Positions 1 through 64,000 of a stretch of 64,000 bases of DNA are shown here, in pieces. This DNA comes from a virus. Position 1 is the first letter of the stretch. Every line of letters starts with the position of its first letter. The notes under the pieces are model-generated. The model was not told where the DNA came from. It worked only from the letters and a program-made list of their open reading frames with translations, and did no database searches. The stretch lies in the IMG/VR virus record IMGVR_UViG_3300022602_000024, positions 62,797 to 126,796 of that record, one strand, 5' to 3'. Position numbers and translations under genes: made by a program.

Positions 1-1
1 T

Positions 2-910
2 GTGGGCACTGCTACTACATCAGGCACTATAAATTATGTCTGGAGTACTGGTAACGGCCAATACGGTTACGGACAGACTGCACTAACACAAGCCGCATCA
101 TCAGCAGGATTGATTACTGCCACACAATGGGCCACAATGATCAACACCTTAAACAGTATCAGTAAACATCAAAGTGGTGGTTCTGGTACTGGTATCACTG
201 CTCCTACTGCTGGTAACCAAATCAATTATCTAAGCACACTATCAACTAACATTGCTACTATCAATACAAACCATAATAGTGCCAACACACAAGGCAGTAT
301 AGTGTCTGGATCGGGCGTTGCAGCCAGCGCCATCACTGCAACCAACAACACTACATATGGTCCTACAGTATTCCAAACACGTACAGTGACATTCAGTAGT
401 GGCGATGCTGCACGTTATTTCTTTAACGCTGGTGGTTCAATCAACTTGGTTGTTACCGGTGTAACAAACAACGACAGCACATCACGCAGTACTGATGCAG
501 TAAACGTGTTACTTACATACTTTGCAGGAATGAGCAACTTTAAAGGTACTAGCAATGGCCAACGCACTGGTACAGGTGGTACACTGAGTGGCAGTTACAC
601 ATCGGGTTACTGGGGACTAACAACCAGTTACCAAACTATTGCACAGGTTACTACATCTAGCAGTACTTACTCTGGTGATTACATGTTGTTGCAAGCCAAA
701 ACAAATGGTAGCAATTTATCCGGCAATGGCGATAACGGCAGTGTAATTTCTTTTGCACTGACTTATTATTCAGCACACACCAGTACAACTTCTGCATTGT
801 ACGGAAGTTCGGGCGACACATTGAATGTAACTCCCACAACCCGTATTGACTATTATCCACCAGAAACAACCAACTTGTCATCAAGTTGGGGAACCCCGAC
901 AATAGCCTAA
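2..910 (+). CDS. Putative virion structural protein, 5' partial
   Basis: The frame is open to the left window edge, so the true start is probably outside. The 302 visible residues are very rich in Ser, Thr, Gly and Asn, with no enzymatic motif, signal peptide or membrane segment. This composition is typical of extended beta-structured virion proteins (tail, neck or fibre parts). It ends in a Pro/Thr-rich stretch. Placing it upstream of the surface-modification operon fits a structural gene block lying to the left. The specific structural role cannot be told from the sequence. Confidence 0.6.
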   Translation: MGTATTSGTINYVWSTGNGQYGYGQTALTQAASSAGLITATQWATMINTLNSISKHQSGGSGTGITAPTAGNQINYLSTLSTNIATINTNHNSANTQGSIVSGSGVAASAITATNNTTYGPTVFQTRTVTFSSGDAARYFFNAGGSINLVVTGVTNNDSTSRSTDAVNVLLTYFAGMSNFKGTSNGQRTGTGGTLSGSYTSGYWGLTTSYQTIAQVTTSSSTYSGDYMLLQAKTNGSNLSGNGDNGSVISFALTYYSAHTSTTSALYGSSGDTLNVTPTTRIDYYPPETTNLSSSWGTPTIA

Positions 911-931
911 TACCCAATCGGGTTGACCTTT

Positions 932-966
932 AAGGTGTAGCATAGTATAATCACTTGCTACACCTT
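932..966 (+). terminator. Hairpin with perfect 10-bp stem after the structural gene
   Basis: The arms AAGGTGTAGC (932-941) and GCTACACCTT (957-966) are perfect inverted complements around a 15-nt loop, followed by TTATTCT. This could be an intrinsic terminator for the structural gene. The loop holds a TATAAT hexamer (946-951), so the site may instead, or also, mark the start of the downstream operon. It lies 11 bp before the next ATG. Confidence 0.55.
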
Positions 967-976
967 TTATTCTATT

Positions 977-1324
977 ATGAGCGAAGTCGAACAGTTAACT
1001 AAACAAATTAAACAGGCCACAGACTATCAAATCAATAAAACCATTCTACGGGAAAAGATTCAAACGGATCTACACTTTACCTATAATGGTGGATTATTTA
1101 AAGCCACACAAGAACTGATTGCTTTTGTATATGCTTGGAGCGGCACTGAAGAATTTTGGCCCTGGGATCACGGCAATCCCATTTTCTTAGAAGATACCTA
1201 CGGTAATCCCATACGCATAGATAATCGTCAAGAATTTTATCAACGTGCCTGTGAACACTATCAACAGGCAATGAATACCTGGCATCAACAACATGAAGAA
1301 CTCAAACGAATTAGAAAAATCTAG
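977..1324 (+). CDS. Conserved phage protein of unknown function (115 aa)
   Basis: First gene of the long + strand operon, with an ATG 11 bp after the hairpin. The protein is charged, mostly helical in character, and has no membrane segment. It contains a segment with aromatic residues and an LEDTYGNPI motif in the middle, then a Lys/Arg/Gln-rich helical tail. I recall similar short proteins next to tail or glycosyltransferase genes in T4-like phages of aquatic bacteria, but I know no function. It overlaps the next gene by 32 bp. Confidence 0.75.
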   Translation: MSEVEQLTKQIKQATDYQINKTILREKIQTDLHFTYNGGLFKATQELIAFVYAWSGTEEFWPWDHGNPIFLEDTYGNPIRIDNRQEFYQRACEHYQQAMNTWHQQHEELKRIRKI

Positions 1325-2120
1325 GGGTGCGGTTGTATTTGCGTTCAATACCGTAGTTGATTATGTCGCTATTGCAGATCAAACCAGCAGACTAATCGCA
1401 CACAAGTTGCAACTGCCTGTGACATTGATTACAGATGCTGCCGCAGATCCAAAATTTGCTTACGATAAAATCATAAGAATCAATAACGATCCTACGTCGG
1501 AAAATCAACGAGTAGACTCGGATCACACAGTAACAGAATGGCGCAACTTTGGGAGATATCTTGCATATGAACTTACACCGTATGATGACACTATTTTGCT
1601 TGATACAGATTATCTGGTACTCGATTCTAGCCTTAACACCTTATTTGAGACAGATTTTGACTACCGGTTAATGCATCATAATAAAACTCCTAAGGGCGCA
1701 GACTACGAAATGATGGGACCAACTAGTTTACCGTTTGTTTGGGCCACTGTGGTCCTGTTTAGAAAAACAGAAAAGAGTCGATTGTTTTTCAATTTGGTTG
1801 GGCGCATACAACGTCATTATCATTATTATCGTTTGTTGTATAACATACAAGATCGTAATTTTAGGAATGATTTTGCGTTTGCTATTGCCAACAACATCAT
1901 TAACGGTTATAACTTAAACGAATCGCAAAGTATACCATGGCCCATGTTTACCATAGACGAAAAAATAGTTGATATAAGGGCAGACGGCCATATACTTAGA
2001 GTATACCACGATGATCACGCAACTATAGTGCCGCATCAGAATATACACATAATGGATAAAGAATATTTACAAAGCAAAAACTTTAAAAGAATGATTGGAA
2101 TAATCTGTGAGCCAACATAA
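1293..2120 (+). CDS. Glycosyltransferase-like protein, GT-A type
   Basis: A 275-residue protein with an N-terminal Rossmann-like segment (about residues 12-50) and, at 97-110, a hydrophobic strand ending in Asp-Thr-Asp (104-106). This is the place of the metal-binding DxD of GT-A glycosyltransferases. It likely transfers a sugar from a nucleotide sugar in the cytoplasm; donor and acceptor are unknown. It overlaps the genes on both sides (32 and 14 bp), so translation is probably coupled. The family is inferred from the motif and context, not from a close match. Confidence 0.6.
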   Translation: MKNSNELEKSRGAVVFAFNTVVDYVAIADQTSRLIAHKLQLPVTLITDAAADPKFAYDKIIRINNDPTSENQRVDSDHTVTEWRNFGRYLAYELTPYDDTILLDTDYLVLDSSLNTLFETDFDYRLMHHNKTPKGADYEMMGPTSLPFVWATVVLFRKTEKSRLFFNLVGRIQRHYHYYRLLYNIQDRNFRNDFAFAIANNIINGYNLNESQSIPWPMFTIDEKIVDIRADGHILRVYHDDHATIVPHQNIHIMDKEYLQSKNFKRMIGIICEPT

Positions 2121-2943
2121 AGAACAACAGGGCTTTGTGACTTTTGCCATCAATACTCCCGAAGTCAACTACGGAGAACTTGCATATCTACAATGCTTGA
2201 ATGTCAAATCCACGCAACAAAACAATCGTTATGCAGTTATTGTTGATGTTAACACATACGAATCGTTTACCAAACAACAACTTGATACATTTGATTATGT
2301 AATACAAATTGGTGTTGATAGAGACAATCCATTTAGTGCAGAACCTATGGTCTGGCACCATACACCATTTAAAGAAACAATCAAATTGGAAAGTGATCTG
2401 TTGTTCACCCGCAGTATTGACCATTGGTGGACTGCGTTTAGGCTACGCAATGTTTGTTTAAGTACGCATGCCAGGGCCGCTACTGGTGCCATGCTCGATG
2501 GGTTTATTAAATATAGAGAATTATTCAAAGCCAATCAATTGCCTGACATATACAACGGATTAATGTATTTTAGATACACGCAAGAAGCACATGACTTTTT
2601 TCTTACTGCCAGAAACATTTTTGAAAACTGGGACATTGTTAGTGCTGAATTAATCAGATGCAATGTTCCTGCCAGCACTGATGTAGTATATGCCATAGCC
2701 GCATTGATACTAGGTGAAGACATAGTGACCATGCCCAGTCTAGACTTCCTAAATTTTGTGCATATGAAGTCAGGTTTCAATGGATGGAGCGATGCACGCA
2801 CTTGGTTAGAAACAGTGGTCAACGAACGTGATGGCGATATCATACGCATCAACAACTTGAACCAATATCATCCGGTGCACTACTACGATAAAACTTACTG
2901 CACCCAAGAATTGATTAAATACTATGAGTCCAGAAGAACTTGA
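2107..2943 (+). CDS. Glycosyltransferase-like protein, second copy type
   Basis: A 278-residue protein that starts with GTG inside the end of the previous gene. Like its neighbour it opens with FVTFAINT-type strand residues, and it carries Glu-Ser-Asp (95-97) at the end of a hydrophobic strand where GT-A enzymes place the DxD. The two proteins look like diverged relatives. The first Asp of a strict DxD is Glu here, so the metal site may differ. A nucleotide-sugar transferase role is an inference from this motif and the gene cluster. Confidence 0.5.
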   Translation: MSQHKEQQGFVTFAINTPEVNYGELAYLQCLNVKSTQQNNRYAVIVDVNTYESFTKQQLDTFDYVIQIGVDRDNPFSAEPMVWHHTPFKETIKLESDLLFTRSIDHWWTAFRLRNVCLSTHARAATGAMLDGFIKYRELFKANQLPDIYNGLMYFRYTQEAHDFFLTARNIFENWDIVSAELIRCNVPASTDVVYAIAALILGEDIVTMPSLDFLNFVHMKSGFNGWSDARTWLETVVNERDGDIIRINNLNQYHPVHYYDKTYCTQELIKYYESRRT

Positions 2944-3280
2944 ATTTTGGAGAGAAGTTGAATCTCTCATTGCCCCTCCTGTAGAAACTGTAATAGAATA
3001 CCGCTTGCATTATGATGCTGCAGGCGATATTGTTACTGCTTCAATGGCCAATCACCCAGAATCCAACCAATACATAGTTGTAGATCGAGCCACATACGAG
3101 AGATATTTTGAGTATCGTGTGGAAAAAGGCCAGTTAAAAAAGATAGACAAGGACTCGGGATTTAGTGTAAAATTACACAAAGCCTCTGATGGTTTTCGAG
3201 TAGTTAAGAATCACGCTGGTATTATACTGGACGCTGACGAAACATATACAGACACAGAATATTATGACACAAATCGTTGA
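2924..3280 (+). CDS. Conserved phage protein of unknown function (118 aa)
   Basis: Small soluble protein, acidic at both ends, lying between two glycosyltransferase-like genes and overlapping both (20 and 17 bp). It begins with a SPEELEFWREVE helix, and its middle has alternating beta-type residues. No catalytic motif is seen. The overlap and position suggest it serves the same pathway as its neighbours. Confidence 0.7.
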   Translation: MSPEELEFWREVESLIAPPVETVIEYRLHYDAAGDIVTASMANHPESNQYIVVDRATYERYFEYRVEKGQLKKIDKDSGFSVKLHKASDGFRVVKNHAGIILDADETYTDTEYYDTNR

Positions 3281-4160
3281 TGTAGCAGATTTAGATTGCA
3301 TTTATTTAACATATGATGAACCTCAAAAAGAAGAATTTTGGATCAAGATCCAAAACATGGTACCCTGGGCTAAACGAGTTGATGGAATCAAGGGCAGTGA
3401 TGCGGCTCACAAAGCAGCCGCGGATGCTAGCAATACTGATAGGTTTGTGCTTATCGACGGCGATAACTTGCCTGATGCTGATTTCTTTAACCTCCAGTTA
3501 CATTTGGATAGCACCAATGATGCTTGTGTTTTTCGTTGGCGGGCTCGTAACAGTATTAATGGCCTAATGTACGGCAATGGTGGTATGAGTTGTTGGACAA
3601 AAGAATTCGTCTACAATATGAAAACACACGAAGCGTCAGATGGATCAGATGACACCGCAGTGGAGTTCTGTTTTGATCCCAACTACTGGGCCATGCACGA
3701 CTGTTACAGCACAACCTATCCTGATGCAACACCTTATCAAGCCTGGCGTGCTGGCTATAGAGAAGGTGTTAAGATGTGTTTGGATCGTGGAGCAAAACCC
3801 ACGATAGAAGAATTTAGTCAACGTGTTCAAGGACGCAACTATGATAACCTATGCATCTGGCAAAGTGTCGGAGCAGATAACCCCAATGGCCTGTGGGCCA
3901 TTTACGGAGCACGGCTGGGTACATTCATGACCATGTGCGAAAAGTGGGAATATAGAGATGTACAAGATTTTGATAGACTCAAAAAGTTATGGGAAACTTT
4001 TGGTAAGTTAGATCCTGTAACAGAAATCAACAAGCTGACCAAACCTTTGCAAAACCGACTGGGATTACCTATTACATTATTAGATAGCAATGCTAGTCAG
4101 TTTTTTAAACATCATTATCGTGCGGTGTTTAAAAATAGAGGACCAATGATTCGTGAATAA
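3264..4160 (+). CDS. Glycosyltransferase-like protein related to the C-terminus of the 1071-aa repeat protein
   Basis: A 298-residue protein with an N-terminal strand, a DEP motif (18-20) and FVLIDGDNL (61-69), whose DGD is in the DxD position of GT-A enzymes. A WRARNSINGLMYG block (92-104) and an AWRAGYREGVK block (160-170) also occur, with matching order and spacing, in the last 225 residues of the protein at 18152-21367. The two are paralogous. The role is probably sugar transfer, with donor and acceptor unknown. It overlaps its upstream neighbour by 17 bp and the first radical SAM gene by 8 bp. Confidence 0.6.
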   Translation: MTQIVDVADLDCIYLTYDEPQKEEFWIKIQNMVPWAKRVDGIKGSDAAHKAAADASNTDRFVLIDGDNLPDADFFNLQLHLDSTNDACVFRWRARNSINGLMYGNGGMSCWTKEFVYNMKTHEASDGSDDTAVEFCFDPNYWAMHDCYSTTYPDATPYQAWRAGYREGVKMCLDRGAKPTIEEFSQRVQGRNYDNLCIWQSVGADNPNGLWAIYGARLGTFMTMCEKWEYRDVQDFDRLKKLWETFGKLDPVTEINKLTKPLQNRLGLPITLLDSNASQFFKHHYRAVFKNRGPMIRE

Positions 4161-5538
4161 GTCAGATTTTATGGCAAGTGCTGAGTGGATGAAAGATCAC
4201 TTGGGAGAAGGCCTGTGCTTGGCTAAATGGAAGCAGGTTAGTCTACATTTACCCACAGGACTCAACAATAGTTGTTACCATCCTCCACTACATCAAATTG
4301 ATGCGGCAGCACTCAAAGACAATCCTGGTGCATTACACAATACTGCCCACAAAAAAGAGCAGCGCAAGATTATGCTCCGACATGAACGTCCTAGCGAGTG
4401 TCAATACTGCTGGAACATGGAAGACCTGGGCCGGTTAAGTGACAGGCATTACCGTTCAGGTGAGCGTTGGGCTGCAGAAGAATACGACACAATCGTTAAC
4501 AGTACAGGAGATGAAGATGATGTTATCCCCGCATACGTGGAGGTTAATTTTAACCACGCTTGCAATTTGGCTTGCAGCTATTGCAGCCCTCAGTTTAGCA
4601 GTACGTGGCAAACAGAAATTGACCGTTTTGGTGGCTATCCTACTAGTACTATTCACAACGATGCTAGTCATTTCACTGGGCGCAATCGTCCTATTCCCGC
4701 CTCCGGCGATAACCCCTATGTAGACGCATTTTGGGCCTGGTGGCCCGAACTATACCCCAAACTAAAACATTTTAGAATGACTGGTGGCGAACCATTAATG
4801 GACAAGAATACCTATAAGGTATTTGACTATGTCCTGGCTATGCCTAACCCCGAACTGCACTTAAATGTTACTAGTAACTTCAGCGTAGAAGATAGCTTGT
4901 TTGAAAAGTATATGGGCTATGTTAAACAACTATGCTCAACTCAAATTGAACACTTTATGCAGTTTGTGAGTCTGGACTCCGGCCAGTATCAACACGCAGA
5001 ATACATTAGACATGGATTAAATTTCCATCGTATGCAAAATAACGTACATAGGTTCCTGCACGAAATTCCCTACCGCAATAGTCTAACATTTATTATTACA
5101 ATGAATAACCTGAGTGTACTAGGTCTGCAACGCCAGTTAGAATGGATACTTGACTTGCGTAAGTCCTACAGTACCACATACCAACGTGTTTGGTTTGATA
5201 CTCCTGTGTTACGTAAACCTGAATGGCAAAGCCTACAGATACTGCCGCCCATATATGCTGATCATTTGGATCGTATGGCAGACTGGATGGAGTTGAATTT
5301 AGAAACTGCCAAGGACCCATTTCATGGATTTAAAGACTATGAAGTGCAAAGACTGCGTAGAGACATTGCCTGGATGAGAGAAGGTAGCAATTTAGATCCC
5401 AAGTATGTTATACTGCAAAAAGCAGACTTTTATAGATTTTTTAACGAACACGATAAAAGACGTCGTACAGATTTTTTAGGAACTTTTCCGCAGATGCGAG
5501 AATTTTGGAAAGAATGCGAATACTATGCCAAGAATTAA
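4153..5538 (+). CDS. Twitch-type radical SAM protein 1
   Basis: Radical SAM enzyme of 461 residues with a GTG start overlapping the previous stop. The CX3CX2C motif that holds the 4Fe-4S/SAM cluster is C137, C141 and C144, followed by SPQFSSTW. GGEP, which contacts SAM methionine, is at 211-214. An N-terminal extension carries more cysteines (C41 in a CYHPP motif, C83 and C86 in ECQYCW), likely ligands for an auxiliary cluster in the twitch/SPASM manner but placed before the barrel. The substrate is unknown. It is the first of five tandem paralogues. Confidence 0.85.
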   Translation: MNKSDFMASAEWMKDHLGEGLCLAKWKQVSLHLPTGLNNSCYHPPLHQIDAAALKDNPGALHNTAHKKEQRKIMLRHERPSECQYCWNMEDLGRLSDRHYRSGERWAAEEYDTIVNSTGDEDDVIPAYVEVNFNHACNLACSYCSPQFSSTWQTEIDRFGGYPTSTIHNDASHFTGRNRPIPASGDNPYVDAFWAWWPELYPKLKHFRMTGGEPLMDKNTYKVFDYVLAMPNPELHLNVTSNFSVEDSLFEKYMGYVKQLCSTQIEHFMQFVSLDSGQYQHAEYIRHGLNFHRMQNNVHRFLHEIPYRNSLTFIITMNNLSVLGLQRQLEWILDLRKSYSTTYQRVWFDTPVLRKPEWQSLQILPPIYADHLDRMADWMELNLETAKDPFHGFKDYEVQRLRRDIAWMREGSNLDPKYVILQKADFYRFFNEHDKRRRTDFLGTFPQMREFWKECEYYAKN

Positions 5539-6880
5539 TAACGAAACCGACTTAGAATATAAACGCAGAGTGATTGACATCAAGTCGGATTCATTCTGCG
5601 GAGCAAAATGGTACAATGCCACTATATGGCTTGGATCGGGCATGACTACTAGTTGCCACCATCCATTGCCTCATCGAATTGACATTGATGATGTCAAACG
5701 TAATCCCAAAGCATTACATAACACGCAAAAGAAAAAGATGGAGCGTGAACAGATGCAGAAAGGAGAGCGTCCTGCTGGATGTGAGTATTGCTGGAAAATA
5801 GAAGACATTGGTAGAGATAATATTTCTGATCGTGTGTACAAAACAATCATTTATAAAGACGAGGAACTAAGAGATGCTTATGCTAGGCCAGCACGCCATG
5901 ACGTGGATTTACGAACGCTTGAGATTGCTTTTGATCGTACATGCAATTTTGGGTGTAGTTACTGTAACCCTGCTTTCAGTAGCACTTGGGTTAAGGATAT
6001 CGATGTTCATGGACCCTATACACATCTCACTTCAGACGGCAGGAATCATTTTACTCATAGCCATGATAGTAGTCAACTTTATACTTTTAATCAACATAAT
6101 CCTTACACTGAGGCGTTCTTTAAATGGTGGGAGACCGACCTTCATAGAACGCTTACTGAACTTAGGTTAACTGGTGGCGAACCATTGATGAGTGGAGAAA
6201 CCTGGAAGTTATTAGATTGGTTTCGAACTAGAGAAGTAAACCCTGACATGCGTTTTGCGCTTAACAGTAATCTTGGTGCCAAAGACGAGTTGATTGATCG
6301 CATGATCGAAGCCACACAACATATTGATCACTTTCATTTATACACCAGTAACGAAAGTATGGGCGCACAAGCAGAATACATACGTGACGGCCTTGACTGG
6401 ACGACATGGACTGCTAATGTAGAAAAAGTGTTAAGTCAAGGGCGCATTGAAGGCTTCCATATGATGTGTACTATTAATGCATTATGCTTAGATACGCTAC
6501 CTGAGTTTTTAGATCAATGTATAGCTTGGAAAACCCGTTACGGCAAAGACTATCCTACATTTACACTAAATATTTTACGCTTTCCTAGTTTTCAATCACC
6601 ACTTGTGTTATCGGATGACATAAGAACATATTACAAATATAATTTACAACAGTGGTTTGACAACAATACCGCAAATCCTTTCTTACACGAAATGGAACGT
6701 AATCAAGTTCAGCGACTAATAGATTATTTAGATGTAGTTAAAACTCCGCATTCGGGCGCAGCAGAACAAACAATGCTACAACAAGACTTTAAACAATTTT
6801 ACACACAATATGATCAGCGACGAAATAAGAATTTTATTGCAACATTTCCAGCAGTATGCGAATGGTATAATTCACTATGA
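5525..6880 (+). CDS. Twitch-type radical SAM protein 2
   Basis: A 451-residue radical SAM enzyme, closest in layout to the preceding gene. The core motif is C140, C144 and C147 followed by NPAFSSTW, with GGEP at 217-220. N-terminal cysteines are C44 in a CHHP motif and C86/C89 in GCEYCW. Both proteins also share an RRxxNFxxTFP-like C-terminus, so they look like a tandem duplication. It overlaps the upstream gene by 14 bp and the next by 4 bp (ATGA), indicating coupled translation. Confidence 0.85.
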   Translation: MPRINNETDLEYKRRVIDIKSDSFCGAKWYNATIWLGSGMTTSCHHPLPHRIDIDDVKRNPKALHNTQKKKMEREQMQKGERPAGCEYCWKIEDIGRDNISDRVYKTIIYKDEELRDAYARPARHDVDLRTLEIAFDRTCNFGCSYCNPAFSSTWVKDIDVHGPYTHLTSDGRNHFTHSHDSSQLYTFNQHNPYTEAFFKWWETDLHRTLTELRLTGGEPLMSGETWKLLDWFRTREVNPDMRFALNSNLGAKDELIDRMIEATQHIDHFHLYTSNESMGAQAEYIRDGLDWTTWTANVEKVLSQGRIEGFHMMCTINALCLDTLPEFLDQCIAWKTRYGKDYPTFTLNILRFPSFQSPLVLSDDIRTYYKYNLQQWFDNNTANPFLHEMERNQVQRLIDYLDVVKTPHSGAAEQTMLQQDFKQFYTQYDQRRNKNFIATFPAVCEWYNSL

Positions 6881-8193
6881 GCAAAGATTTTTATAACAAA
6901 GGGTATGACTATAATGCTCGTAAACCGTACTTTGTTGATCAAGTAGATCTGACTGAGCAAGAGTGGGCAAGATTAACGGAAAGCGATACATTTTGTATGT
7001 TGCCTTGGATGCATATGCACGCCTTTCCTGATGGTCGTGCATATCCTTGTTGTCTAAGTGATTATTGGCATCCGGTAGGGGACTTGCGCAAGAACACCAT
7101 GGCCGAAGTTTGGAATCAAGACGCATACCGGACCATGCGCAGTAACATGTTGCAGGACAAGCCATGTAAAGAATGTACCAAGTGTTACGAGCAAGAACGA
7201 CATGGTGCTTTTAGTATGCGCAACGACAGTAATAGAAACTACGGGCATTTAATCAAAGAAACCAACAATACTCATGAAGATGGCACTCACCCAGAATTTA
7301 AAATACGATATTGGGATGTGCGTTTTAGTAATCTTTGTAATTTTAGTTGTCGCAGTTGCGGTCCTATCTTTAGCAGTAACTGGTACAATGATCATGTAAA
7401 GTTATACAATCGTAAACCTGATGTGTTAGGCAGAGACATGGCCAGGGTAGAATACACCACAGGCGACGAAGATGATATGATAGCACAAATGATGCCGCAT
7501 GTGCCCTATCTTGAACAGGTGTACTTTGCTGGTGGCGAACCGCTTATAATGAAAGAGCATTATTTCCTATTAGAAAAACTAATAGAAGCTGGCAAAACTG
7601 ATATTCGTTTGCAATACAATACAAACTTTAGTGAACTACATTTTAAAGACAAACATGTATTTGAATACTGGAAACATTTTAAAAATGTGTCAGTGGGTGC
7701 TAGTTTAGATGGCATGGGTGCACAGGCAGAACTGATACGTAAAGGAACAGATTGGCAACAAACCGTTGAAAATCGTGAACGCATGATGCGGGAAGTTCCA
7801 CATGTGGATTTTTATGTCAGCAGTACAGTTAGTAGCATGAATGTATTGCACGTATTGGACTTTCATAAGTCTTGGACTAAAATGGGATTAATCAATGCCA
7901 AAGATTGGAATATCAATATTTGTCAAAGTCCTGAATGGTACCGTATAGATATATTCCCAGACGAGTTTAAACAACGTGTTATCTATCCTGCTTATGAAGA
8001 GCATATTGCTTGGCTTGATCCACAGGATACTCTGCGTCGTGCAACTACAGGATATCAAAGTTTATTGAGTTTAATGCGCGGCAATGATGGCACTCAACAT
8101 TGGCCCAGATTTGTTGAGGAGATATCTGTATTAGATAATCTACGAAATGAAAACTTTTGGGAGACATTTCCTGAGTTTGAGGAATTAAAATGA
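6877..8193 (+). CDS. Twitch-type radical SAM protein 3
   Basis: A 438-residue radical SAM enzyme. The cluster motif is C154, C158 and C161 (followed by GPIFSSNW) and GGEP is at 219-222. The N-terminal region differs from paralogues 1 and 2: C40 in FCMLPW, the pair C58-C59 in YPCCL, then C97, C100 and C103. This gives six candidate ligands for an auxiliary cluster. Start ATG overlaps the upstream stop as ATGA. The substrate is unknown; the FCMLPW...CC arrangement is one I associate with phage twitch-domain enzymes. Confidence 0.85.
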   Translation: MSKDFYNKGYDYNARKPYFVDQVDLTEQEWARLTESDTFCMLPWMHMHAFPDGRAYPCCLSDYWHPVGDLRKNTMAEVWNQDAYRTMRSNMLQDKPCKECTKCYEQERHGAFSMRNDSNRNYGHLIKETNNTHEDGTHPEFKIRYWDVRFSNLCNFSCRSCGPIFSSNWYNDHVKLYNRKPDVLGRDMARVEYTTGDEDDMIAQMMPHVPYLEQVYFAGGEPLIMKEHYFLLEKLIEAGKTDIRLQYNTNFSELHFKDKHVFEYWKHFKNVSVGASLDGMGAQAELIRKGTDWQQTVENRERMMREVPHVDFYVSSTVSSMNVLHVLDFHKSWTKMGLINAKDWNINICQSPEWYRIDIFPDEFKQRVIYPAYEEHIAWLDPQDTLRRATTGYQSLLSLMRGNDGTQHWPRFVEEISVLDNLRNENFWETFPEFEELK

Positions 8194-9401
8194 CATTACC
8201 AGAAACAATTTGTATGCTGCCTTGGATCAGCATTGAAGCCAGTCCAATGGGCACAACTCGCCCGTGTTGTTTAGCACAAGAAGAGATTATAGACGATGAA
8301 GGTAATAAGATAGACTTACGCACGAGTACCTTACATGATGCATACCAAAGCGAGTATATGCAAAACTTACGTAGGCAATTTCGTGCAGGAGAAAAACCTG
8401 CAACATGCAGAATGTGTTGGGAAGAAGAGGCGGCTGGCAGAGCAAGCAAACGTATTAATAGTCGTATACGGTTAAAAGAATCGTATACACAAGTTGATTG
8501 GATGAACGATACTCCAGACCAACTCTGGTTTATTGATTTAAAACTAGGCAACATCTGTAACTTAAAATGTCGTATATGCGGATCTTGGTCTAGTAGCAAA
8601 TGGGCCGCAGAAGAAATGGATTACTTGCCCAAGGGGACAGATAAAAAATCGCACATTGCCTATACATGGCTCAAAGCTGGTAGCTGGCCTGAAGAAAGCC
8701 CGGACTTTTGGGACAACTTAAAATCCTTGTTGCCTGATATTAAGTACTTTGAGTTTACTGGCGGCGAGCCTTGGCTGATCGAGGAACACTGGGAGTTGTT
8801 GGAGTTTGCTGTTGCAGAAGGCTACGGCAAGGGTATTGATATACATTACAATACCAATGCTACACAGGCACCAACTAGATTAATACCATTATTAGACAAA
8901 CTTGGTAGAGTTGATATTGCATTCAGCGTTGACAACGTAGGTGATCGTTTTGAATATGAACGTTATGGCGCTAAATGGACAGAAGCCAACAACATAATCG
9001 ATGCCACACATGGATTGCGTACTAAGTATAACAACATTACCACTCAGTTGTGCTTTACTATCAATATTCAAAATGTCTACTATCTAGACGAGTTGTTGTC
9101 TTGGGCTAACACCAAAGGTTTTAACAGTATCTACTTCAATATGTTACAGAGCCCGGACCGTATGAGTATACAACGTATGACTCCGGTTGCACAGGAGTTG
9201 GTACTAAACAAATTAAAAACACATTTTTGGAAATCTACATATTATCAACAAGAAATTGATAACGTCATCAAGTTTATTGAAAACGGCTCTGGTAGCGATG
9301 GTCAAGACTTTGTGGAAAAGATGCAGCAGACAGATTCTTATCGTCGACAAAACTTCATGGACACGCATTCTGAAATAGCACGAGCAATGGGATATGAATA
9401 A
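8190..9401 (+). CDS. Twitch-type radical SAM protein 4
   Basis: A 403-residue radical SAM enzyme with C123, C127 and C130 (ICNLKCRIC) followed by GSWSSSKW, and GGEP at 191-194. N-terminal ligand candidates are C8 in ICMLPW, C26-C27, and C73/C76 in TCRMCW. It belongs to the same subtype as paralogue 3 but is shorter at the N-terminus. Joined to the upstream gene by ATGA, and overlapping the next by 8 bp. Confidence 0.85.
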   Translation: MTLPETICMLPWISIEASPMGTTRPCCLAQEEIIDDEGNKIDLRTSTLHDAYQSEYMQNLRRQFRAGEKPATCRMCWEEEAAGRASKRINSRIRLKESYTQVDWMNDTPDQLWFIDLKLGNICNLKCRICGSWSSSKWAAEEMDYLPKGTDKKSHIAYTWLKAGSWPEESPDFWDNLKSLLPDIKYFEFTGGEPWLIEEHWELLEFAVAEGYGKGIDIHYNTNATQAPTRLIPLLDKLGRVDIAFSVDNVGDRFEYERYGAKWTEANNIIDATHGLRTKYNNITTQLCFTINIQNVYYLDELLSWANTKGFNSIYFNMLQSPDRMSIQRMTPVAQELVLNKLKTHFWKSTYYQQEIDNVIKFIENGSGSDGQDFVEKMQQTDSYRRQNFMDTHSEIARAMGYE

Positions 9402-10713
9402 ACCCGAAACACTATGCATGGCGCCGTGGACGCACACCTATCTAAGTCCACAAACTGAGCGTAGGATGTGTTGTGCCAGTCGTGAGCCTGCACAAAACTT
9501 TCAGCAGTACATTGACACCAGTTCAGGTACCGGGCGGTATATACCCGTTACTTTAGAACAACATTGGAACGGGGAACACATGCGAGATGTTCGCCGACGT
9601 ATGATGGCCGGAGAGACGCTACCCGAATGTGAAGTATGCAATGACAAGTTATTGAATACCTCAGTTTACCGTAGTTATTTTAATCAACTTTTTGGGCATA
9701 AGTACGATAGTATAGCAGCAACTACAGATGCTACAGGTTACACTACAATGCTGCCTGTGAGCTGGGACTATCGGTTTAGTAATCTATGTAATTTCAAATG
9801 CCGTATGTGTGGCGATATGTTGAGCAGTGCGTGGGAATCAGAACAACGCACTCACGAAATGATTGATTGGACAAATCCAAAAAATAACTGGATGCGGCCC
9901 GAAGTCAAACAACAAATTGAACAGTTTCAAGATACTCAAATTGAACAAGAGTTTAGCGCAGCAGTAGAAGAACATAGAGTTGAGGAAGTATACTGGGTAG
10001 GCGGTGAACCACTGATGTATGAACAACATTGGCGGTATATGAAACGTATTGTTGAATTAGGAGATGGCCCACGTGTCTACGCTAGATATAATACTAATCT
10101 TTCCCGTGTGCATTATCGTGGCGTTAGCCTGTATGGTGATATATTGCAAAATCTCCGAGATTGGCAAATCTGCGCTTCGCTCGACGGAACGGGACCGATT
10201 GGCGAGTACATTAGAACAGGCCTTGACTACAGTTTGTGGCTTGAGAATTTCAGTCAAGGAGTTGAAATTGCAAGTCATGCGAGACAAATGCGAATTGATT
10301 TCACACTTACCCTGCCAGGTATGTTCGAAGTCGGGCGAGTGCAAGCACTTGCAGACAATCTACAAGTTGGACTCCTGGCCAAAGTAATTTTTAGTTTTAG
10401 CCCGGACATAGTTATGAGCCCGTTAGCACTACCTCGGGAGTTATTACATTCCTGGATAGATGAAATATTGGGTGACACCCCAGGGGGTATTAACCATGTA
10501 CCTGATAACAGTCCCTTACGAGACATACTTGTCCAGCTAAAAACTAGACCCACATTTGAGGAACAATGGCCTGACCAATATCAAGCAGGACTCAAAAAGG
10601 GCAAAGCAAGAGTATTAGAACTTGAACAAATTCGTCGAGATGTGTATACTATGAGAGATATACTTGCAGAAAGACCTGACGTATTGGCATGGTGGGACTC
10701 GATAAATGTTTAA
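9394..10713 (+). CDS. Twitch-type radical SAM protein 5
   Basis: A 439-residue radical SAM enzyme with C132, C136 and C139 (LCNFKCRMC) and GGEP at 203-206. The N-terminal extension has C8 in LCMAPW, C26-C27 in MCC, and C79/C82 in ECEVC. Last of the five tandem copies. The five share the same ending pattern, with an aromatic-rich FPxxxxWW-like tail. Their products may act on a common precursor in sequence, or on related substrates; that is inference. Confidence 0.85.
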   Translation: MNKPETLCMAPWTHTYLSPQTERRMCCASREPAQNFQQYIDTSSGTGRYIPVTLEQHWNGEHMRDVRRRMMAGETLPECEVCNDKLLNTSVYRSYFNQLFGHKYDSIAATTDATGYTTMLPVSWDYRFSNLCNFKCRMCGDMLSSAWESEQRTHEMIDWTNPKNNWMRPEVKQQIEQFQDTQIEQEFSAAVEEHRVEEVYWVGGEPLMYEQHWRYMKRIVELGDGPRVYARYNTNLSRVHYRGVSLYGDILQNLRDWQICASLDGTGPIGEYIRTGLDYSLWLENFSQGVEIASHARQMRIDFTLTLPGMFEVGRVQALADNLQVGLLAKVIFSFSPDIVMSPLALPRELLHSWIDEILGDTPGGINHVPDNSPLRDILVQLKTRPTFEEQWPDQYQAGLKKGKARVLELEQIRRDVYTMRDILAERPDVLAWWDSINV

Positions 10714-10996
10714 AATACCTATAGCAGTACCGCATCCGCACTTTGATAACTCAATGATGCATAACAGGCAAGAAATCAAACGTGATCATATACAAAATGA
10801 ACACAACCGTAAGGTGCATGAATATTATCAAGCAAAGAATCAAGATTGGTACAAAAAGCGTATACTGGTGCAAGAATTGCATGAGTACCAAGACTATTTG
10901 GCTATTAATCAATATTTAAATCTAAAACGGCATATTGAGTATGGAAATTATAGATACAGTATTACGTTAGGAAATAACTTAGATGTGTATGCATGA
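10706..10996 (+). CDS. Small basic protein of unknown function (96 aa)
   Basis: ATG start overlapping the radical SAM stop by 8 bp. The protein is rich in His, Asn, Gln, Lys and Tyr and looks largely helical, with no Cys and no membrane segment. It ends with an ATGA overlap into the next gene. Being fixed between a radical SAM gene and the 357-aa unknown suggests a partner or substrate role, but nothing in the sequence proves it. Confidence 0.7.
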   Translation: MFKIPIAVPHPHFDNSMMHNRQEIKRDHIQNEHNRKVHEYYQAKNQDWYKKRILVQELHEYQDYLAINQYLNLKRHIEYGNYRYSITLGNNLDVYA

Positions 10997-12066
10997 ATAA
11001 AGTGACTGTAACCTTACGTAACCCATTGAACAAAACGGATACCATTGGCTATACTATTATAGTCAATGACACACCAATGGCTCAACGTTGGTATGCTGCA
11101 CTACAAGATAACTTGCGAGCTAATTTGTATTTAGAAAAGAACTTTTGCTTTTTAGGATTTCCTGATAGTGCAAGAGATTTAGAATTTATCTGTAAAGAAT
11201 TAGATTGGGCCAAACGTCAAATCAACCGGTTCTTTGACGCCGACGATTATTATATCCCAGAATTCTTTACTCCTAGTACTCTGCGTGACGGGCTAAATCC
11301 CAATCAAGAAATAATGAATAGACTACACAATCACTTTGAACATCTTCAAGGCACAGTTGGGGGATTAAGTGATTGGTATCGACGTGCTGACTACGAAACA
11401 AAGTTTGCTATTCGGCAACTAAATAACTTGTGCCACGAAGCAGAAAGTTTAATGCTAAGTCAGCGTAAAAAAGTAGAGTTGCCTGAGTGGGTACGTCCTA
11501 GTCAAATCACAACGTTTTTAAATTGCCCAAGACTAGAATTCCCTGCAGAATACAAAACAACATTTGACGAAACCCGTTATGATCGACGTTTTGGTGAGGT
11601 ATATTTACATTGGACACAGATTGGTAAAACCCTATATGAAGTATATCGTGATGAAAATGGTGTTGATATTGATCAGGCCACTTGCGATGCTATTACTCAT
11701 CTGCGTTTCTATAGTGGAGAGTTTGACGTTGAGTGGGCTCAAGATGTGGCGTTCCATGGGCCCCATCCGTGGCATACGAAAGAGATGATGGGCTTTAGGG
11801 CTTGGCTTACCCGTAACGGATTTGATGTTAATGACACACAATACAATTACGGGTATCACCCAGTTGGACAAGTGGATCTACAAGGTAGTTTTGGAACTAC
11901 AGATTTCCGTGAGGTGTGGCCCGTCCTTTCAAAATATCTAGACATATACAAGATCACTGCAGGTTCGGCATCAGCGACATTTGATTACACCTGGACTGAC
12001 GCAGATTATTATCAACAACAAATCAACAGAATGAAACCGGGATATGATTTTAGTAGCCGGGGGTGA
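10993..12066 (+). CDS. Conserved phage protein of unknown function (357 aa)
   Basis: Soluble 357-residue protein with an MNKVTVTLRNP opening and a beta-rich first 30 residues. A helical middle follows, and the second half holds repeated Trp/Tyr-rich strands such as YLHWTQIGKTLYE. I recall proteins of this shape beside radical SAM and SGNH genes in T4-like phages of aquatic bacteria, without known function. No catalytic motif could be assigned. Overlaps its neighbours by 4 and 23 bp. Confidence 0.75.
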   Translation: MNKVTVTLRNPLNKTDTIGYTIIVNDTPMAQRWYAALQDNLRANLYLEKNFCFLGFPDSARDLEFICKELDWAKRQINRFFDADDYYIPEFFTPSTLRDGLNPNQEIMNRLHNHFEHLQGTVGGLSDWYRRADYETKFAIRQLNNLCHEAESLMLSQRKKVELPEWVRPSQITTFLNCPRLEFPAEYKTTFDETRYDRRFGEVYLHWTQIGKTLYEVYRDENGVDIDQATCDAITHLRFYSGEFDVEWAQDVAFHGPHPWHTKEMMGFRAWLTRNGFDVNDTQYNYGYHPVGQVDLQGSFGTTDFREVWPVLSKYLDIYKITAGSASATFDYTWTDADYYQQQINRMKPGYDFSSRG

Positions 12067-12769
12067 TAGTTTTACATGGGGAACGGAGATGGCAAACTGC
12101 ACAGAAACAGTTTATAGTCAATCTACGTTTCCTGCACTATTAGCACGTGCACAAGGCTTGGATTATCAGTGCGTAGCTCGCCCCGGCAATGCCAACGATG
12201 CTATTGCACGCATGGTTATTGATCGTTGTGAAACGGTTACAGATACTCCTGTAGTTATAGTTGCTTGGTCTTTTGTTACTAGATATGAATTCAGATTTAC
12301 GTATCCTATCAACAGTCCTATATCGCCTTGGTGTTCAATAACTCCGGACTTAAACAAAGCACAGGTGCATCATTTTGCCAATGATTTTTTCAAGCACGTG
12401 GGCACAGATCCAGATTATCAAAAGTATAATACACTACGTGCTATTATATTGTTGCAAACATATCTGGAACAAAAAAGTATTCCTTATTTGTTTTTACCTA
12501 CTGACAATCATTTTTATGTTAGCAATACTGCAGGTGCTGATCCAATAGTGGCAACATTATACAATATGGTTAATTGGGATCATTGGTTCTTTTTTCCGGG
12601 TGCAACAGAAGCCTGGAATACTACAGATCCTAGAGGTTTTTATCAGTGGGCAGTGGAAACTAAATACAAATGCGGACAGTATCAACATCCATTAGAAGAC
12701 GCACATCGAGATGCCGCACAACTAATAGAAAGAAAATTCAATGAACTTTTTAAAAAGACTTTACAATAA
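12044..12769 (+). CDS. SGNH/GDSL hydrolase-like protein 1
   Basis: A 241-residue protein. Block I is GGDSFTWG (residues 6-13) with the nucleophile Ser inside GDSF; an Asn in RPGNANDA fits block III; and DAHRDAAQ near the C-terminus supplies the Asp-x-His of the catalytic pair. SGNH enzymes de-esterify or transfer acyl groups, often on polysaccharides. There is no signal peptide, so the protein probably acts inside the cell on a precursor. First of three in tandem; it overlaps the small gene that follows by 29 bp. Confidence 0.75.
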   Translation: MILVAGGDSFTWGTEMANCTETVYSQSTFPALLARAQGLDYQCVARPGNANDAIARMVIDRCETVTDTPVVIVAWSFVTRYEFRFTYPINSPISPWCSITPDLNKAQVHHFANDFFKHVGTDPDYQKYNTLRAIILLQTYLEQKSIPYLFLPTDNHFYVSNTAGADPIVATLYNMVNWDHWFFFPGATEAWNTTDPRGFYQWAVETKYKCGQYQHPLEDAHRDAAQLIERKFNELFKKTLQ

Positions 12770-12842
12770 AGTCACGCTGGAAATTCGCTATCGCCGAAAA
12801 TTAAAAGAACTACGTAAAAGAGATCCATTTATTTACAAATGA
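12741..12842 (+). CDS. 33-residue basic micro-protein
   Basis: An ATG inside the end of the SGNH gene opens a 33-codon frame, MNFLKRLYNKVTLEI at the N-terminus and KRDPFIYK at the C-terminus, ending with TGA that overlaps the next ATG (ATGA). The ten Lys/Arg residues in the middle and the hydrophobic N-terminus suggest a short amphipathic helix. It fills exactly the only apparent gap in this operon. I recall very similar short proteins ending DPFIYK in other aquatic T4-like phages, which supports a real gene. Function unknown. Confidence 0.7.
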   Translation: MNFLKRLYNKVTLEIRYRRKLKELRKRDPFIYK

Positions 12843-13477
12843 AGATATTAACAGTTGGTGATAGTTTTACCTTTGGAGAAGAATTAGAAGACAGAAACAA
12901 CGCTTGGCCGTTTCAGTTAGGCGAACTGCTGGATGCTGAAGTTGTTAATATGGCCAAACCTGGATCCGGCAACAAGCGCATGATCCGCTATGTAATAGAT
13001 TATGTTGCTACAGTAGAACGTCCTGACCTTGTTGTAGTTGGTTGGAGCAGTCCTGGGCGTATGGAATTTGCTGACGAGGATGGATTTTTTGATCTTTGGC
13101 CTGGATATAGTGGACGTATGTTTATGAACGAACAGCCCTGGAGAGTTGAGCTACTAAATTACATGGATCGTCACCATAATGAGAAATATCTGTATAAACA
13201 ATACCTATTAGATGTTATACTATTACAAAGTTTCCTAGAACAACAAAATATACAGTATGTAATGCTTAGAACAGTGGGCAACGAGTTTTATCATAATGCG
13301 TATTACAAAGAAACAAAACCTACTGCGGATTTAATCAATACCAAAACTTATTTAGGATGGCCTACCCAAGGGATGGCAGAATGGACACAAGGATGTGCCC
13401 GAGGACCCGGAGGGCATTTTTTAGACGACGGACACAATCGAATAGCAAATAAGATATTAAAACACATACAAGGTTAA
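12839..13477 (+). CDS. SGNH/GDSL hydrolase-like protein 2
   Basis: A 212-residue SGNH protein with VGDSFTFGEEL (residues 6-16), an Asn in GSGNKR (block III), and LDDGHNRIAN near the C-terminus giving Asp and His. It is clearly homologous to the next gene (GDSFTxGxEL then DR), so the two are a tandem duplication. No export signal. A deacylase or acyltransferase role on a sugar or other phage-made molecule is inferred from the cluster. Confidence 0.78.
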   Translation: MKILTVGDSFTFGEELEDRNNAWPFQLGELLDAEVVNMAKPGSGNKRMIRYVIDYVATVERPDLVVVGWSSPGRMEFADEDGFFDLWPGYSGRMFMNEQPWRVELLNYMDRHHNEKYLYKQYLLDVILLQSFLEQQNIQYVMLRTVGNEFYHNAYYKETKPTADLINTKTYLGWPTQGMAEWTQGCARGPGGHFLDDGHNRIANKILKHIQG

Positions 13478-13483
13478 TGATTG

Positions 13484-14143
13484 ATGATTTACTGTATTGG
13501 GGATAGTTTTACTTACGGGGATGAATTGGCTGATAGGCAAAAATCCGCTTGGCCCGCATTGGTAGGAAACTATTTTAACAAACCTGTAACTAATCTTGGG
13601 CGTCGTGCAGTCGGCAATACTCGCATTGTTAAACGCACTATAGATGCAGCATTTGCTGCCGATGCAGAGTTGATTATAATTGCTTGGGCTTCGCCCTACA
13701 GAACAGAATTTTTCAATGACATTCCTTATGACATATGGGCTGGCATGCAAACTGATTACTTGAATGAAGAACAAGCATCATTAGCAAGATCATTAACTCT
13801 AGTAAACAATAAACAATTTGATTTGTGGCAATATCGTAAATGGTTAAGAGATGTTATTTTGATACAAAATTTATTGCAAAATCAAAATAAGAACTATATG
13901 ATGTTTATGGCCTATACTCCTTGGGGCCCGATTCCGGGCACCGAAGATTTATGGGACAAAGTCAACTCGCAGTATTTCATGGGGCATGCTGCTCCTTCTA
14001 ACAATATTGACCGCTATGAAAATTTTGGTCATTGGGCTGCAGGGTGCCCAAAAGGACCGGGCGGACATCCATTAGAACTAGCACATCAAAAAGTAGCAAA
14101 TAAAATAAATGAATATATTCGGAATCTCAGCTGGCTTTCATGA
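13484..14143 (+). CDS. SGNH/GDSL hydrolase-like protein 3
   Basis: A 219-residue paralogue of the preceding protein. It has IGDSFTYGDELADR at the N-terminus, an Asn in AVGNTR, and GGHPLELAHQK at the C-terminus. In that last block the Asp of the usual DxxH is replaced (LELAH), so the catalytic Asp-His pair may be altered. A TTG codon lies directly before the chosen ATG, making the start ambiguous by one codon. It overlaps the carbamoyltransferase by 35 bp. Confidence 0.75.
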   Translation: MIYCIGDSFTYGDELADRQKSAWPALVGNYFNKPVTNLGRRAVGNTRIVKRTIDAAFAADAELIIIAWASPYRTEFFNDIPYDIWAGMQTDYLNEEQASLARSLTLVNNKQFDLWQYRKWLRDVILIQNLLQNQNKNYMMFMAYTPWGPIPGTEDLWDKVNSQYFMGHAAPSNNIDRYENFGHWAAGCPKGPGGHPLELAHQKVANKINEYIRNLSWLS

Positions 14144-15611
14144 TGCTGCAGTAACAGTATTACAAGACGACGAGATTGTCTTTGCTGGTCATGCTGAACG
14201 TTATAGCAAACGCAAAAATGATGCCAATCTCAATGACGCCTTGATCGCAGATGCGTTATCTTATGGCAATCCAGACCAAGTAGTGTACTACGAACGTCCC
14301 TGGGTTAAAAAACTTCAACAACTTTATTCGGGACAACTTCGTGAAGCAACGGATTTTAAGAATTTTACTCTTGATCAGCATATTCGTAAACATTTATCTA
14401 TTCCTGTTCATCAGGAGCGACTATTACATGCTGGTAGACGAAATATGTCCCACCATTTATCACATTGTGCCGCCGGATTCCAAACCAGCCCCTATAGTAA
14501 AGCCACAGTTGTTGTTATAGATGCCATTGGTGAGTTTGATACTATTAGCATATGGGGCGCAGAATACGTCAATGGTCGTGCTAGATATAAAAGACTTTGG
14601 GGACAGAAATATCCGCATAGCATAGGATTATTTTATAGTGCTATGACACAGGCAGTTGGACTAAAGCCCAACGAAGAAGAATACATTATGATGGGTATGG
14701 CAGCGTATGGTAACGATGCTGGACTTTCAAGTCTGATGAAAATGCAAACAGTAGCAGACGAATGGGAAATACTGTTTCGTGACAACTTGCATGCGGGAAT
14801 AGATTTGCAAGTCCTAAAGCGATTTGACGATATTGATTTAGCACACGGTGCACAAAAATTAGCCGAAAATCTCATATTCAACGTAATGGCTCGTGCACGA
14901 AAATTAAACTGGAGCAACAATCTAGTTTACATGGGCGGAGTGGCTTTAAACTGTTTGGCCAACAGAAACTTAGGAGATTATTTTGAAAATATTTGGATTA
15001 TGCCTAACCCTGGCGATGCTGGGTCTAGCCTGGGTGCTGCCGCACTCGCTCATGGTGGTCGTATTCGTTGGCGTAATGCTTACCTTGGGCATAATATTGC
15101 CGGTGATTACCCTGTTGCTGACTTGTTGGACGTATTACTCACTGACAAAATTGCAGGAGTTGCAAGTGGACGAGCCGAGTTTGGTCCCCGGGCGTTGGGC
15201 AACCGAAGCCTCTTGGCAGACCCACGTGGCATCGAGATTAAAGGGAAAGTAAATGAAATCAAACGCAGACAAAAATTTAGACCTTTCGCCCCGGTTATTT
15301 TGGAAGAGATGGCTGATCAGTACTTTGATATTCCTAGCGGCTGGAGTGACAGCAGGTATATGCAAATCGTCGGTCGTTGTCGGCATCCTGACCTATTTCC
15401 TGCTGTCGTTCATGTGGACAGCACTAGTCGTATCCAGACTGTCCCGCCAGATGGATCAGGAATAAGAGAGCTATTAGAAAAATGGTATGTAATGACCGAT
15501 TGTCCTATGTTGCTTAATACTAGTTTAAATATACGTGGCGAGCCCATGGTCAATGATCGTGCGGATGCTGATCGCTTTGAAGCGTTATATAACATAAAGG
15601 TCTGTTCGTGA
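14109..15611 (+). CDS. Carbamoyltransferase, NodU/CmcH/TobZ family
   Basis: A 500-residue protein with the family hallmarks: GISAGFHDAAV near the N-terminus (5-15), the metal-binding MSHHLSH (113-119), PNPGDAGSSLGAA (299-311) and FGPRALGNRSL (358-368), then RPFAP. These enzymes make carbamoyl-AMP from carbamoyl phosphate and ATP and transfer the carbamoyl group to a hydroxyl of a sugar or antibiotic. Here the acceptor is probably made by the neighbouring genes. The length is near full for the shorter members. It overlaps both neighbours and is translationally coupled (GTGA) to the next gene. Confidence 0.9.
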   Translation: MNIFGISAGFHDAAVTVLQDDEIVFAGHAERYSKRKNDANLNDALIADALSYGNPDQVVYYERPWVKKLQQLYSGQLREATDFKNFTLDQHIRKHLSIPVHQERLLHAGRRNMSHHLSHCAAGFQTSPYSKATVVVIDAIGEFDTISIWGAEYVNGRARYKRLWGQKYPHSIGLFYSAMTQAVGLKPNEEEYIMMGMAAYGNDAGLSSLMKMQTVADEWEILFRDNLHAGIDLQVLKRFDDIDLAHGAQKLAENLIFNVMARARKLNWSNNLVYMGGVALNCLANRNLGDYFENIWIMPNPGDAGSSLGAAALAHGGRIRWRNAYLGHNIAGDYPVADLLDVLLTDKIAGVASGRAEFGPRALGNRSLLADPRGIEIKGKVNEIKRRQKFRPFAPVILEEMADQYFDIPSGWSDSRYMQIVGRCRHPDLFPAVVHVDSTSRIQTVPPDGSGIRELLEKWYVMTDCPMLLNTSLNIRGEPMVNDRADADRFEALYNIKVCS

Positions 15612-16381
15612 GTAATAAAATATTGTTTTGCGGAGACAGTTTTGCAGCTGCTAGTGCTCGAGGTACTGCCCCACATCAATGGGTGCCTCAGCAATACCCT
15701 GGTTATCTAGATGTTGTGGCTGATACGTTAAACAGAGATTATCTAAGTTTTGGTTATGCAGGACGTGACCTATGGTATGCAAGCCGTAAACTGTTTCAAT
15801 ATGTTGACAACAATCCCCGAGATTATTTTGACACTGTGGTTTTGATCATTCCCAATATACTGAGGTTCCCCAGTACTGATGACGAGGTCACTAAAAATAT
15901 CATTACTAACAGCAACAACATAGGCAAAGCCATTGACATGTATTTTGGTTATATCTGTGATACGACTCTGCACCAATGGATAACTGAAAAAATACTAGAC
16001 GAAATCAAACAAAGATTTTACGATAAAAAAATTATAAGTTTTTTTGCATTTACTCACGAATACAAAACGATACGCAATGCACCTGGTATGGTTTGCACTA
16101 CACCATTGCAGGCAATTTCGTTTGCGGAGTTCAACGGAAATGGAAATCCTAATGTTTCTATAAAACAAGGAATCAAAATGGATACTAATCCTTATACTGG
16201 GCGTGCAAATCATTTTAATGAAAAAAATAACAAAGCACTAGCAAACGCTATAGTATCTGCAATCAACAACTATACAGAAGGACCATTTGATTTAGATTTA
16301 TCCACATTTGACATAGTTGACTACAACACATTTAATCATTTGATAAAAAATTCTGAACAGCTAGAAAGGAAACGACCATGA
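15608..16381 (+). CDS. SGNH hydrolase-like protein 4
   Basis: A 257-residue protein starting at GTG. Block I is CGDSFAAA (residues 8-15), and ANHFNEKNNKALANAI (about 199-214) places His with Asn where the usual DxxH stands. It is more diverged than the tandem pair upstream. The last 40 residues form an acidic tail outside the SGNH fold. Coupled at both ends by 4-bp overlaps, so it belongs to the same operon. Confidence 0.65.
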   Translation: MSNKILFCGDSFAAASARGTAPHQWVPQQYPGYLDVVADTLNRDYLSFGYAGRDLWYASRKLFQYVDNNPRDYFDTVVLIIPNILRFPSTDDEVTKNIITNSNNIGKAIDMYFGYICDTTLHQWITEKILDEIKQRFYDKKIISFFAFTHEYKTIRNAPGMVCTTPLQAISFAEFNGNGNPNVSIKQGIKMDTNPYTGRANHFNEKNNKALANAIVSAINNYTEGPFDLDLSTFDIVDYNTFNHLIKNSEQLERKRP

Positions 16382-17010
16382 CACGTCGTATACTGGTAAT
16401 GGGACTGCCAGGCTCGGGTAAAACTACATTCAGTCAAAACTTAGTTAAACGCCTGATGCTGACACATTCAGTATCGTGGTACAATGCCGATAGCGTGCGT
16501 GAGCAATTCAATGATTGGGACTTCTCGCCAGAGGGTCGTGCTAGGCAAGTTCAGCGTATGATTGATCTTAGTAACGATTGCGGCAGTAACTTTGCTATCT
16601 GTGACTTTGTTTGCCCTACTCAAGAACTTCGCGATGTATTCGAAGCTGATGTTGTTGTATGGATGGATACTATCGCTGAGGGTAGATTCGAAGATACTAA
16701 TCGTATGTTTGAAAAACCAAATCACGCTACGTATCGTGTAACTGATTGGTCAGACACTTGGGTAAAATTGATAGCTGCAGATTTGATACAAACACCTAGT
16801 GAAACGCATGTTAGAAGTTTAGTTAAAGCCGTTAGCTGGCGTATTATAGGAACTACAGAAACATTCTTGATAAGTTTGCTAATAACAGGACGATTAGGAA
16901 CTGCTGGAGGAATTGCCGCAATACAAGCAGTTGCATCAACTATTTTGTACTGGTTGCACGAGAGGTACTGGAATAACATCAGGTGGGGCAAGAGGAATAG
17001 CCTGACCTAA
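16378..17010 (+). CDS. APS-kinase-like P-loop domain fused to DUF2061 membrane domain
   Basis: Residues 1-138 form a small P-loop kinase domain with GLPGSGKTT (9-17) and a DSVREQFN segment, as in adenylylsulfate kinase (CysC), which makes PAPS from APS and ATP. Residues 141-205 match DUF2061: SETHVRSLVKAVSWRIIGT, two hydrophobic helices, then YWLHERYWNNIRWG. This would tether the enzyme to the inner membrane. Two sulfotransferase-like proteins elsewhere in the window could use PAPS. Last gene of the + operon. Its 3' end overlaps the opposing gene by 75 bp. Confidence 0.82.
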   Translation: MTRRILVMGLPGSGKTTFSQNLVKRLMLTHSVSWYNADSVREQFNDWDFSPEGRARQVQRMIDLSNDCGSNFAICDFVCPTQELRDVFEADVVVWMDTIAEGRFEDTNRMFEKPNHATYRVTDWSDTWVKLIAADLIQTPSETHVRSLVKAVSWRIIGTTETFLISLLITGRLGTAGGIAAIQAVASTILYWLHERYWNNIRWGKRNSLT

Positions 17011-18153
17011 TTTAAGATTTAAAGAATACGGTGGAACAAATTGATAAAATCTACTAATGTCTTTAAGACTGCTGGTTAAGTGATCCCACTCACGTCGTAC
17101 AAATTCTGGACTATTAAATAGATTGTAATTGTGATCTAACACAGATTGCATATCGTTGAGCATTGCAGTCTGCTCATTGATTGATAATGCACACAATTTC
17201 TTTAATACTTGTGTTACTGCTTGTAGTCTGGCGACTGGATCTTCTATGCGATCATAACTTTCATCCCAGTAATCGCTGAATGTTTGGAAGCCATATTCTC
17301 GAAAGTACGCTAAGTTATTTGCACATCCTAACAAGATAAACGGCATGCGCAATGCAATGGGTTTGAATATCTTTTCTGTTAAATGAGTCTTACTTTGCCA
17401 AAAGCAAGTTTCGGTTACAACAAATACAAAACTTTTCATTAGTTGTTCCATGGGACTCAATATCATACTTTGATTGGGTATACCTTGTCCTTCAAAGTCG
17501 ATACGTAACTCTGGTAACTGATTTATATTGTTGATGGCACTACTAACCAACTCAGGATCCAAATTAAACTTTTCAATACCGCCAACGAGATTGTCGTCAA
17601 ACCGACCACCATCGGGGCAGTCCCGACTGAAACTAATATATCCCGAATCTAATATGTTGTTTGTGTACAGTTCATTTACAAACAAACTACGATATATACG
17701 ATCATTGCTGGTTAATCGGTTAAAAGTTATATAGGTCTTTTCTAACTGTCGCTCTGCAGGCGGCACAATGTTTGGCACAAAGTCTGTGCCACGATACCAA
17801 TCGGCAGCGGCAAATATGTGAAAGAAATAATTGATATCGGCAAACCCATACCGTTCGCAAATCAAATCTTTTTCTGCACTATGTTTTTCTGTGCTAACTA
17901 ATATGTAAGGACCTCGTGTGGTAGCAACAATATGATCAAATACTGCGCTATTATAGTTTAATCCTAGAGGTTCTTGATCATAAAAGATAAACAATGGACC
18001 TCGACGTGCAGGCGGATTGGTATCATCCCGAATTATTTCTATGTTTTCTGGTAGAGTTGCTCCAAATGGGTATAGGTAAACCACCCTGGGATCTGTTATA
18101 ATAGTCTTTAAATAGTGATAGACGTTTTCGTAATGCTGAGCAATATTATACAT
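16936..18153 (-). CDS. Glycosyltransferase-like protein on the opposite strand
   Basis: A 405-residue protein. It has an N-terminal region without clear motif, then ETCFWQSKTHLTEKIFKPIA and LLGCANNLAYFREYGFQTF (roughly 250-300), which resemble the donor-binding half of GT10/fucosyltransferase-like enzymes seen in phages. The C-terminus is a Pro/Val-rich tail, coded antisense to the DUF2061 helix. It is the only - strand gene between 1 and 22 kb. Its ATG shares the CATG tetranucleotide with the + gene at 18152, so its promoter must lie within that gene. The function is inferred. Confidence 0.6.
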   Translation of the reverse strand: MYNIAQHYENVYHYLKTIITDPRVVYLYPFGATLPENIEIIRDDTNPPARRGPLFIFYDQEPLGLNYNSAVFDHIVATTRGPYILVSTEKHSAEKDLICERYGFADINYFFHIFAAADWYRGTDFVPNIVPPAERQLEKTYITFNRLTSNDRIYRSLFVNELYTNNILDSGYISFSRDCPDGGRFDDNLVGGIEKFNLDPELVSSAINNINQLPELRIDFEGQGIPNQSMILSPMEQLMKSFVFVVTETCFWQSKTHLTEKIFKPIALRMPFILLGCANNLAYFREYGFQTFSDYWDESYDRIEDPVARLQAVTQVLKKLCALSINEQTAMLNDMQSVLDHNYNLFNSPEFVRREWDHLTSSLKDISRFYQFVPPYSLNLKLGQAIPLAPPDVIPVPLVQPVQNS

Positions 18154-21100
18154 GTTTGATGTTTTTTATTCGGGACCAAAACCAGGATTGTTTGCCTTTG
18201 AGCGTCCTGCTGACAGTTTGGCAGATGCAGTGAGTCGGTCAAGAACCGAATACTGTTGGTATATTTATGGGGCGAATGATTACTCAAACTTTGATTTTGA
18301 TTATGTACCCCCGCCATGGCAATCGCAGTTTGTGCATGTTTGGCCTAACCAATGGCAACCAGATGGCAACATATACCTGGCACATAAACATAACAATGGC
18401 CAATGGCACTTTCATGAGCAAGCGGTACGACGTTTAGGTATACAGGAATACTGGCACATACCCGACCATATAGATCCTGCTTCGGTAGATACACTATGGT
18501 GCCCGGATCCCTTGGCTCCACCTTACATATATCATTTTCCCAGTCAGCATCAAAGTGCATCGGGTGTGACCTATACAGTACCGGGTGCAGTTGATGTTAA
18601 ATTGGTAGATGCATTTACTGTTCGTGCTGTACCTAACCCAACTAGATTTGGACACAATATTGCGGTTGCAGAGTTTGACTACTCGTGGCATCCTAATCCA
18701 CTGGATCCCCCTATGAACTATGTGTTTGGCAATCAATGGAATCCGCCAACAATAGAAGCCACTGTGGTTTATCATGTAGAAGGCGCAACAGCTACACAAT
18801 ACATGTCGCAGCTTGCTCGTGTGGCGCAAGACATGCGTTACTGGGAAATCTTAGATGATGTATCAGAGTTTGATTATTCATGGCGACCAAACCCTACTGA
18901 ACCTCCTTACATCTATGTATTTGGCAATCAATGGATGCCCCCAGAAGTAAGACCAGCATTGCAATATCGAGTTCCGGGAGCCACGGATGTAAAATACATG
19001 GCTGAACCTCGTGCATATCGTACAGGGAATCCAGAGAAATTTATTACTAATTGCGACTGTGTGTTTGATTACTCGTGGGAACCTGATCCCGGATCACCTG
19101 CTTACAACTATGTGTTTGGTAATCAATGGTGGCCGGCAGAAGTAATGCCCACTGTTGAATATAGAATGACTGGTGCCACAGAAACTAAGTTTATGATGGA
19201 GCCTGTAGCAAAGTTGTCTGCAACAGAAGATCATTGGGTTACTTTGTTTGAGTGCGAGTTTGACCGCAGTTGGTGCCCAGATCCTGGGTCTCCTCCTTAC
19301 ATCTATGTTTTCGGTAATCAATGGTATCCTGCAGAAGTTATGCCCACCGTTGAGTATCACATGCCCGGTGCCAGTGAGCGCAAGTACGTAGATTATCATA
19401 GGGCACAGTTAACGCCTATTATGGATCGCTGGACGATACCTGAAGAAGTTGATGCGGCCAATATTGATTTTTCGTGGCACCCACATCCTAAGGACTCTCC
19501 TTATATACATCACTTTGGCACTGAACACCAAATGAGCATTGGGTTAACTTATACTGCACCTGGTGCTACAGAACTAAAGTTTGAAGGCGATATTCCTAGG
19601 ATTGTCAAAGAAAAACGTGCAGTTGAAGTAGTAGATATCTTTTATGTGGATCGTAGCAATCCTGCCGCAGGTGTGCGTTTTGATCGATTGAAAGAGCGTT
19701 ATCCTAATATACAACGAATACGTTATGCTAACAGTATGATGGCTACTATACAAAGATGCATAGCAAGAGCCCGGACTACTAAGTTCTGGGTCATCAGCAG
19801 CGAATACAGTTATGTGAACTTTGATTTTACTTGGCATGCACAGCCTTGGCAGAGCTACATGACACACGTATTCCCTAGTCAGCACAATCGTTGGTCGGAC
19901 ACATTCCTGATTAATAAGTGGGAATTTGAGCGTCATGCTAAGTGGGCAGAGAGCTTGGAACAGTTTCCTAACTTGAACTTTGTTACTAACCAAATAGTGG
20001 CCCGACCTGAAAACTTAGACAACATCTACTATGTTGATCACGGCAATCCCGAGAGTGCAGAACAATTTGCGTTGTTGCAACGTGAATTCCCGGAGATCGC
20101 ACGCACACGTTTTGTGGACAACTATTTGGATGTTATGAAGCGTATTATGGCCACTGCTGAAACTGAATACGTTTGGATACTGAACAGCATCTGCAACTAT
20201 GATTTCTTTGATTTTACTTGGAAGCCGGAACCTTGGCAAGCGGAAATGATTCACTGTTTTGGTAACCAACAGTTTCAAAATCGTGGGGACACATTCTACA
20301 TACATGTTGAATCGTTTAAAACACAAATGGTTGATCTTGAGCTGTTGGATTGGTTTAATGTAATAAACTATTGTACAGATCAACGTGTGGAACGCTGGCC
20401 CACTCCGGTGCACTTATACACTTCAGACAACTTAATTGAAGAAATTCGGAATTACGAGTTCACTACACCATATGTGTTCTTTACCAACCAACCCGATATT
20501 GGTATAAAGGACTTGCCTTGTCTATGGACCAAAAAAGACCGTGTTATAAAACGTATTACACGTAGCGGGGCTAGTGTAATGGTGCCGCGAGATATCAAGG
20601 CTGATTTACAGTCACAAATCTACGATTATCCCTACCTAGAGAAGTCAGAACGACTGATAAATGACTACTATTGGAAGGGTAAACCGGGGTTGGACATAGT
20701 ATATATCAGCAACGGAGAACCCGACGAAGAACGCTGGTATAATCATTTGTGCTATCAAAGCAATACCACTGACATAGAATGGGTACGCGGAGTAAACGGG
20801 CGAGTTGCTGCTTATCAAGAAGCTGCACGTCGTAGTCGTACTCCTTGGTTCTTTGCGGTATTTGCCAAATTAGAAGTTGCGGGCGGGGAGTTTCCTTGGT
20901 TTGATTGGCAACCTGATTTCTGGCAAGGTCCCAAACACTATATTTTCAATGCACGTAATCCCTTAAACGGATTAGAATATGGTCACCAAGGTGTCGTAGC
21001 CTACTGTAAGAGTTTGGTATTGAGCAACAATAACCCAGGCATTGACTTTACATTATCGCAACCACACGAATCAGTACCTATACTAAGCGGAACTGCACAC

Positions 21101-21367
21101 TTCAATCAAACGGCCTGGATGACTTGGCGTACTGCTTTCCGTGAAGTGATCAAGCTCAAACACTTCAATGCAACAGAACCTACACTGGAAACTGAGCATA
21201 GATTAACGGTATGGCTTAATAAGGCCGAAGGTGCATTTGCAGCAGATTGTTTAGCAGGTGCCCGTGATGCAGTTGAATACTATGACGGTGTTGGGGGAGA
21301 TTATGAAAAACTTAAACTAAGTTTTGAGTGGAAATGGCTTCAAGAGTATTATGATAATAAATACTAA
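18152..21367 (+). CDS. Giant modular repeat protein with glycosyltransferase-like modules (1071 aa)
   Basis: Three parts are visible. Residues 1-100, 494-600 and 622-745 are copies of one module (FYxxxxNP at the start, FDFTWxPxPWQ, then FGNQ or FPSQ). Between them, six repeats with starts near residues 116, 179, 244, 309, 374 and 442 carry a Trp-x-Pro-x-Pro box, then PPYIYVFGNQW, then PGATE, at about 65 residues per unit. Residues 846-1071 are homologous to the GT-A-like protein at 3264-4160. No signal peptide or membrane helix. It may be a multi-domain transferase or a glycan-binding scaffold; the function is not known to me. Confidence 0.7.
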   Translation: MFDVFYSGPKPGLFAFERPADSLADAVSRSRTEYCWYIYGANDYSNFDFDYVPPPWQSQFVHVWPNQWQPDGNIYLAHKHNNGQWHFHEQAVRRLGIQEYWHIPDHIDPASVDTLWCPDPLAPPYIYHFPSQHQSASGVTYTVPGAVDVKLVDAFTVRAVPNPTRFGHNIAVAEFDYSWHPNPLDPPMNYVFGNQWNPPTIEATVVYHVEGATATQYMSQLARVAQDMRYWEILDDVSEFDYSWRPNPTEPPYIYVFGNQWMPPEVRPALQYRVPGATDVKYMAEPRAYRTGNPEKFITNCDCVFDYSWEPDPGSPAYNYVFGNQWWPAEVMPTVEYRMTGATETKFMMEPVAKLSATEDHWVTLFECEFDRSWCPDPGSPPYIYVFGNQWYPAEVMPTVEYHMPGASERKYVDYHRAQLTPIMDRWTIPEEVDAANIDFSWHPHPKDSPYIHHFGTEHQMSIGLTYTAPGATELKFEGDIPRIVKEKRAVEVVDIFYVDRSNPAAGVRFDRLKERYPNIQRIRYANSMMATIQRCIARARTTKFWVISSEYSYVNFDFTWHAQPWQSYMTHVFPSQHNRWSDTFLINKWEFERHAKWAESLEQFPNLNFVTNQIVARPENLDNIYYVDHGNPESAEQFALLQREFPEIARTRFVDNYLDVMKRIMATAETEYVWILNSICNYDFFDFTWKPEPWQAEMIHCFGNQQFQNRGDTFYIHVESFKTQMVDLELLDWFNVINYCTDQRVERWPTPVHLYTSDNLIEEIRNYEFTTPYVFFTNQPDIGIKDLPCLWTKKDRVIKRITRSGASVMVPRDIKADLQSQIYDYPYLEKSERLINDYYWKGKPGLDIVYISNGEPDEERWYNHLCYQSNTTDIEWVRGVNGRVAAYQEAARRSRTPWFFAVFAKLEVAGGEFPWFDWQPDFWQGPKHYIFNARNPLNGLEYGHQGVVAYCKSLVLSNNNPGIDFTLSQPHESVPILSGTAHFNQTAWMTWRTAFREVIKLKHFNATEPTLETEHRLTVWLNKAEGAFAADCLAGARDAVEYYDGVGGDYEKLKLSFEWKWLQEYYDNKY
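18494..19570 (+). repeat. Six coding repeats of about 190-200 bp inside the 1071-aa gene
   Basis: The nucleotide sequence recurs with the protein unit: a block coding WxPxP, then one coding YVFGNQW, written as variants of TTTGGCAATCAATGG (near 18726, 18921, 19116, 19311). Copies 2-5 are most alike; the first and last have HF in place of VF and a changed GNQ. The even spacing and retained DNA identity suggest growth by tandem duplication. Confidence 0.7.
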
Positions 21368-22270
21368 ATGCTCATTAATGAAGTTATCACAGAAGGCGCA
21401 ACGCCAGTATTATTCCACTATGCAGGTATAACGTCTGCCCGCGACATCCTGCGTGACGGTGTTTTTAAACTTAGCAGTACCACAGGAAATCCCAGCGAAG
21501 CCGGATATGCTCCTAAAGGCTACCAATACTTTTTAAGCACTACCCGTAGTAAAGTTGGCGATTATCATCGTTATGTAGGATCTGGTGCCGCTATGTTTGT
21601 GTTAGATGGTAATTGGTTTGCACAACGCTATCCAGTTAAACCCATTGACTATTGGGAACGTGCTTGGCAACATAGTCCAGACCGCACACGGGAATCAGAA
21701 GACCGTGTGTTTAGCAAGGATAACGAAATTCCCATTGACGGTGTGCGTGCCCTACATGTGCTAATGAAAGAGCAAAGCGAAGTTCGCAGTCCTGCTACAC
21801 GTGAAATGCTAATTGCGGCAAAACAACGTGGTATTCCTGCTTACTTGTATATGGACGAAACTGCTTGGAGATTGCAAGATACACGTCGTGCAGTTAGTAT
21901 CAAACAAGCCGCTAGTGTATTACAAGGACCTAAACCTACGCCTAGAAGTTATCGCAGTAGAAACTTCTTGGAAGACATATTAGAAATGATCTTTAAAAAG
22001 CGTAAAGCAGATCTTACTGACAGTGCTCGAAAGCGTGTGCGTACTTTGTTGGTGTATGGTGCTAGTTATCCCAACGAAGATGATGGCATTGGTGTAGACA
22101 TGAGCAATGCTCGCAAACCTGGCAGCAGTGACTATGCGAGCGCAGTTAAGATTAATCAGTTTATGCGAGCCAATGGCATAAAAAATACTGTGGAACTAAA
22201 AAACTTTCTAGTGCGTAAATGGGACGCTACTGACTTTTTTAAAGAAGATGTTAGCGAAGAAACTGTTTAA
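21368..22270 (+). CDS. Possible ADP-ribosyltransferase-like protein
   Basis: A 300-residue protein directly after the previous stop. VLFHYAGITSARDILRDG at residues 13-30, a FLSTTRSK strand near 57, and ESEDRVFS near 119 are in the order of the His, Ser/Tyr and Glu elements of ADP-ribosyltransferase-fold proteins such as DarT/PARP-type toxins and phage Alt-like enzymes. Residues 190-300 are a Lys/Arg-rich second region. If correct it could modify host proteins or nucleic acid early in infection or be packaged. This is pattern matching by eye and could be wrong. Overlaps the convergent gene by 20 bp. Confidence 0.45.
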   Translation: MLINEVITEGATPVLFHYAGITSARDILRDGVFKLSSTTGNPSEAGYAPKGYQYFLSTTRSKVGDYHRYVGSGAAMFVLDGNWFAQRYPVKPIDYWERAWQHSPDRTRESEDRVFSKDNEIPIDGVRALHVLMKEQSEVRSPATREMLIAAKQRGIPAYLYMDETAWRLQDTRRAVSIKQAASVLQGPKPTPRSYRSRNFLEDILEMIFKKRKADLTDSARKRVRTLLVYGASYPNEDDGIGVDMSNARKPGSSDYASAVKINQFMRANGIKNTVELKNFLVRKWDATDFFKEDVSEETV

Positions 22271-23369
22271 TAGTTTCAACGATTCGTTCTACTTCCCCAT
22301 CTGTTAATTCGGGATAGATAGGCAAGCTCAAACACTCTCTAGTAAACGCATAACTTTCCACATAGGGATTGTTGGCATAATCCACATACTCATAACCAAC
22401 TGGTAATTCATATAATGGCTTATCGTAGTTGATCTTGGTTTCAATACCATTGTTGGCAAGATGCGATTTCAATGCATGGCGACTGGCCAGTCTAATAACA
22501 AACTTACTCCACGCACTTTCTACATGTTCTCCGGGCAGTATGCAATCTACATAACCGCTTAACTGATCAATGTAATAACTAGCAATATCAGTTCTGCGGT
22601 CTTGCCAACGATCAAAGTGCCCCAACTTGACCAACATTTGCGCACAATCTACTTCAGACATTTTACTATTAGTGCCAATATCGTGATGTCCTCCGGGCTT
22701 GCCATTGTCCCGCAAGTTTTCCATTGCGGCTGCAACACCATCGTCGTCGGTCAATATCATGCCACCTGAACCATAGTTGTTTAGATTCTTAGTAGGATCG
22801 AAACTCAAACAACTAATATTGCCCAGGGAACCTGATGGTTGCCCTTTATATCGAGCACCAAAACTTTGTGCAGCATCTTCAATAATAAACATGTCTCGAT
22901 TAAAGAATTCTGTTTGCAGTCTAAATCTATCCCAATCAATCACATGCCCCCACAAGTTGGCATACATGATCATATTGACTCCGGCACCAGCCAAGGCAAA
23001 GTCTATGCTTTCTAAATCCATTAAGCCATTGGCATCTGTGTCGCAAAACACAGGCTCACGTCCGGCCATTAATACACTATTCAGCGTGGCAGCAAAACTC
23101 AGTGAGGGTATGAGAACCTTGCCATCTGTATACAGGCCAATGGTGCTGGCAAAGATTAGGGCCTGGGTGCATGAACCCACTGCAATAGCATGCGCACGAT
23201 TACAACGTGCGGCCATGTTTTGCTCAAAGTAACGAGTAAAGTTTCCGTCTAGGACTTTTCCTGTGCGCAGCACCTGGTCAGTGATATCCAGCAATTCTTC
23301 TCGTAGGTTGGCATATTGACGGTCAACGCCAAAGAACGGAATTATATCTTTGTTTGCCAATATTCGCAC
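22251..23369 (-). CDS. DegT/DnrJ/EryC1-family PLP aminotransferase
   Basis: A 372-residue protein, full length for the family. GSCTQAL (65-71) binds the cofactor phosphate, EDAAQSFGA begins at 164, and SFDPTKNLNNYGSGGM carries the PLP lysine (K194). These enzymes transaminate keto-sugars on nucleotide diphosphates to amino-sugars. It overlaps the epimerase at 23342 by 28 bp, forming a two-gene sugar unit. The specific sugar cannot be told. Confidence 0.88.
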   Translation of the reverse strand: MRILANKDIIPFFGVDRQYANLREELLDITDQVLRTGKVLDGNFTRYFEQNMAARCNRAHAIAVGSCTQALIFASTIGLYTDGKVLIPSLSFAATLNSVLMAGREPVFCDTDANGLMDLESIDFALAGAGVNMIMYANLWGHVIDWDRFRLQTEFFNRDMFIIEDAAQSFGARYKGQPSGSLGNISCLSFDPTKNLNNYGSGGMILTDDDGVAAAMENLRDNGKPGGHHDIGTNSKMSEVDCAQMLVKLGHFDRWQDRRTDIASYYIDQLSGYVDCILPGEHVESAWSKFVIRLASRHALKSHLANNGIETKINYDKPLYELPVGYEYVDYANNPYVESYAFTRECLSLPIYPELTDGEVERIVETIKQFLR

Positions 23370-24316
23370 TTCTTAAACCAATCGTAATACATTTTCACGC
23401 CTTGGCGAAAGTTAATAATAGGATTATATCCCAAATCCTTTTGAGCGGCATCTATGTTTAGTCTGCCCCTGCTGGGAAAGTCTTGACTCTTGTCTTGAAT
23501 ATCAATCTTACCTCGTCCTACAGTTTTAATACACAAAGCAGCTGCATCTAGTAAGGTAATTGATTTGCCAGCACAACGAGTAATGTTATAGATATTCCCA
23601 TTGGCTTCAGGTTTGACGGCGGCCAACACAATTCCAGCAGCCACATCATTTACGTGAGTAAAGTCCAGGCTTTCTGTCGCTCCGTGCACCACTAGTGTTT
23701 CATCTCGCATTGCGGCAAGTAAGAACTTGGACACAACTCGGTCTTCGACATCAAGCTCTCCGTACACTGCCGAAGGGCGAACAATACTGTAATCAAAACA
23801 CCCACGACGGTTGTAATCCTGGACAAGTTTTTCTCCCATATACTTCATTATACCATACTGCCCAACTGGATCGCAATCGGCAGTCTCTCTTACTCCGTCT
23901 CGGAAATTGCCGTAGACCATGCTTGAACTTACATACACAAACTTGGGTATACGGTAGTTCTTGGTCATTTCTAACAAGTTAATCAATCCTGTGCCCATTA
24001 CATCAGCACCCCAAATGGGATTTTTGCTGAATACTTTTTGCCGGGGAAAACTTGCTAGATGAATAACGGCAGCAGTACTACCGCACCATGTCCTGAAGAA
24101 ATCTTCTATCTTTTTATGATCTCTCAAATCTAAGTGATGTACGTTGGCACGAATACGTTTTTTACGTTCAGTTATCAAATATTCAAGTTCGTCGGGATTG
24201 ACAAAACCATAGTCTGTTGCACTATCAATGATAATGCATTCATGGCCTTGTGCCTCAAGTTGCCGCACAACATTGTGTCCAATGAATCCAGCGCCTCCGG
24301 TTACAATATATCTCAT
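23342..24316 (-). CDS. NAD-dependent nucleotide-sugar epimerase/dehydratase
   Basis: Extended short-chain dehydrogenase fold, 324 residues. The NAD-binding GGAGFIG is at 7-13, SSSMVYG at about 130-136, and the catalytic Tyr154-x3-Lys158 pair follows. Members epimerise or dehydrate UDP- or dTDP-sugars. The neighbouring DegT enzyme probably uses its product. Start ATG overlaps the thymidylate synthase stop by 4 bp. Confidence 0.88.
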   Translation of the reverse strand: MRYIVTGGAGFIGHNVVRQLEAQGHECIIIDSATDYGFVNPDELEYLITERKKRIRANVHHLDLRDHKKIEDFFRTWCGSTAAVIHLASFPRQKVFSKNPIWGADVMGTGLINLLEMTKNYRIPKFVYVSSSMVYGNFRDGVRETADCDPVGQYGIMKYMGEKLVQDYNRRGCFDYSIVRPSAVYGELDVEDRVVSKFLLAAMRDETLVVHGATESLDFTHVNDVAAGIVLAAVKPEANGNIYNITRCAGKSITLLDAAALCIKTVGRGKIDIQDKSQDFPSRGRLNIDAAQKDLGYNPIINFRQGVKMYYDWFKKCEYWQTKI

Positions 24317-25221
24317 ACTGCCATCGCTGCTTTGATAGGTGGATGACTCTGATATCCTCGTAGTTCAATATCAGACATGGTAAATTGGGTGATATCTGTA
24401 ATGTCGGGATTCAGCACCAGTTGTGGAGCCATCATGGGTTCACGTGTTAACTGTTCTTGTACTTGCTCTACATGGTTTAAGTATATGTGTGCATCACCTA
24501 GTACATGCACAAACTCTCCTACACCTAAATCGCACACTTGCGCAATCAGATGTGTTAATAAACTATAACTGGCAATGTTAAAGGGCACACCCAAGAACAT
24601 GTCACAACTACGTTGGTACATTTGGCAACTCAATAGACCTTGGTTAACATAAAATTGTGCCATGACATGGCAAGGAGGCAGGGCCATGGCATCTAATTCT
24701 CCAGGATTCCATGCACTTAGAATATGTCTTCGTCCGTGAGGGTCCTGTTTTATACCATCTATCAATAACTGTAGTTGGTCGACCTCTTTGACATGCAATG
24801 TGCCGTGACGATTGTATGAATTACCAAAATCGTCTCGGAAAGTTTCTTTTGCGTGCTCTACGGGTGTGCGCCATTTGCGCCACTGTACTCCGTACACACG
24901 ACCTAAATCGCCCGCATACTTGGCTCGTGATTGCCAATAAGGTGCTAGGGCATTGGGAGTCCAAATAGTGGCCGAGCCTTCTCGAGTACCGTGGGTAATT
25001 TCGGCCAGCCTACGCTCATCCCCGGAACCTTCAATCATCCATAACAGTTCACCAACACAGGCACGCCATGCTAGTTTCTTTGTAGTTACAGCAGGAAATG
25101 ATTCTGCTAGGTTATAGCGTTGTTGCATACCAAAGTAGGAAATAGTACCTACTCCAGTGCGATCATCTTTAACAGTACCTTGTTCAAGTACTTGTCTTAA
25201 TGCGTCCAAATAAGTTTTCAT
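24313..25221 (-). CDS. thyA: Thymidylate synthase
   Basis: Makes dTMP from dUMP and methylenetetrahydrofolate. I place the start at MKTYLDALRQ (25221), giving 302 residues; the open frame extends 20 codons further up but without ThyA similarity. The nucleophile is C184 in LPPCHVMAQFYV, and RSCDMFLGVPFNIASY holds N215, the Asn that selects dUMP. dCMP hydroxymethylases have Asp there, so this enzyme is a true thymidylate synthase. It overlaps the DHFR gene, which regenerates its folate. Confidence 0.95.
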   Translation of the reverse strand: MKTYLDALRQVLEQGTVKDDRTGVGTISYFGMQQRYNLAESFPAVTTKKLAWRACVGELLWMIEGSGDERRLAEITHGTREGSATIWTPNALAPYWQSRAKYAGDLGRVYGVQWRKWRTPVEHAKETFRDDFGNSYNRHGTLHVKEVDQLQLLIDGIKQDPHGRRHILSAWNPGELDAMALPPCHVMAQFYVNQGLLSCQMYQRSCDMFLGVPFNIASYSLLTHLIAQVCDLGVGEFVHVLGDAHIYLNHVEQVQEQLTREPMMAPQLVLNPDITDITQFTMSDIELRGYQSHPPIKAAMAV

Positions 25222-25690
25222 ATACGACAAAAGTGCAAGAGTTATTGGCAGGAGCGGATGCAGTAACAGGACTCCATCCACTTAAAAATGATTTCATATT
25301 CATCTTAACGTCTATTTTATAGGTTCCCTTGAAGTGTGTCAAGTACAATCTATCGAATATACCATCACATTGTTCCAATAAATTTGAACCACCAATGACC
25401 CAAATGGTTTTGTTTTGATGTAGTTGTTCTAACCGAAGAATTTCTGTTTTAATGTCGCCTTTGATTGTGGCAGCCATGTATACAGGATTGTTAGTTGCAA
25501 CATATACTGTACGTCCCACCAAGGGTTTGGGCATCTTAGGATCATCCCAGGTCTTGCGACCCATGACCACCACATGCTCATTGGTTAACCGTTTAAAGTT
25601 TGCTAGATCTTCACTGTTGTGTGGCCAGGGCAGGGTACCATTGAAACCCATACCCCCGTATTGGTCTACGGCAAATAGTGCGTTTATCAT
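25184..25690 (-). CDS. folA: Dihydrofolate reductase
   Basis: A 168-residue DHFR that reduces dihydrofolate with NADPH. Visible family marks are the N-terminal strand, TLPW (19-22), the active-site acid (Asp28, aligning with Asp27 of the E. coli enzyme), VVMGRKTW and IWVIGGSNL. It overlaps thyA by 38 bp, the usual coupling of folate recycling with dTMP synthesis in phages. Confidence 0.95.
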   Translation of the reverse strand: MINALFAVDQYGGMGFNGTLPWPHNSEDLANFKRLTNEHVVVMGRKTWDDPKMPKPLVGRTVYVATNNPVYMAATIKGDIKTEILRLEQLHQNKTIWVIGGSNLLEQCDGIFDRLYLTHFKGTYKIDVKMNMKSFLSGWSPVTASAPANNSCTFVVYENLFGRIKTST

Positions 25691-26034
25691 AAATCTTTTA
25701 GTAATTGATCAGTAAAAGGTTGTACTACTTTAGCAACACTATCTACACTAATGTGGAAATCTACATCTGTAATATACTCATCCAGTGCTTTTAATTTGTT
25801 ATTAATCAAATGCTCTACTGCTTCAGGATCAGCGCCTTGTGCCAACATTTCTTCAATGTCAACTTCGACGCTGGTTCCATCTTTTAAGTTTACTGTTATA
25901 GATAGTAATACATTAACGGGAACCTGCTCTTTTTTGACTTCTTTGAGCAGGCTTTCCCATCTGGCCTTGGTGTTTAAATTAAGCCGTTTGCTTTTTTGGC
26001 GTCGCGGCTTTTTTGGCTCTTGTTGGTTTGACAT
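25687..26034 (-). CDS. Conserved phage protein of unknown function (115 aa)
   Basis: Basic N-terminus (KKPRRQKSKR), then an acidic helical region with a DGTSVEVDIEEMLAQGADPE segment and an LxxLDxxI-VDFxI stretch. I recall the same pattern in T4-like phages of aquatic bacteria. An upstream ATG at 26055 is also possible; 26034 is preferred because it removes a poorly conserved heptapeptide. Overlaps the gene upstream by 56 bp. Confidence 0.7.
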   Translation of the reverse strand: MSNQQEPKKPRRQKSKRLNLNTKARWESLLKEVKKEQVPVNVLLSITVNLKDGTSVEVDIEEMLAQGADPEAVEHLINNKLKALDEYITDVDFHISVDSVAKVVQPFTDQLLKDL

Positions 26035-26698
26035 TTTCTTGGGGGAGTAACGCATTTGCTTCTTGAACTAGTCTTTGTGATTCTGCAAGCAATTGTTCTG
26101 CTTGCTTCTTCATATTTTGTGCTTGCTCTAAACGTTGAGCGGCTAGATCTGTATCGCTTAATACACCTTCGCTTAGTGCACCCTTTAGGTATGCAGCAGC
26201 ACTGGTATTGCTTTCTGTATCTAAGTTAGTTCTACTAACACTTACGTTGTTGGGCGGCATACCAACTTCGCGACCTTCGTTGGTCTTGCGTTTCTTGCCC
26301 GACATTCCGGTGCCTTTGTCGAGGTCAGCTAATCGTTTAACTGCTTCTTCGCCTTTTTCCATTTCGTCAAGAATATCATTCAATTCATCAAGACGAACTG
26401 TTGATTTAGTTGTCGGTGTGATCAACACTTGACTGGTTGGGACTTTCTTGATAAAGCCTTCTTTGTGCAATACTTCCAGAGCATTGCGACCGTCAGCCAT
26501 GGTAGTTCGGAACAGCACGTCCGACAGTTCCTTGGCATTTTGTCCAATTGGGCTTTCGAGTTGACGCATGACTTCGTCATGAATCATACGTGGAAGTGTG
26601 TCACTGTATAGTACTAGTGCCATGTGCCCTTCATTGGGCACACGACGCCATAGTAATACAATTTTCTTGTTGTTGTGTTTACCGACATGTTTAATCAT
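25979..26698 (-). CDS. Conserved phage protein of unknown function (239 aa)
   Basis: Starts MIKHVGKHNNKKIVLLWRRVP. The first 110 residues look globular, with a helical segment (AKELSDVLFRTTMADGRNALE); then come a charged linker and a C-terminal coiled-coil-like region rich in Gln, Glu and Ala, ending in a Lys/Ala-rich tail. I recall homologues in T4-like phages without function. The basic tail suggests nucleic-acid contact, which is inference. Confidence 0.75.
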   Translation of the reverse strand: MIKHVGKHNNKKIVLLWRRVPNEGHMALVLYSDTLPRMIHDEVMRQLESPIGQNAKELSDVLFRTTMADGRNALEVLHKEGFIKKVPTSQVLITPTTKSTVRLDELNDILDEMEKGEEAVKRLADLDKGTGMSGKKRKTNEGREVGMPPNNVSVSRTNLDTESNTSAAAYLKGALSEGVLSDTDLAAQRLEQAQNMKKQAEQLLAESQRLVQEANALLPQENVKPTRAKKAATPKKQTA

Positions 26699-26707
26699 TT
26701 TGATTCC

Positions 26708-26962
26708 TTATTCTGCAGCAGGTGCTTCGGCAGGTGTTTCTGTTGTTGCTGGTTGCAATGCGCCACTGGCTTGCAAGAATGCCACTAGGCGTTCGTATAC
26801 ACCGCCAACTTGCGTAAATTCTTCGGCGCGATATGCACCGCGTGTGCTAGCCAATTGGATACATTGTGCGGCAGCCAAAATATCTTGCAATTGCAATTGA
26901 ACTTGTGGTGCTGCTTCTGGGGTAGCAGTTGCGTCTACTGTTTGAGTTGTTTCGTCTGTCAT
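26708..26962 (-). CDS. Small conserved phage protein (84 aa)
   Basis: A Thr/Ala/Pro/Glu-rich start and end surround a compact helical core (LQLQDILAAAQCIQ, RGAYRAEEFTQVG, VYERLVAFL). Such proteins sit next to the preceding gene in related phages in my recollection. No function assigned. Confidence 0.7.
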   Translation of the reverse strand: MTDETTQTVDATATPEAAPQVQLQLQDILAAAQCIQLASTRGAYRAEEFTQVGGVYERLVAFLQASGALQPATTETPAEAPAAE

Positions 26963-27023
26963 AGTGTCTCCGTAATAAACTATACATATATTTAACAGAG
27001 ACAGTTAGACCGAAAAAATTTTT

Positions 27024-27314
27024 CTAGAATTCGAAATCGTGTTTGTTGATTTGGTCTATCATTAGTGCAAACATGCTGGCTTCCCCGGCAATTTCAAACG
27101 CTGCACACTTCTGAAATGCCACACTATCGCCTTCTGTTTTGGTATACCAGTCACCATAATAAAAGCGACCTGACAAGTTGGCCCATATCCAATCGCTAAT
27201 GGCTTTTTCGTGTGTCTTTAGCGCAAACTCCACACGAGTAAAATGCGGGGGGCAGAATTCAAGTTCTCTTAACCCAAAAACTGCCAGGGGATTTGCTTCG
27301 TTATACTTTAGCAT
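27024..27314 (-). CDS. Small phage protein of unknown function (96 aa)
   Basis: Soluble 96-residue protein with LxxFCPPHF near residue 20 and an SGRFYYGDWY strand in the middle. It overlaps its upstream neighbour by 14 bp, so it is likely translated from the same message. No motif I can tie to a function. Confidence 0.65.
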   Translation of the reverse strand: MLKYNEANPLAVFGLRELEFCPPHFTRVEFALKTHEKAISDWIWANLSGRFYYGDWYTKTEGDSVAFQKCAAFEIAGEASMFALMIDQINKHDFEF

Positions 27315-27603
27315 GTTTCTTCTGAATTTCTTCTATTGTTTCTTGGCTGAGTTCGCCTTCGATAATAGTGTACTTCATATCTGCTTGTTCAATTTCGGGC
27401 AAGACCAAACGATCCTTAAGCAGGTGTTCTGCATCACGTACAAAGGTTTCTGTAACGTGATATTGTTTGCTATATTGTGCAATCTCCACACTTCGACTCA
27501 AATCGTCTAAACAGTTTTCCAAACTGTAGATACGTTTTTGCAAATCCATTACCAGCTGTTTTGCTTGTTTGGGCTTCAATTTTGTTGCGTCAACATATTC
27601 CAT
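27301..27603 (-). CDS. Small coiled-coil phage protein (100 aa)
   Basis: Opens with a KLKPKQAKQLVMDLQKRIYSLE helix and continues as a charged, largely helical protein ending IQKKHAKV. Likely a coiled coil. Overlaps both neighbouring genes. No function recognised. Confidence 0.65.
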   Translation of the reverse strand: MEYVDATKLKPKQAKQLVMDLQKRIYSLENCLDDLSRSVEIAQYSKQYHVTETFVRDAEHLLKDRLVLPEIEQADMKYTIIEGELSQETIEEIQKKHAKV

Positions 27604-27935
27604 TTTAGTTCCTTTTCTTTTACATTGCTGAAAACCTGTATACCATGGGCTCTAATCAGTTCAACAGCTTTTAGCCAATCTTGGTTAAACATCTCCACTA
27701 GATCGTCCCTGTTGATGCCAGTGTTGACGTGTAAGGTATAAATTTCATACTGCCTGAGTGTTTTAGTTTTAACTCTCATCATCATACCATCGATCATTTG
27801 CCTTACAACAGGAGTGGACTGGCCCTGCAACGTGTTCCACATGATTTCTTGTTCTAGTGCACCAAGATCCACACACGCCTCAAGGCCATCCTCGTCCCAC
27901 GACACCAAAAAGCCATTGCTGTTGTCAGTTGTCAT
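27576..27935 (-). CDS. Phage protein of unknown function (119 aa)
   Basis: Contains an N-terminal Trp/Asp/Glu-rich stretch (SWDEDGLEACVDLG) and an MDGMMMRVKTKTLRQYE segment. Joined to the VWA gene upstream by an ATGA overlap, so it is probably co-expressed with the MoxR/VWA pair. No known domain seen. Confidence 0.65.
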   Translation of the reverse strand: MTTDNSNGFLVSWDEDGLEACVDLGALEQEIMWNTLQGQSTPVVRQMIDGMMMRVKTKTLRQYEIYTLHVNTGINRDDLVEMFNQDWLKAVELIRAHGIQVFSNVKEKELKWNMLTQQN

Positions 27936-29194
27936 TTATCGGCGTTCTCGTAGTGAGCCCACACACCAAACTCGGGTTCGGCATTGGGATTGCCTTTGAT
28001 AATCCATACTGTATCAGCATAAGGCTCTACTTCTGCTGGATGCCATTCAAAAAAGCAAAAGTCTGTAAACATGATCAATTTCTTGGGCTCGATGTTGTTT
28101 TCTTTCAACCAGTTCCATACACAATGTGGGTCAGTGCCGCCACCGCCACCGGGTTCAAACGTGCTGATATCTTCCAAGTTATCACTGGTAAACTCGCCAC
28201 TGTTATGAACTTCGGTATCCCACCCCACAACTGTAATCTTGTACTCATCGTAGGCTTCCATGATACCTTTGATCTCGCTCAAGAACACTTTCAAGTCTTT
28301 GTCAGTGATTGAGCCTGAAGTGTCAATACCGATCACAACATCAATTTGCTCACCGGGCTTCATGCCAGGCATGACTGCATCCATGTGCCAACTGCGACGG
28401 CTGGGTTTGGACCATGTAAAGTCACTCTTGACTGTGCTTTGGATTTGTTGTTGCAACAATTCTCTCCAGTTCATAACTGGTTCAGTCAAGTCTTTGATCA
28501 TGCGCTTAACACCACCGGGCACATTACCTGCGCCTGCGGCATTGGCTGCAGCCAATACAGCTTCTTTGATCTCATCACGTATGGCCTTTTGCTCATCCTT
28601 GCTCAGGCGTGGGCGACCACCTGCATGTGAACGTTCTTTGCCTTCGCCGTCACCATCTCCCTCGCCATCGTCGCCGGGCTCCAAGTGTTCGTCCAACAAC
28701 TGCTTCATCAACTTGTCAATGTCCAACTTGTCGGCATTGGCATACAAGTCATCGTACACTTCTTCTGCGCTCATACCTTTGTATTTGGTATCGTACAGGG
28801 CCACGGGAATCTTGTCGCCAATTCGTTGCTCAACCAAATCATAGTTGACACAATAGTCATCGGCAATGTTCCACAATTTGGGATCTCTGTTGCCACGACG
28901 TCCCATGTGATCATAAACCGCATGCAACACTTCGTGCCCAACCAAAAACTCCAATTGTTTCAGGGGCATGTTATTGACAAACTCACTATTGTAGTAAAAT
29001 CTACGTCCATCTGTGGCAGCAGTTGGGCACCAGTCATCACCATTGATCAGTGTCATACGTGTGGCCAAGTTACCAAAAAATGGTGCGCGGAGCAACAATC
29101 CAATACGTGCAGTAATCAATTTCTCTCGTGCAGCCTCGTCAATTTTGGGATTGGTAACTGTTTTAACGGTGCTTTTTTCTGCTAATGTTGTCAT
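27932..29194 (-). CDS. Zinc-site plus VWA-domain protein (DUF2201-like), partner of MoxR
   Basis: A 420-residue protein. The N-terminal half has HEVLHAVYDH with H87, E88 and H91, a metallopeptidase-like zinc motif. A low-complexity Asp/Gly/Glu linker lies around 172-186. The C-terminal half has IGIDTSGSITD (DTSGS at 291-295), a VWA metal-ion-dependent adhesion site. This order is that of DUF2201 proteins, which work with MoxR AAA ATPases in assembly or maturation of protein complexes. A MoxR gene lies two genes upstream. Whether the zinc site cleaves peptides is unknown. Confidence 0.85.
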   Translation of the reverse strand: MTTLAEKSTVKTVTNPKIDEAAREKLITARIGLLLRAPFFGNLATRMTLINGDDWCPTAATDGRRFYYNSEFVNNMPLKQLEFLVGHEVLHAVYDHMGRRGNRDPKLWNIADDYCVNYDLVEQRIGDKIPVALYDTKYKGMSAEEVYDDLYANADKLDIDKLMKQLLDEHLEPGDDGEGDGDGEGKERSHAGGRPRLSKDEQKAIRDEIKEAVLAAANAAGAGNVPGGVKRMIKDLTEPVMNWRELLQQQIQSTVKSDFTWSKPSRRSWHMDAVMPGMKPGEQIDVVIGIDTSGSITDKDLKVFLSEIKGIMEAYDEYKITVVGWDTEVHNSGEFTSDNLEDISTFEPGGGGGTDPHCVWNWLKENNIEPKKLIMFTDFCFFEWHPAEVEPYADTVWIIKGNPNAEPEFGVWAHYENADK

Positions 29195-29217
29195 TGTAAC
29201 TCCTGTTTAATGTATAT

Positions 29218-29246
29218 ATTATAACACACTTTGAATTATTGGTCTG
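29218..29246 (-). promoter_or_regulatory. Promoter of the VWA operon with CAGACC at -35
   Basis: Reading the - strand: CAGACC (29241-29246), a 17-bp spacer and TATAAT (29218-29223), then a 23-nt leader to the VWA ATG. CAGACC is far from the TTGACA consensus but recurs exactly in front of the MoxR gene, with AATAA following in both. Confidence 0.7.
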
Positions 29247-29261
29247 TGGCTTTTTTGCAAC
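29245..29261 (-). promoter_or_regulatory. Junction element copy B
   Basis: On the + strand this reads TGTGGCTTTTTTGCAAC, a variant of the 17-bp element TGTTGTTTTTAYGCAAC found at four other operon junctions. It follows the stop of the upstream gene and touches the -35 region of the VWA promoter. Confidence 0.55.
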
Positions 29262-29266
29262 ACTTT

Positions 29267-29542
29267 TTACGCCCATTTTAACTTAAAAAGCGTGAAAGCA
29301 TCTTCTTTAAAGTATAGCCTAAGATGCTGAAATTCTGTGTCCCAAGCCCACTGGGCAGTTTGAGATTTCATCCGGATCATGCTGTCTCTTTCGCCACTTG
29401 GACCAAAAGTTTCCCAACACCAAACCCGCCACGCATGGAACGTGGCAATGTTTTGATTCATGGCCGAACTCTCACTGGGGGTCGCATAGTAGGCAAAATA
29501 GTGATTACCAGTGTGTCGACGATCTAATTTGGTAACTATCAT
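29267..29542 (-). CDS. Small phage protein of unknown function (91 aa)
   Basis: Begins MIVTKLDRRHTGNHYFAYY and is rich in Trp and Phe in its second half (WRVWCWETFG, QWAWDTEF). I recall similar proteins in other T4-like phages, with no function. Coupled to the lipoprotein gene by an ATGA overlap. It is the last gene of the transcript begun at the MoxR promoter. Confidence 0.65.
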   Translation of the reverse strand: MIVTKLDRRHTGNHYFAYYATPSESSAMNQNIATFHAWRVWCWETFGPSGERDSMIRMKSQTAQWAWDTEFQHLRLYFKEDAFTLFKLKWA

Positions 29543-29811
29543 TGCCGCCTCTTGTTAAATGTATCTTCCATGGCCTGAACCGTAGTCATTTGGCACACTT
29601 GCTCGCCTTTGACAATTCTAAAAGTTTTACAGTCTCTATCTTGCGTATAACTCAGTGCATGATCTTCTACACTTTTGCCTGTAGTGCCCAGTATGCCGAG
29701 ATTAACTGAAGTGACAACTGGGCTTGCACACCCAGTTAACAGGCATAACAAAATAGGGGCAATGCCCCTACCTTGCTTACTTGCCGCCTGCAGCAATGAT
29801 GTATTTGCCAT
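29539..29811 (-). CDS. Small predicted lipoprotein (90 aa)
   Basis: Residues 16-27 are hydrophobic and end in a lipobox with Cys28 (LLTGC), so the protein is probably exported and lipidated. The mature part is about 62 residues, with DHALSYTQDRDC and RIVKGEQVC segments whose two Cys may pair. I associate that pattern with small lipoproteins of proteobacteria. Its start lies inside the 3' end of the MoxR gene (35-bp overlap). A spanin-like or host-envelope role is possible but not shown. Confidence 0.6.
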   Translation of the reverse strand: MANTSLLQAASKQGRGIAPILLCLLTGCASPVVTSVNLGILGTTGKSVEDHALSYTQDRDCKTFRIVKGEQVCQMTTVQAMEDTFNKRRQ

Positions 29812-30877
29812 AACGCTTGTGGAACTCGTTAAAGCTCTCCAATTTGCCAGGTAACAATGGCAAGTTGTATGTAGTCAACGCAACCCTAGCGCCCATAACA
29901 ACCAACTCTGTTGAGAAATTGTCCATCATAAAGCGGAAGAAACAGTCGGCCATTTTGTGCCAATCGGCAATTTTATCTTTGCTGAGTTTGACATAAGCGT
30001 CTTGCAGTTCATAGCACATACTCACAGTCAACGAATACATAGCACTCACTTCTTTGACTTTGAGCTCTTTGACTTTGCCTTGCAAAATGTCACTGGGGTT
30101 AGGCATTTGGCTGGCCACTTTGCGGTGTGCCATAAACTTAACTGCCAAGCCGTCACCGATGGTACCTGCAATCAAATCGCTCAACTCAGCATCGGTAGCG
30201 TCTTCGTCATACAAGAACTGACTTACGAAACTCCATGAACGTGGAGTAGCAAAGGCACGTGAACTAGAACGTGGGTTAAAGTCCATCAAGTCATTCTTGG
30301 CAAAGCCAATGTAACCTACCACGTCCTTGTGGATACGATTCTTAACAGCCCACTCATTCCATGAGTCATAGTCTTCTTTGACTTCTAAGTGTACGAAACG
30401 ATTTGCCAGGGGCATGGGCATTCTGTAGCTAACACCTTTGTCTGACTCTCTGTTACCTGCCGCAACAATAACCACGTTGTCGGGCAAATTGTAAGTGCCA
30501 AGTCTACGATTAAGCACCAATTGATAAGCCGCGGCCTGTACTGCTGGAGCCGCACTGTTCATCTCATCCAAGAACAAGGTGATCACTGGATGTTGAGCGG
30601 CCAATTCAGCAGTGGGCAACTCAATGGGCTCGGCCCAGTCCATTTTACCAACTTCTTTGTTGAAGTAAGGAATACCACGCAAGTCAGTGGGATCCAATTG
30701 CGACAAACGCAAATCAATCATAACACCACCCAAGTCTTTGGTCAAGTCTGCAACCAATTCTGACTTGCCAACTCCAGGAGGACCCCAAAGGAATACGGGA
30801 CGCTGAACTTTGAATGCACGTAGAAGTCTGCTACGGGCTTCGTTGGGGCTAACTGTACGATTTTCTGAAATGCTCAT
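29777..30877 (-). CDS. MoxR-type AAA+ ATPase
   Basis: A 366-residue ATPase. Walker A is GPPGVGKS (32-39) and Walker B is LFLDEMNS (101-108). The order and the DLRGIPYF segment fit MoxR-like AAA+ proteins. MoxR ATPases act with VWA-domain proteins on complex assembly or metal insertion; the VWA partner is two genes downstream. Both genes have their own promoter of the same unusual type, so they are likely expressed together. Confidence 0.88.
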   Translation of the reverse strand: MSISENRTVSPNEARSRLLRAFKVQRPVFLWGPPGVGKSELVADLTKDLGGVMIDLRLSQLDPTDLRGIPYFNKEVGKMDWAEPIELPTAELAAQHPVITLFLDEMNSAAPAVQAAAYQLVLNRRLGTYNLPDNVVIVAAGNRESDKGVSYRMPMPLANRFVHLEVKEDYDSWNEWAVKNRIHKDVVGYIGFAKNDLMDFNPRSSSRAFATPRSWSFVSQFLYDEDATDAELSDLIAGTIGDGLAVKFMAHRKVASQMPNPSDILQGKVKELKVKEVSAMYSLTVSMCYELQDAYVKLSKDKIADWHKMADCFFRFMMDNFSTELVVMGARVALTTYNLPLLPGKLESFNEFHKRYGKYIIAAGGK

Positions 30878-30920
30878 ATATACTCCTGAAATTAATGAAC
30901 TTTTAACTAACTAAAAACAT

Positions 30921-30949
30921 ATTATACGACAAACTTCTTTATTGGTCTG
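30921..30949 (-). promoter_or_regulatory. Promoter of the MoxR operon with CAGACC at -35
   Basis: On the - strand: CAGACC (30944-30949), 17-bp spacer starting AATAA, TATAAT (30921-30926), then a leader of 43 nt with AGGAG before the MoxR ATG. It is nearly the same as the VWA promoter over 45 positions, including the spacing. Confidence 0.72.
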
Positions 30950-30964
30950 TTGTTTTTATGCAAC
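30948..30964 (-). promoter_or_regulatory. Junction element copy A
   Basis: Reads TGTTGTTTTTATGCAAC on the + strand, with GTTG and CAAC arms. It starts directly after the stop of the GIY-YIG gene and abuts the CAGACC hexamer of the MoxR promoter. Confidence 0.65.
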
Positions 30965-31291
30965 TCAATGAGTATTAAGTGCGGGCTTGCACTCATTGAT
31001 TAATTCACGTTCGATAGCATGAGCGGGCTTACGTCCACGCACAATATCTACCAATAACACGGAAAATGCTTCTGCACCGTGTTCACGAATGCTGTTGCAC
31101 AAAGCCCACGATTTGTTTTCAGTTACAGCACGACGAACGTGCTTCTGAAAACGAACTTTTAGTGCTTTGGTTACTTGTGAGCCGCATACAGTAATACCAA
31201 TATAACTCTCGTTTGTGTTAGTGTTTACTAACATATAAACGGCGTGTTTGGTATCTTGTCTGCGTTTACGGGTTTGTTTTTTGCTGTCCAT
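30965..31291 (-). CDS. GIY-YIG family endonuclease
   Basis: A 108-residue protein starting MDSKKQTRKRRQ, with the GIY and YIG strands as VYML and YIGIT about ten residues apart, then a VRFQKH arginine helix and an ELINECKPALN end with the catalytic Glu position. Small GIY-YIG proteins in T4-like phages include Seg-type homing endonucleases. I chose 31291 rather than the upstream ATG (31330) because the -10 of a strong promoter ends 6 nt before this codon. Confidence 0.8.
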   Translation of the reverse strand: MDSKKQTRKRRQDTKHAVYMLVNTNTNESYIGITVCGSQVTKALKVRFQKHVRRAVTENKSWALCNSIREHGAEAFSVLLVDIVRGRKPAHAIERELINECKPALNTH

Positions 31292-31297
31292 GTAGTT

Positions 31298-31326
31298 ATT
31301 ATAGCAAAAGTGCCATTTATGGACAA
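31298..31326 (-). promoter_or_regulatory. Sigma70 promoter giving a probably leaderless GIY-YIG message
   Basis: TTGTCC (31321-31326), 17-bp spacer, TATAAT (31298-31303), then AACTAC and ATG. Transcription normally starts about 7 nt after the -10, which here is the A of the ATG. Confidence 0.7.
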
Positions 31327-31333
31327 CCAAACG

Positions 31334-31376
31334 GTGTTGTTTTTAGCACAAAAAAGTAGTACTAAAGTGTTACTTT
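31334..31376 (-). repeat. Direct repeat E: terminator-like unit ending the methyltransferase operon
   Basis: On the + strand it runs GTGTTGTTTTTA, a short A-rich spacer, then GTAGTACTAAAGTGTTACTTT. The same unit occurs at 34378-34417. On the - strand the second block can fold into a short imperfect hairpin followed by six T, so it may terminate the restriction-modification operon. The first block is junction element copy E. It overlaps the last codons of the methyltransferase gene. Confidence 0.7.
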
Positions 31377-32512
31377 TTGAACACAAAAATACCCTCAAAT
31401 TTTGTGCTATTTTCACTACGATTATTGCCTACTCCCGGGCGAGTTGTCAACAACATTTTAAGAGTTTCTGTGTGTTTAAAACCACACTTTTCGCTCAGCT
31501 CAATCCAGCGTTCTACTATTTTAAACTGCTCTTTGCCGTGTTTATAGTCGGCAATGTTGACTGCATATACCCCATCATCAGCAAGTGCACGATGAATCAT
31601 CTTTAACGTGGGTGCCACGTAACCTTCGAACCAACGATCAATGTCGCTATAACGATTCATACACTGGGTTGGTTCATCAGTGTAGGTTTCAAGATTAAAG
31701 TATGGGGGGCTAGAAAAGGCTGCATCGTAAGTGCCAGGTTCAGGCTCAAACTCCTCACTAGGCATACAATTCATACTAAATCCAGATCCTTGGCCTTCGT
31801 CTTGTAACAGTTCGCCTAGGGCCTGTAATCCTTCAAACGTTCGAGTGTTGGGATCAATACCGGTATAATGATAACGCATACGACTGGTCATTGAACCTAG
31901 CATACGTCCGCCATAGCCTGAACTAAAGTCCAATAGGTTGCCCATAAATGTGGGGCAAAGATATTCCCATACTGCACGAGCATTTAACGGTTTGAAGTTT
32001 TGTATAGTGCCACCATTGACCAATTCTATAGCAGTTCTGATCAAGTGCGGGAATACTGCTTCATCACCATTGTCTCGATGTTGATAGCACAATTTGATAG
32101 CACGTTTGAATTTGACATCATGATTAAATCTTGATCGTAAGCTCACAGTATCATTTGTATTCCATTTAGCATCTTGCATGTTAGGAAACCAAAAACGTGC
32201 AAACGCATTACCATCATTGCCACCAATGGCTAGAGTTTTCTTTGTGACAGATTTGTTCTTGTGTGCTAGATTACGAATCTGTGCTCTACATCCTTCTAAA
32301 CTGTAGTAGGTTAAAGGTAGCACATTTACTGCACGATAGATATCGAACACTTCTTGTTCAATGGCCAATCGACCTGCTTCATCTGCGGCTGCCCAACGTT
32401 CCTTATTCAATCGGCGTAGGTCCTTCTCTACACTTTCGTATCCGGTGTAGATGTCAGCAGTGGGAACAACTCCCCATTCTGCACAAACTTGATCGTAATA
32501 CGCTTGAATCAT
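31370..32512 (-). CDS. DNA methyltransferase with SPPY motif
   Basis: A 380-residue Rossmann methyltransferase. LLDFSSGYGGRMLG (193-206) is the SAM-binding motif I, and SSPPYF with SPPY at 268-271 is the catalytic motif IV of amino-methyltransferases acting on adenine N6 or cytosine N4. The first 180 residues are a helical region that may read the target. It lies in one operon with the Dam-type enzyme and the EcoRI-like nuclease (4-bp overlap with Dam), so it may protect phage DNA. Confidence 0.82.
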   Translation of the reverse strand: MIQAYYDQVCAEWGVVPTADIYTGYESVEKDLRRLNKERWAAADEAGRLAIEQEVFDIYRAVNVLPLTYYSLEGCRAQIRNLAHKNKSVTKKTLAIGGNDGNAFARFWFPNMQDAKWNTNDTVSLRSRFNHDVKFKRAIKLCYQHRDNGDEAVFPHLIRTAIELVNGGTIQNFKPLNARAVWEYLCPTFMGNLLDFSSGYGGRMLGSMTSRMRYHYTGIDPNTRTFEGLQALGELLQDEGQGSGFSMNCMPSEEFEPEPGTYDAAFSSPPYFNLETYTDEPTQCMNRYSDIDRWFEGYVAPTLKMIHRALADDGVYAVNIADYKHGKEQFKIVERWIELSEKCGFKHTETLKMLLTTRPGVGNNRSENSTKFEGIFVFKK

Positions 32513-33438
32513 TCTTCAGTGACAAATAACGATTCGTTTTTGATTGCTTTGCTATATAACAATACTTCTTTTGCAGCTTTGGCTTCTTTTATTGTGACAT
32601 TTGCTTTACCTTCTTCTTGTACTGTTTTTGTAGATCTACGCCCAGCAGTATAAGTGATATCATAATAACTGATATCTAAATTTCCTTGATTGTCTGTGTA
32701 AAATGTATCACCAGCATTGCGGTTGCAGTACATAACAATATGTCCTTCTTGATCTGCTTTTTTGCAAAAATCAATTAGTTCTAAATGTTTATTATCGTCA
32801 AAGTCTGTTCCGTATTGCGTAAAACTATCACGATAAGGAGGATCAAAAAAGAATAGTGCTCGACCTTCTATATTAGTACCGAGACAATGTTTCCATTCAC
32901 CACTGTGGATAGAAACTTTTTGTAAGAACTTGTGCCACTCTAACACATTTTCTTTGTCATATACGCTGTCTTTTTGATTAAGCAACCCAGATGGAGTACA
33001 AAATCTTCCTTTGGCTTCTTTGGTGCTTTGCCATATACCATTAAATGCGGTCTTCATTAAAAAGTACAATGTGGCACTTTCTTTAGCGGCTGACCAAGAT
33101 TGATATTCTGTGGTGTATTCTTTTCTTATTTTATAATAAAAAACTTTTCTTTCGGCCTTGGACATAGGCAAATACTGATTGCAAAGATGATCACATTCAG
33201 TAGTGAACTCTGTAATGTGATCTCGTATGGCAAGATATAACCCCACGATTTCCGGGTTTATATCATTGAGTATAAACTTAATGTTGGGATTATTTTTATA
33301 GATATGAATCATCATAGCACCACCTCCGAAGAATGGTTCTACATAAGTATCGTATCCATTTTTTGGTATGCCGGGATTAAGTTCGTACTTGGGTATCATT
33401 TTATTCTTACCACCGGCCCACATGTATAAAGGTTTCAT
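32509..33438 (-). CDS. dam: Dam-family (D12 class) adenine-N6 DNA methyltransferase
   Basis: A 309-residue enzyme. WAGGK (7-11) and VEPFFGGG (33-40) are the SAM-binding motifs, and DPPY (199-202) is the catalytic motif, in the order of the D12 class. It methylates adenine in a short target, classically GATC for Dam; the target here cannot be read from the sequence. It lies 11 bp after the EcoRI-like endonuclease gene and may be its cognate enzyme or an orphan. Confidence 0.9.
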   Translation of the reverse strand: MKPLYMWAGGKNKMIPKYELNPGIPKNGYDTYVEPFFGGGAMMIHIYKNNPNIKFILNDINPEIVGLYLAIRDHITEFTTECDHLCNQYLPMSKAERKVFYYKIRKEYTTEYQSWSAAKESATLYFLMKTAFNGIWQSTKEAKGRFCTPSGLLNQKDSVYDKENVLEWHKFLQKVSIHSGEWKHCLGTNIEGRALFFFDPPYRDSFTQYGTDFDDNKHLELIDFCKKADQEGHIVMYCNRNAGDTFYTDNQGNLDISYYDITYTAGRRSTKTVQEEGKANVTIKEAKAAKEVLLYSKAIKNESLFVTEE

Positions 33439-33449
33439 AGTATATTATA

Positions 33450-34277
33450 TTAGTTTAAAAAACATTCCACAAGTGTTGTGGCTATCTCTGAATTTGCTTT
33501 GCCTTCTTGCATCATGTCCAACACAATTTCATGTGCTTCTGTTAGATATGCACGGGGCAATCTGTGCCAAACTGGGAATAATGGATCACCGGGAGTCTGT
33601 GCAAAGGTACTAAAACGCATTTCTAATTCTCGACGTGCAAGTTCTTTAGCGATTCTTTCCGTGCGTTCTTCGTCAGTCTCAAAGTTTCTGATAAAGAAAT
33701 CTACACTACTTGATTTGCTTGCGTTTCCGTTGGTTATTGTCAAATATTGTTTGGCCTTTTCAAAAGGTATATCTAACCCTAATATACCAATCATTATGTT
33801 AAAGATTTCTTCTTCAGTGAATCCATTGGGTTGATAGTAAAAGATGCAGTTGTCGCCGTTGATGGCTCTCATCGTTTGTCCAAACTCATACAATACTCCG
33901 CCAGGATTTGCTCCTTCCCCAGTCATGAATGTGATGTATTTTACATCAGGATTCATTCGGTAACAAATCAAATAGTTTTTGGTCCATCGTTCAATAGCAT
34001 TACCGCCATCCTGTTGGTGCTTGGCTTCAAATACAAATTTAATAGATCTTGGTTGATTACGTGAACCATCAAACCACATGCCGCCATCGGGAACACATCC
34101 TAAGGTGACATTCATATTATGACATTCTGGGAGTATCTTATTCTTTTGGTGTCCGATTTCAAAACAATATTTTTCTTGACATATAGCAATAGCCATAGCG
34201 ATGTTCTTAACATCGCCGTCGAGCTGTTTAGACTCGGTACTGCCTGCTTCTGTACCTACTTGGATACCACCAGCCAT
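33450..34277 (-). CDS. EcoRI-family type II restriction endonuclease
   Basis: A 275-residue protein. PDGG (63-66) supplies the first catalytic Asp; EAKHQ (84-88) supplies the Glu and Lys of the PD-(D/E)xK site; and GNAIERWTKN (92-101) matches the EcoRI segment GNAIERSHKN, whose Asn, Glu and Arg contact the bases of GAATTC. EcoRI is of similar length (277 residues), although the spacing between EAKHQ and GNAIER is much shorter here. The enzyme would cut unmodified DNA of the host or a competing phage. It has its own promoter and is first in an operon with two methyltransferases. Confidence 0.88.
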   Translation of the reverse strand: MAGGIQVGTEAGSTESKQLDGDVKNIAMAIAICQEKYCFEIGHQKNKILPECHNMNVTLGCVPDGGMWFDGSRNQPRSIKFVFEAKHQQDGGNAIERWTKNYLICYRMNPDVKYITFMTGEGANPGGVLYEFGQTMRAINGDNCIFYYQPNGFTEEEIFNIMIGILGLDIPFEKAKQYLTITNGNASKSSSVDFFIRNFETDEERTERIAKELARRELEMRFSTFAQTPGDPLFPVWHRLPRAYLTEAHEIVLDMMQEGKANSEIATTLVECFLN

Positions 34278-34326
34278 AATAAATCCTCTTTAAAATAATT
34301 AATCTTTTTACTCTCTGACAGTTGTT

Positions 34327-34355
34327 ATTATATAGTCGGCATCTATTAGTGTCAA
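34327..34355 (-). promoter_or_regulatory. Consensus sigma70 promoter of the restriction-modification operon
   Basis: TTGACA (34350-34355), 17-bp spacer, TATAAT (34327-34332): both hexamers are perfect. A leader of about 43 nt with AGAGGA follows before the endonuclease ATG. Strong expression by host polymerase is likely right after DNA entry. Confidence 0.85.
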
Positions 34356-34377
34356 CTCCAAAATAACAAAACATTGA

Positions 34378-34417
34378 GTGTTGTTTTTATACAAAAGTAG
34401 TACTTAAGTATTACTTT
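34378..34417 (-). repeat. Direct repeat D: terminator-like unit before the restriction-modification operon
   Basis: Reads GTGTTGTTTTTA then GTAGTACTTAAGTATTACTTT on the + strand; 12 of 12 and 19 of 21 bases match the copy at 31334-31376. On the - strand AGTAATAC-TTAA-GTACTACT can form a hairpin with one mismatch followed by TTTT. It ends the gene at 34404 and precedes the promoter. The two copies bracket the restriction-modification cassette. Confidence 0.7.
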
Positions 34418-34784
34418 CTTCCAGTGTATCTAAATATTTCTGCAAATCCCCATAAAGTGTAAGGGTAACTGCTTCAGATTCTTCAAAGATGATAAACTTT
34501 TCACGTTTGAGCAAGTAATACATTGATGGAAATACACGTTCCAGTTTGAGTATGTAGGCGTTGCTGATTTCTGTTTCTAGGCGAAACTCGTAGGGCTTGA
34601 GTTCTAGTTCCTTGATGGCCATACGCAGGCCATCCAAGGAGAGTCTAAGGCTATTGGCATCGGTGGGATTAATCCACCATAAGTTACGATGATACGAAGT
34701 TTCTGCAGATGGTATGCCGATCTGTTGGCAGAATATCTCAGTGAGTTGGCGTTGCGAGAAACGCTTATGGGAAGATTTTTTCAC
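34404..34784 (-). CDS. Phage protein of unknown function (126 aa)
   Basis: Starts MKKSSHKRFSQRQLTEIF, followed by a segment with NLWWINPTDANSLRLSLDGL and a C-terminal strand-rich region with YYLLKREKFIIFEE. I recall this protein in other T4-like phages, function unknown. Overlaps the upstream gene by 20 bp. Confidence 0.7.
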   Translation of the reverse strand: MKKSSHKRFSQRQLTEIFCQQIGIPSAETSYHRNLWWINPTDANSLRLSLDGLRMAIKELELKPYEFRLETEISNAYILKLERVFPSMYYLLKREKFIIFEESEAVTLTLYGDLQKYLDTLEESNT

Positions 34785-35052
34785 CTTGCTTTAGTAAGAC
34801 AACACTAAACGATTCTGTTTTGTACAGGCTGTTTAGTTTCTTACAAAGATTAATTGCGTGTCCTTTATTGCTGAAAGACACTTTAGAATACTTGGGACCA
34901 GGGTATGCCACCAGCACATTGCTGGTTTTGAGATTGATGGGTCGATTTTCGTAAAAGACCGCATAGATACCATCGGCTTGTAAAACCTGAGAACTCTTGT
35001 ATGTTGTTTTATTGACGTGGTCTAATAACACCGTCGGTTTTGGTCTTGACAT
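34765..35052 (-). CDS. Phage protein of unknown function (95 aa)
   Basis: A small basic protein with strand-like segments (GIYAVFYENRPINL, SNVLVAYPGPKY) and a C-terminal VVLLKQGEKIFP. No catalytic residues can be identified. On the - strand a GATAAATA octamer (about 35078-35085) lies some 30 bp upstream and resembles the late-promoter core of T4-like phages, but it is a single short match. Confidence 0.65.
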   Translation of the reverse strand: MSRPKPTVLLDHVNKTTYKSSQVLQADGIYAVFYENRPINLKTSNVLVAYPGPKYSKVSFSNKGHAINLCKKLNSLYKTESFSVVLLKQGEKIFP

Positions 35053-35098
35053 CTCATGTATCCTTGATACTCTTATTTATCACCTTAATATAGGTAGT

Positions 35099-35308
35099 TT
35101 ATTTAAAACCACCACCGTCCATGGTAACAGCAACGGCATTGGTAGTGGTGCGATTTAAACTGACATTTGTGGCCATCAAATCGTAAATTTCCGCATGCAA
35201 ATTGCGTGCTTCTTCGGCATTTAGTGTAAGAATCTTGCCGCTAGTTTGATTCATAGCTCTTACTCTATCATTAAACATTTTTATATGTAATGGTAAATTA
35301 TTGTCCAT
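35099..35308 (-). CDS. Small conserved phage protein (69 aa)
   Basis: Contains MFNDRVRAMNQTSGKILTLN, then EARNLHAEIYDLMA, and ends TMDGGGF. I recall closely similar proteins in T4-like cyanophages and pelagiphages, always hypothetical. The helix-turn layout is compatible with a small regulator, but this is not supported by a known domain. Overlaps the upstream gene by 11 bp. Confidence 0.75.
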   Translation of the reverse strand: MDNNLPLHIKMFNDRVRAMNQTSGKILTLNAEEARNLHAEIYDLMATNVSLNRTTTNAVAVTMDGGGFK

Positions 35309-35777
35309 TTGCTTCTTTCATTGCGTCCATCATGCGCTCTTGTGTTTTAAAAGGACCTTGATATTCGTAGCGGTTTAAGGTAATGAGTTTTGGACAGTAA
35401 GCACGAACCCATGTGTTACTGAATTTAACAATGTAATATCCTGCACAAAAGAAACTTTTACTCTTGGCTCCTTTGGTATAGATAGGCAAGTAGCGTTGCA
35501 CGTCCAAGACCTGATTGTGTGGGGCACTATTGGTAGGGAATCCATACACATCATAATGGTCTGACTTTTCACGCACAGGCTTTTCGGCTTTGGCAAATGC
35601 AATATTGTATTTCTTGCTCAACAATTTGATACTGGGAAACACTTCACGCTGATCATCGTGCACATAAGCAACACCACCATCTTCATCAATGGCTTGGATA
35701 GTGGCAATTTTGTTGCCATTGCTTTCCACAATCCAAAATTTATTTTTAACTACAGGTTTAGCGATTATTTCGGTCAT
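35298..35777 (-). CDS. Conserved phage protein of unknown function (159 aa)
   Basis: A beta-rich start (NKFWIVESNGNKIATIQAI) is followed by a VYGFPTNSAPHNQVLDVQ motif and a SFFCAGYYIVKF strand. I recall it in many T4-like phages of aquatic bacteria without function. Coupled by 4 bp to the gene upstream. Confidence 0.72.
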   Translation of the reverse strand: MTEIIAKPVVKNKFWIVESNGNKIATIQAIDEDGGVAYVHDDQREVFPSIKLLSKKYNIAFAKAEKPVREKSDHYDVYGFPTNSAPHNQVLDVQRYLPIYTKGAKSKSFFCAGYYIVKFSNTWVRAYCPKLITLNRYEYQGPFKTQERMMDAMKEANGQ

Positions 35778-36055
35778 AGTGAGATTCTCAACAATTCCAT
35801 ACTAACAATATGCCCAATACGTTCAGCAACATCTTCTTCCGACGTGATAATGTGTGTAATGTGATTGTTGCGATCTGTTTTGCGATCGTAGTGCCTAATC
35901 TGTACAATGGTACCGCCATGTGCTGGCATGACATTGAAGCACAGGCCTTCTACTTCTATCATGTCTCTAGCCCGTACTGGACTAATGGCAAGTATATCAC
36001 CGTCGCTGTCGTCGCGGTTTAACCAATTTCTCAATTTTCTTTTTAACCAACTCAT
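35774..36055 (-). CDS. Phage protein of unknown function (93 aa)
   Basis: A short basic N-terminal helix (MSWLKRKLRNWLNR) precedes an acidic, strand-rich body. The N-terminus could be an amphipathic membrane- or nucleic-acid-binding helix. Coupled by ATGA to the exonuclease gene, suggesting a shared transcript. Confidence 0.65.
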   Translation of the reverse strand: MSWLKRKLRNWLNRDDSDGDILAISPVRARDMIEVEGLCFNVMPAHGGTIVQIRHYDRKTDRNNHITHIITSEEDVAERIGHIVSMELLRISL

Positions 36056-37050
36056 TGTATTTCCTCTGGATATTGTGCTGATAAGAAGCGAACAAAGTTA
36101 TCAGCCTGTTCGCTCATTTTGATTAGGTCATACTTGCCACAGAACTTTAAGAAATGTGCACCAATCATGGGCCTACTCAACTGTACGGCACCTGTAGCAA
36201 TAGTTTCTGCAATCTTGGCTTTGATATCATCAGGTTGTGCAGTAAGATCAACCAAGACCACATTGCGCTGATAATCATCTAACACACGGTGTTCTTCGCC
36301 ATTATGGTCGGTCCAACGTTGCAACATTAGATTGTTCCACGCGAAACCCTTGCTCTCGCAATCGTTGAAGGCCTCTCGGAGTCCAACTTTATTTTTAGTT
36401 CCATTCGTACGGACCCCAGGGTACGCACTAAAGATATTATCGGTTGGATCCCCGCGGACACACTTCTCGAATAGTAGCCACTTAGGGTCCGGAACTGCTT
36501 TGATTTCCTTAGTTTTTTTATCTTTGACTGGGGCACCTTTTTTGTCAAAAATACCTTGTGCAGTGATAAGCTCATCTGTTATTCCATTATATTGATTTAC
36601 GTTTGGTGCGATCAGTTGCACAAAATCTGTGTCTGAACTTACGATGGTATGGTGATCCTCAGGGTGACTTTGGATCCATCCTGCCACCAAGTCATCTGCT
36701 TCCAGTTCTTCGTGCCGGAGAACAGTACAATTGGACTTTTCGCCGAGGAAGGTCTTGAGATTGTCAAAAGCCTCCCAAAATAGTCGGTCTTCTTCTTGCT
36801 CAGTTTCGGTGAGTGCAGCACGGGCAACTGATCGGTTTTTCTTGTACGGCTCATAATAATCCTTACGCCATGATCGGCCTTCTAAGCAGAATATGACATG
36901 GTCTGCCTTTTGATCTCTAAAACATTTGGCTACACTGGATAGCGTAACATGTATAGCAAATCCCAAGCGGTCCCAAGTGTCACTTTGACGATGTGCAGCA
37001 TGACGTGCACGAAAGAAGGTGTTTGCAGTATCAACAATTAAATATTTCAT
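36052..37050 (-). CDS. rnh: 5'-3' exonuclease, T4 RNase H/FEN-like
   Basis: Flap-type 5' nuclease of 332 residues. D7 in VDTANT is the first metal ligand; EELEADD (114-120) and SSDTDF (138-143) provide the acidic metal cluster; and a helix-hairpin-helix-like region follows. In T4 it removes RNA primers from Okazaki fragments. I place the start at 37050 (MKYLIVDTANT). The frame runs 49 codons further up, but that part lies over another gene and has no similarity. Confidence 0.85.
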   Translation of the reverse strand: MKYLIVDTANTFFRARHAAHRQSDTWDRLGFAIHVTLSSVAKCFRDQKADHVIFCLEGRSWRKDYYEPYKKNRSVARAALTETEQEEDRLFWEAFDNLKTFLGEKSNCTVLRHEELEADDLVAGWIQSHPEDHHTIVSSDTDFVQLIAPNVNQYNGITDELITAQGIFDKKGAPVKDKKTKEIKAVPDPKWLLFEKCVRGDPTDNIFSAYPGVRTNGTKNKVGLREAFNDCESKGFAWNNLMLQRWTDHNGEEHRVLDDYQRNVVLVDLTAQPDDIKAKIAETIATGAVQLSRPMIGAHFLKFCGKYDLIKMSEQADNFVRFLSAQYPEEIQ

Positions 37051-37056
37051 GTCGTT

Positions 37057-37085
37057 ATAATAGCACTTAATGATTAACGTGTCAA
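37057..37085 (-). promoter_or_regulatory. Sigma70 promoter giving a probably leaderless exonuclease message
   Basis: TTGACA (37080-37085), 17-bp spacer, TATTAT (37057-37062), AACGAC, ATG. The -10 ends 6 nt before the start codon, so the expected first base is the A of ATG. It sits at the 3' end of the upstream SGNH-like gene. Confidence 0.7.
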
Positions 37086-37769
37086 GTTCTTTTGGACAAT
37101 TTTTTGGTATAAAAATTCTGCCCAAGCAGCATGGGCATCTGGTCCAAAATGGTAACTTCCCGGATAAACTGGCTTGAAACCCTGTGCAAGACTCCAATTA
37201 TAGTAGGTAAAATCCCGATTATAGGGCTCTAAATAACTATCTCCCCAGAAATACTGGGGCTCATGTGCAAATGGTTCGTAGCAAGTAAAGAACAGATGCG
37301 GTATTTCGAGATCGTCAAGTTCGTCTCCTAGTTGCCAAATTTTAGTAGCCTGTTCCTGCATTTTGGATTCATAGTCCAAATTAGCGACATACTCTTTGTA
37401 ACGATGCCGTATGTCCACAGGCCAATCTTCGCCCATACCACCGGCACTAACTTGCCAGTAACGATCACCACTCAACCATTCTTCTCGTTCCCATGTACTC
37501 CATCCTATAACAATGTAGTCAGGTTTATTTGTTTCTAAATAAGCTCGTGTGGTTCTTATGATACGATCGTTACTGCTGGCACTTTCTGCGTCACAATCCA
37601 GTATGGCGCCCATGTGATTGGCTAATTCTGCACCCCAACTCACACGTAGGTTATCGGGGTGGGGTCGTCGTCCCAAAGCCCAATACATACTATCATCTTC
37701 AGCAAACCCATGAGGATTAACTGCTTCAGCTGCAGCAGTATTGCTGTCTCCGTTTACATACAGAATCAT
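37074..37769 (-). CDS. SGNH hydrolase-like protein 5
   Basis: A 231-residue protein with VNGDSNTAAAE at the N-terminus (GDSN in place of GDSF), an Asn in SASSNDR as block III, and YHFGPDAHAAW near the C-terminus giving Asp and His. It is distant from the four + strand copies. There is no signal peptide. It lies just upstream of the exonuclease and carries that gene's promoter in its 3' end. The substrate is unknown. Confidence 0.7.
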   Translation of the reverse strand: MILYVNGDSNTAAAEAVNPHGFAEDDSMYWALGRRPHPDNLRVSWGAELANHMGAILDCDAESASSNDRIIRTTRAYLETNKPDYIVIGWSTWEREEWLSGDRYWQVSAGGMGEDWPVDIRHRYKEYVANLDYESKMQEQATKIWQLGDELDDLEIPHLFFTCYEPFAHEPQYFWGDSYLEPYNRDFTYYNWSLAQGFKPVYPGSYHFGPDAHAAWAEFLYQKIVQKNLTR

Positions 37770-37775
37770 AGATTC

Positions 37776-38186
37776 TTAGGATACTTCTGTGCGTCCGTTG
37801 CCTAGGTCTTTGCGATCAATCACACGTGGTCTTGCATCGTATGGTTGATTGGCTTCCCATTGCTCGTAGTTTTCTGCCAGAACATTTTTGCAAACATCTG
37901 CAAACCATTGATCTACCATGTCTGCATCTGTTTTGCCTTTGTAGCCGGCACGTACTAGGTTAGCAATGAACTTTTCGTTCCAGTCCAGTTCAAATGCACC
38001 ATTTCCGATGTTGTCAGGATCTAGTTCTACACTGATAACACTGACCCAGGGTTCGCCTTTGGCATCGGCAATTTGCCTGGGAGTCATGCCAGTGAAGTCG
38101 ATCTTTTTAGTTGTCTTTTTTGTTGGTGCTTTTGCTGGCACTTTTTTAGCAGGTGTTTTTGTTGCTGGTGTTTTTTTAGTTACCAT
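37776..38186 (-). CDS. Conserved phage protein with histone-H1-like Lys/Ala/Pro tail (136 aa)
   Basis: Residues 1-30 are almost only Lys, Ala, Pro, Thr and Val, as in bacterial H1-like proteins, and probably bind DNA. The body has a DFTGMTPRQIADAKGEPW motif and GAFELDWNEKFIANL. I recall the body in many T4-like phages as a hypothetical. An ATG two codons earlier (38192) is an alternative start. Confidence 0.7.
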   Translation of the reverse strand: MVTKKTPATKTPAKKVPAKAPTKKTTKKIDFTGMTPRQIADAKGEPWVSVISVELDPDNIGNGAFELDWNEKFIANLVRAGYKGKTDADMVDQWFADVCKNVLAENYEQWEANQPYDARPRVIDRKDLGNGRTEVS

Positions 38187-38652
38187 TTTCATCCTCTTTG
38201 ATTTCTAACCATGTGTGATCGCCCATGTATTTAACTTGGCACATATAGTCATAGTTTACTGGTTTACCCGAACTCCAGTCATTGGGTCCGTGCGATGTAA
38301 GTATTGTTTTTTGCAAGCGAGTATCAAATGCTAACCAGTAGCATTGTCCCAGTACCACTTGAAATTGATATTCAGCGGCATACACCAAATCAGTAACATC
38401 TAGTCTACGTTTGATATCATCTGCTTGCTTTTGTAAAACACTCACAAGTTCCATAATACGATCATATTCCTGCTGGGCATAGATCCTAGCATGGTTGATC
38501 ATTATATCTTTTTGTCGTTGTACAGGAACAAGATCAAACTTGGGACCACCAGCTTCAGTGGCATAGGTACTTACATTACGATTAAAAAACGCAACCACAG
38601 TATTGCCTGTGGTTGAATCATAACTTTCTCTACCTTTGCTTACATTGCTCAT
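38176..38652 (-). CDS. DUF2452-like conserved protein
   Basis: A 158-residue protein with PKFDLVPVQRQKDIM, a long helix (HARIYAQQEYDRIMELVSVL), and GPNDWSSGKPVNYDY near the end. This pattern is what I recall for DUF2452, found in phages and some bacteria, without known function. It overlaps the Lys-rich protein gene by 11 bp. Confidence 0.72.
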   Translation of the reverse strand: MSNVSKGRESYDSTTGNTVVAFFNRNVSTYATEAGGPKFDLVPVQRQKDIMINHARIYAQQEYDRIMELVSVLQKQADDIKRRLDVTDLVYAAEYQFQVVLGQCYWLAFDTRLQKTILTSHGPNDWSSGKPVNYDYMCQVKYMGDHTWLEIKEDENGN

Positions 38653-38653
38653 G

Positions 38654-38914
38654 TTATCGTTTTAGTAACCACATCATGTGCTCTTGAGCATTGTGCCATC
38701 TATATTCCCATACAGGCGATCCAGGTCCGGTCCATACGGCAGCACCAACAAATCCTTTTTTGAGCCAAATACGTTTTTGGCTTAAATCGCATCGTTGTGG
38801 TGTTAATGCAAAACGTTCTTCCCACTCGGCTCTACGATAAAATGCACCATCTGCATCATCTATCCATCGGTTGTTTGACATGGCCCGCTTTCCTAGATAT
38901 CCTGTGCCCATCAT
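38654..38914 (-). CDS. Small phage protein of unknown function (86 aa)
   Basis: The start at 38914 forms TGATG with the queE stop; ATGs at 38926 and 38881 are alternatives. The protein has RWIDDADGAFYRRAEWEERF and many Trp residues (WLKKG, VWTGPGSPVWEYRW). No domain recognised. The coupling to queE may be only positional. Confidence 0.6.
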   Translation of the reverse strand: MMGTGYLGKRAMSNNRWIDDADGAFYRRAEWEERFALTPQRCDLSQKRIWLKKGFVGAAVWTGPGSPVWEYRWHNAQEHMMWLLKR

Positions 38915-39759
38915 CAGGTGCCCCACTCGTTCTTGAACAATGGCACTTGTAGTCGATCACTGTAACGCCAGCCACGTTTCATTGCGGCTAGTGCTACATT
39001 CCTTGCATTTAACGTGTAAACATTCTCTACACCGCCCACAGGCATGATATAAACATGCCCTTTAAACCCTGCTGATCTAAATTCTCTTACTGCACGTTCT
39101 GCATCTAACAAATCTTCTTCAGTGGCTACAACAAGTTTAAGATATACTGTACCAACTTGTTCATATTCGCATACAATCTCGGGTCGGATAGCATCCGCCC
39201 ACTTCTCGCCACTAGCAGGAAGTTTAGCACTTACGCTGAATGTGATTTCTCCATTTTTCCATCTAGCCCATTCTTGCAAATATCGTTTAAATTCTAGAGT
39301 TAACTTTTGCGTGCCATTTGTTTCAAATGTGATTTCTTTCAAGTCTGACATTTTAGGATGATCCAGCAAGTCTGGATAAGCACGTTGCCATCCTAGCAAT
39401 GGCTCGCCTCCTGTGATGACAAGGTGCTCATCGATCCAGGTCTTGTATGGGAGAATGTGCATGATTCTATCTGCAATGGCGTCTGTTGTGAGCATTGGAC
39501 TAAGTTCTTTAAAATCAGGATGCCAACTAGCATAGCTGTCACAACCCGTAGATACAAGAGGAAGTTCTTCATATTTGTTAAAGTGGTAAACGACTTGTGC
39601 AATATCATCAGCTTCGGTACTGAGTTCACCACGTGGCATACCAAAGCCGGCACATTTAAAGTTACAACCAAATGTGCGTAAGAATACCGACGGCACACCC
39701 ATATAGCGACCTTCTCCTTGTACGCTATAAAACAATTCTGCGATTTTGAGTTTACTCAT
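38914..39759 (-). CDS. queE: 7-carboxy-7-deazaguanine synthase
   Basis: Radical SAM enzyme that converts carboxytetrahydropterin (from QueD) to CDG. YSVQGEGRYMGVPSVFLR at residues 11-28 is diagnostic for QueE, and GGEP is at 117-120. The cluster motif is unusual: C32 and C36 are present, but the third Cys position is Phe39, and the next Cys is C73 in STGCDSYASW. The start at MSKLKIAELF gives 281 residues, within an 8-bp overlap with the MazG-like gene. Part of the folE/queD/queE/DpdA set. Confidence 0.92.
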   Translation of the reverse strand: MSKLKIAELFYSVQGEGRYMGVPSVFLRTFGCNFKCAGFGMPRGELSTEADDIAQVVYHFNKYEELPLVSTGCDSYASWHPDFKELSPMLTTDAIADRIMHILPYKTWIDEHLVITGGEPLLGWQRAYPDLLDHPKMSDLKEITFETNGTQKLTLEFKRYLQEWARWKNGEITFSVSAKLPASGEKWADAIRPEIVCEYEQVGTVYLKLVVATEEDLLDAERAVREFRSAGFKGHVYIMPVGGVENVYTLNARNVALAAMKRGWRYSDRLQVPLFKNEWGT

Positions 39760-40024
39760 AGATTGATGACCATTTCTTAAGTTTTTCAATTTTGTGTTGC
39801 TTTGCAATGTCTAATTGTACAGTATCTAGTACACCTTGGTCAACTAAAATGTCGATTAATGCCAACATATCTCCAACTTCCATTACCAAAGTTTCTCTGT
39901 GCGGTAAATTAGTATGATGCGAAAGTTCATCTAATCCAAATCTTCTGATTTTACTAACTTCTACTATTACTTCTGCACATTCTTCTTGTAGTATACCCAA
40001 GGCTTCTTCTATTTTTGAATTCAT
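39752..40024 (-). CDS. MazG-like nucleotide pyrophosphohydrolase
   Basis: A 90-residue all-helical protein with EEALGILQEECAEVIVEVSK (the EExxE metal motif) and EVGDMLALIDIL (ExxD), the two metal-binding helices of the MazG/NTP-PPase superfamily. These hydrolyse nucleoside triphosphates to monophosphates, or lower ppGpp in phage-infected cells. It overlaps queE and the radical SAM gene. Confidence 0.78.
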   Translation of the reverse strand: MNSKIEEALGILQEECAEVIVEVSKIRRFGLDELSHHTNLPHRETLVMEVGDMLALIDILVDQGVLDTVQLDIAKQHKIEKLKKWSSIYE

Positions 40025-41328
40025 GATATATTATGTCTGTTGAATTGTTCTATTAACCAAGGAAATAGTGTGGGCCAGCTGGTTCCGCGCCTGCGGTCTA
40101 ATTCGTTTAAGTAGGCATACATTTCTTTTAGTTTTGAAATATTTGGTTTACTAACTGCTACTTGTTGTCTAATGCCCTTCATATACGGAGTAAAATTAGC
40201 ATACCAAGAATCCAATGATGCAGTTTCTTCCATTACTGCAATAATCTTTGCAAAATCATCATCGAACACATCTCCTCCTAAGTAATCGGGATTCAACGGC
40301 TGTGGATCTTGTACAGTCATAAAGTTCTGGTATATGGGACGCTGGCGCCTCCAACCATTCATCTTACTCATTAAGTCTGGCATGGTTTTGATACTCAATG
40401 TGTTAATAGCACTATTGATATTTAGAACGATCCAATCCTGGCTGACCAAATATTCAAAGTTTTTCTCCCATCGATCCAAGTTCAACGGAAAACGCACATA
40501 TTCCTGTTCCGGACCCCAGCAATCAATACTGCCAGTGATCTGTAGAGTTTTCATTTTGCCATCTTGTACAATCTTTTTAAATCGTTCAATTTTGTTTATT
40601 AAACGATCAGTACTACAGTTAAGATTAGTAACAATGTTAAAGAACAATTCAGGATTACTGTGTTGCTCCACAAAATCCAAACATTCGTCAAACTCCTGTT
40701 GAAAGAAAGGTTCTCCTCCTAAGAATTGAAAGTGTGTAACTTGATTGTAGTGTTGATCCCACCAGGCCCAAAACTTTTCCACATACGCACGCCGGTTGGC
40801 GTCAACTTGATAGTTACTATTTAATTCAAATGTTGCATATTTCCAATCACCAAACTTTTTGTTTTCGGCTTGCCATGCGCTGGAGTAATGCGGCCCGCAG
40901 TAGATACATTTTAAATCACATGTGTTATCAAAGTATACTTCTACCATCTTCGGTACTACACTGGTTGCAGTAGGATCAGTATATACTTCGTTGGGGGTTA
41001 CATGTTGCAATTTTTCATTGTTGAAATGTCTATCACTGTAACCACCAGCATCTTCAATTTTGCGACAGTATTCGCAACCATTGCCAGGCCAAGAGCCGTC
41101 TAACATCAGTTGACGATCGCGTTGCTTTTCTGGCAAGTTATGAAAATCGTCAAAAGAGTCTAAGTCAAACTTATACTGACGTGTCCGATGGCAACTTGCG
41201 CTGGCGCTGTTGGCCATGTATATTGTGCTCCAAGTCCACTTTAGTTGGCACGTTGGATCTATGTTGATTGGCCATGTTTTTTGAGTCATGTGTGTTTTCT
41301 CTGTATTCTTTTTTGGCTCTACGCTCAA
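40021..41328 (-). CDS. Twitch-type radical SAM protein 6
   Basis: A 435-residue radical SAM enzyme of the same subtype as copies 1 and 2 on the + strand. It has C137, C141 and C144 followed by GPHYSSAW, GGEP at 204-207, and N-terminal C27, C46 and C85/C88 (GCEYC). It is joined by ATGA overlaps to the MazG-like gene and to the flavoenzyme gene. This unlinked copy suggests that the family has spread in the genome and may have different substrates. Confidence 0.85.
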   Translation of the reverse strand: MSVEPKKNTEKTHMTQKTWPINIDPTCQLKWTWSTIYMANSASASCHRTRQYKFDLDSFDDFHNLPEKQRDRQLMLDGSWPGNGCEYCRKIEDAGGYSDRHFNNEKLQHVTPNEVYTDPTATSVVPKMVEVYFDNTCDLKCIYCGPHYSSAWQAENKKFGDWKYATFELNSNYQVDANRRAYVEKFWAWWDQHYNQVTHFQFLGGEPFFQQEFDECLDFVEQHSNPELFFNIVTNLNCSTDRLINKIERFKKIVQDGKMKTLQITGSIDCWGPEQEYVRFPLNLDRWEKNFEYLVSQDWIVLNINSAINTLSIKTMPDLMSKMNGWRRQRPIYQNFMTVQDPQPLNPDYLGGDVFDDDFAKIIAVMEETASLDSWYANFTPYMKGIRQQVAVSKPNISKLKEMYAYLNELDRRRGTSWPTLFPWLIEQFNRHNIS

Positions 41329-42530
41329 TGTGATTCATTAGTTTTTTGGTCGACATTTTTAATTATCTCGGTTACAGTTTTAGCAGTATATGGACCTAGT
41401 GTCCATCCTAAGTGCCCGTGTCCTGTATTATAAAACACTTTTGCATTTTTGTCACTCTGTTTGATGATAGGCATCATGTTTGGCGTCATTGGGCGAAGGC
41501 AAGCATATTGTGTGTAATCGTGTGTATTGATATTTGGAAAGTTTGTTTTGATCCACTTTAACAAAGGCTCAATTCTAGCACGAGTGATATCATAATTTTC
41601 CCCTGCTAGTTCAGCAGTCCCAGCTACACGAAACTTATTACCTAAACTTGAAGTAACAATTTTGGCTTCGTCGTCTAACAAACTTACTTTAGGCAAGTAT
41701 TTGGCGTCAACATTGTTAATAGTAACACTATATCCTTTGATAGGGTATACTCCGATGTTGTCGCCGATTTGTTCAGCAAGCTCTGTGCTGCCCACTCCAT
41801 TTGCACCCACCACTGCATCATAATCTTCAGTTAATGTTTCTAGATCTTCGATCTTCCATTCATAAAAGAATTCAACCGCATATTTGTTTTTAAGGATATC
41901 TGCAAGTTGGTAACAAAACTTGTGTATATCTCCAGTCCAGTCACTGGGAGTAAATGTTGCGCCAACAACTCCATCAACATCAACCAACGCAGGATCTATA
42001 GTGCTGACAGCAGAAGGAGCAACCTCAACTCTATCTAATCCATTTGCATTGTATAACTTGGTAACTGCTTGTGCATTTTGCCAATAACTGTCTTTTTTAT
42101 AGAAATGCAAAATACCACAGTTGCTGCGATCAAACTCGATGGTTTCTTCTGCACAGATCTCATCGTACAATCTGCGACTCTCCAAAGCCATTTTTACAGT
42201 TGCGGCAGTATTTTTGGGACCTTCATTTCGAATAGTTGCCCACAAGAACCGAACTACCCAACGCCACATGGCCCAATCTAAACGCCAAGGGCGGAATAGA
42301 AATGGAGCATCTTTGGTAAACATCCACTTGATGCCTTTGTATACATTGCTCCATGATGTCCATGTTTCACTATTGCTGACAGATATTTGTCCACCATTGG
42401 CAAAACTGGTTTTCATACCAGCATAGCGTTCTGCTTCGTATACCGTAACTTCATATCCTTCTCTTGCAAGATAATACGCAGTTGTGACTCCAGTGATACC
42501 TGCCCCGATTACTGCTACTGTTTTAGTCAT
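41325..42530 (-). CDS. dadA: FAD-dependent D-amino-acid dehydrogenase-like oxidoreductase
   Basis: A 401-residue flavoprotein. VIGAGITGVTTAY with GxGxxG at 9-14 binds FAD, and KTSFANGGQISVSNSETW follows as in DadA/glycine-oxidase proteins. The C-terminus has YACLRPMTPNMMPII, the substrate region, and GHGHLGWTLGP. DadA oxidises D-amino acids to 2-oxo acids. Length is near that of E. coli DadA (432). It is locked by overlaps between a radical SAM gene and a cupin gene. The substrate in the phage could be another amine. Confidence 0.85.
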   Translation of the reverse strand: MTKTVAVIGAGITGVTTAYYLAREGYEVTVYEAERYAGMKTSFANGGQISVSNSETWTSWSNVYKGIKWMFTKDAPFLFRPWRLDWAMWRWVVRFLWATIRNEGPKNTAATVKMALESRRLYDEICAEETIEFDRSNCGILHFYKKDSYWQNAQAVTKLYNANGLDRVEVAPSAVSTIDPALVDVDGVVGATFTPSDWTGDIHKFCYQLADILKNKYAVEFFYEWKIEDLETLTEDYDAVVGANGVGSTELAEQIGDNIGVYPIKGYSVTINNVDAKYLPKVSLLDDEAKIVTSSLGNKFRVAGTAELAGENYDITRARIEPLLKWIKTNFPNINTHDYTQYACLRPMTPNMMPIIKQSDKNAKVFYNTGHGHLGWTLGPYTAKTVTEIIKNVDQKTNESH

Positions 42531-42868
42531 TAATGATTCCGTTTCCCGTCAAATACACAGTTAAAAACAAAGTCAGTGTTGCAGTTGTTGATTACACGAT
42601 GGAAAGCACCGTCTGGGATTAAAACAATATCTCCACCTTTGACTGGGAACGGCTCATCAGTTTCATCGCCCACAATCATTTGACCATAGCCCGAAATAAA
42701 GATATAAACTTCTTCTTGTCCGGGGTGGCGATGACCCCGTGTTTGTTGTCCGGGGTGTAGTTGTGTTTGGCTCAAGACCAAGTTATTTAATGTCTTGTTG
42801 TCGATTAATCGATAGGTTTCATTATCTTTGACAACTTCTCCGCCTATATTGTTGATGTTTAATGTCAT
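42530..42868 (-). CDS. Small cupin-domain protein
   Basis: A single-domain cupin of 112 residues. HPGQQTRGHRHPGQEEVYIFISG (metal-binding His, His and Glu of motif 1) and IPDGAFHRVIN (His of motif 2) are complete. Such proteins bind a metal and act as isomerases, epimerases or dioxygenases. It shares one base with the flavoenzyme stop (TAATG-like overlap), so the two probably act together. Confidence 0.8.
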   Translation of the reverse strand: MTLNINNIGGEVVKDNETYRLIDNKTLNNLVLSQTQLHPGQQTRGHRHPGQEEVYIFISGYGQMIVGDETDEPFPVKGGDIVLIPDGAFHRVINNCNTDFVFNCVFDGKRNH

Positions 42869-42984
42869 GATAGCAAATCCTCATTCCACTCTCTATGACC
42901 CTCTCTAAAGGCCATATTGGCTTGTGTTTCTCTAACTTCTACACGATAGCACCATAAACGTTGTTCTAACCTTGCGTTAAACAT
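42865..42984 (-). CDS. 39-residue free-standing copy of the QueD C-terminus
   Basis: On the - strand an ATG at 42984 opens a 39-codon frame ending TGA inside the cupin ATG (ATGA coupling). It codes WCYRVEVRETQANMAFREGHRE, which aligns with the last residues of QueD at 43526-44005 (WCSKVEVRETPSNMAYRQGHRE), including the substrate-binding Glu. The DNA is also alike (for example GTTTCTCTAACTTC and AGGCCATATT in both). It is a partial duplication kept as an intact small frame. Confidence 0.68.
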   Translation of the reverse strand: MFNARLEQRLWCYRVEVRETQANMAFREGHREWNEDLLS

Positions 42985-43282
42985 TTTTTAATCCTATTCT
43001 ACTATAACCTAACTTTGACTTGAGTTCCCTGCTTTTCTTCTCTGGTTTCCATGCTCTAGGATCAACTGTTTCGCCTGTGAGTTCATAACGAAAGTCTGGA
43101 TCGTAAACCATATAGCCCAACTTGTTCCATTTGATTACTCCATCGTCAAATAGAAAAATACAACCACGACACATACAGAAACTGGCACCGTTGTCACTCA
43201 TTACATTGCCATTCACTGTGCCAACATATTTGACTACATTGCCCTGGTGCATTTCTCTTAGTGCTTGGTAATAATCAATCAT
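42977..43282 (-). CDS. Phage protein of unknown function (101 aa)
   Basis: Residues 1-60 contain VVKYVGTVNGNVM and a CMCRGC motif (about 37-42), which could hold a metal. The C-terminus has DPRAWKPEKKSRELKSK. It overlaps the genes on both sides by 4-8 bp. Function not recognised. Confidence 0.65.
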   Translation of the reverse strand: MIDYYQALREMHQGNVVKYVGTVNGNVMSDNGASFCMCRGCIFLFDDGVIKWNKLGYMVYDPDFRYELTGETVDPRAWKPEKKSRELKSKLGYSRIGLKNV

Positions 43283-43509
43283 TCTTCAACTCCAAAAACA
43301 AACTTGATACGGTTGGCAACTACCTTGCCATCATATCGTGTGTCGTTGGCAACATCTAAACATTCGTTGATGATTAGTTCAGCAAACTTAGCCAAACGGA
43401 TCTTATCCCATTCTTGAATTTTGAATCCATCTTCGGGATCAAATTGATATGTTTTATCGGCAGATAAGTTAGCCTGTTCGGTAAGTTGTTTTATCTTCTG
43501 TTCGTTCAT
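43279..43509 (-). CDS. Small phage protein of unknown function (76 aa)
   Basis: An acidic helical protein with a LAKFAELIINECLDVA helix and an ending IKFVFGVEE. I recall related short proteins with the FAELIIxECxxV pattern in many T4-like phages. Coupled to its downstream neighbour by ATGA. No known function. Confidence 0.7.
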   Translation of the reverse strand: MNEQKIKQLTEQANLSADKTYQFDPEDGFKIQEWDKIRLAKFAELIINECLDVANDTRYDGKVVANRIKFVFGVEE

Positions 43510-43525
43510 AGGTTAAAAGCGTTAT

Positions 43526-44005
43526 TTAAATAAACTCGCCGTCTTCGCGGTGACCCTGGCGATAGGCCATATTTGACGGAGTTTCTCTAACTTCAACTTT
43601 TGAACACCAAACTCGGTCTGCTTCAGACTTACCGCAATTTGGCAAGAAGATAGTATTCACATACTCATATAGAAAATCGGCAATGCCTTCGCATCCGGTT
43701 TTTTCTACTTCTGTAATTTTTGCCAAACCTAATGCACCTAACTGTTTGATGGTATCATAGTACGGATCGTCTTGAGCCAATAGTAGAACATGGTCAAAGT
43801 ATTCTTCTAAAAAGTCCTTGAGTGGGCGTAAACCACCGTAATCAAAACACCAATTGCGGGCGTCAAGGTCATCACACTCAAATTCAAATTTGAATGATAG
43901 TGCGTAACCATGGATAAGATTACAATGACTGTCAGCCCTCCATTGACGATATGCCACTGGGGCTAAATGTGAATATTCTTTTGTTGATATAAATTTTTTA
44001 GACAT
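43526..44005 (-). CDS. queD: 6-carboxytetrahydropterin synthase (phage QueD)
   Basis: T-fold enzyme of 159 residues that turns dihydroneopterin triphosphate (from FolE) into carboxytetrahydropterin. C28-x3-H32-G-Y34 matches the CxxxHGH block, but the last zinc His is Tyr. D55 lies in the CFDYGGL segment; H72 (FDHVLLL) is the catalytic His; and E141 in KVEVRET binds the pterin. It has an AGGAG site 7 nt before the ATG and a structured leader. FolE, QueE and DpdA complete most of the pathway nearby. Confidence 0.88.
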   Translation of the reverse strand: MSKKFISTKEYSHLAPVAYRQWRADSHCNLIHGYALSFKFEFECDDLDARNWCFDYGGLRPLKDFLEEYFDHVLLLAQDDPYYDTIKQLGALGLAKITEVEKTGCEGIADFLYEYVNTIFLPNCGKSEADRVWCSKVEVRETPSNMAYRQGHREDGEFI

Positions 44006-44091
44006 GCTGGTTCTCCTATGTTAAATTTTAGCATAGGCGGCAGAGTTTGTATAGCGGGATGAACGCCGAAGACCGCTTGTTGAATATGTAT
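44006..44091 (-). promoter_or_regulatory. Structured queD leader: possible pseudoknot followed by a Shine-Dalgarno hairpin
   Basis: On the - strand AGCGG (44073-44077) and CCGCT (44053-44057) enclose a 15-nt loop. CGGC in that loop (44065-44068) can pair with GCCG after the stem (44038-44041), forming an H-type pseudoknot with an A-rich connector. The near-palindrome CCTATG...CATAGG (44015-44037) follows and covers three bases of the AGGAG site. The layout recalls class I preQ1 riboswitches, but the binding-core consensus was not verified. Confidence 0.42.
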
Positions 44092-44280
44092 TTATTGCTC
44101 ACGAGTCCAAGGCTTTTCATTCCCTGCCCATTCTTGTATATTTACGCTCCATGACATAAGGCGATTGTATAGGGGATACAACCAGCCCCAATCAAACCAT
44201 CCCATTGGGAAACTGATCCAGTGTCCTAGATAGTATAATATTTCACTTAATATACGAGCCAGGATTTTTTTAATAAACAT
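44092..44280 (-). CDS. Small membrane-associated protein (62 aa)
   Basis: An N-terminal hydrophobic stretch (FIKKILARILSEILYYLGHWI) is followed by a Trp-rich part (GWFDWGWLYPLYNRL), suggesting a monotopic membrane protein. It overlaps its upstream neighbour by 11 bp. Function unknown. Confidence 0.6.
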   Translation of the reverse strand: MFIKKILARILSEILYYLGHWISFPMGWFDWGWLYPLYNRLMSWSVNIQEWAGNEKPWTREQ

Positions 44281-44599
44281 ACGTTTCGTATTCTTTCATA
44301 TTGTGTGCTACAACATTTTCATTGAATTTGAGTATAAACATATAAGCTGCATTGGCATCGTTGCCGTTAAAGTTTATTTTAACATGTCCGGTACCGTCTT
44401 GTCTATGATAACTAGATTTGGCTTGCCCGTATTGCACGTCTTTTATAATTTTTGGATTAAGAGACCTACCGTAGTATGTCTCTTTTGTTATTACAGTACC
44501 ACCAATCATCTCAAACCATTCACACATTTCGTCTGTTAACTGATCTATGTCAATCCAAATACTGTAGTGTAGTTTTGCACCCGGAGGTAAAGATATCAT
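44270..44599 (-). CDS. Phage protein of unknown function (109 aa)
   Basis: A soluble protein with SIWIDIDQLTDEMCEWFE near the start and GHVKINFNGNDANAAYMF later. It is joined to the lipoprotein gene by ATGA. No known domain identified. Confidence 0.62.
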   Translation of the reverse strand: MISLPPGAKLHYSIWIDIDQLTDEMCEWFEMIGGTVITKETYYGRSLNPKIIKDVQYGQAKSSYHRQDGTGHVKINFNGNDANAAYMFILKFNENVVAHNMKEYETYVY

Positions 44600-45768
44600 T
44601 TAAAATTTCCCACACATTGATTGATAGCAGTTTCTGCTTGTGTATGATTATATAGTTCAAAACCTAGGGTGTCAAATAGATACCAGTTATAATTTGCTGA
44701 ACCTGGTACAGCGTTTTGTACCCAGGCAGCTTGTGCCCATGGTATATATTCATCGAAGCCGATTCCCGCAACAGGGGTTATGACTGAAGAAATATTACAA
44801 AATGCAGATATTTTTGCAACTAGCAAGTTGTAGTTAGGTGGCGGAATAGACGAGAAATTTCCTCCATTGAATATCAGATTCCATAAATCTACATTTAATC
44901 CAACACCTGTATCTGTTGGAGAAGCACGAAAATAATCTAATATCAGGGGTTTGTTGTTGTGAGATTTACTAAGTGTTTGTACATAGTTTACTATGTCTAA
45001 TCCGTTGGTGTCATGGTAATATGAATTTACAATATCAGTGACATTTGTGGTAGTTGTGGACATCAAGGGAAAATTAAATCCTGTACTGATGTAGTCAACT
45101 AAATCATAAACCGGAGTATCGTAACTTGCCATATATGATAATTTTCCATTAAACACATTTTTAATAGAAGAAAATAATGTTTGCCAGTACAGCAAGTACG
45201 GCGCCTGATCAAATCCTACCTGTAAATCACCTAAATATATACCGTTAACATTGTGTTGTTGTGCTAATACTGCTACAGACTTGTCGTAGGTTGTTATAGT
45301 ATCAAACATGGTGGCAGCATTAAAGTTTACACCAACTGAAGTACTAGTTAATCCATTATCGAGCCCATCTGTTATAGCAATCATAATCCATACCACTAGC
45401 CCTTGACTTTTAGCATAATCCACTACACGCCAAAAATCTTTGGGTAAAGTTCTTGGTTGGGCAGGTACTGCATTAAGATCTAACTGGCCAGTATCTGTAT
45501 TAACTGGTACTTCTGTTTGGAAAACAATAGTATTGTAGCCAACCTTTTTAATATGGTCGACCATTGGTGTCATCCCTGCATATGATGTTGTTGTTACACC
45601 ATTTATATTAAGTGAGGAATCGTCAAACCGATAATCGACCCATGCCAATGATAATTTATTTGGCGGGGTATTGTTAATTACTTGCGTCGGAACTGTTGTA
45701 GAAGTCGAACTTCCGCCCCCACCACAGGCAGTTAATAGCACTGCCAGGCAACATAGTAAGTATTTCAT
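44596..45768 (-). CDS. Lipoprotein with a glycoside-hydrolase-like TIM barrel
   Basis: The start at MKYLLCCLAVLLTACGGGG (ATGA overlap with the upstream gene) gives a signal peptide with lipobox LTAC and a Gly/Ser/Thr linker, hence a lipidated outer-membrane or periplasmic protein. The body of about 350 residues has barrel-type strands: KLSLAWVDYRF, GYNTIVFQTEV, GLVVWIMIAI, GIYLGDLQVGFD and PLILDYFR, with acidic ends as in glycoside hydrolases. The specific family and substrate are not clear. The CGGGGSST linker is typical of proteobacterial lipoproteins, suggesting host origin. Confidence 0.68.
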   Translation of the reverse strand: MKYLLCCLAVLLTACGGGGSSTSTTVPTQVINNTPPNKLSLAWVDYRFDDSSLNINGVTTTSYAGMTPMVDHIKKVGYNTIVFQTEVPVNTDTGQLDLNAVPAQPRTLPKDFWRVVDYAKSQGLVVWIMIAITDGLDNGLTSTSVGVNFNAATMFDTITTYDKSVAVLAQQHNVNGIYLGDLQVGFDQAPYLLYWQTLFSSIKNVFNGKLSYMASYDTPVYDLVDYISTGFNFPLMSTTTTNVTDIVNSYYHDTNGLDIVNYVQTLSKSHNNKPLILDYFRASPTDTGVGLNVDLWNLIFNGGNFSSIPPPNYNLLVAKISAFCNISSVITPVAGIGFDEYIPWAQAAWVQNAVPGSANYNWYLFDTLGFELYNHTQAETAINQCVGNFK

Positions 45769-46214
45769 TTTGCCTTGGATATTAGATATTGTTCGTGTTG
45801 TATCCAACCTTTTTTAGTCAGGAAACCCCATTCACGTGCATGAGGTCCGGGCATAAACAATGTCCAAGTTTCTACTTCGGGATCTAGTTCAATTCTGTGA
45901 TAACTGGTAGCGCCACAGACTCTAAAACTACCGGCACCACGCCAAGTGCAGGTTTCGGCAATCTTTTTGCCTTGGCCATCAAATATTGGTGTCCACTCGT
46001 AGTAGCCACCCTTTAGGATAAGACTAGCATAAGGCCAAGGATGATCATGCACGTCATCGGGATCTGATTTAAGAAACCGATGCAGAAATACGTTAAAGGG
46101 GAACCAAGTACGTTCTTTAAGGAATACATAGTATCTTTCTAAATAGGGTTCATTATCAACCCTGTCCATGATAATTCGTTTGCGTCCTAGACGTTCAAGT
46201 AGCTTAATAATCAT
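45765..46214 (-). CDS. Cupin-like phage protein (149 aa)
   Basis: DVHDHPWPYASLILKGGYYE (about 54-73) resembles cupin motif 1 with its His pair, and YHRIEL supplies a further His later. I recall this protein in phages as a cupin-like hypothetical. It may modify a sugar or small molecule. It starts the transcript from the promoter at 46244-46272 and is coupled to the lipoprotein gene. Confidence 0.65.
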   Translation of the reverse strand: MIIKLLERLGRKRIIMDRVDNEPYLERYYVFLKERTWFPFNVFLHRFLKSDPDDVHDHPWPYASLILKGGYYEWTPIFDGQGKKIAETCTWRGAGSFRVCGATSYHRIELDPEVETWTLFMPGPHAREWGFLTKKGWIQHEQYLISKAK

Positions 46215-46243
46215 TGTAAATCCTAAGTGATGTTTACAACGCT

Positions 46244-46272
46244 ATTATACTACAGAACGCCAAATCCCACAA
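46244..46272 (-). promoter_or_regulatory. Promoter upstream of the cupin-like gene
   Basis: TTGTGG (46267-46272), 17-bp spacer, TATAAT (46244-46249), then a 29-nt leader. The junction element copy C lies directly upstream. Confidence 0.68.
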
Positions 46273-46278
46273 ATACTG

Positions 46279-46295
46279 TGTTGTTTTTACGCAAC
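46279..46295 (-). promoter_or_regulatory. Junction element copy C
   Basis: Reads TGTTGTTTTTACGCAAC on the + strand and starts two bases after the folE stop codon. It differs by one base from copy A at 30948-30964. Confidence 0.65.
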
Positions 46296-46296
46296 A

Positions 46297-47046
46297 TTAG
46301 CAAGAATACTCTTGTTGCAGTTTAACATTGTCAAAGAATTCCTTCTTTGTACCTGCATCATCCTTGAATGCGCCTTTAAGGACTGTGGTTTGTGTTAGAC
46401 TGCTCTTGGCCATAATACCACGGTTTTCGCAACATCCATGAGTCATTTGCATATACACACCAATGTCCGATGCACCAGTGGCTGCACCTATTTCTTTAGC
46501 AATGTCATTACAAAGTTCCTCCTGGAGAGTACCACGTCGGGCACACCATTGGGCGATTCGGGAATACTTGCTGAGTCCAATGAGCTTTTCCGCGGCAATA
46601 ATGCCAATATAAGCAACACCAGATACGGGTTGGTGATGATGGCTACACATACTGCGAAGCTCACTGCGCACAACCAACATACCTTCGTAGCGGTCTTGCG
46701 AATCATTTGGGAATGCTGTTGCGTCGGGTGCTGAATCATATCTTCCACTCATTACTTCATTGATGTACATTTTTGCCAGGCGTTTGGCAGTACCTTTACT
46801 ACTGGGATCTGTTTCGGTATCGATTAGCAAAGTCTTTAACACTTGCTCAAATGCCTCTGTTGCTTCTTCGATTAATTTTTCTCTAATAGCAGGACTATCT
46901 ACATATTCGCTGATGTTGTCGTTGGCCCAGAATCTCTTGCCATCACGCCGCATTTTAAAACGTAATACATCTGCTAGCGTTGATTCTTCATAGCCGCCGT
47001 CACCGGCCATGGCGTCTAGTGCAGTTTCTTTTTTCTTTTTTGTCAA
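46297..47046 (-). CDS. folE: GTP cyclohydrolase I
   Basis: A 249-residue enzyme that converts GTP to dihydroneopterin triphosphate, the first step of 7-deazaguanine synthesis. Zinc ligands C134 and H137 are in SMCSHHHQPV, and Cys205 in MTHGCCENRG; GLSKYSRI is the family substrate loop. A Lys-rich N-terminal extension of about 30 residues precedes the domain. QueD and QueE lie a few kb downstream on the same strand. Confidence 0.93.
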   Translation of the reverse strand: MTKKKKETALDAMAGDGGYEESTLADVLRFKMRRDGKRFWANDNISEYVDSPAIREKLIEEATEAFEQVLKTLLIDTETDPSSKGTAKRLAKMYINEVMSGRYDSAPDATAFPNDSQDRYEGMLVVRSELRSMCSHHHQPVSGVAYIGIIAAEKLIGLSKYSRIAQWCARRGTLQEELCNDIAKEIGAATGASDIGVYMQMTHGCCENRGIMAKSSLTQTTVLKGAFKDDAGTKKEFFDNVKLQQEYSC

Positions 47047-47083
47047 TTTCGTTCTCCGAGTTATTTAAAAGTCGTGGATGACT

Positions 47084-47692
47084 TCATACTATGATTGTGA
47101 TTTGTCTCAAATCTGGATAAGCAACAAATTCGGGTACTGGATTCAGCTCTTTGATACCCTCTAACAAAGCCAGTCCTTGTTCCGCTTCTTCGATAGTGGG
47201 TTTGTAATGATAGCCGACCTTAAAAGTCTGTTGGTTTTCCCAAGGACTAATAGTTAAGTCTCTACCATCATATCTTTGTTGCAAAATTGCGTGATACGCT
47301 TCTGCATCATCTAACAGTATAGCACCTCCACGACCTATGTGTAAAGGTTTTCCATGTCCAAAACTTAAACATTGTATTTGTTTTGGGCGATACATGTTGC
47401 GTTCAAGCCGGCGAGCACTGTCCCATATTCGTGTACCTTCGAACTTGTATTCACCGACCCATTGCTGTCTGTGTGGCAAAGTGTCTGGATAGTACTCATA
47501 TTCAATGCCCAACTTGTGCATCAGCATAGGAATACTCAAATAAGTAAAGGGCGTAAATGAGCATTGTTTAATTTGATCATACCGTAAGCATAACTCTATT
47601 GCGTGAGTACAACAATCAGTCATGATTGCATAAGGTGCTCCTGTAAACTCAGCTAGAGCACGTTCAAATTTTAAAATCTTATCAAAACTCAT
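47084..47692 (-). CDS. Short DegT/DnrJ-type aminotransferase-like protein
   Basis: The start at 47692 makes ATGA with the galE stop and gives 202 residues, against about 370 for the family. TDCCTHAIELCL is the phosphate-binding segment, and CLSFGHGKPLHIGRGGAIL has the PLP Lys position. The C-terminal small domain is mostly absent and I see no frameshift remnant. It may be a minimal aminotransferase or an inactive relative; I recall short forms in T4-like phages. Confidence 0.7.
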   Translation of the reverse strand: MSFDKILKFERALAEFTGAPYAIMTDCCTHAIELCLRYDQIKQCSFTPFTYLSIPMLMHKLGIEYEYYPDTLPHRQQWVGEYKFEGTRIWDSARRLERNMYRPKQIQCLSFGHGKPLHIGRGGAILLDDAEAYHAILQQRYDGRDLTISPWENQQTFKVGYHYKPTIEEAEQGLALLEGIKELNPVPEFVAYPDLRQITIIV

Positions 47693-48654
47693 CTTGTATA
47701 CCACTTATAAGCACTATCTACAATAGTGTCAATGTCACTGTATTGGGGTTGCCATAGTAACACTTCTTTGGCCTTGGCTGCTGATGCCATCAATGTTGCA
47801 GGATCCCCGGCACGCATGGGTCCAAATATGTAATCAAGTCCATATTTTCTTCTCACATATTCAGCTATTTCACGATTGCTAACACCAGTATTGGTACTGA
47901 GATTAAATCGATATGCCCCCGGTTGTGGATAGTCATCCAACAAGAAGCCCACTGCTTGAATATGTGCAGTGGCCAAGTCCCATACGTGTATGTAATCACG
48001 CACACACGTACCGTCATCAGTGGAAAAATGTCCACCGTTGATCACAAACGGCTTTTTTGCAATGCTGGCTTCTAGTGCACGAGCAATGATGTGTGTAGCA
48101 CCAGGTTCTTGCCCGAGATCATGTGTGAAGGGTTCTGCACCTGCGGCATTGAAGTACCTAAAGCAAACACTATGAATACCGTAGGCTCTACTGTAATCAT
48201 TCAGTATGCGTTCAATCATGGCCTTGGTTTGGCCATAAGGACTGATTGGTTGTACTGGTGCATCTTCAGTAATAGGAAACGTTTCGGGTTCGCCGTAGAC
48301 GCTGGCACTGCTACTGAACAAGATCACAGGCTTTTTAGGCATATCTTTGATCACATTCAGCATGGTGATAGTCTTGGCCACATTGTTGTCATAGTATTCA
48401 CCGGGATCAGTGACACTGGGTCCAACAAGACTAGTGCCGGCACAATGCACAATCACGTCAGGTTCATACATGACCATGGCCGATAGAGCTACAGGACTGG
48501 CATAGTCATAAGCAATGAAACTGTCCATACCTTTCATGGTATGCACACGATATTCGCGATCTAATAGGATTACTTGATCGCCATGTTGCTTGAATGCTCT
48601 CGCAACATGGCTACCAATATAACCACAACCACCAGTTACTAGTATTTTACGCAT
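47689..48654 (-). CDS. galE: UDP-glucose 4-epimerase-like enzyme
   Basis: A 321-residue extended SDR protein. VTGGCGYIGSH binds NAD; SSSASVYG and SPYGQTK give Ser and the Tyr-x3-Lys pair; and RYFNAAGAE and VRDYIHVWDLA are typical of GalE. It interconverts UDP-glucose and UDP-galactose or a related pair, supplying sugar donors for the phage glycosyltransferases. Confidence 0.9.
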   Translation of the reverse strand: MRKILVTGGCGYIGSHVARAFKQHGDQVILLDREYRVHTMKGMDSFIAYDYASPVALSAMVMYEPDVIVHCAGTSLVGPSVTDPGEYYDNNVAKTITMLNVIKDMPKKPVILFSSSASVYGEPETFPITEDAPVQPISPYGQTKAMIERILNDYSRAYGIHSVCFRYFNAAGAEPFTHDLGQEPGATHIIARALEASIAKKPFVINGGHFSTDDGTCVRDYIHVWDLATAHIQAVGFLLDDYPQPGAYRFNLSTNTGVSNREIAEYVRRKYGLDYIFGPMRAGDPATLMASAAKAKEVLLWQPQYSDIDTIVDSAYKWYTR

Positions 48655-49024
48655 CTTCTTTGGCTAATGTTACAACAATGTCAAGTCGCTCTTGGGCCAG
48701 TGCTACAATTGCCTTGTATTCTTCTAATGCTCCGGCGACTGCTCGATTAGTTTTTGCTAATTCTTCTACTTCACGTTCCCGGGACATTTGTCGAACAACC
48801 CATTGAAATGCATCTTGTGCCTGCACTGGTGTCTCCACTGTTGCGTAACTCGCTGGTAAATTTGTCCAGCCATTACCATCGTTGACTTGAAAGTCACTGC
48901 CATTGAATCTAACTTGGCCAGCAATGCCTTGTTGCACTTTGTGGCTGTCAATGTACATTGACCCAGTGCCATATCCATTGTTGACAGTAAGCCAAGGGCT
49001 ATTACTACTAATACTTCTGATCAT
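48647..49024 (-). CDS. Possible virion-associated protein (125 aa)
   Basis: The first half resembles small phage structural modules (GSMYIDSHKVQQGIAGQVRF, then VNDGNGWTNLPASYATV, as in fibre or head-decoration segments); the second half is a long charged helix. It overlaps galE by 8 bp. The structural role is an inference from composition. Confidence 0.55.
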   Translation of the reverse strand: MIRSISSNSPWLTVNNGYGTGSMYIDSHKVQQGIAGQVRFNGSDFQVNDGNGWTNLPASYATVETPVQAQDAFQWVVRQMSREREVEELAKTNRAVAGALEEYKAIVALAQERLDIVVTLAKEDA

Positions 49025-49527
49025 TCATCTTCCTCGAAGTCAACAACGTTGCCGTCATCATCTGCACAAATAATGCGCACACGCTCGCCGGCTTCATTTT
49101 TGATTTCAATCGGTCCCCAGATCCACCACTGTGTATCGCTTTGCATCCAGGGATCGTCCTCACGCTCTTCTAACTCATATGGACTGTTTTCATCTAGAAA
49201 CTCTTCTAGCTCGGCTTCTTCGTCCTCGTCTAGATTGGCCATGGCTACATTGTACCAGCAACCACCATCAAACAGTTCAACAAGTTCAACATTTTCAATA
49301 TTGTTAACTTCGCAGTCCAACATATCAATACTGTCTCGTTTACCATCTCCGCCGGGAACTTCTACAAATTCAAACTCTGGTGGGTTATTGTCTGTGGTTT
49401 CTACTGTCCATTCACCGTAACGGTAACCGTTTCTAACAGTTACTATACCATCGCCTTGTTGTTGATGGTATGTTTCGACTTCTTCGCAAGATTTCTTGTA
49501 ATAAGTGCTAACAGTCCATATGGCCAT
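49021..49527 (-). CDS. Acidic phage protein of unknown function (168 aa)
   Basis: Very acidic, with long runs of Asp and Glu in the middle and at the C-terminus (for example ANLDEDEEAELEEFL), and several Trp. Acidic phage proteins often mimic DNA or sequester basic proteins, but that is only a possibility here. It starts with an ordinary MAIWTVSTYYKK segment. Overlaps the next gene by 4 bp. Confidence 0.68.
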   Translation of the reverse strand: MAIWTVSTYYKKSCEEVETYHQQQGDGIVTVRNGYRYGEWTVETTDNNPPEFEFVEVPGGDGKRDSIDMLDCEVNNIENVELVELFDGGCWYNVAMANLDEDEEAELEEFLDENSPYELEEREDDPWMQSDTQWWIWGPIEIKNEAGERVRIICADDDGNVVDFEEDE

Positions 49528-49529
49528 GA

Positions 49530-49742
49530 TCAGTCTCTTTCCATTTCTGCAGCTTCTCGGATCAGTTCAACCAATTGTTCAACGGTTTGCACCATGATCT
49601 TGGCAGTTTTCCAATCGTCATCTTTACGTCCGCCGATTTCAAACATAAAGCCATTGTCATACATATTGATGGTATAAGACTCATTGACTTTGTCTAGTTT
49701 ATCGCTGATTTTATTTACTGCGATTGTTTTCTTTGTTGCCAT
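49530..49742 (-). CDS. Small phage protein of unknown function (70 aa)
   Basis: Starts MATKKTIAVNKISDKLDKV and contains INMYDNGFMFEIGGR and VEQLVELIREAAEM. The middle suggests two strands and a final helix. I recall this shape in T4-like phages as a hypothetical. It is one of four consecutive small genes beginning MAT, MVT or MAI. Confidence 0.68.
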   Translation of the reverse strand: MATKKTIAVNKISDKLDKVNESYTINMYDNGFMFEIGGRKDDDWKTAKIMVQTVEQLVELIREAAEMERD

Positions 49743-49744
49743 GA

Positions 49745-49975
49745 TTAAGCCTTTGCTTCTTTACGTGCGTTTTTAGTTTCAGTAATTTCGTTACGGCGTG
49801 CTTTAACTGCTTTGCCCAACTCTGCTAATGCTTTACGAGCACGAGTACCTGCAGCACTATTACCTGCTTCGAACTTGGCATGTTCTGCTTGATATACAGC
49901 CAATGCTGACTCAATGTCTGCATGTGCGTTTGTTTTTTCCGCTACTGGAGTTGCTACTGTTTTTGATGTTGCCAT
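49745..49975 (-). CDS. Small basic histone-like phage protein (76 aa)
   Basis: An Ala/Lys-rich helical protein with EHAKFEAGNSAAGTRARKALAELGK, which resembles the core of bacterial histone-H1-like proteins. It probably binds nucleic acid. A TATAAT hexamer without a good -35 lies about 26 bp upstream of the ATG, at 50001-50006. Confidence 0.68.
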   Translation of the reverse strand: MATSKTVATPVAEKTNAHADIESALAVYQAEHAKFEAGNSAAGTRARKALAELGKAVKARRNEITETKNARKEAKA

Positions 49976-50001
49976 TTTAATTTCCTTTAAGTGTTTAATG
50001 A

Positions 50002-50274
50002 TTATATACTAATTTGCTGACTATCGCTAGTCTTTTTCTGACGTTTTGGCTTTACTGCTACCGTTTCTTTTGGTGCACAAACCTCACGTATTTCTCTACG
50101 CAGGGCTTCGTCGTCCCACTTGAGTTCTGTCTGCCCGTTTTCGTAACGGGTAACAGTCAAGTGACTGCCTACTGTTACCTTGGGCCATGATTCTTTCACA
50201 GCCTTTGGTTTTTTAACTGCGGGCTTTGCAACCTTTTCTACTACAGGTTCTTCTTTCTTTTTACGTGTTACCAT
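50002..50274 (-). CDS. Basic phage protein of unknown function (90 aa)
   Basis: The first 30 residues are Lys/Pro/Val-rich and the last 20 are also basic. The centre has a short beta-type stretch (HLTVTRYENGQTELKWDDEALRREI). It may contact nucleic acid. Only 1 bp separates it from the next gene's stop. Confidence 0.65.
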   Translation of the reverse strand: MVTRKKKEEPVVEKVAKPAVKKPKAVKESWPKVTVGSHLTVTRYENGQTELKWDDEALRREIREVCAPKETVAVKPKRQKKTSDSQQISI

Positions 50275-50275
50275 A

Positions 50276-51454
50276 TCAATACTTGCTTTCGTGTGTGTGC
50301 TTACGATAGTCTGTGCTCATACGCAACCATTTCTCGCCTGAACCTTCTAAGATATCAACGATGCGATCAATAGTACCATCAGTCCAGTTACTGATATCTC
50401 CAGTATTATGATTCCACTTTAACAATGTTTTTAGTTTGTCCATTGCATCGGTTAACGACCAAGGTACATAAAGCCTATTATGATCATTGGCAAAAGTTTC
50501 TGGAAAACTTCTATAAGCAGGATAAAGAACATTACACCCAAGAGTGTCTGCTTCTGAGACTGTGTTAGATACCCAGTCTTGTAACGCACAATTAAACAAT
50601 ACACGAGTATCATTAAGAAGATTGTAGTAGTCATTTTTCTCTAAGTCCTCATAAATTGTCAATAAGCCACGTTGTTGCAAGTCACGTGTACGTGCCATGT
50701 AACTGTCGTTATTGCTTTTTAACTTAGCACCACTGAAGATACAGAATTCTACTGGAATACTATTACCATATTGACGGTTCCATTCTTCAATCAAGTCCAT
50801 AAAGAAGTCGGGTTGTTTCTCTTGATCCCAACGTGCCGCGAACCCTACCCGCATGGCACGTTGATCAAATGGCTTTAATTCGCCAGCAACACGACCACGT
50901 ACTTCTGCTTTGCCAAATGCCAGACCGCTAATATTATAGATGGGTGCCTCCCAGCCGGCAATCTTCATGTGCATGACCATTTCTTCATTGCTGGCTAACA
51001 CACCATCAACAAATGAATCCACCATCTTTTCATACAAGCCCATCCACCGGCTCATGCCCCATACATGTACGAAATCATCCGGATCGATTGACTGAGCAAG
51101 ACAGCGGACAAATATACGAGGACGCATATTAGCAGGAACTTGATTAAGAATGTACGGCAAGCTCTCAATACCGGGCTGAAACATGTCTTCAAAGTAAACA
51201 ACATCTTCATTGGTAACTTCTCCTGCTTTCATTTTAGCGACTAGATTCATCAACTGACTCATACCAAAGTATGTGCGACCATGTGCATCTAACACCTGTC
51301 CTGTTACAATGGCTTGATCATTGCTGAGTGTTTCACCTGTGACCAGTTCGTAGTTGATACCTCTACGTTTAAAGACTCTTTCATTCCAGTCTTGTAACTG
51401 TAGTGTATATCTTGCTTTATAGGGCTCCAAGCCCATGTACCATAGTTTTCTCAT
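50276..51454 (-). CDS. Glycosyltransferase-like protein, probable GT-B fold
   Basis: The start at MRKLWYMGLEPYKARYTLQL (51454) forms ATGA with the upstream gene; the frame runs 13 codons further but without similarity. The 392 residues include VDGVLASNEEM and MRVGFAARWDQEKQPDFFMDLI, the donor-domain start as in GT4-type enzymes, then NCALQDWVSNTVSEADTLGC, which fits the Glu-containing donor loop. I recall it as a glycosyltransferase in T4-like phages. It could act on modified DNA or on surface glycans. Confidence 0.7.
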   Translation of the reverse strand: MRKLWYMGLEPYKARYTLQLQDWNERVFKRRGINYELVTGETLSNDQAIVTGQVLDAHGRTYFGMSQLMNLVAKMKAGEVTNEDVVYFEDMFQPGIESLPYILNQVPANMRPRIFVRCLAQSIDPDDFVHVWGMSRWMGLYEKMVDSFVDGVLASNEEMVMHMKIAGWEAPIYNISGLAFGKAEVRGRVAGELKPFDQRAMRVGFAARWDQEKQPDFFMDLIEEWNRQYGNSIPVEFCIFSGAKLKSNNDSYMARTRDLQQRGLLTIYEDLEKNDYYNLLNDTRVLFNCALQDWVSNTVSEADTLGCNVLYPAYRSFPETFANDHNRLYVPWSLTDAMDKLKTLLKWNHNTGDISNWTDGTIDRIVDILEGSGEKWLRMSTDYRKHTHESKY

Positions 51455-51819
51455 TGTTTCTCCACAAATGGCGCTAAGTTGGGTGGCGTCCATCCCACCG
51501 GTTTGAGGACCTTGCCATCTTCACGCTTGCGTACCTTGCCGTCGTTGCCAATTTTAGCAAAGTTGGTGGCCATGACTTCTTTCCAAGCACCTTCGGCATC
51601 AAAGCCTGCGCTATGAATAGCACCAATGGCAACAACTAGTATATCAATCAAGGCATCTAACATTTCTACGCGATCATCTTCATTATTAGCCACAAACAAT
51701 TCATTGTATTCTTCTTTGATAAGATTTAGATACAGTGCAAATTGTTCGTTGTTAAAACCTGCTACTGTTTGATCACAGGCACGCATGAACTTTTCTTGAT
51801 CTCGAAAAGGATTGGTCAT
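51451..51819 (-). CDS. MazG/HisE-like pyrophosphohydrolase
   Basis: A 122-residue helical protein with YLNLIKEEYNELFVANNEDD (EExxE) and EMLDALIDILVVAIG (ExxD-type) metal motifs. The C-terminus, GKVRKREDGKVLKPVGW, is one I know from phage phosphoribosyl-ATP-pyrophosphatase-like proteins. Second MazG-like enzyme of the window. Likely substrates are nucleoside triphosphates. Confidence 0.78.
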   Translation of the reverse strand: MTNPFRDQEKFMRACDQTVAGFNNEQFALYLNLIKEEYNELFVANNEDDRVEMLDALIDILVVAIGAIHSAGFDAEGAWKEVMATNFAKIGNDGKVRKREDGKVLKPVGWTPPNLAPFVEKQ

Positions 51820-52091
51820 TATTGATCTCTGTTGAATCTGTAGTTAGTGTTGCGTGGTTGGAAGTCTTTGCGTTCACGTCTTGGAGTACGCCATTGATCC
51901 CAGGGCTCGCGACCTTTAAGCATTTTGATATACTCGCCATAAGGACTTGGAGCACGCTCATTGTATAGTGTTTTTTCATCAAACGGATATCCGTAATCCT
52001 GACAAAAACGTTGATAGTTTTCGAGGTCTTCGAAAATGTTTAAGACTTCGGGTTTCATGCGAAGATACTTCTTAAGCCATTCTTGGGCCAT
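51819..52091 (-). CDS. Phage protein of unknown function (90 aa)
   Basis: A basic, mostly helical protein with LKMKPEVL-like segments (KYLRMKPEVLNIFEDLE), then APSPYGEYIKMLKG, and an Arg-rich end (PRRERKDFQPRNTNYRF). It shares a base with the next gene's start. I recall it from other T4-like phages; function unknown. Confidence 0.67.
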   Translation of the reverse strand: MAQEWLKKYLRMKPEVLNIFEDLENYQRFCQDYGYPFDEKTLYNERAPSPYGEYIKMLKGREPWDQWRTPRRERKDFQPRNTNYRFNRDQ

Positions 52092-52100
52092 GTTAGTTCC

Positions 52101-52544
52101 TTAAATTACAATTGATTGTGCAGGACGGGTAAGGTTGTAGTTGATAACGCATCCGTTTTCGCCGTCCTCGGATACGTCAATAGTGACATTACGGTTAGGG
52201 TAACGTGCGGCTATTTGTAGATATAAATCATCTGCGATCATTTCGCATGACTTATAGTCTAATGCTAGTATAGCATCTTTGTAGAGATTTTCCAACCAAC
52301 GTTTAAATTGAATAAACTCAATGTCTCGATCGTTATGGAAAACATCAATACTGACACGAAAGTGAAAGATATGCCTGTGTGGCGTGCCGAGGAATGATAC
52401 ATCATATTCATCGCCGGTTGCTAGCATGGGGTCAGTTGCGGCAGCAGGATAGCAGTGAATACCTTCTTTGGTAAAAGATACCCATATCTGTCTAGGTGCC
52501 GCAGTCATAATGCGATCAATGGTGTCTCTTTGTTCTTGATTCAT
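52101..52544 (-). CDS. Possible T-fold protein related to QueD/PTPS
   Basis: A 147-residue protein. RHIFHFRVSIDVFH places two His around a strand as in QueD zinc sites; YKSCEMIADDLYLQIAARYP looks like the T-fold helix; and VSEDGENGCVINY ends the chain the way KVEVRET does in QueD, with a Glu in the substrate position. I think it is a diverged T-fold enzyme. It lies three genes from the DpdA-like gene, which fits a deazaguanine or pterin role. This is an inference by eye. Confidence 0.5.
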   Translation of the reverse strand: MNQEQRDTIDRIMTAAPRQIWVSFTKEGIHCYPAAATDPMLATGDEYDVSFLGTPHRHIFHFRVSIDVFHNDRDIEFIQFKRWLENLYKDAILALDYKSCEMIADDLYLQIAARYPNRNVTIDVSEDGENGCVINYNLTRPAQSIVI

Positions 52545-53056
52545 TTGATTACTTCGTCTTTGGTGTATTGTGACCAGTCTGTAAATACCTTACGATCGCG
52601 CAGTTCGTGTAGACTGTGGCACCATACTCCGGGGTTTGTTGCGCGGAAATCTTTATCGTCTAACTTGATTGTAGCATTATATCCCAACAGTTGTATATAG
52701 GGCAATTTAACCGAAATCATTGGGATAAAGTTATTGTAATCAGTTAGCCCACTTTCAGTTAGGCCCTCGACACAGGTACTGTCGATATCTAATGTACATA
52801 AGTAGCCTTTTTGTAATAGGGCTAGAATCATTTCTTCCCACGGCTGCCATCCTTGCGAATCATCAGTTGCCATTTTTGGAAAACTCATGTTGGCACCAAA
52901 ATAGATATGCTCACATTTAGTAGTGTGTGCCCATTCTTCAATTTTATCTACAGGTTGCACACCAACTACAAATAGTGTGCGTTTGCCCCGTGCTGGCGTA
53001 TGTTCTACTTCAACACCAACAAAGAAATTGATGTCCTCGTGTCCTGCTCTAATCAT
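52541..53056 (-). CDS. Phage protein of unknown function next to the T-fold gene (171 aa)
   Basis: Has GVEVEHTPARGKRTLFVVGVQ at the start, an EHIYFGANMSFPK motif, and a TLDIDSTCVEGL strand near the middle. It alternates strands and helices like half a TIM barrel, but I know no family. It is coupled to the T-fold gene by ATGA and to the DUF465 gene by 4 bp, so it may belong to the same pathway. Confidence 0.62.
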   Translation of the reverse strand: MIRAGHEDINFFVGVEVEHTPARGKRTLFVVGVQPVDKIEEWAHTTKCEHIYFGANMSFPKMATDDSQGWQPWEEMILALLQKGYLCTLDIDSTCVEGLTESGLTDYNNFIPMISVKLPYIQLLGYNATIKLDDKDFRATNPGVWCHSLHELRDRKVFTDWSQYTKDEVIK

Positions 53057-53241
53057 TTCGTGCTCTTAGATAGTTGATCAGCCTTTAGTTTAACAATATC
53101 TTCTTTAATATGCAACCGTTGTTTCTTCAATTTAGTAAGATGTTCGTCACTGAACACACCATTTCGTTCCATACCATCAATCTTTTTATCTAGTGTGGCG
53201 TGTTCTTTTTCTAAATGCTTAATACGTGCTTCAATTGTCAT
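53053..53241 (-). CDS. DUF465/YdcH-like small helical protein
   Basis: A 62-residue two-helix protein: RIKHLEKEHATLDKKIDGME, then LTKLKKQRLHIKEDIVKLK. The LKKQRLxLKDxI pattern is typical of DUF465. Probably a helical hairpin; role unknown. Overlaps the DpdA gene by 11 bp. Confidence 0.72.
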   Translation of the reverse strand: MTIEARIKHLEKEHATLDKKIDGMERNGVFSDEHLTKLKKQRLHIKEDIVKLKADQLSKSTK

Positions 53242-54766
53242 TGCTAATCTCCAAGGTATCTAGTTTTGATTCATCTAATTCTGGTTCTACATCTTCAACG
53301 ATTTCAAATAGTTCATCAAACATGGCATTGCCGTTGATGGCCTTTTTACCTTTGAATCCACGAGTACCAATAATCTCTGTCCAGTATGTACTGTATTTTT
53401 CGATGATAGCCATACTCTTGGCTTTTGTGGGTGCTGAAAAGATTTCTTCTACTAAATCTTCAAAGTATTCACCGCCAGGTCCTGAACTACGCATCATAGC
53501 AGGATGCTCGCCAGCATCAAATCTACGATTGGCTTCTTGAACCGCAGTCAAGTGCATCCATACATTGTGTCCCATAAGCAGAGCATAACTAAAACTATCC
53601 CAACTAGTCTTGCCTTCTTTGCCATTTTTATTTAGATCGCCAGGCTTGTAGATACAAATATCTTTCATTTGGAACAAGTCACTCAAGGGACTGTCTTCCC
53701 AACGTGGGTAAATGCCATCTGCAACTACACCCTGCGACCATTTACGTGTATCAGTGGCATACTTCTTGTCATCTGCACTTGGAGCCATTCTATAACTCCA
53801 CTTGCCGTTGTCGGGAAATGCATTTTCAAAGTAAACTTGTCCGTTGGCAGTGGCAAGGAATGGACTGGCACAATCAAAAGATATAGTAAATGCGGGGTTA
53901 GCGTATTTTCTTACATTCCTTTGAATCACGGTGAGTAGCACAGCCCATTCCAACTTTGATGTGCCCAAGAAGTGCATCCAATCGTGCACACCTTCTTGTA
54001 GCAAGCCATCGTATTTCAATGTAATCAAGCGTTTCAGTACCAAGTGAACATCGCACATGTTTTGTCCACCCATGGACCACCCATTAAAATGTGTATCAGG
54101 ATAGATATTAGGATCACAATACTGCTTCATCATGTCATACCAACGATCAGCATCCTTGTGATTGGCGCCTTGCAACACATTAAGAATCTTCATACCGCCG
54201 TTCTTAACGCCTTTACGGTTGTTCATCCAATATTCGTTGTTGTATTTGGTCGCATCAACTGCTTCTTGTAATGTGCTGATACCGCATTTGGCACCTGCAG
54301 CCTTATCATGAATAACCCATGTAGGGATATCCAAGGTCATTCCATAGTCAGCTATGCCGTCCAGCCACTTGAGCACTGCCTCACGACGTGCTTGGGCCTT
54401 CGGGCATCCTGAACCAGCCTTCCAGTCGCCTTCCCATAATCCTTTGGCAATCTGGAATCCACCAGAGTCGCCTAGGATTAGTGTGTTGGGATCGCGATTT
54501 CGAACCATGTCCTCTGACCAATCTTGCTTGGTAAGGTCTAGGTTAGCATGGCCGCCGGAGTAAAGCGACCATCGATATGGGAACAAGGCTTTCTGGGCAT
54601 TAAGCCAATTCAGCTGTTCCATATCTGTCAAACCCTGCGGAAAACGTGCAGGGTCCACATATTGTTCGTTGCGTTGTTTGCCTACAAACGTAGCGTAAAA
54701 ACCGCTGATAGCCGGAAGGAATACTGCATAATCCTTCTGCTTTGCGGTTAAATTATCTTGTGCCAT
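53231..54766 (-). CDS. dpdA: DpdA-like 7-deazaguanine DNA transglycosylase
   Basis: A 511-residue member of the tRNA-guanine transglycosylase superfamily. LILGDSGGFQIA with D100 is the general-base/binding Asp block, and TISFDCASPF contains the nucleophile candidate D298. It is larger than bacterial Tgt (about 375) and lacks the tRNA-type zinc site, as DNA-acting DpdA proteins do. It would swap guanine in phage DNA for preQ0 or a derivative. FolE, QueD and QueE upstream make the precursor. It is the strongest sign that this phage has modified DNA. Confidence 0.85.
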   Translation of the reverse strand: MAQDNLTAKQKDYAVFLPAISGFYATFVGKQRNEQYVDPARFPQGLTDMEQLNWLNAQKALFPYRWSLYSGGHANLDLTKQDWSEDMVRNRDPNTLILGDSGGFQIAKGLWEGDWKAGSGCPKAQARREAVLKWLDGIADYGMTLDIPTWVIHDKAAGAKCGISTLQEAVDATKYNNEYWMNNRKGVKNGGMKILNVLQGANHKDADRWYDMMKQYCDPNIYPDTHFNGWSMGGQNMCDVHLVLKRLITLKYDGLLQEGVHDWMHFLGTSKLEWAVLLTVIQRNVRKYANPAFTISFDCASPFLATANGQVYFENAFPDNGKWSYRMAPSADDKKYATDTRKWSQGVVADGIYPRWEDSPLSDLFQMKDICIYKPGDLNKNGKEGKTSWDSFSYALLMGHNVWMHLTAVQEANRRFDAGEHPAMMRSSGPGGEYFEDLVEEIFSAPTKAKSMAIIEKYSTYWTEIIGTRGFKGKKAINGNAMFDELFEIVEDVEPELDESKLDTLEISNDN

Positions 54767-55376
54767 AAAATTGTACTTGCTCTATTAGTTCGTAGTCTTG
54801 TTTAAAGTATTCTTTGACTTGATATAAGTATTTAGAATTGTTCAGTTGTTCTGTAAAAATTTCTTTGAATCTTTTTCTTTCAGGGCTAGCATCACTGACA
54901 TGTTGATAATCATATTTGTTGTATCTATTGGTCATGCCTTGTGAGTTTAAAAATTGACTGAACTGTTCTCTATAGTCAGGACCGCATTTAAAAAATACGC
55001 ATCTAGTTAAATCTATATTGTCTATAAAGTATACTTGTTTTTCTGTATGGTCGTCAAATGCAATCTTATCAAACACTAGATCAAAGAACGCACGTCCAGC
55101 AAAAGCAAAATCTATATTTTGGTGATATAGATACATATATTCTGCAATACCACTGATCCACCGTTCAATCGGATCTCGTAACACTATTAAAGGTGTTTTT
55201 GTTGATACATCGTCGGTGTAATAGTTATAAAATTCCCACCCCCAATCCTTTAGATTGGGTTTTGTCCAGGAACTGGCATTTTTTGGAATGTGTACATACA
55301 TTAAATTAGTATGTGGAGAAGTCATGCACTCTCCAAATACATGTCCTCTATTCTGATAGTAATCAATAAACTTCAT
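54753..55376 (-). CDS. Sulfotransferase-family protein 1
   Basis: A 207-residue protein. YVHIPKNASSW (28-38) is the PAPS 5'-phosphosulfate loop and LIVLRDPIERWISGI (63-77) the 3'-phosphate motif, in the order of sulfotransferases. It would move sulfate from PAPS to a sugar or other hydroxyl. The APS-kinase fusion at 16378-17010 could supply PAPS. It overlaps dpdA by 14 bp and a radical SAM gene by 4 bp. Confidence 0.82.
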   Translation of the reverse strand: MKFIDYYQNRGHVFGECMTSPHTNLMYVHIPKNASSWTKPNLKDWGWEFYNYYTDDVSTKTPLIVLRDPIERWISGIAEYMYLYHQNIDFAFAGRAFFDLVFDKIAFDDHTEKQVYFIDNIDLTRCVFFKCGPDYREQFSQFLNSQGMTNRYNKYDYQHVSDASPERKRFKEIFTEQLNNSKYLYQVKEYFKQDYELIEQVQFYGTR

Positions 55377-56434
55377 ACTGTTTGTTGATACTTTCGTACT
55401 TGTTGTTCTATTAGAGGAGCAAAGTGTATATTTGGTTTAATTTGTTTTGCCATTAACAACTGATCCATGGCAGTTTTATACAATGGATGTGACGTTGTTA
55501 GCACTTGCATATCGTTGTATATCATCAATGGCTGAGCACCCCAGTTATCTAATTTTGCTATTACACCGTCAGATTTGTAATGATTACATAAAATGGCAAA
55601 ATTAACTATATCCCCGGCGTTGGCAGATTGCAACACAAAATTATATAATGAACGTGGACGTTTTGTTTGAGTATTTTGATAATCAAACAACCAATCTAAA
55701 TTTTCAAGAAGTACTTTATGTTTACCCGGTCTACGAACATTTTCGTATACTTCGGCCGAACCTGCATCCATGCTTATATGAAATTCTTTAATATGTGCTA
55801 ATACAGGACTATCGGGTAATAATTTTTTCATTAGTAGCCCGTTGGTGCGCAATATAATTGAATGATTTTCTGTTGGTTGCCAGTTTAATAGCAAGGGACG
55901 GTATAACATACTTGCTAGTACATCACCATTGCCAGTCATTATCAATGTAGTTGGTTTGTTAAATTTTTGTATTAATGTTACAAAATGATTTATTAATTTT
56001 TTTGACTTTTCAAACTGAGGACCTGATGTTATATTGCTTGGCCCTGACCTACAAGTTGGGCACGCAAGATTACAACTTTCATCCATAGAAATAGTTATTT
56101 CATACTGGTGTACATTATAACTCTTATTAAGTAAGTTGCAATGCTCTACGGCACAGTATGTAAATTTTTTATCGTTTACATCTTGTTGTATTTCTTTTGC
56201 AATAGGACTATCCCATATGTCTTCTAAACTGTCAAACTCCAGTATATTACCAACCGGTATCGGTAACCAGGCTTCGCAACTACATACAAAACAGTCGCCT
56301 CTTGAATCTATAATAAGTGTATAGTAAGGTACATTACACGAATTAGTAATCTGCCCTGGGTACTTGCTACCTCTTGGATATTCTTTAAGATTAAACTGCT
56401 GAATTTTTGGCAGTTTAGAAACATCTATAGTCAT
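55373..56434 (-). CDS. Radical SAM protein 7, divergent
   Basis: A 353-residue radical SAM enzyme with C121, C125 and C128 (SCNLACPTC) and six N-terminal cysteines (C33, C48, C51, C53, C94, C99), enough for one or two auxiliary clusters. The usual GGEP is replaced by GNGD at 168-171 (MTGNGDVL). It is shorter than the other copies and coupled to the sulfotransferase by ATGA. The upstream neighbour is the sliding clamp. Confidence 0.82.
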   Translation of the reverse strand: MTIDVSKLPKIQQFNLKEYPRGSKYPGQITNSCNVPYYTLIIDSRGDCFVCSCEAWLPIPVGNILEFDSLEDIWDSPIAKEIQQDVNDKKFTYCAVEHCNLLNKSYNVHQYEITISMDESCNLACPTCRSGPSNITSGPQFEKSKKLINHFVTLIQKFNKPTTLIMTGNGDVLASMLYRPLLLNWQPTENHSIILRTNGLLMKKLLPDSPVLAHIKEFHISMDAGSAEVYENVRRPGKHKVLLENLDWLFDYQNTQTKRPRSLYNFVLQSANAGDIVNFAILCNHYKSDGVIAKLDNWGAQPLMIYNDMQVLTTSHPLYKTAMDQLLMAKQIKPNIHFAPLIEQQVRKYQQTV

Positions 56435-57169
56435 TTATTTTGTCTGTGCTGGCAATTGGTATGTGTATACAATAAGTCCAGAGTCTACAGTGATCTGCAT
56501 AACACCTTCATCGGAAATTTTCATTTCTTTATCGCCGGGCAAGCTCAAAATACTGTTAACTACTGACACTGGCCAATGCAACTGTTTGCTCAATGAGCCT
56601 GAGGTTGCAGCAAATGTAAAACTGCCTGCGTGACTTGCAGCATCACCAAAGAAGAACTTCAATTCGCCTGAGTCTGTTGTACTGCTGAATGTGGTGGCAT
56701 CACTGTGTGCACTGGATTGAAAACGCAGTTTCTGGATGCTTTGTACTGTGGGGGTAATCTCTACACCCCATTTAACTGGCTTCATTTTAACGTTCTTCAA
56801 CTGGTCGTTAATAACAGATGTGGCCATGAATCTGTAGTCGTTTTTAAAGTCGCCAGTTTTGTTCTCAAAGTGAACACCACTAGGAACCATGTTGCCGTCG
56901 GCATCCTTTTGTTGTGTTACTGTGATAGTGGCACCTTCGCGGTATTCTGGAATGTTAAGGATAGTGTTGAGTCTATCCAAGTTGGGCATACCAAATATGC
57001 CAACAAATTCTGCAACAGGTGCTTTGAATTCTGCGTTTAAGATAACTGTTTTTGTTGCTTGGTCAAAAGCATTAATAGTTGTAGAGGTTTTATTTCCTGT
57101 GATTTTAATCATAGAAATAACGCCAAGGCCATAAGTGTGTTGTACAATGTCTTTTAAGTGATCGATCAT
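56435..57169 (-). CDS. 45: Sliding clamp, T4 gp45-like
   Basis: A 244-residue DNA polymerase processivity factor. The recognisable part is the T4-type C-terminal region (ITVDSGLIVYTYQLPA) and strands such as MIKITGNKTSTTINAFD. It is slightly longer than T4 gp45 (228). The clamp is loaded at primer ends and, in T4, also activates late transcription. It has its own consensus promoter. Confidence 0.85.
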   Translation of the reverse strand: MIDHLKDIVQHTYGLGVISMIKITGNKTSTTINAFDQATKTVILNAEFKAPVAEFVGIFGMPNLDRLNTILNIPEYREGATITVTQQKDADGNMVPSGVHFENKTGDFKNDYRFMATSVINDQLKNVKMKPVKWGVEITPTVQSIQKLRFQSSAHSDATTFSSTTDSGELKFFFGDAASHAGSFTFAATSGSLSKQLHWPVSVVNSILSLPGDKEMKISDEGVMQITVDSGLIVYTYQLPAQTK

Positions 57170-57192
57170 GTTTTATTCTCCGTAATAGATGT

Positions 57193-57221
57193 AGTATATA
57201 GATGTATTTAGAAAATGTCAA
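57193..57221 (-). promoter_or_regulatory. Sigma70 promoter of the sliding clamp
   Basis: TTGACA (57216-57221), 17-bp spacer, TATACT (57193-57198), then a 23-nt leader with an AGAA/GGAG site before the clamp ATG. No junction element is seen upstream. Confidence 0.82.
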
Positions 57222-58156
57222 TAGACAATTCTTTTTATTTCTCCCATTACCTGGTGTGCTTTCACCGTTGATAAGGTACCGGGCTTCTTGATTTCAAGCC
57301 AACTGACATAGGGCTCAAAGTCAAATTCTTTTTCAATTTCAAAGCCTAGGCTTTGACAGGTTGGTATTAAGATACTCTTGGGCATGTAGGTTTGTGCAAA
57401 ACTTTCAGCAATACCGGCACCGGCAGAAGTATCACCATCGTTATAACTAAACAGGAATACACCTCCGGGACGCATGACTTCACGTAAATCTTTAAGAAAC
57501 TGTGTAATAGTATCAAGACTTATGTAGTTAAAATGTCCCCAACTGAACACAAAGCCAAATTGATTTCGGGGCAAAACCGACAAGTCGTAATTTTTCAACT
57601 GATACTTTCTAAGTCTGCGTTGGTATGCTTCTGGAAATTTGTTAACTGTACTGTTTAGAAATTCCGGCCAAGGATCCATAATATACAATGGATCAGCAGC
57701 TACCAGGAACTGTGTCCATTCACCGTCTCTGCAACCTATTTCTAAACTGGGATAACGCCAGTTAGTATACAACAATATACGTTGTTTGATAGTTTGTTCA
57801 ATGTCCTCATTGAGATATATGCGTCTATTATTGCGAACATTATCAAACCCGCCTGTGCGTTCTTCTAGTTCGTAAGCATTAGCAAACAAGTTGTGAGTTA
57901 GCTTGGTTATTTCATTGTTGACTGCAGCCAACTGCTGATGTAGATCCAAACGTGGTTGTTGTACTTGATCAATAATATTGCCATAATAATCAATCAAGTC
58001 TTTGACATACTTGGTATTGTGTTCGCTGATCTCGCCTACTTTATTTTTAATATTATCCAAATTGGTTTGCAGTTCTAACAAGCGTTGAACCACAGGATCA
58101 GGATCTAGTGCTTTCACTAGTCTATTTCGGAATGTCACTAGATCATACAACTTCAT
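57218..58156 (-). CDS. Methyltransferase-like protein with coiled-coil N-terminus
   Basis: The start at MKLYDLVTFRNRL (58156) lies 2 bp after the polymerase stop. Residues 20-110 form a long charged helix. Then YPSLEIGCRDGEWTQFL is a SAM-binding motif I and LREVMRPGGVFLFSYNDGD a motif with strands 4-5 of class I methyltransferases. I recall it downstream of DNA polymerase in T4-like phages of aquatic bacteria. The substrate is unknown. Confidence 0.72.
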   Translation of the reverse strand: MKLYDLVTFRNRLVKALDPDPVVQRLLELQTNLDNIKNKVGEISEHNTKYVKDLIDYYGNIIDQVQQPRLDLHQQLAAVNNEITKLTHNLFANAYELEERTGGFDNVRNNRRIYLNEDIEQTIKQRILLYTNWRYPSLEIGCRDGEWTQFLVAADPLYIMDPWPEFLNSTVNKFPEAYQRRLRKYQLKNYDLSVLPRNQFGFVFSWGHFNYISLDTITQFLKDLREVMRPGGVFLFSYNDGDTSAGAGIAESFAQTYMPKSILIPTCQSLGFEIEKEFDFEPYVSWLEIKKPGTLSTVKAHQVMGEIKRIVY

Positions 58157-58157
58157 G

Positions 58158-60815
58158 TTATTCCCAAGTAAACAAATCATCAAAGGTTGACTTAATGTCA
58201 GTGTGTCCAGGAATGTCCCATTCCAGCACGCCCAATAAGTTTTCTACCTTTTGGTTAACAATGCCCATTTCCATCTTGCTGTCATCAAACGGCAAGTCCT
58301 TGAACCATGTGGGAATATGACTTTCATCAGTGGGGTAGCCCACGCTGGTAAAACCCAGGGGATTGTCTTTGAGCTTGCACACAATGGTCTTCATGCCGTC
58401 TACAATGGCCATACTATAGTTGTCACCGTGCATTTTCTTGAGACGATTCCAGTTCATTGCGGCTCTAACGTGTCCGGGCATATTTGCTTTGCCTTGTTGT
58501 GCTTCTGCCGCAGTATATTTGGTCAAGTTGTTGACACGTTTAGGTGTACCTTTCTCCCATGCAGGACGTTCAGCAAATACCAGTTTGAAGTCTTTGACCT
58601 TTTTGTAGATCTGTTCTTTTTCCGCACCTGTTAGCACATCCAACAAGATCTCACTCAAGAAGTCTTGCACTACCTTGGGTGTGTCACTTCGCTTCAAGTC
58701 CAGACCCATGGCCTTGACCTTACCGGGCTTGCCCACGTCTTGTCGGTTGCCTTCTAAGTCGTAAATCAATACTGCATAGCGTTTCTTTTTAATAAACAGG
58801 CTCTTGGTAGCAATAAGTTCACGTCCGCCTTTGATGATAGCACCCATTTCTCTGGGACAATGACAAGCACGTTCCATAAATGCCGGAAATGATTCGTTCA
58901 CCTGATCAGCAATACTATCATACATCTGTATGCAAACTTCTTTGTTCCACTCTAAGGTACCTGCCTCAACTTCCTTCTTGATTGCAGGCCACGCTGAGAA
59001 ATAGACTGAGTCCGTGTCACCGTAGATGACAGCCTCCCCAATGTGATCGTAAGTACCTGTAATTGCCTCATTGACATACGAGTCCATGTGCTTTGCGATA
59101 ATCCTACCAGTGAGCGTCGTACTCTGTCCAATTCTCTGATCAAAGAAGCGACAGCCAGCGTTGAGGATCGCACCGTAGAGGGAATTAAGGTTAATCTTCT
59201 TGACAAGTTGCCTCTTGTCCCAGAACGCAGTTTCTTCCTTAGTTTCTGCGGTTTTCTTTTTAGCCTGCATTTCTTTGCGTTCAGCATACCATCTCTCCAA
59301 TAAGCCGGGAATGATCCCTTTCATGTCATATTTAAATATAGTGCCATTTGCACTGAGTGTCCAAGGCTGATTGCCTTCAAAGATCAAACGCCAAACATCT
59401 GCGGCACTCATAACATCGCTGGTGCCATCTTCCCAGTCAATGGTGATCTCTGTGCCCACTTCGCCATTCATAACTGCTTGGTATTCTAAACTGCCAAACA
59501 TATTCTCCCACGCATCAGCAAAACTCGAACCTGCATCCATCTTTTCCTGGATGTAGTGGTCAGTCATCACTGGCCGGAATTGTCCAACAACGGTTTCTGG
59601 GCCCATGTTAAGGGCTCGAATAGCCGAGGGATAGAGCGAGTTGATGTCGATCGCTCCAACCCATTCGTGCATGCCTTTTTTGGGATAAGCAACGTAGGCA
59701 CCTGCGGCTTGTGTGTTTTCTTTGTCATCTCTAGGTCTCCTGTTTGGAACTATCATACCTCGACTGTGGGCCTCATTGATGATGGCCTGCTCAGTCACTG
59801 CTACTGCACCCATTGTAGTAGCAAGCAACACGGTATTATCGTGTGCAAGTTCGTTAGCCAAGTCCAAGAAGCGTAGTTTCTTATCGAACTTGGCAATAAG
59901 CATAGTATCCTGTCTATTGTATTCAATAAACGTGGGGAAATCTTTATTATAAAGTTGATCTAGTGTGCCTTCATATTGTGTTTTACGTTCGCCCAGTTCA
60001 TATTCGGCAATGGCATCCAGGCTATAACTATGACGTTCTTCATAGGTATATTTGCGATACAACTGCATATAATCCAAGTGCACACGCCCAATCAAGTCAA
60101 ATGTCAGGTTCTCTGCACCAAAGCGTTCAAACATACGTTGTTTGGGCAGTTGTCCCCACAAACAAAAACGTCGTGTGTCGTCTTTGCTCAGTACTTTGAT
60201 AATGCGCATTACAGTATAGGGAATATCAAAGCCCTCACTGTTCCATCCACTCAAGATGTCGGCATCTTCAATCAAGTCTAAGAATGTGTTCAGTAAGTCT
60301 TCTTCACGATCAAACAAGAAACAGTTTTCAAACTTGGCGCAGACTTCTTCAGCAGTTTCCCACGAATAGGTCTTGGGTAGCAATACCAGTGTAACCAGTT
60401 TGTCTAGCCAGTCCATATACACAGTAATGGCAGTGATTTTGTTAAACGGATCGTTTGTGGGAGCATAGCCAACCAGTGGATCAAAGTCCACCTCAATATC
60501 AAAAAAGGCTGTGTGTAGTTTAGGCGACGTTGCGCCCAAGTAGTTGGTTTCCAAACAACGGAATATGGGATTGATATCTGATTCCCACAAGCGTTTGCCG
60601 CTGAGTGCTTTTAATTCTTTGTGATACTCTTTGCTGTTGCGAGTATTGAATCTTGATACTGGCGTATCAAAAATTGTCCTAAACTTGCCTCGAGGGTCAT
60701 CATAGTAGAAAGTATAATCTACTGGAAACTCTTTGTAGGTTCTTTCGCCATCTACACGTTCTACAACGTGAATACGGTCTTTTTGTCTATCATATAATGC
60801 ATCAACGTAACTCAT
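58158..60815 (-). CDS. 43: Family B DNA polymerase, T4 gp43-like
   Basis: An 885-residue replicative polymerase; start at MSYVDALYDR with GGAG upstream (60848 is an unsupported alternative). Exonuclease motifs are DIE (106-108), GWNSEGFDIPY (190-200) and YNRQDTMLI (299-307); polymerase motifs are DINSLYPSAIR (390-400), NSLYGAIL (544-551) and YGDTDS (598-603). All catalytic residues are present and the length fits T4 gp43 (898). No intein or split is seen. It is the clearest sign of the T4 superfamily here. Confidence 0.96.
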   Translation of the reverse strand: MSYVDALYDRQKDRIHVVERVDGERTYKEFPVDYTFYYDDPRGKFRTIFDTPVSRFNTRNSKEYHKELKALSGKRLWESDINPIFRCLETNYLGATSPKLHTAFFDIEVDFDPLVGYAPTNDPFNKITAITVYMDWLDKLVTLVLLPKTYSWETAEEVCAKFENCFLFDREEDLLNTFLDLIEDADILSGWNSEGFDIPYTVMRIIKVLSKDDTRRFCLWGQLPKQRMFERFGAENLTFDLIGRVHLDYMQLYRKYTYEERHSYSLDAIAEYELGERKTQYEGTLDQLYNKDFPTFIEYNRQDTMLIAKFDKKLRFLDLANELAHDNTVLLATTMGAVAVTEQAIINEAHSRGMIVPNRRPRDDKENTQAAGAYVAYPKKGMHEWVGAIDINSLYPSAIRALNMGPETVVGQFRPVMTDHYIQEKMDAGSSFADAWENMFGSLEYQAVMNGEVGTEITIDWEDGTSDVMSAADVWRLIFEGNQPWTLSANGTIFKYDMKGIIPGLLERWYAERKEMQAKKKTAETKEETAFWDKRQLVKKINLNSLYGAILNAGCRFFDQRIGQSTTLTGRIIAKHMDSYVNEAITGTYDHIGEAVIYGDTDSVYFSAWPAIKKEVEAGTLEWNKEVCIQMYDSIADQVNESFPAFMERACHCPREMGAIIKGGRELIATKSLFIKKKRYAVLIYDLEGNRQDVGKPGKVKAMGLDLKRSDTPKVVQDFLSEILLDVLTGAEKEQIYKKVKDFKLVFAERPAWEKGTPKRVNNLTKYTAAEAQQGKANMPGHVRAAMNWNRLKKMHGDNYSMAIVDGMKTIVCKLKDNPLGFTSVGYPTDESHIPTWFKDLPFDDSKMEMGIVNQKVENLLGVLEWDIPGHTDIKSTFDDLFTWE

Positions 60816-60881
60816 TTTTCTCCTTTGTACGACTTCGAGCTCATACACACTCTACATGCTGTTTAAGTCAGCGACTCTACG

Positions 60882-60890
60882 ATTATAACA
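60882..60890 (-). promoter_or_regulatory. Extended -10 promoter of the DNA polymerase
   Basis: TGTTATAAT on the - strand (60882-60890), an extended -10, with no good -35. It leaves a leader of about 66 nt to the polymerase ATG. Confidence 0.55.
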
Positions 60891-60891
60891 T

Positions 60892-62187
60892 TTACCGGTA
60901 ATAAATGCTATAGATTTCTTTAATATTTAGTTCAGGGTGGACTTCTTGAAGTCGATCTAACATGAAATGAATATTTTCATTATCTTTGGAAAAATTAATT
61001 GTATTTAAATGATATTCTAAATCTGTAATAGCAGACCGTAATCGTTGATTTTCGACCACTGGTGGTAAAATCTTTAAAGCATCTAGTTGTTGCTGTACTT
61101 GATCTCTCATATATTCTGGCACTGATTCTATGCCAAAATTTTCTTCGAGTTTAACTACGGGGGTAAATCCAAATCCCAAGTAAACATTTTTATAAGGACT
61201 GTACCTAGTGATCAAGTGTTGCCATACTTCGGGCACCTGATGAAAATTCAAATTTGTAATCACAGTATTAAAATTCACTGAGTTTCTTGGATTATTTTTT
61301 TCTGCTAACCAATCAAATATAGAATCTATGTTTTTTTGTATGTAAGGCCAACGACTAGGAGTTCTTTGTATGTATGCAATATCATCTATGGCATCTATAC
61401 TTAAATTGAACATGACTTGATCAAAATTTCCCAAAATATCCAGCAAACGTTTGTTGACATTGGTACAGTTGGTGTTGATGAATGCCAATATGTGTTGACT
61501 ATGTCCTGTTGTAACTAGATCTTCTAAGAAATCTATGTTTTCTTTGATAATGGTTGGTTCTCCGCCAGTGAGCCATACCGTTTCCAATGAACTGTAATGA
61601 TCTTTCAGTATAGTAGCCAATGGTCTCTTAACTGGCCAATCATAAAGATCTCCAAACTCGCCACCGTTGAGAACTCCAATGGATGTTTTGCTAAATTTAA
61701 TTTGTTGTTTTGTAGTAATATTTCTATCTAAGAAAAATTCTGAATATTGTATACTGTTGTCAGGCCCACACATTTTACAGGCCAGGTTGCATAAATTGCC
61801 GGTACTGATCTGCATGTCAATCCAGTCAACATTTAATTCGCCATTATTTTCTGCTGCATACTGGATTCGATCCTGCACACGACTCAATGGTATTCGATCA
61901 TTGGCATTTTTTCTTACACTATTGCCTTTGGTGTGATCTTTATTTTCTAGTTTCCAACAAGAGTTACAACATTCAGGTTCCTTGCCGTTGATTAAATCTA
62001 ATCTTAATTGTTTTTGTTCTTGGCTATTCCAAAAATCAGATATATTGTGTGTATTAACATTATATACTTGTTGTTGATCGTCGGTCATTCTACCAAGTAT
62101 GGCACAACATGATACTATATCGCCATTGGGCTGAATCATATTGTGTGCAAAAGGATATGCACAAATTGTAGGACTGTGTATTTCCAT
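60892..62187 (-). CDS. Twitch-type radical SAM protein 8
   Basis: A 431-residue radical SAM enzyme with C133, C137 and C140 (LCNLACKMC) followed by GPDNS, GGEP at 208-211, and N-terminal C9 (ICAYPF), C27-C28 and C73/C74/C77 (ECCNSCW). It belongs to the CC subtype like copies 3-5 on the + strand. The SSxW that follows the cluster in the other copies is absent, so substrate binding may differ. It is next to a small membrane protein gene and upstream of the polymerase. Confidence 0.85.
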   Translation of the reverse strand: MEIHSPTICAYPFAHNMIQPNGDIVSCCAILGRMTDDQQQVYNVNTHNISDFWNSQEQKQLRLDLINGKEPECCNSCWKLENKDHTKGNSVRKNANDRIPLSRVQDRIQYAAENNGELNVDWIDMQISTGNLCNLACKMCGPDNSIQYSEFFLDRNITTKQQIKFSKTSIGVLNGGEFGDLYDWPVKRPLATILKDHYSSLETVWLTGGEPTIIKENIDFLEDLVTTGHSQHILAFINTNCTNVNKRLLDILGNFDQVMFNLSIDAIDDIAYIQRTPSRWPYIQKNIDSIFDWLAEKNNPRNSVNFNTVITNLNFHQVPEVWQHLITRYSPYKNVYLGFGFTPVVKLEENFGIESVPEYMRDQVQQQLDALKILPPVVENQRLRSAITDLEYHLNTINFSKDNENIHFMLDRLQEVHPELNIKEIYSIYYR

Positions 62188-62190
62188 GTG

Positions 62191-62502
62191 TTAGTTAAGT
62201 GCTATTAACGCCAGTTTGGTTAATCCCACCATGTCAATGCAAAACAATAATGCGTAGTTGGCCAACATGCCAAATGATCCACGTGTCCATGCTGCCCAGG
62301 CATAGATCAAGGTACTGGCCACCCAGATACAGTATAATTGTAGCAATGGCGGATTGGGCAAAAATATAGTCATGCCTAGTGCACACCCAATACTACCAAA
62401 CCATCCTAGTATTTCAAGGCAAAAGCGTAATGGCCATTCGTTGTAGTCACGTTTCATCCAGTCTGCAGTACTTGAAAAGCATCGGTTGATTATTTGTTTC
62501 AT
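62191..62502 (-). CDS. Small multi-pass membrane protein (103 aa)
   Basis: Three or four hydrophobic helices: LEILGWFGSIGCALGMTIFL, LLQLYCIWVASTLIYAWAAW and YALLFCIDMVGLTKLALIAL. The spacing suggests a small transporter- or sensor-like fold. I recall highly similar proteins in T4-like phages of aquatic bacteria, function unknown. Coupled to the sulfotransferase-like gene by ATGA. Confidence 0.72.
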   Translation of the reverse strand: MKQIINRCFSSTADWMKRDYNEWPLRFCLEILGWFGSIGCALGMTIFLPNPPLLQLYCIWVASTLIYAWAAWTRGSFGMLANYALLFCIDMVGLTKLALIALN

Positions 62503-63143
62503 TTGGGTAAGTGGTAAAATTTTTGTTGGTATTGATCTATTACTTGTCTATACCGTACAATATCACGTTCTAAGAAATTCTTTTGTAGACTATGATAGTT
62601 GGTTTCGTATACTTTTTTGTAGTATTCGATCTGTTTTCTAAGTTCCAGCTCATCAGCAGTGGCAACATTCATACGCCGATCTCGTTCTATAACCAAGTCA
62701 AGCCCGTTCTCTTTGAAGAACATGTTGGTTAAATCGTTGCCCGAGTATAAATGACGGTCAGGATCAAACGGCTCATACGGCTGATGATCTTTGATTGTTG
62801 CATCCAGTGGAATCCAATGTATAGGCAAATCCCAGATGGGACCCAACATCATGGATACACTATAGGTATGCTCGTCAAATACTCCGCTGACCAACAACTT
62901 GGCCACTTGTGGATCATCTAAACTAATGTCTGGATTGAGCCTCAGGTACTGTGTGATACCTTTGGTATGCCTGACTTCAGGATCTGTTATATGTGCAAAG
63001 ATCTTGTACTGTGATAAATCTAATAGTGGATCAAATAAGTTAACATAATCCCACCCATGTGCAGCCAAGAATGTGTTATGTGTTATATAACCATTCTTAG
63101 GGCACAGTATGTATAGGAAGCGATCTTTGATCCTGCAGAACAT
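62499..63143 (-). CDS. Sulfotransferase-like protein 2
   Basis: A 214-residue protein. YILCPKNGYITHNTF near residue 11 sits where the PAPS 5' loop is, and AHITDPEVRHTKGITQYL where the 3'-phosphate Arg-Asp-Pro motif is (a D-P-E-V-R variant). A C-terminal coiled coil follows. I recall similar phage sulfotransferases, but both motifs are weaker than in the first copy, so a different substrate or loss of activity is possible. Confidence 0.6.
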   Translation of the reverse strand: MFCRIKDRFLYILCPKNGYITHNTFLAAHGWDYVNLFDPLLDLSQYKIFAHITDPEVRHTKGITQYLRLNPDISLDDPQVAKLLVSGVFDEHTYSVSMMLGPIWDLPIHWIPLDATIKDHQPYEPFDPDRHLYSGNDLTNMFFKENGLDLVIERDRRMNVATADELELRKQIEYYKKVYETNYHSLQKNFLERDIVRYRQVIDQYQQKFYHLPK

Positions 63144-63403
63144 TAAAGAGTTTTGCCAACAGTTTCTAAAATAGTATTCAAATCTTCGTGTTCACGATTG
63201 GTATCGGTGAGTTTTGATTTTTGGGCAATCTTGATTGCTTTTTTCAAAACACTGGGTTTGATTTCTAACTCTTCAGCAATGGCTTTGACTGTATCACTGA
63301 GTCCGGCATTCAAGTCTTCGATTTCTTGAAGTACGTGCATACCTTCGTTGATAATTTGTGTGAGTTTGGCTTTTTGTTCGCCACTGAACATACGTGCTGA
63401 CAT
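63143..63403 (-). CDS. dsbA: DsbA-like double-stranded DNA-binding protein
   Basis: An 86-residue protein with FSGEQKAKLTQIINEGMHVL, a helical middle (DTVKAIAEELEIKPSVLKKAI) and LKKAIKIAQK-type basic helix. The layout matches T4 DsbA and its relatives, which bind DNA near late promoters. The residue pattern, not a strict motif, supports the call. It has its own promoter. Confidence 0.65.
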   Translation of the reverse strand: MSARMFSGEQKAKLTQIINEGMHVLQEIEDLNAGLSDTVKAIAEELEIKPSVLKKAIKIAQKSKLTDTNREHEDLNTILETVGKTL

Positions 63404-63427
63404 AAGGTCTCCTTAGTTGAAAATGTT

Positions 63428-63456
63428 ATTATATACTAGTTTATTTGATATTGCAA
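63428..63456 (-). promoter_or_regulatory. Promoter of the DsbA-like gene
   Basis: TTGCAA (63451-63456), 17-bp spacer, TATAAT (63428-63433), then a 24-nt leader with AAGGAG. The -35 is weak but the spacing and -10 are perfect. Confidence 0.66.
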
Positions 63457-63514
63457 GACTATTTTGGAATTAATGCTCACTTTAGGGGTCTTTGGGCACG
63501 ACTCCTATCAACCC

Positions 63515-63531
63515 TGGCCAGCAGCCGGCCA
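63515..63531. other. GC-rich hairpin in a 160-bp gap
   Basis: TGGCC (63515-63519) and GGCCA (63527-63531) pair around 7 nt. It lies within the only non-coding gap of over 130 bp in the window (63404-63563). It is more GC-rich than the surroundings and has no T-run. Apart from this hairpin and the DsbA promoter I see nothing in the gap. Confidence 0.4.
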
Positions 63532-63563
63532 CACCGTAACACAAGGTCACTAAGGTAGGTGTT

Positions 63564-64000
63564 CTATTTTTTATAAAGTGCTCGTAATACCTGTTTTAAC
63601 AGGTGTTGCACAGTGGGATCAGATGCAGGCAAATTGGATTTGGTTTCCATACTGTAAGCAATATCATTCCACTCTTTGTTTTCTATGGTATTCAATGATC
63701 CATTTGAATTGGCAGAGTTGATTGCTTTCAATCCTGCAATGGTAATGGGCACTATTTGATAAGTGGCAAAGCGCCCGCCTACGGTTCTGTTAATTCTCAT
63801 GCCTGCTAATCCTGTTTTGGCTTTTGCAGCAAATTCTTGTTTAACAGCATCTCCAACTGCAACAGGTACGATTTTGACATCTGTTTGTTTAAGTCGACGC
63901 TCCGACAGATAGTAGTTCAATGCAGTAGTCATTTTGCTATCAAATGCAGCCAACCCAACATTCAATACTGGACTACCTTTGGTACGCAGATAATTTACCA
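63564..64000 (-). CDS. Phage protein of unknown function, 5' partial
   Basis: The frame is open past the right window edge; a TTG at 63965 is not a likely start. The visible part ends in LLKQVLRALYKK and contains FAAKAKTGLAGMRINRTVGGRFATYQIVPITI, a basic strand-rich segment. It is translated toward the gap and is the last gene of an operon that begins outside. Confidence 0.55.
   Translation of the reverse strand, partial: VNYLRTKGSPVLNVGLAAFDSKMTTALNYYLSERRLKQTDVKIVPVAVGDAVKQEFAAKAKTGLAGMRINRTVGGRFATYQIVPITIAGLKAINSANSNGSLNTIENKEWNDIAYSMETKSNLPASDPTVQHLLKQVLRALYKK

Follow-up and report, generated by a model that had tools for sequence, protein, structure and literature searches.

The window analysed here is a 64,000-nucleotide stretch (positions 62,797–126,796) of the 354,429-base virus record IMGVR_UViG_3300022602_000024. 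On its minus strand, at positions 33450–34277, lies an open reading frame of 275 amino acids which a preliminary description took to be an EcoRI-family restriction endonuclease. Textbooks present Type II restriction enzymes as weapons against phages; the locus raises the question of which sequence such an enzyme would read, and which DNA it would attack, when it is the phage that carries it. The nearest matches to the 5'–3' exonuclease of this phage are those of PA5oct-type jumbo phages.

An EcoRI-like system in a phage had been called unusual. This agrees with the literature, in which Type II restriction enzymes `rarely occur on bacteriophages' (PMC4081073). The family nevertheless proves to be widespread in aquatic phages. 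Relatives were found in approximately 85 phage contigs (IMG/VR loci) and in 65 Synechococcus phage records, and 69 distinct proteins were collected. Pattern-based scans of 84,980 prokaryote species genomes returned none. Cultured carriers include S-RIM2, S-BM1 and S-CREM2. The S-CREM2 protein gp11 and phrog_2400 belong to the same family as the window nuclease; the name `restriction endonuclease EcoRI' given to gp11 is a record annotation only, and the S-CREM2 paper makes no mention of EcoRI. We found no description of this phage nuclease family in the open-access literature.

Relationship of the nuclease to EcoRI

As a single sequence, the window protein has no Pfam match at E ≤ 1 (neither PF02963 nor PF11407), nothing credible in the PDB by phmmer and no match among the NCBIfam and PADLOC models. 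It was assigned to phrog_2400, which is annotated as of unknown function. A profile built from 33 relatives gave EcoRI chains as its sole significant match in the PDB (E = 4.4e-6), and hhalign aligned the family with EcoRI at 96% probability over 105 columns comprising the N-terminal helix, the PD, ExK and GNAIER elements and the next strand. The EcoRI model PF02963 was matched weakly by four of the 33 relatives (best E 0.0013). Structure prediction and comparison with EcoRI, which the preliminary description had proposed as a check, gave the same answer: the AlphaFold2 model (pLDDT 89) has EcoRI structures as all five of its best Foldseek matches in the PDB (probability 1.00, best E 4.5e-4). 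The TM-score to EcoRI is merely 0.38, which indicates that the part common to the two proteins is the core only.

The motif blocks PDGG (residues 63–66), EAKHQ (84–88) and GNAIERWTKN (92–101) are present in the order originally described. The predicted catalytic residues Asp64, in the PD element (Pro63-Asp64; 34086–34091, minus strand), and Glu84 and Lys86, in the ExK element (Glu84-Ala85-Lys86; 34020–34028, minus strand), align with Asp91, Glu111 and Lys113 of EcoRI; they are invariant in the 33 aligned relatives, as is Pro63. The putative recognition motif GNAIER (Gly92–Arg97; 33987–34004, minus strand) has invariant GNA and ER residues across the aligned family, with Asn93, Ala94, Glu96 and Arg97 equivalent to EcoRI Asn141, Ala142, Glu144 and Arg145. 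Asn141, Ala142 and Arg145 of EcoRI are described as contacting the AATT bases (PMC4081073). Ile95 is a valine in one of the 69 distinct relatives. The invariance of GNAIERW is partly a matter of ascertainment, as relatives were collected with two search patterns and this string served as one of them; the other pattern, CxPDGG, is independent of it and recovered one GNAVER member.

EcoRI itself (PF02963; PDB entries 1ERI and 2OXV), which recognizes GAATTC, shares with the phage family the PD...ExK site, the GNAIER segment and the order of these elements. It differs in size, having 277 residues compared with approximately 180 in a typical family member, and the phage proteins lack both the outer arm, located between ExK and GNAIER in EcoRI, and the C-terminal third. 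They differ further in having a Dam-like D12 methyltransferase as partner and in the inferred AATT core of their target. The window protein carries a C-terminal extension of about 110 residues (residues ~168–275; 33450–33776, minus strand) which is helical in the AlphaFold2 prediction and is common only to this protein and those of loci L004 and L011. At the level of sequence and modelled structure, the active site, the GNAxER segment, the profile homology and the core fold confirm the assignment of this reading frame to the EcoRI superfamily as a predicted nuclease. The original proposal of an EcoRI-family nuclease with a linked methyltransferase is thus borne out by the profile, hhalign and Foldseek results and by the adjoining D12 gene.

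The methyltransferase partner and neighbouring genes

A D12-class DNA adenine methyltransferase gene (309 amino acids; 32509–33438, minus strand) starts 11 nt downstream of the nuclease reading frame. Its product scores 149 bits against TIGR00571 (cut-off 115) and 103 bits against PF02086, contains the D12 domain and the DPPY motif, and has DpnM and EcoDam as its best PDB matches. This partnership is conserved: a D12 gene adjoins the nuclease or lies one gene from it in 65 of 77 informative loci (84%), fusion included. It adjoins the nuclease on the same strand in 47 of the 77, often with an ATGA overlap, and lies one gene further away in 17; the remaining 12 have room for a D12 gene and lack one. 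In the fused case (L065:1881-3299) nuclease and methyltransferase form a single 472-residue reading frame, which may be natural or may stem from a single-base assembly error where the two genes overlap. Several cyanophages have a ParB-like (DGQHT) gene of about 340 codons between nuclease and methyltransferase (L006:4582-5670, L018:6791-7810 and L031:1472-2503). At a locus with a divergent nuclease family member, the D12 partner is replaced by an adjacent MT-A70 methyltransferase (L084:4661-5703).

The phage D12 enzymes resemble the GATC-specific adenine methyltransferases Dam and DpnM in their D12 fold, DPPY motif and F/YNG loop, but differ at the positions that read G. In the EcoDam–DNA structure Lys9 reads the first G and Arg124 the fourth base pair of GATC. 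When two distant paralogues are excluded, the residue aligned with Arg124 is a glutamine in 55 of 55 cognate D12 proteins and Lys9 is lost in 53 of the 55. The replacements are methionine or isoleucine for Lys9 and glutamine for Arg124; the window protein has methionine and glutamine. With both residues replaced, the cognate enzymes should not be GATC-specific, and the glutamine at the Arg124 position points to a preference for A, which would be compatible with an AATT target. Together the replacements suggest that an A·T pair stands in the place of the G·C pair read by Dam.

The preliminary description had two methyltransferase genes following the nuclease. Two methyltransferase-like genes are indeed present, but of these the D12 gene alone is conserved as a partner of the nuclease. 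The other (380 amino acids; 31370–32512, minus strand; phrog_12517) has an SPPY motif and a weak N6_N4_Mtase match and overlaps the D12 gene by 4 nt; we rejected it as part of the unit since it occurs only in identical contigs of the window's phage. Just 3' of it is a GIY-YIG reading frame resembling homing endonucleases (30965–31330, minus strand). A radical SAM reading frame resembling QueE (38914–39807, minus strand) led us to look for the QueC and TGT families, neither of which has a match anywhere in the record, and a 7-deazaguanine pathway as self-protection of the phage was dropped on this ground.

AATT and GAATTC in carriers and controls

Observed counts of AATT were compared with those expected from a maximal-order Markov model, on which the ratios given here depend. 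Two control sets were used: 77 cyanophage loci, retrieved with an unrelated baseplate gene, and 78 loci from the kin of the window's phage, retrieved with the exonuclease gene. Neither set contains a locus with the nuclease. The median observed/expected ratio is 0.39 in the carriers (80 loci) compared with 0.97 in the cyanophage controls and 0.95 in the kin (Mann–Whitney p = 2e-21 and 7e-8, respectively, with contigs within a cluster not being independent). When the carriers are collapsed to 19 nuclease clusters at 65% identity the median is 0.44 (p = 3e-11). Among the 136 tetramers AATT shows the largest shift between carriers and controls, while AATC, AATG and AATA, each a one-step product of AATT, are enriched in carriers. 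A general depletion of AATT in cyanophages is rejected by both control sets.

The named phages show the same division. AATT is the most depleted palindrome in both S-RIM2 (0.38) and S-BM1 (0.26), while six phages without the nuclease (S-RIM12, S-CAM8, S-RIM8, Syn30, S-RIM50 and syn9) have ratios of 0.83–1.06. Some carriers, such as G012 and L075, show no depletion. Three control loci are strongly AATT-depleted, and two of these are 98% identical to the carrier S-RIM2; the third, the cyanophage locus L130, has two AATT sites where 31 are expected, and its 31 kb record contains no nuclease. We also note that CCGG is nearly absent from cyanophages generally (median ratio 0.00 in control loci L114–L193), and that S-RIM8 (L110) and S-RIM50 (L112), which have no AATT nuclease, are strongly depleted in GATC (7/67 and 9/64 observed/expected, respectively), a separate avoidance that would be driven by the phage itself or by its host.

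The most extreme carriers are the contigs G001 (74 kb) and G002 (112 kb), both of which are fragments. AATT is wholly absent from 60 kb of each (195 and 164 expected), a condition found in none of the control loci, which average 8.2 AATT per kb. No match to the D12, N6_N4 or MT-A70 families was found in either record, and a methyltransferase may sit on the missing part. AGCT and CCGG are likewise rare in G001 and G002.

In the window's own phage the depletion is weaker than in most carriers, with 1649 AATT in 244 kb compared with 2110 expected (0.78), although AATT is still below that of its kin (8 kb blocks of 104 kb, p = 3e-5). Such weak depletion would fit recent acquisition of the system or good methylation. 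The window contains 13 GAATTC sites (17.7 ± 4.3 expected), in keeping with the earlier count of at least twelve by eye; the sites at 11260, 27027 and 57026 are exact and that given as 3604 begins at 3603. The accompanying statement that the sites are not clearly avoided holds for GAATTC, with 43 observed and 39 expected in the window's phage, but not for AATT. By flank, the ratios are 0.60 for YAATTR, 0.87 for mixed flanks and 0.96 for RAATTY. The related carrier G011 has the same pattern in stronger form, with three YAATTR compared with 64 expected and 18 GAATTC compared with 10 expected. This avoidance of YAATTR with GAATTC unavoided counts against a GAATTC target, although codon constraints may contribute to the flank pattern, and GAATTC as the avoided site is rejected by the flank analysis. 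The genome signatures suggest that the target of the phage nuclease is AATT and not, as was originally supposed, GAATTC.

Function, rival readings and related modules

In our view, the window system is quite probably a phage-borne Type II restriction–modification unit with an AATT core. We read it in this way because of the homology to EcoRI, the invariant catalytic and recognition residues, the linkage to the D12 gene, the loss of the G contacts of Dam and the carrier-specific depletion of AATT. Related methyltransferases beside MunI-like nucleases and beside a third nuclease family with AATT-depleted surroundings, described below, also speak for it; the low TM-score, the weak depletion in the window's phage, the lack of depletion in some carriers and the lack of clear depletion in the MunI-like carriers speak against it. 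Cleavage, methylation, the exact flanks and the biological target are what we infer in the following scheme. The nuclease would be a minimal EcoRI-superfamily enzyme without the outer arm and, by analogy with EcoRI, probably a homodimer. The GNAIER segment would read the AATT core and the Asp64/Glu84/Lys86 site would cut both DNA strands. The adjacent D12 enzyme would methylate adenine N6 in the AATT core, most likely at the second A, and so shield the phage's own DNA. In the infected cell the nuclease would then cut unmarked DNA, which may be that of rival phages in the same cell, that of the host or both.

The preliminary description favoured a true EcoRI isoschizomer, with nuclease and methylase both specific for GAATTC. 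The GNAIER motif of the window protein is identical to that of EcoRI, and S-RIM2 and the cyanophage carriers deplete GAATTC too. However, all ten xAATTx flank classes are gone from G001 and G002 (0 observed compared with ~338 expected), and GAATTC is the least avoided class in the lineage of the window's phage, where YAATTR is the one strongly avoided. The missing outer arm and C-terminal third also speak against this reading, as does the Dam-like D12 partner, M.EcoRI being a methyltransferase of another kind, and we consider it very unlikely. Only slightly less unlikely is that the depletion of AATT stems from host restriction and that the nuclease has another function or none. Cyanophages do generally avoid the palindromes AGCT, CCGG and GGCC, presumably owing to their hosts, but controls from the same phage groups, both the control loci and the six non-carriers named above, avoid AGCT and CCGG to the same degree as carriers and do not avoid AATT; furthermore, the AATT depletion recurs over the 19 divergent nuclease clusters in both marine and freshwater-type phages. 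That the D12 enzyme is an ordinary GATC Dam, lying near the nuclease by coincidence, would accord with its best PDB matches, but is highly improbable given the frequency of the linkage and the replacement of both G-contact residues. In addition, several records (G004, G014 and G015) also encode a distant Dam paralogue that is separate from the partner gene.

A further reading has the nuclease mainly degrading host DNA, for nucleotide salvage or host shut-off, with methylation or site erasure merely sparing the phage DNA and rival exclusion not being its role. It is a sub-reading of the restriction–modification unit proposed above and differs from it in the prey alone; the two roles are compatible. 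Attack on host DNA has been proposed for the chlorovirus restriction endonucleases (cited in PMC7253447), and the erasure of every AATT from carriers without a detectable methyltransferase is what one would expect of a nuclease active in each infection. On the other hand, the marseillevirus restriction–modification system attacks rival viruses and does not degrade host DNA (PMC7253447), and related non-carrier cyanophages that infect the same host genus retain approximately 8 unprotected AATT per kb, which would make them good targets. We hold host degradation as the main role to be a real possibility, if somewhat on the doubtful side, and favour rival exclusion, or rivals and host together, as the prey. 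The chlorovirus and marseillevirus systems resemble the present one as complete virus-encoded units for which host attack or rival exclusion has been proposed, but they belong to eukaryotic viruses, with GATC as the marseillevirus target, whereas the unit described here belongs to tailed phages and combines an EcoRI-superfamily nuclease with a predicted AATT core.

A restriction–modification unit of this kind would mean that phages themselves use restriction–modification, probably as a weapon, and a whole lineage of Type II enzymes looks phage-borne with its own methylase. The predicted AATT target and the cultured carriers make both rival exclusion and host attack directly testable. The nuclease family may also supply small four-base cutters, and in the AATT-free carriers site deletion may be a third way of living with one's own restriction enzyme. 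A broader synthesis, which we offer tentatively and at just under an even chance, is that of a phage-restricted EcoRI-superfamily lineage with a four-base AATT target, widespread among aquatic phages of the T4-like and jumbo types, in which a re-specified Dam-like methyltransferase swaps between EcoRI-like, MunI-like and third-family nucleases and some methylase-free carriers, having erased all AATT, practise offensive restriction without modification.

The MunI-like and third-family modules were found by a scan with the D12 methyltransferase alignment, in which related D12 enzymes with the same FNGxxQ loop also adjoin these two other kinds of nuclease. MunI (PF11407) reads CAATTG, which again contains an AATT core; like the phage family it is a short PD-(D/E)XK enzyme, and in both a GNAxER segment goes with that core, which in the phage family is predicted, but the window protein has no PF11407 match. 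MunI-like phage nucleases (GGNAHER) lie beside related D12 genes at L337:2471-2992, L340:2723-3202, L346:4226-4777 and others (alignment A6), and two of the three tested score above the PF11407 cut-off. Their hhalign alignment with the phage nuclease family of the window is weak (27%). The MunI-like carriers show no clear AATT depletion, and CAATTG, which was expected to be depleted, stands at 36 observed and 36 expected.

The third family consists of ExK-like proteins of about 290 amino acids with an E(I/L)K(K/N)NGASLKP motif, encoded directly upstream of a Q-type D12 methyltransferase (L319:5124-5996, L306:5089-5994, L298:278-1153 and L327:5120-6001; alignment A5). It has no match in Pfam, PHROGs or the PDB, and a fold search gave no assignment. 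AATT is depleted around these loci (0.12–0.47), and we regard the family as a candidate new family of AATT restriction enzymes.
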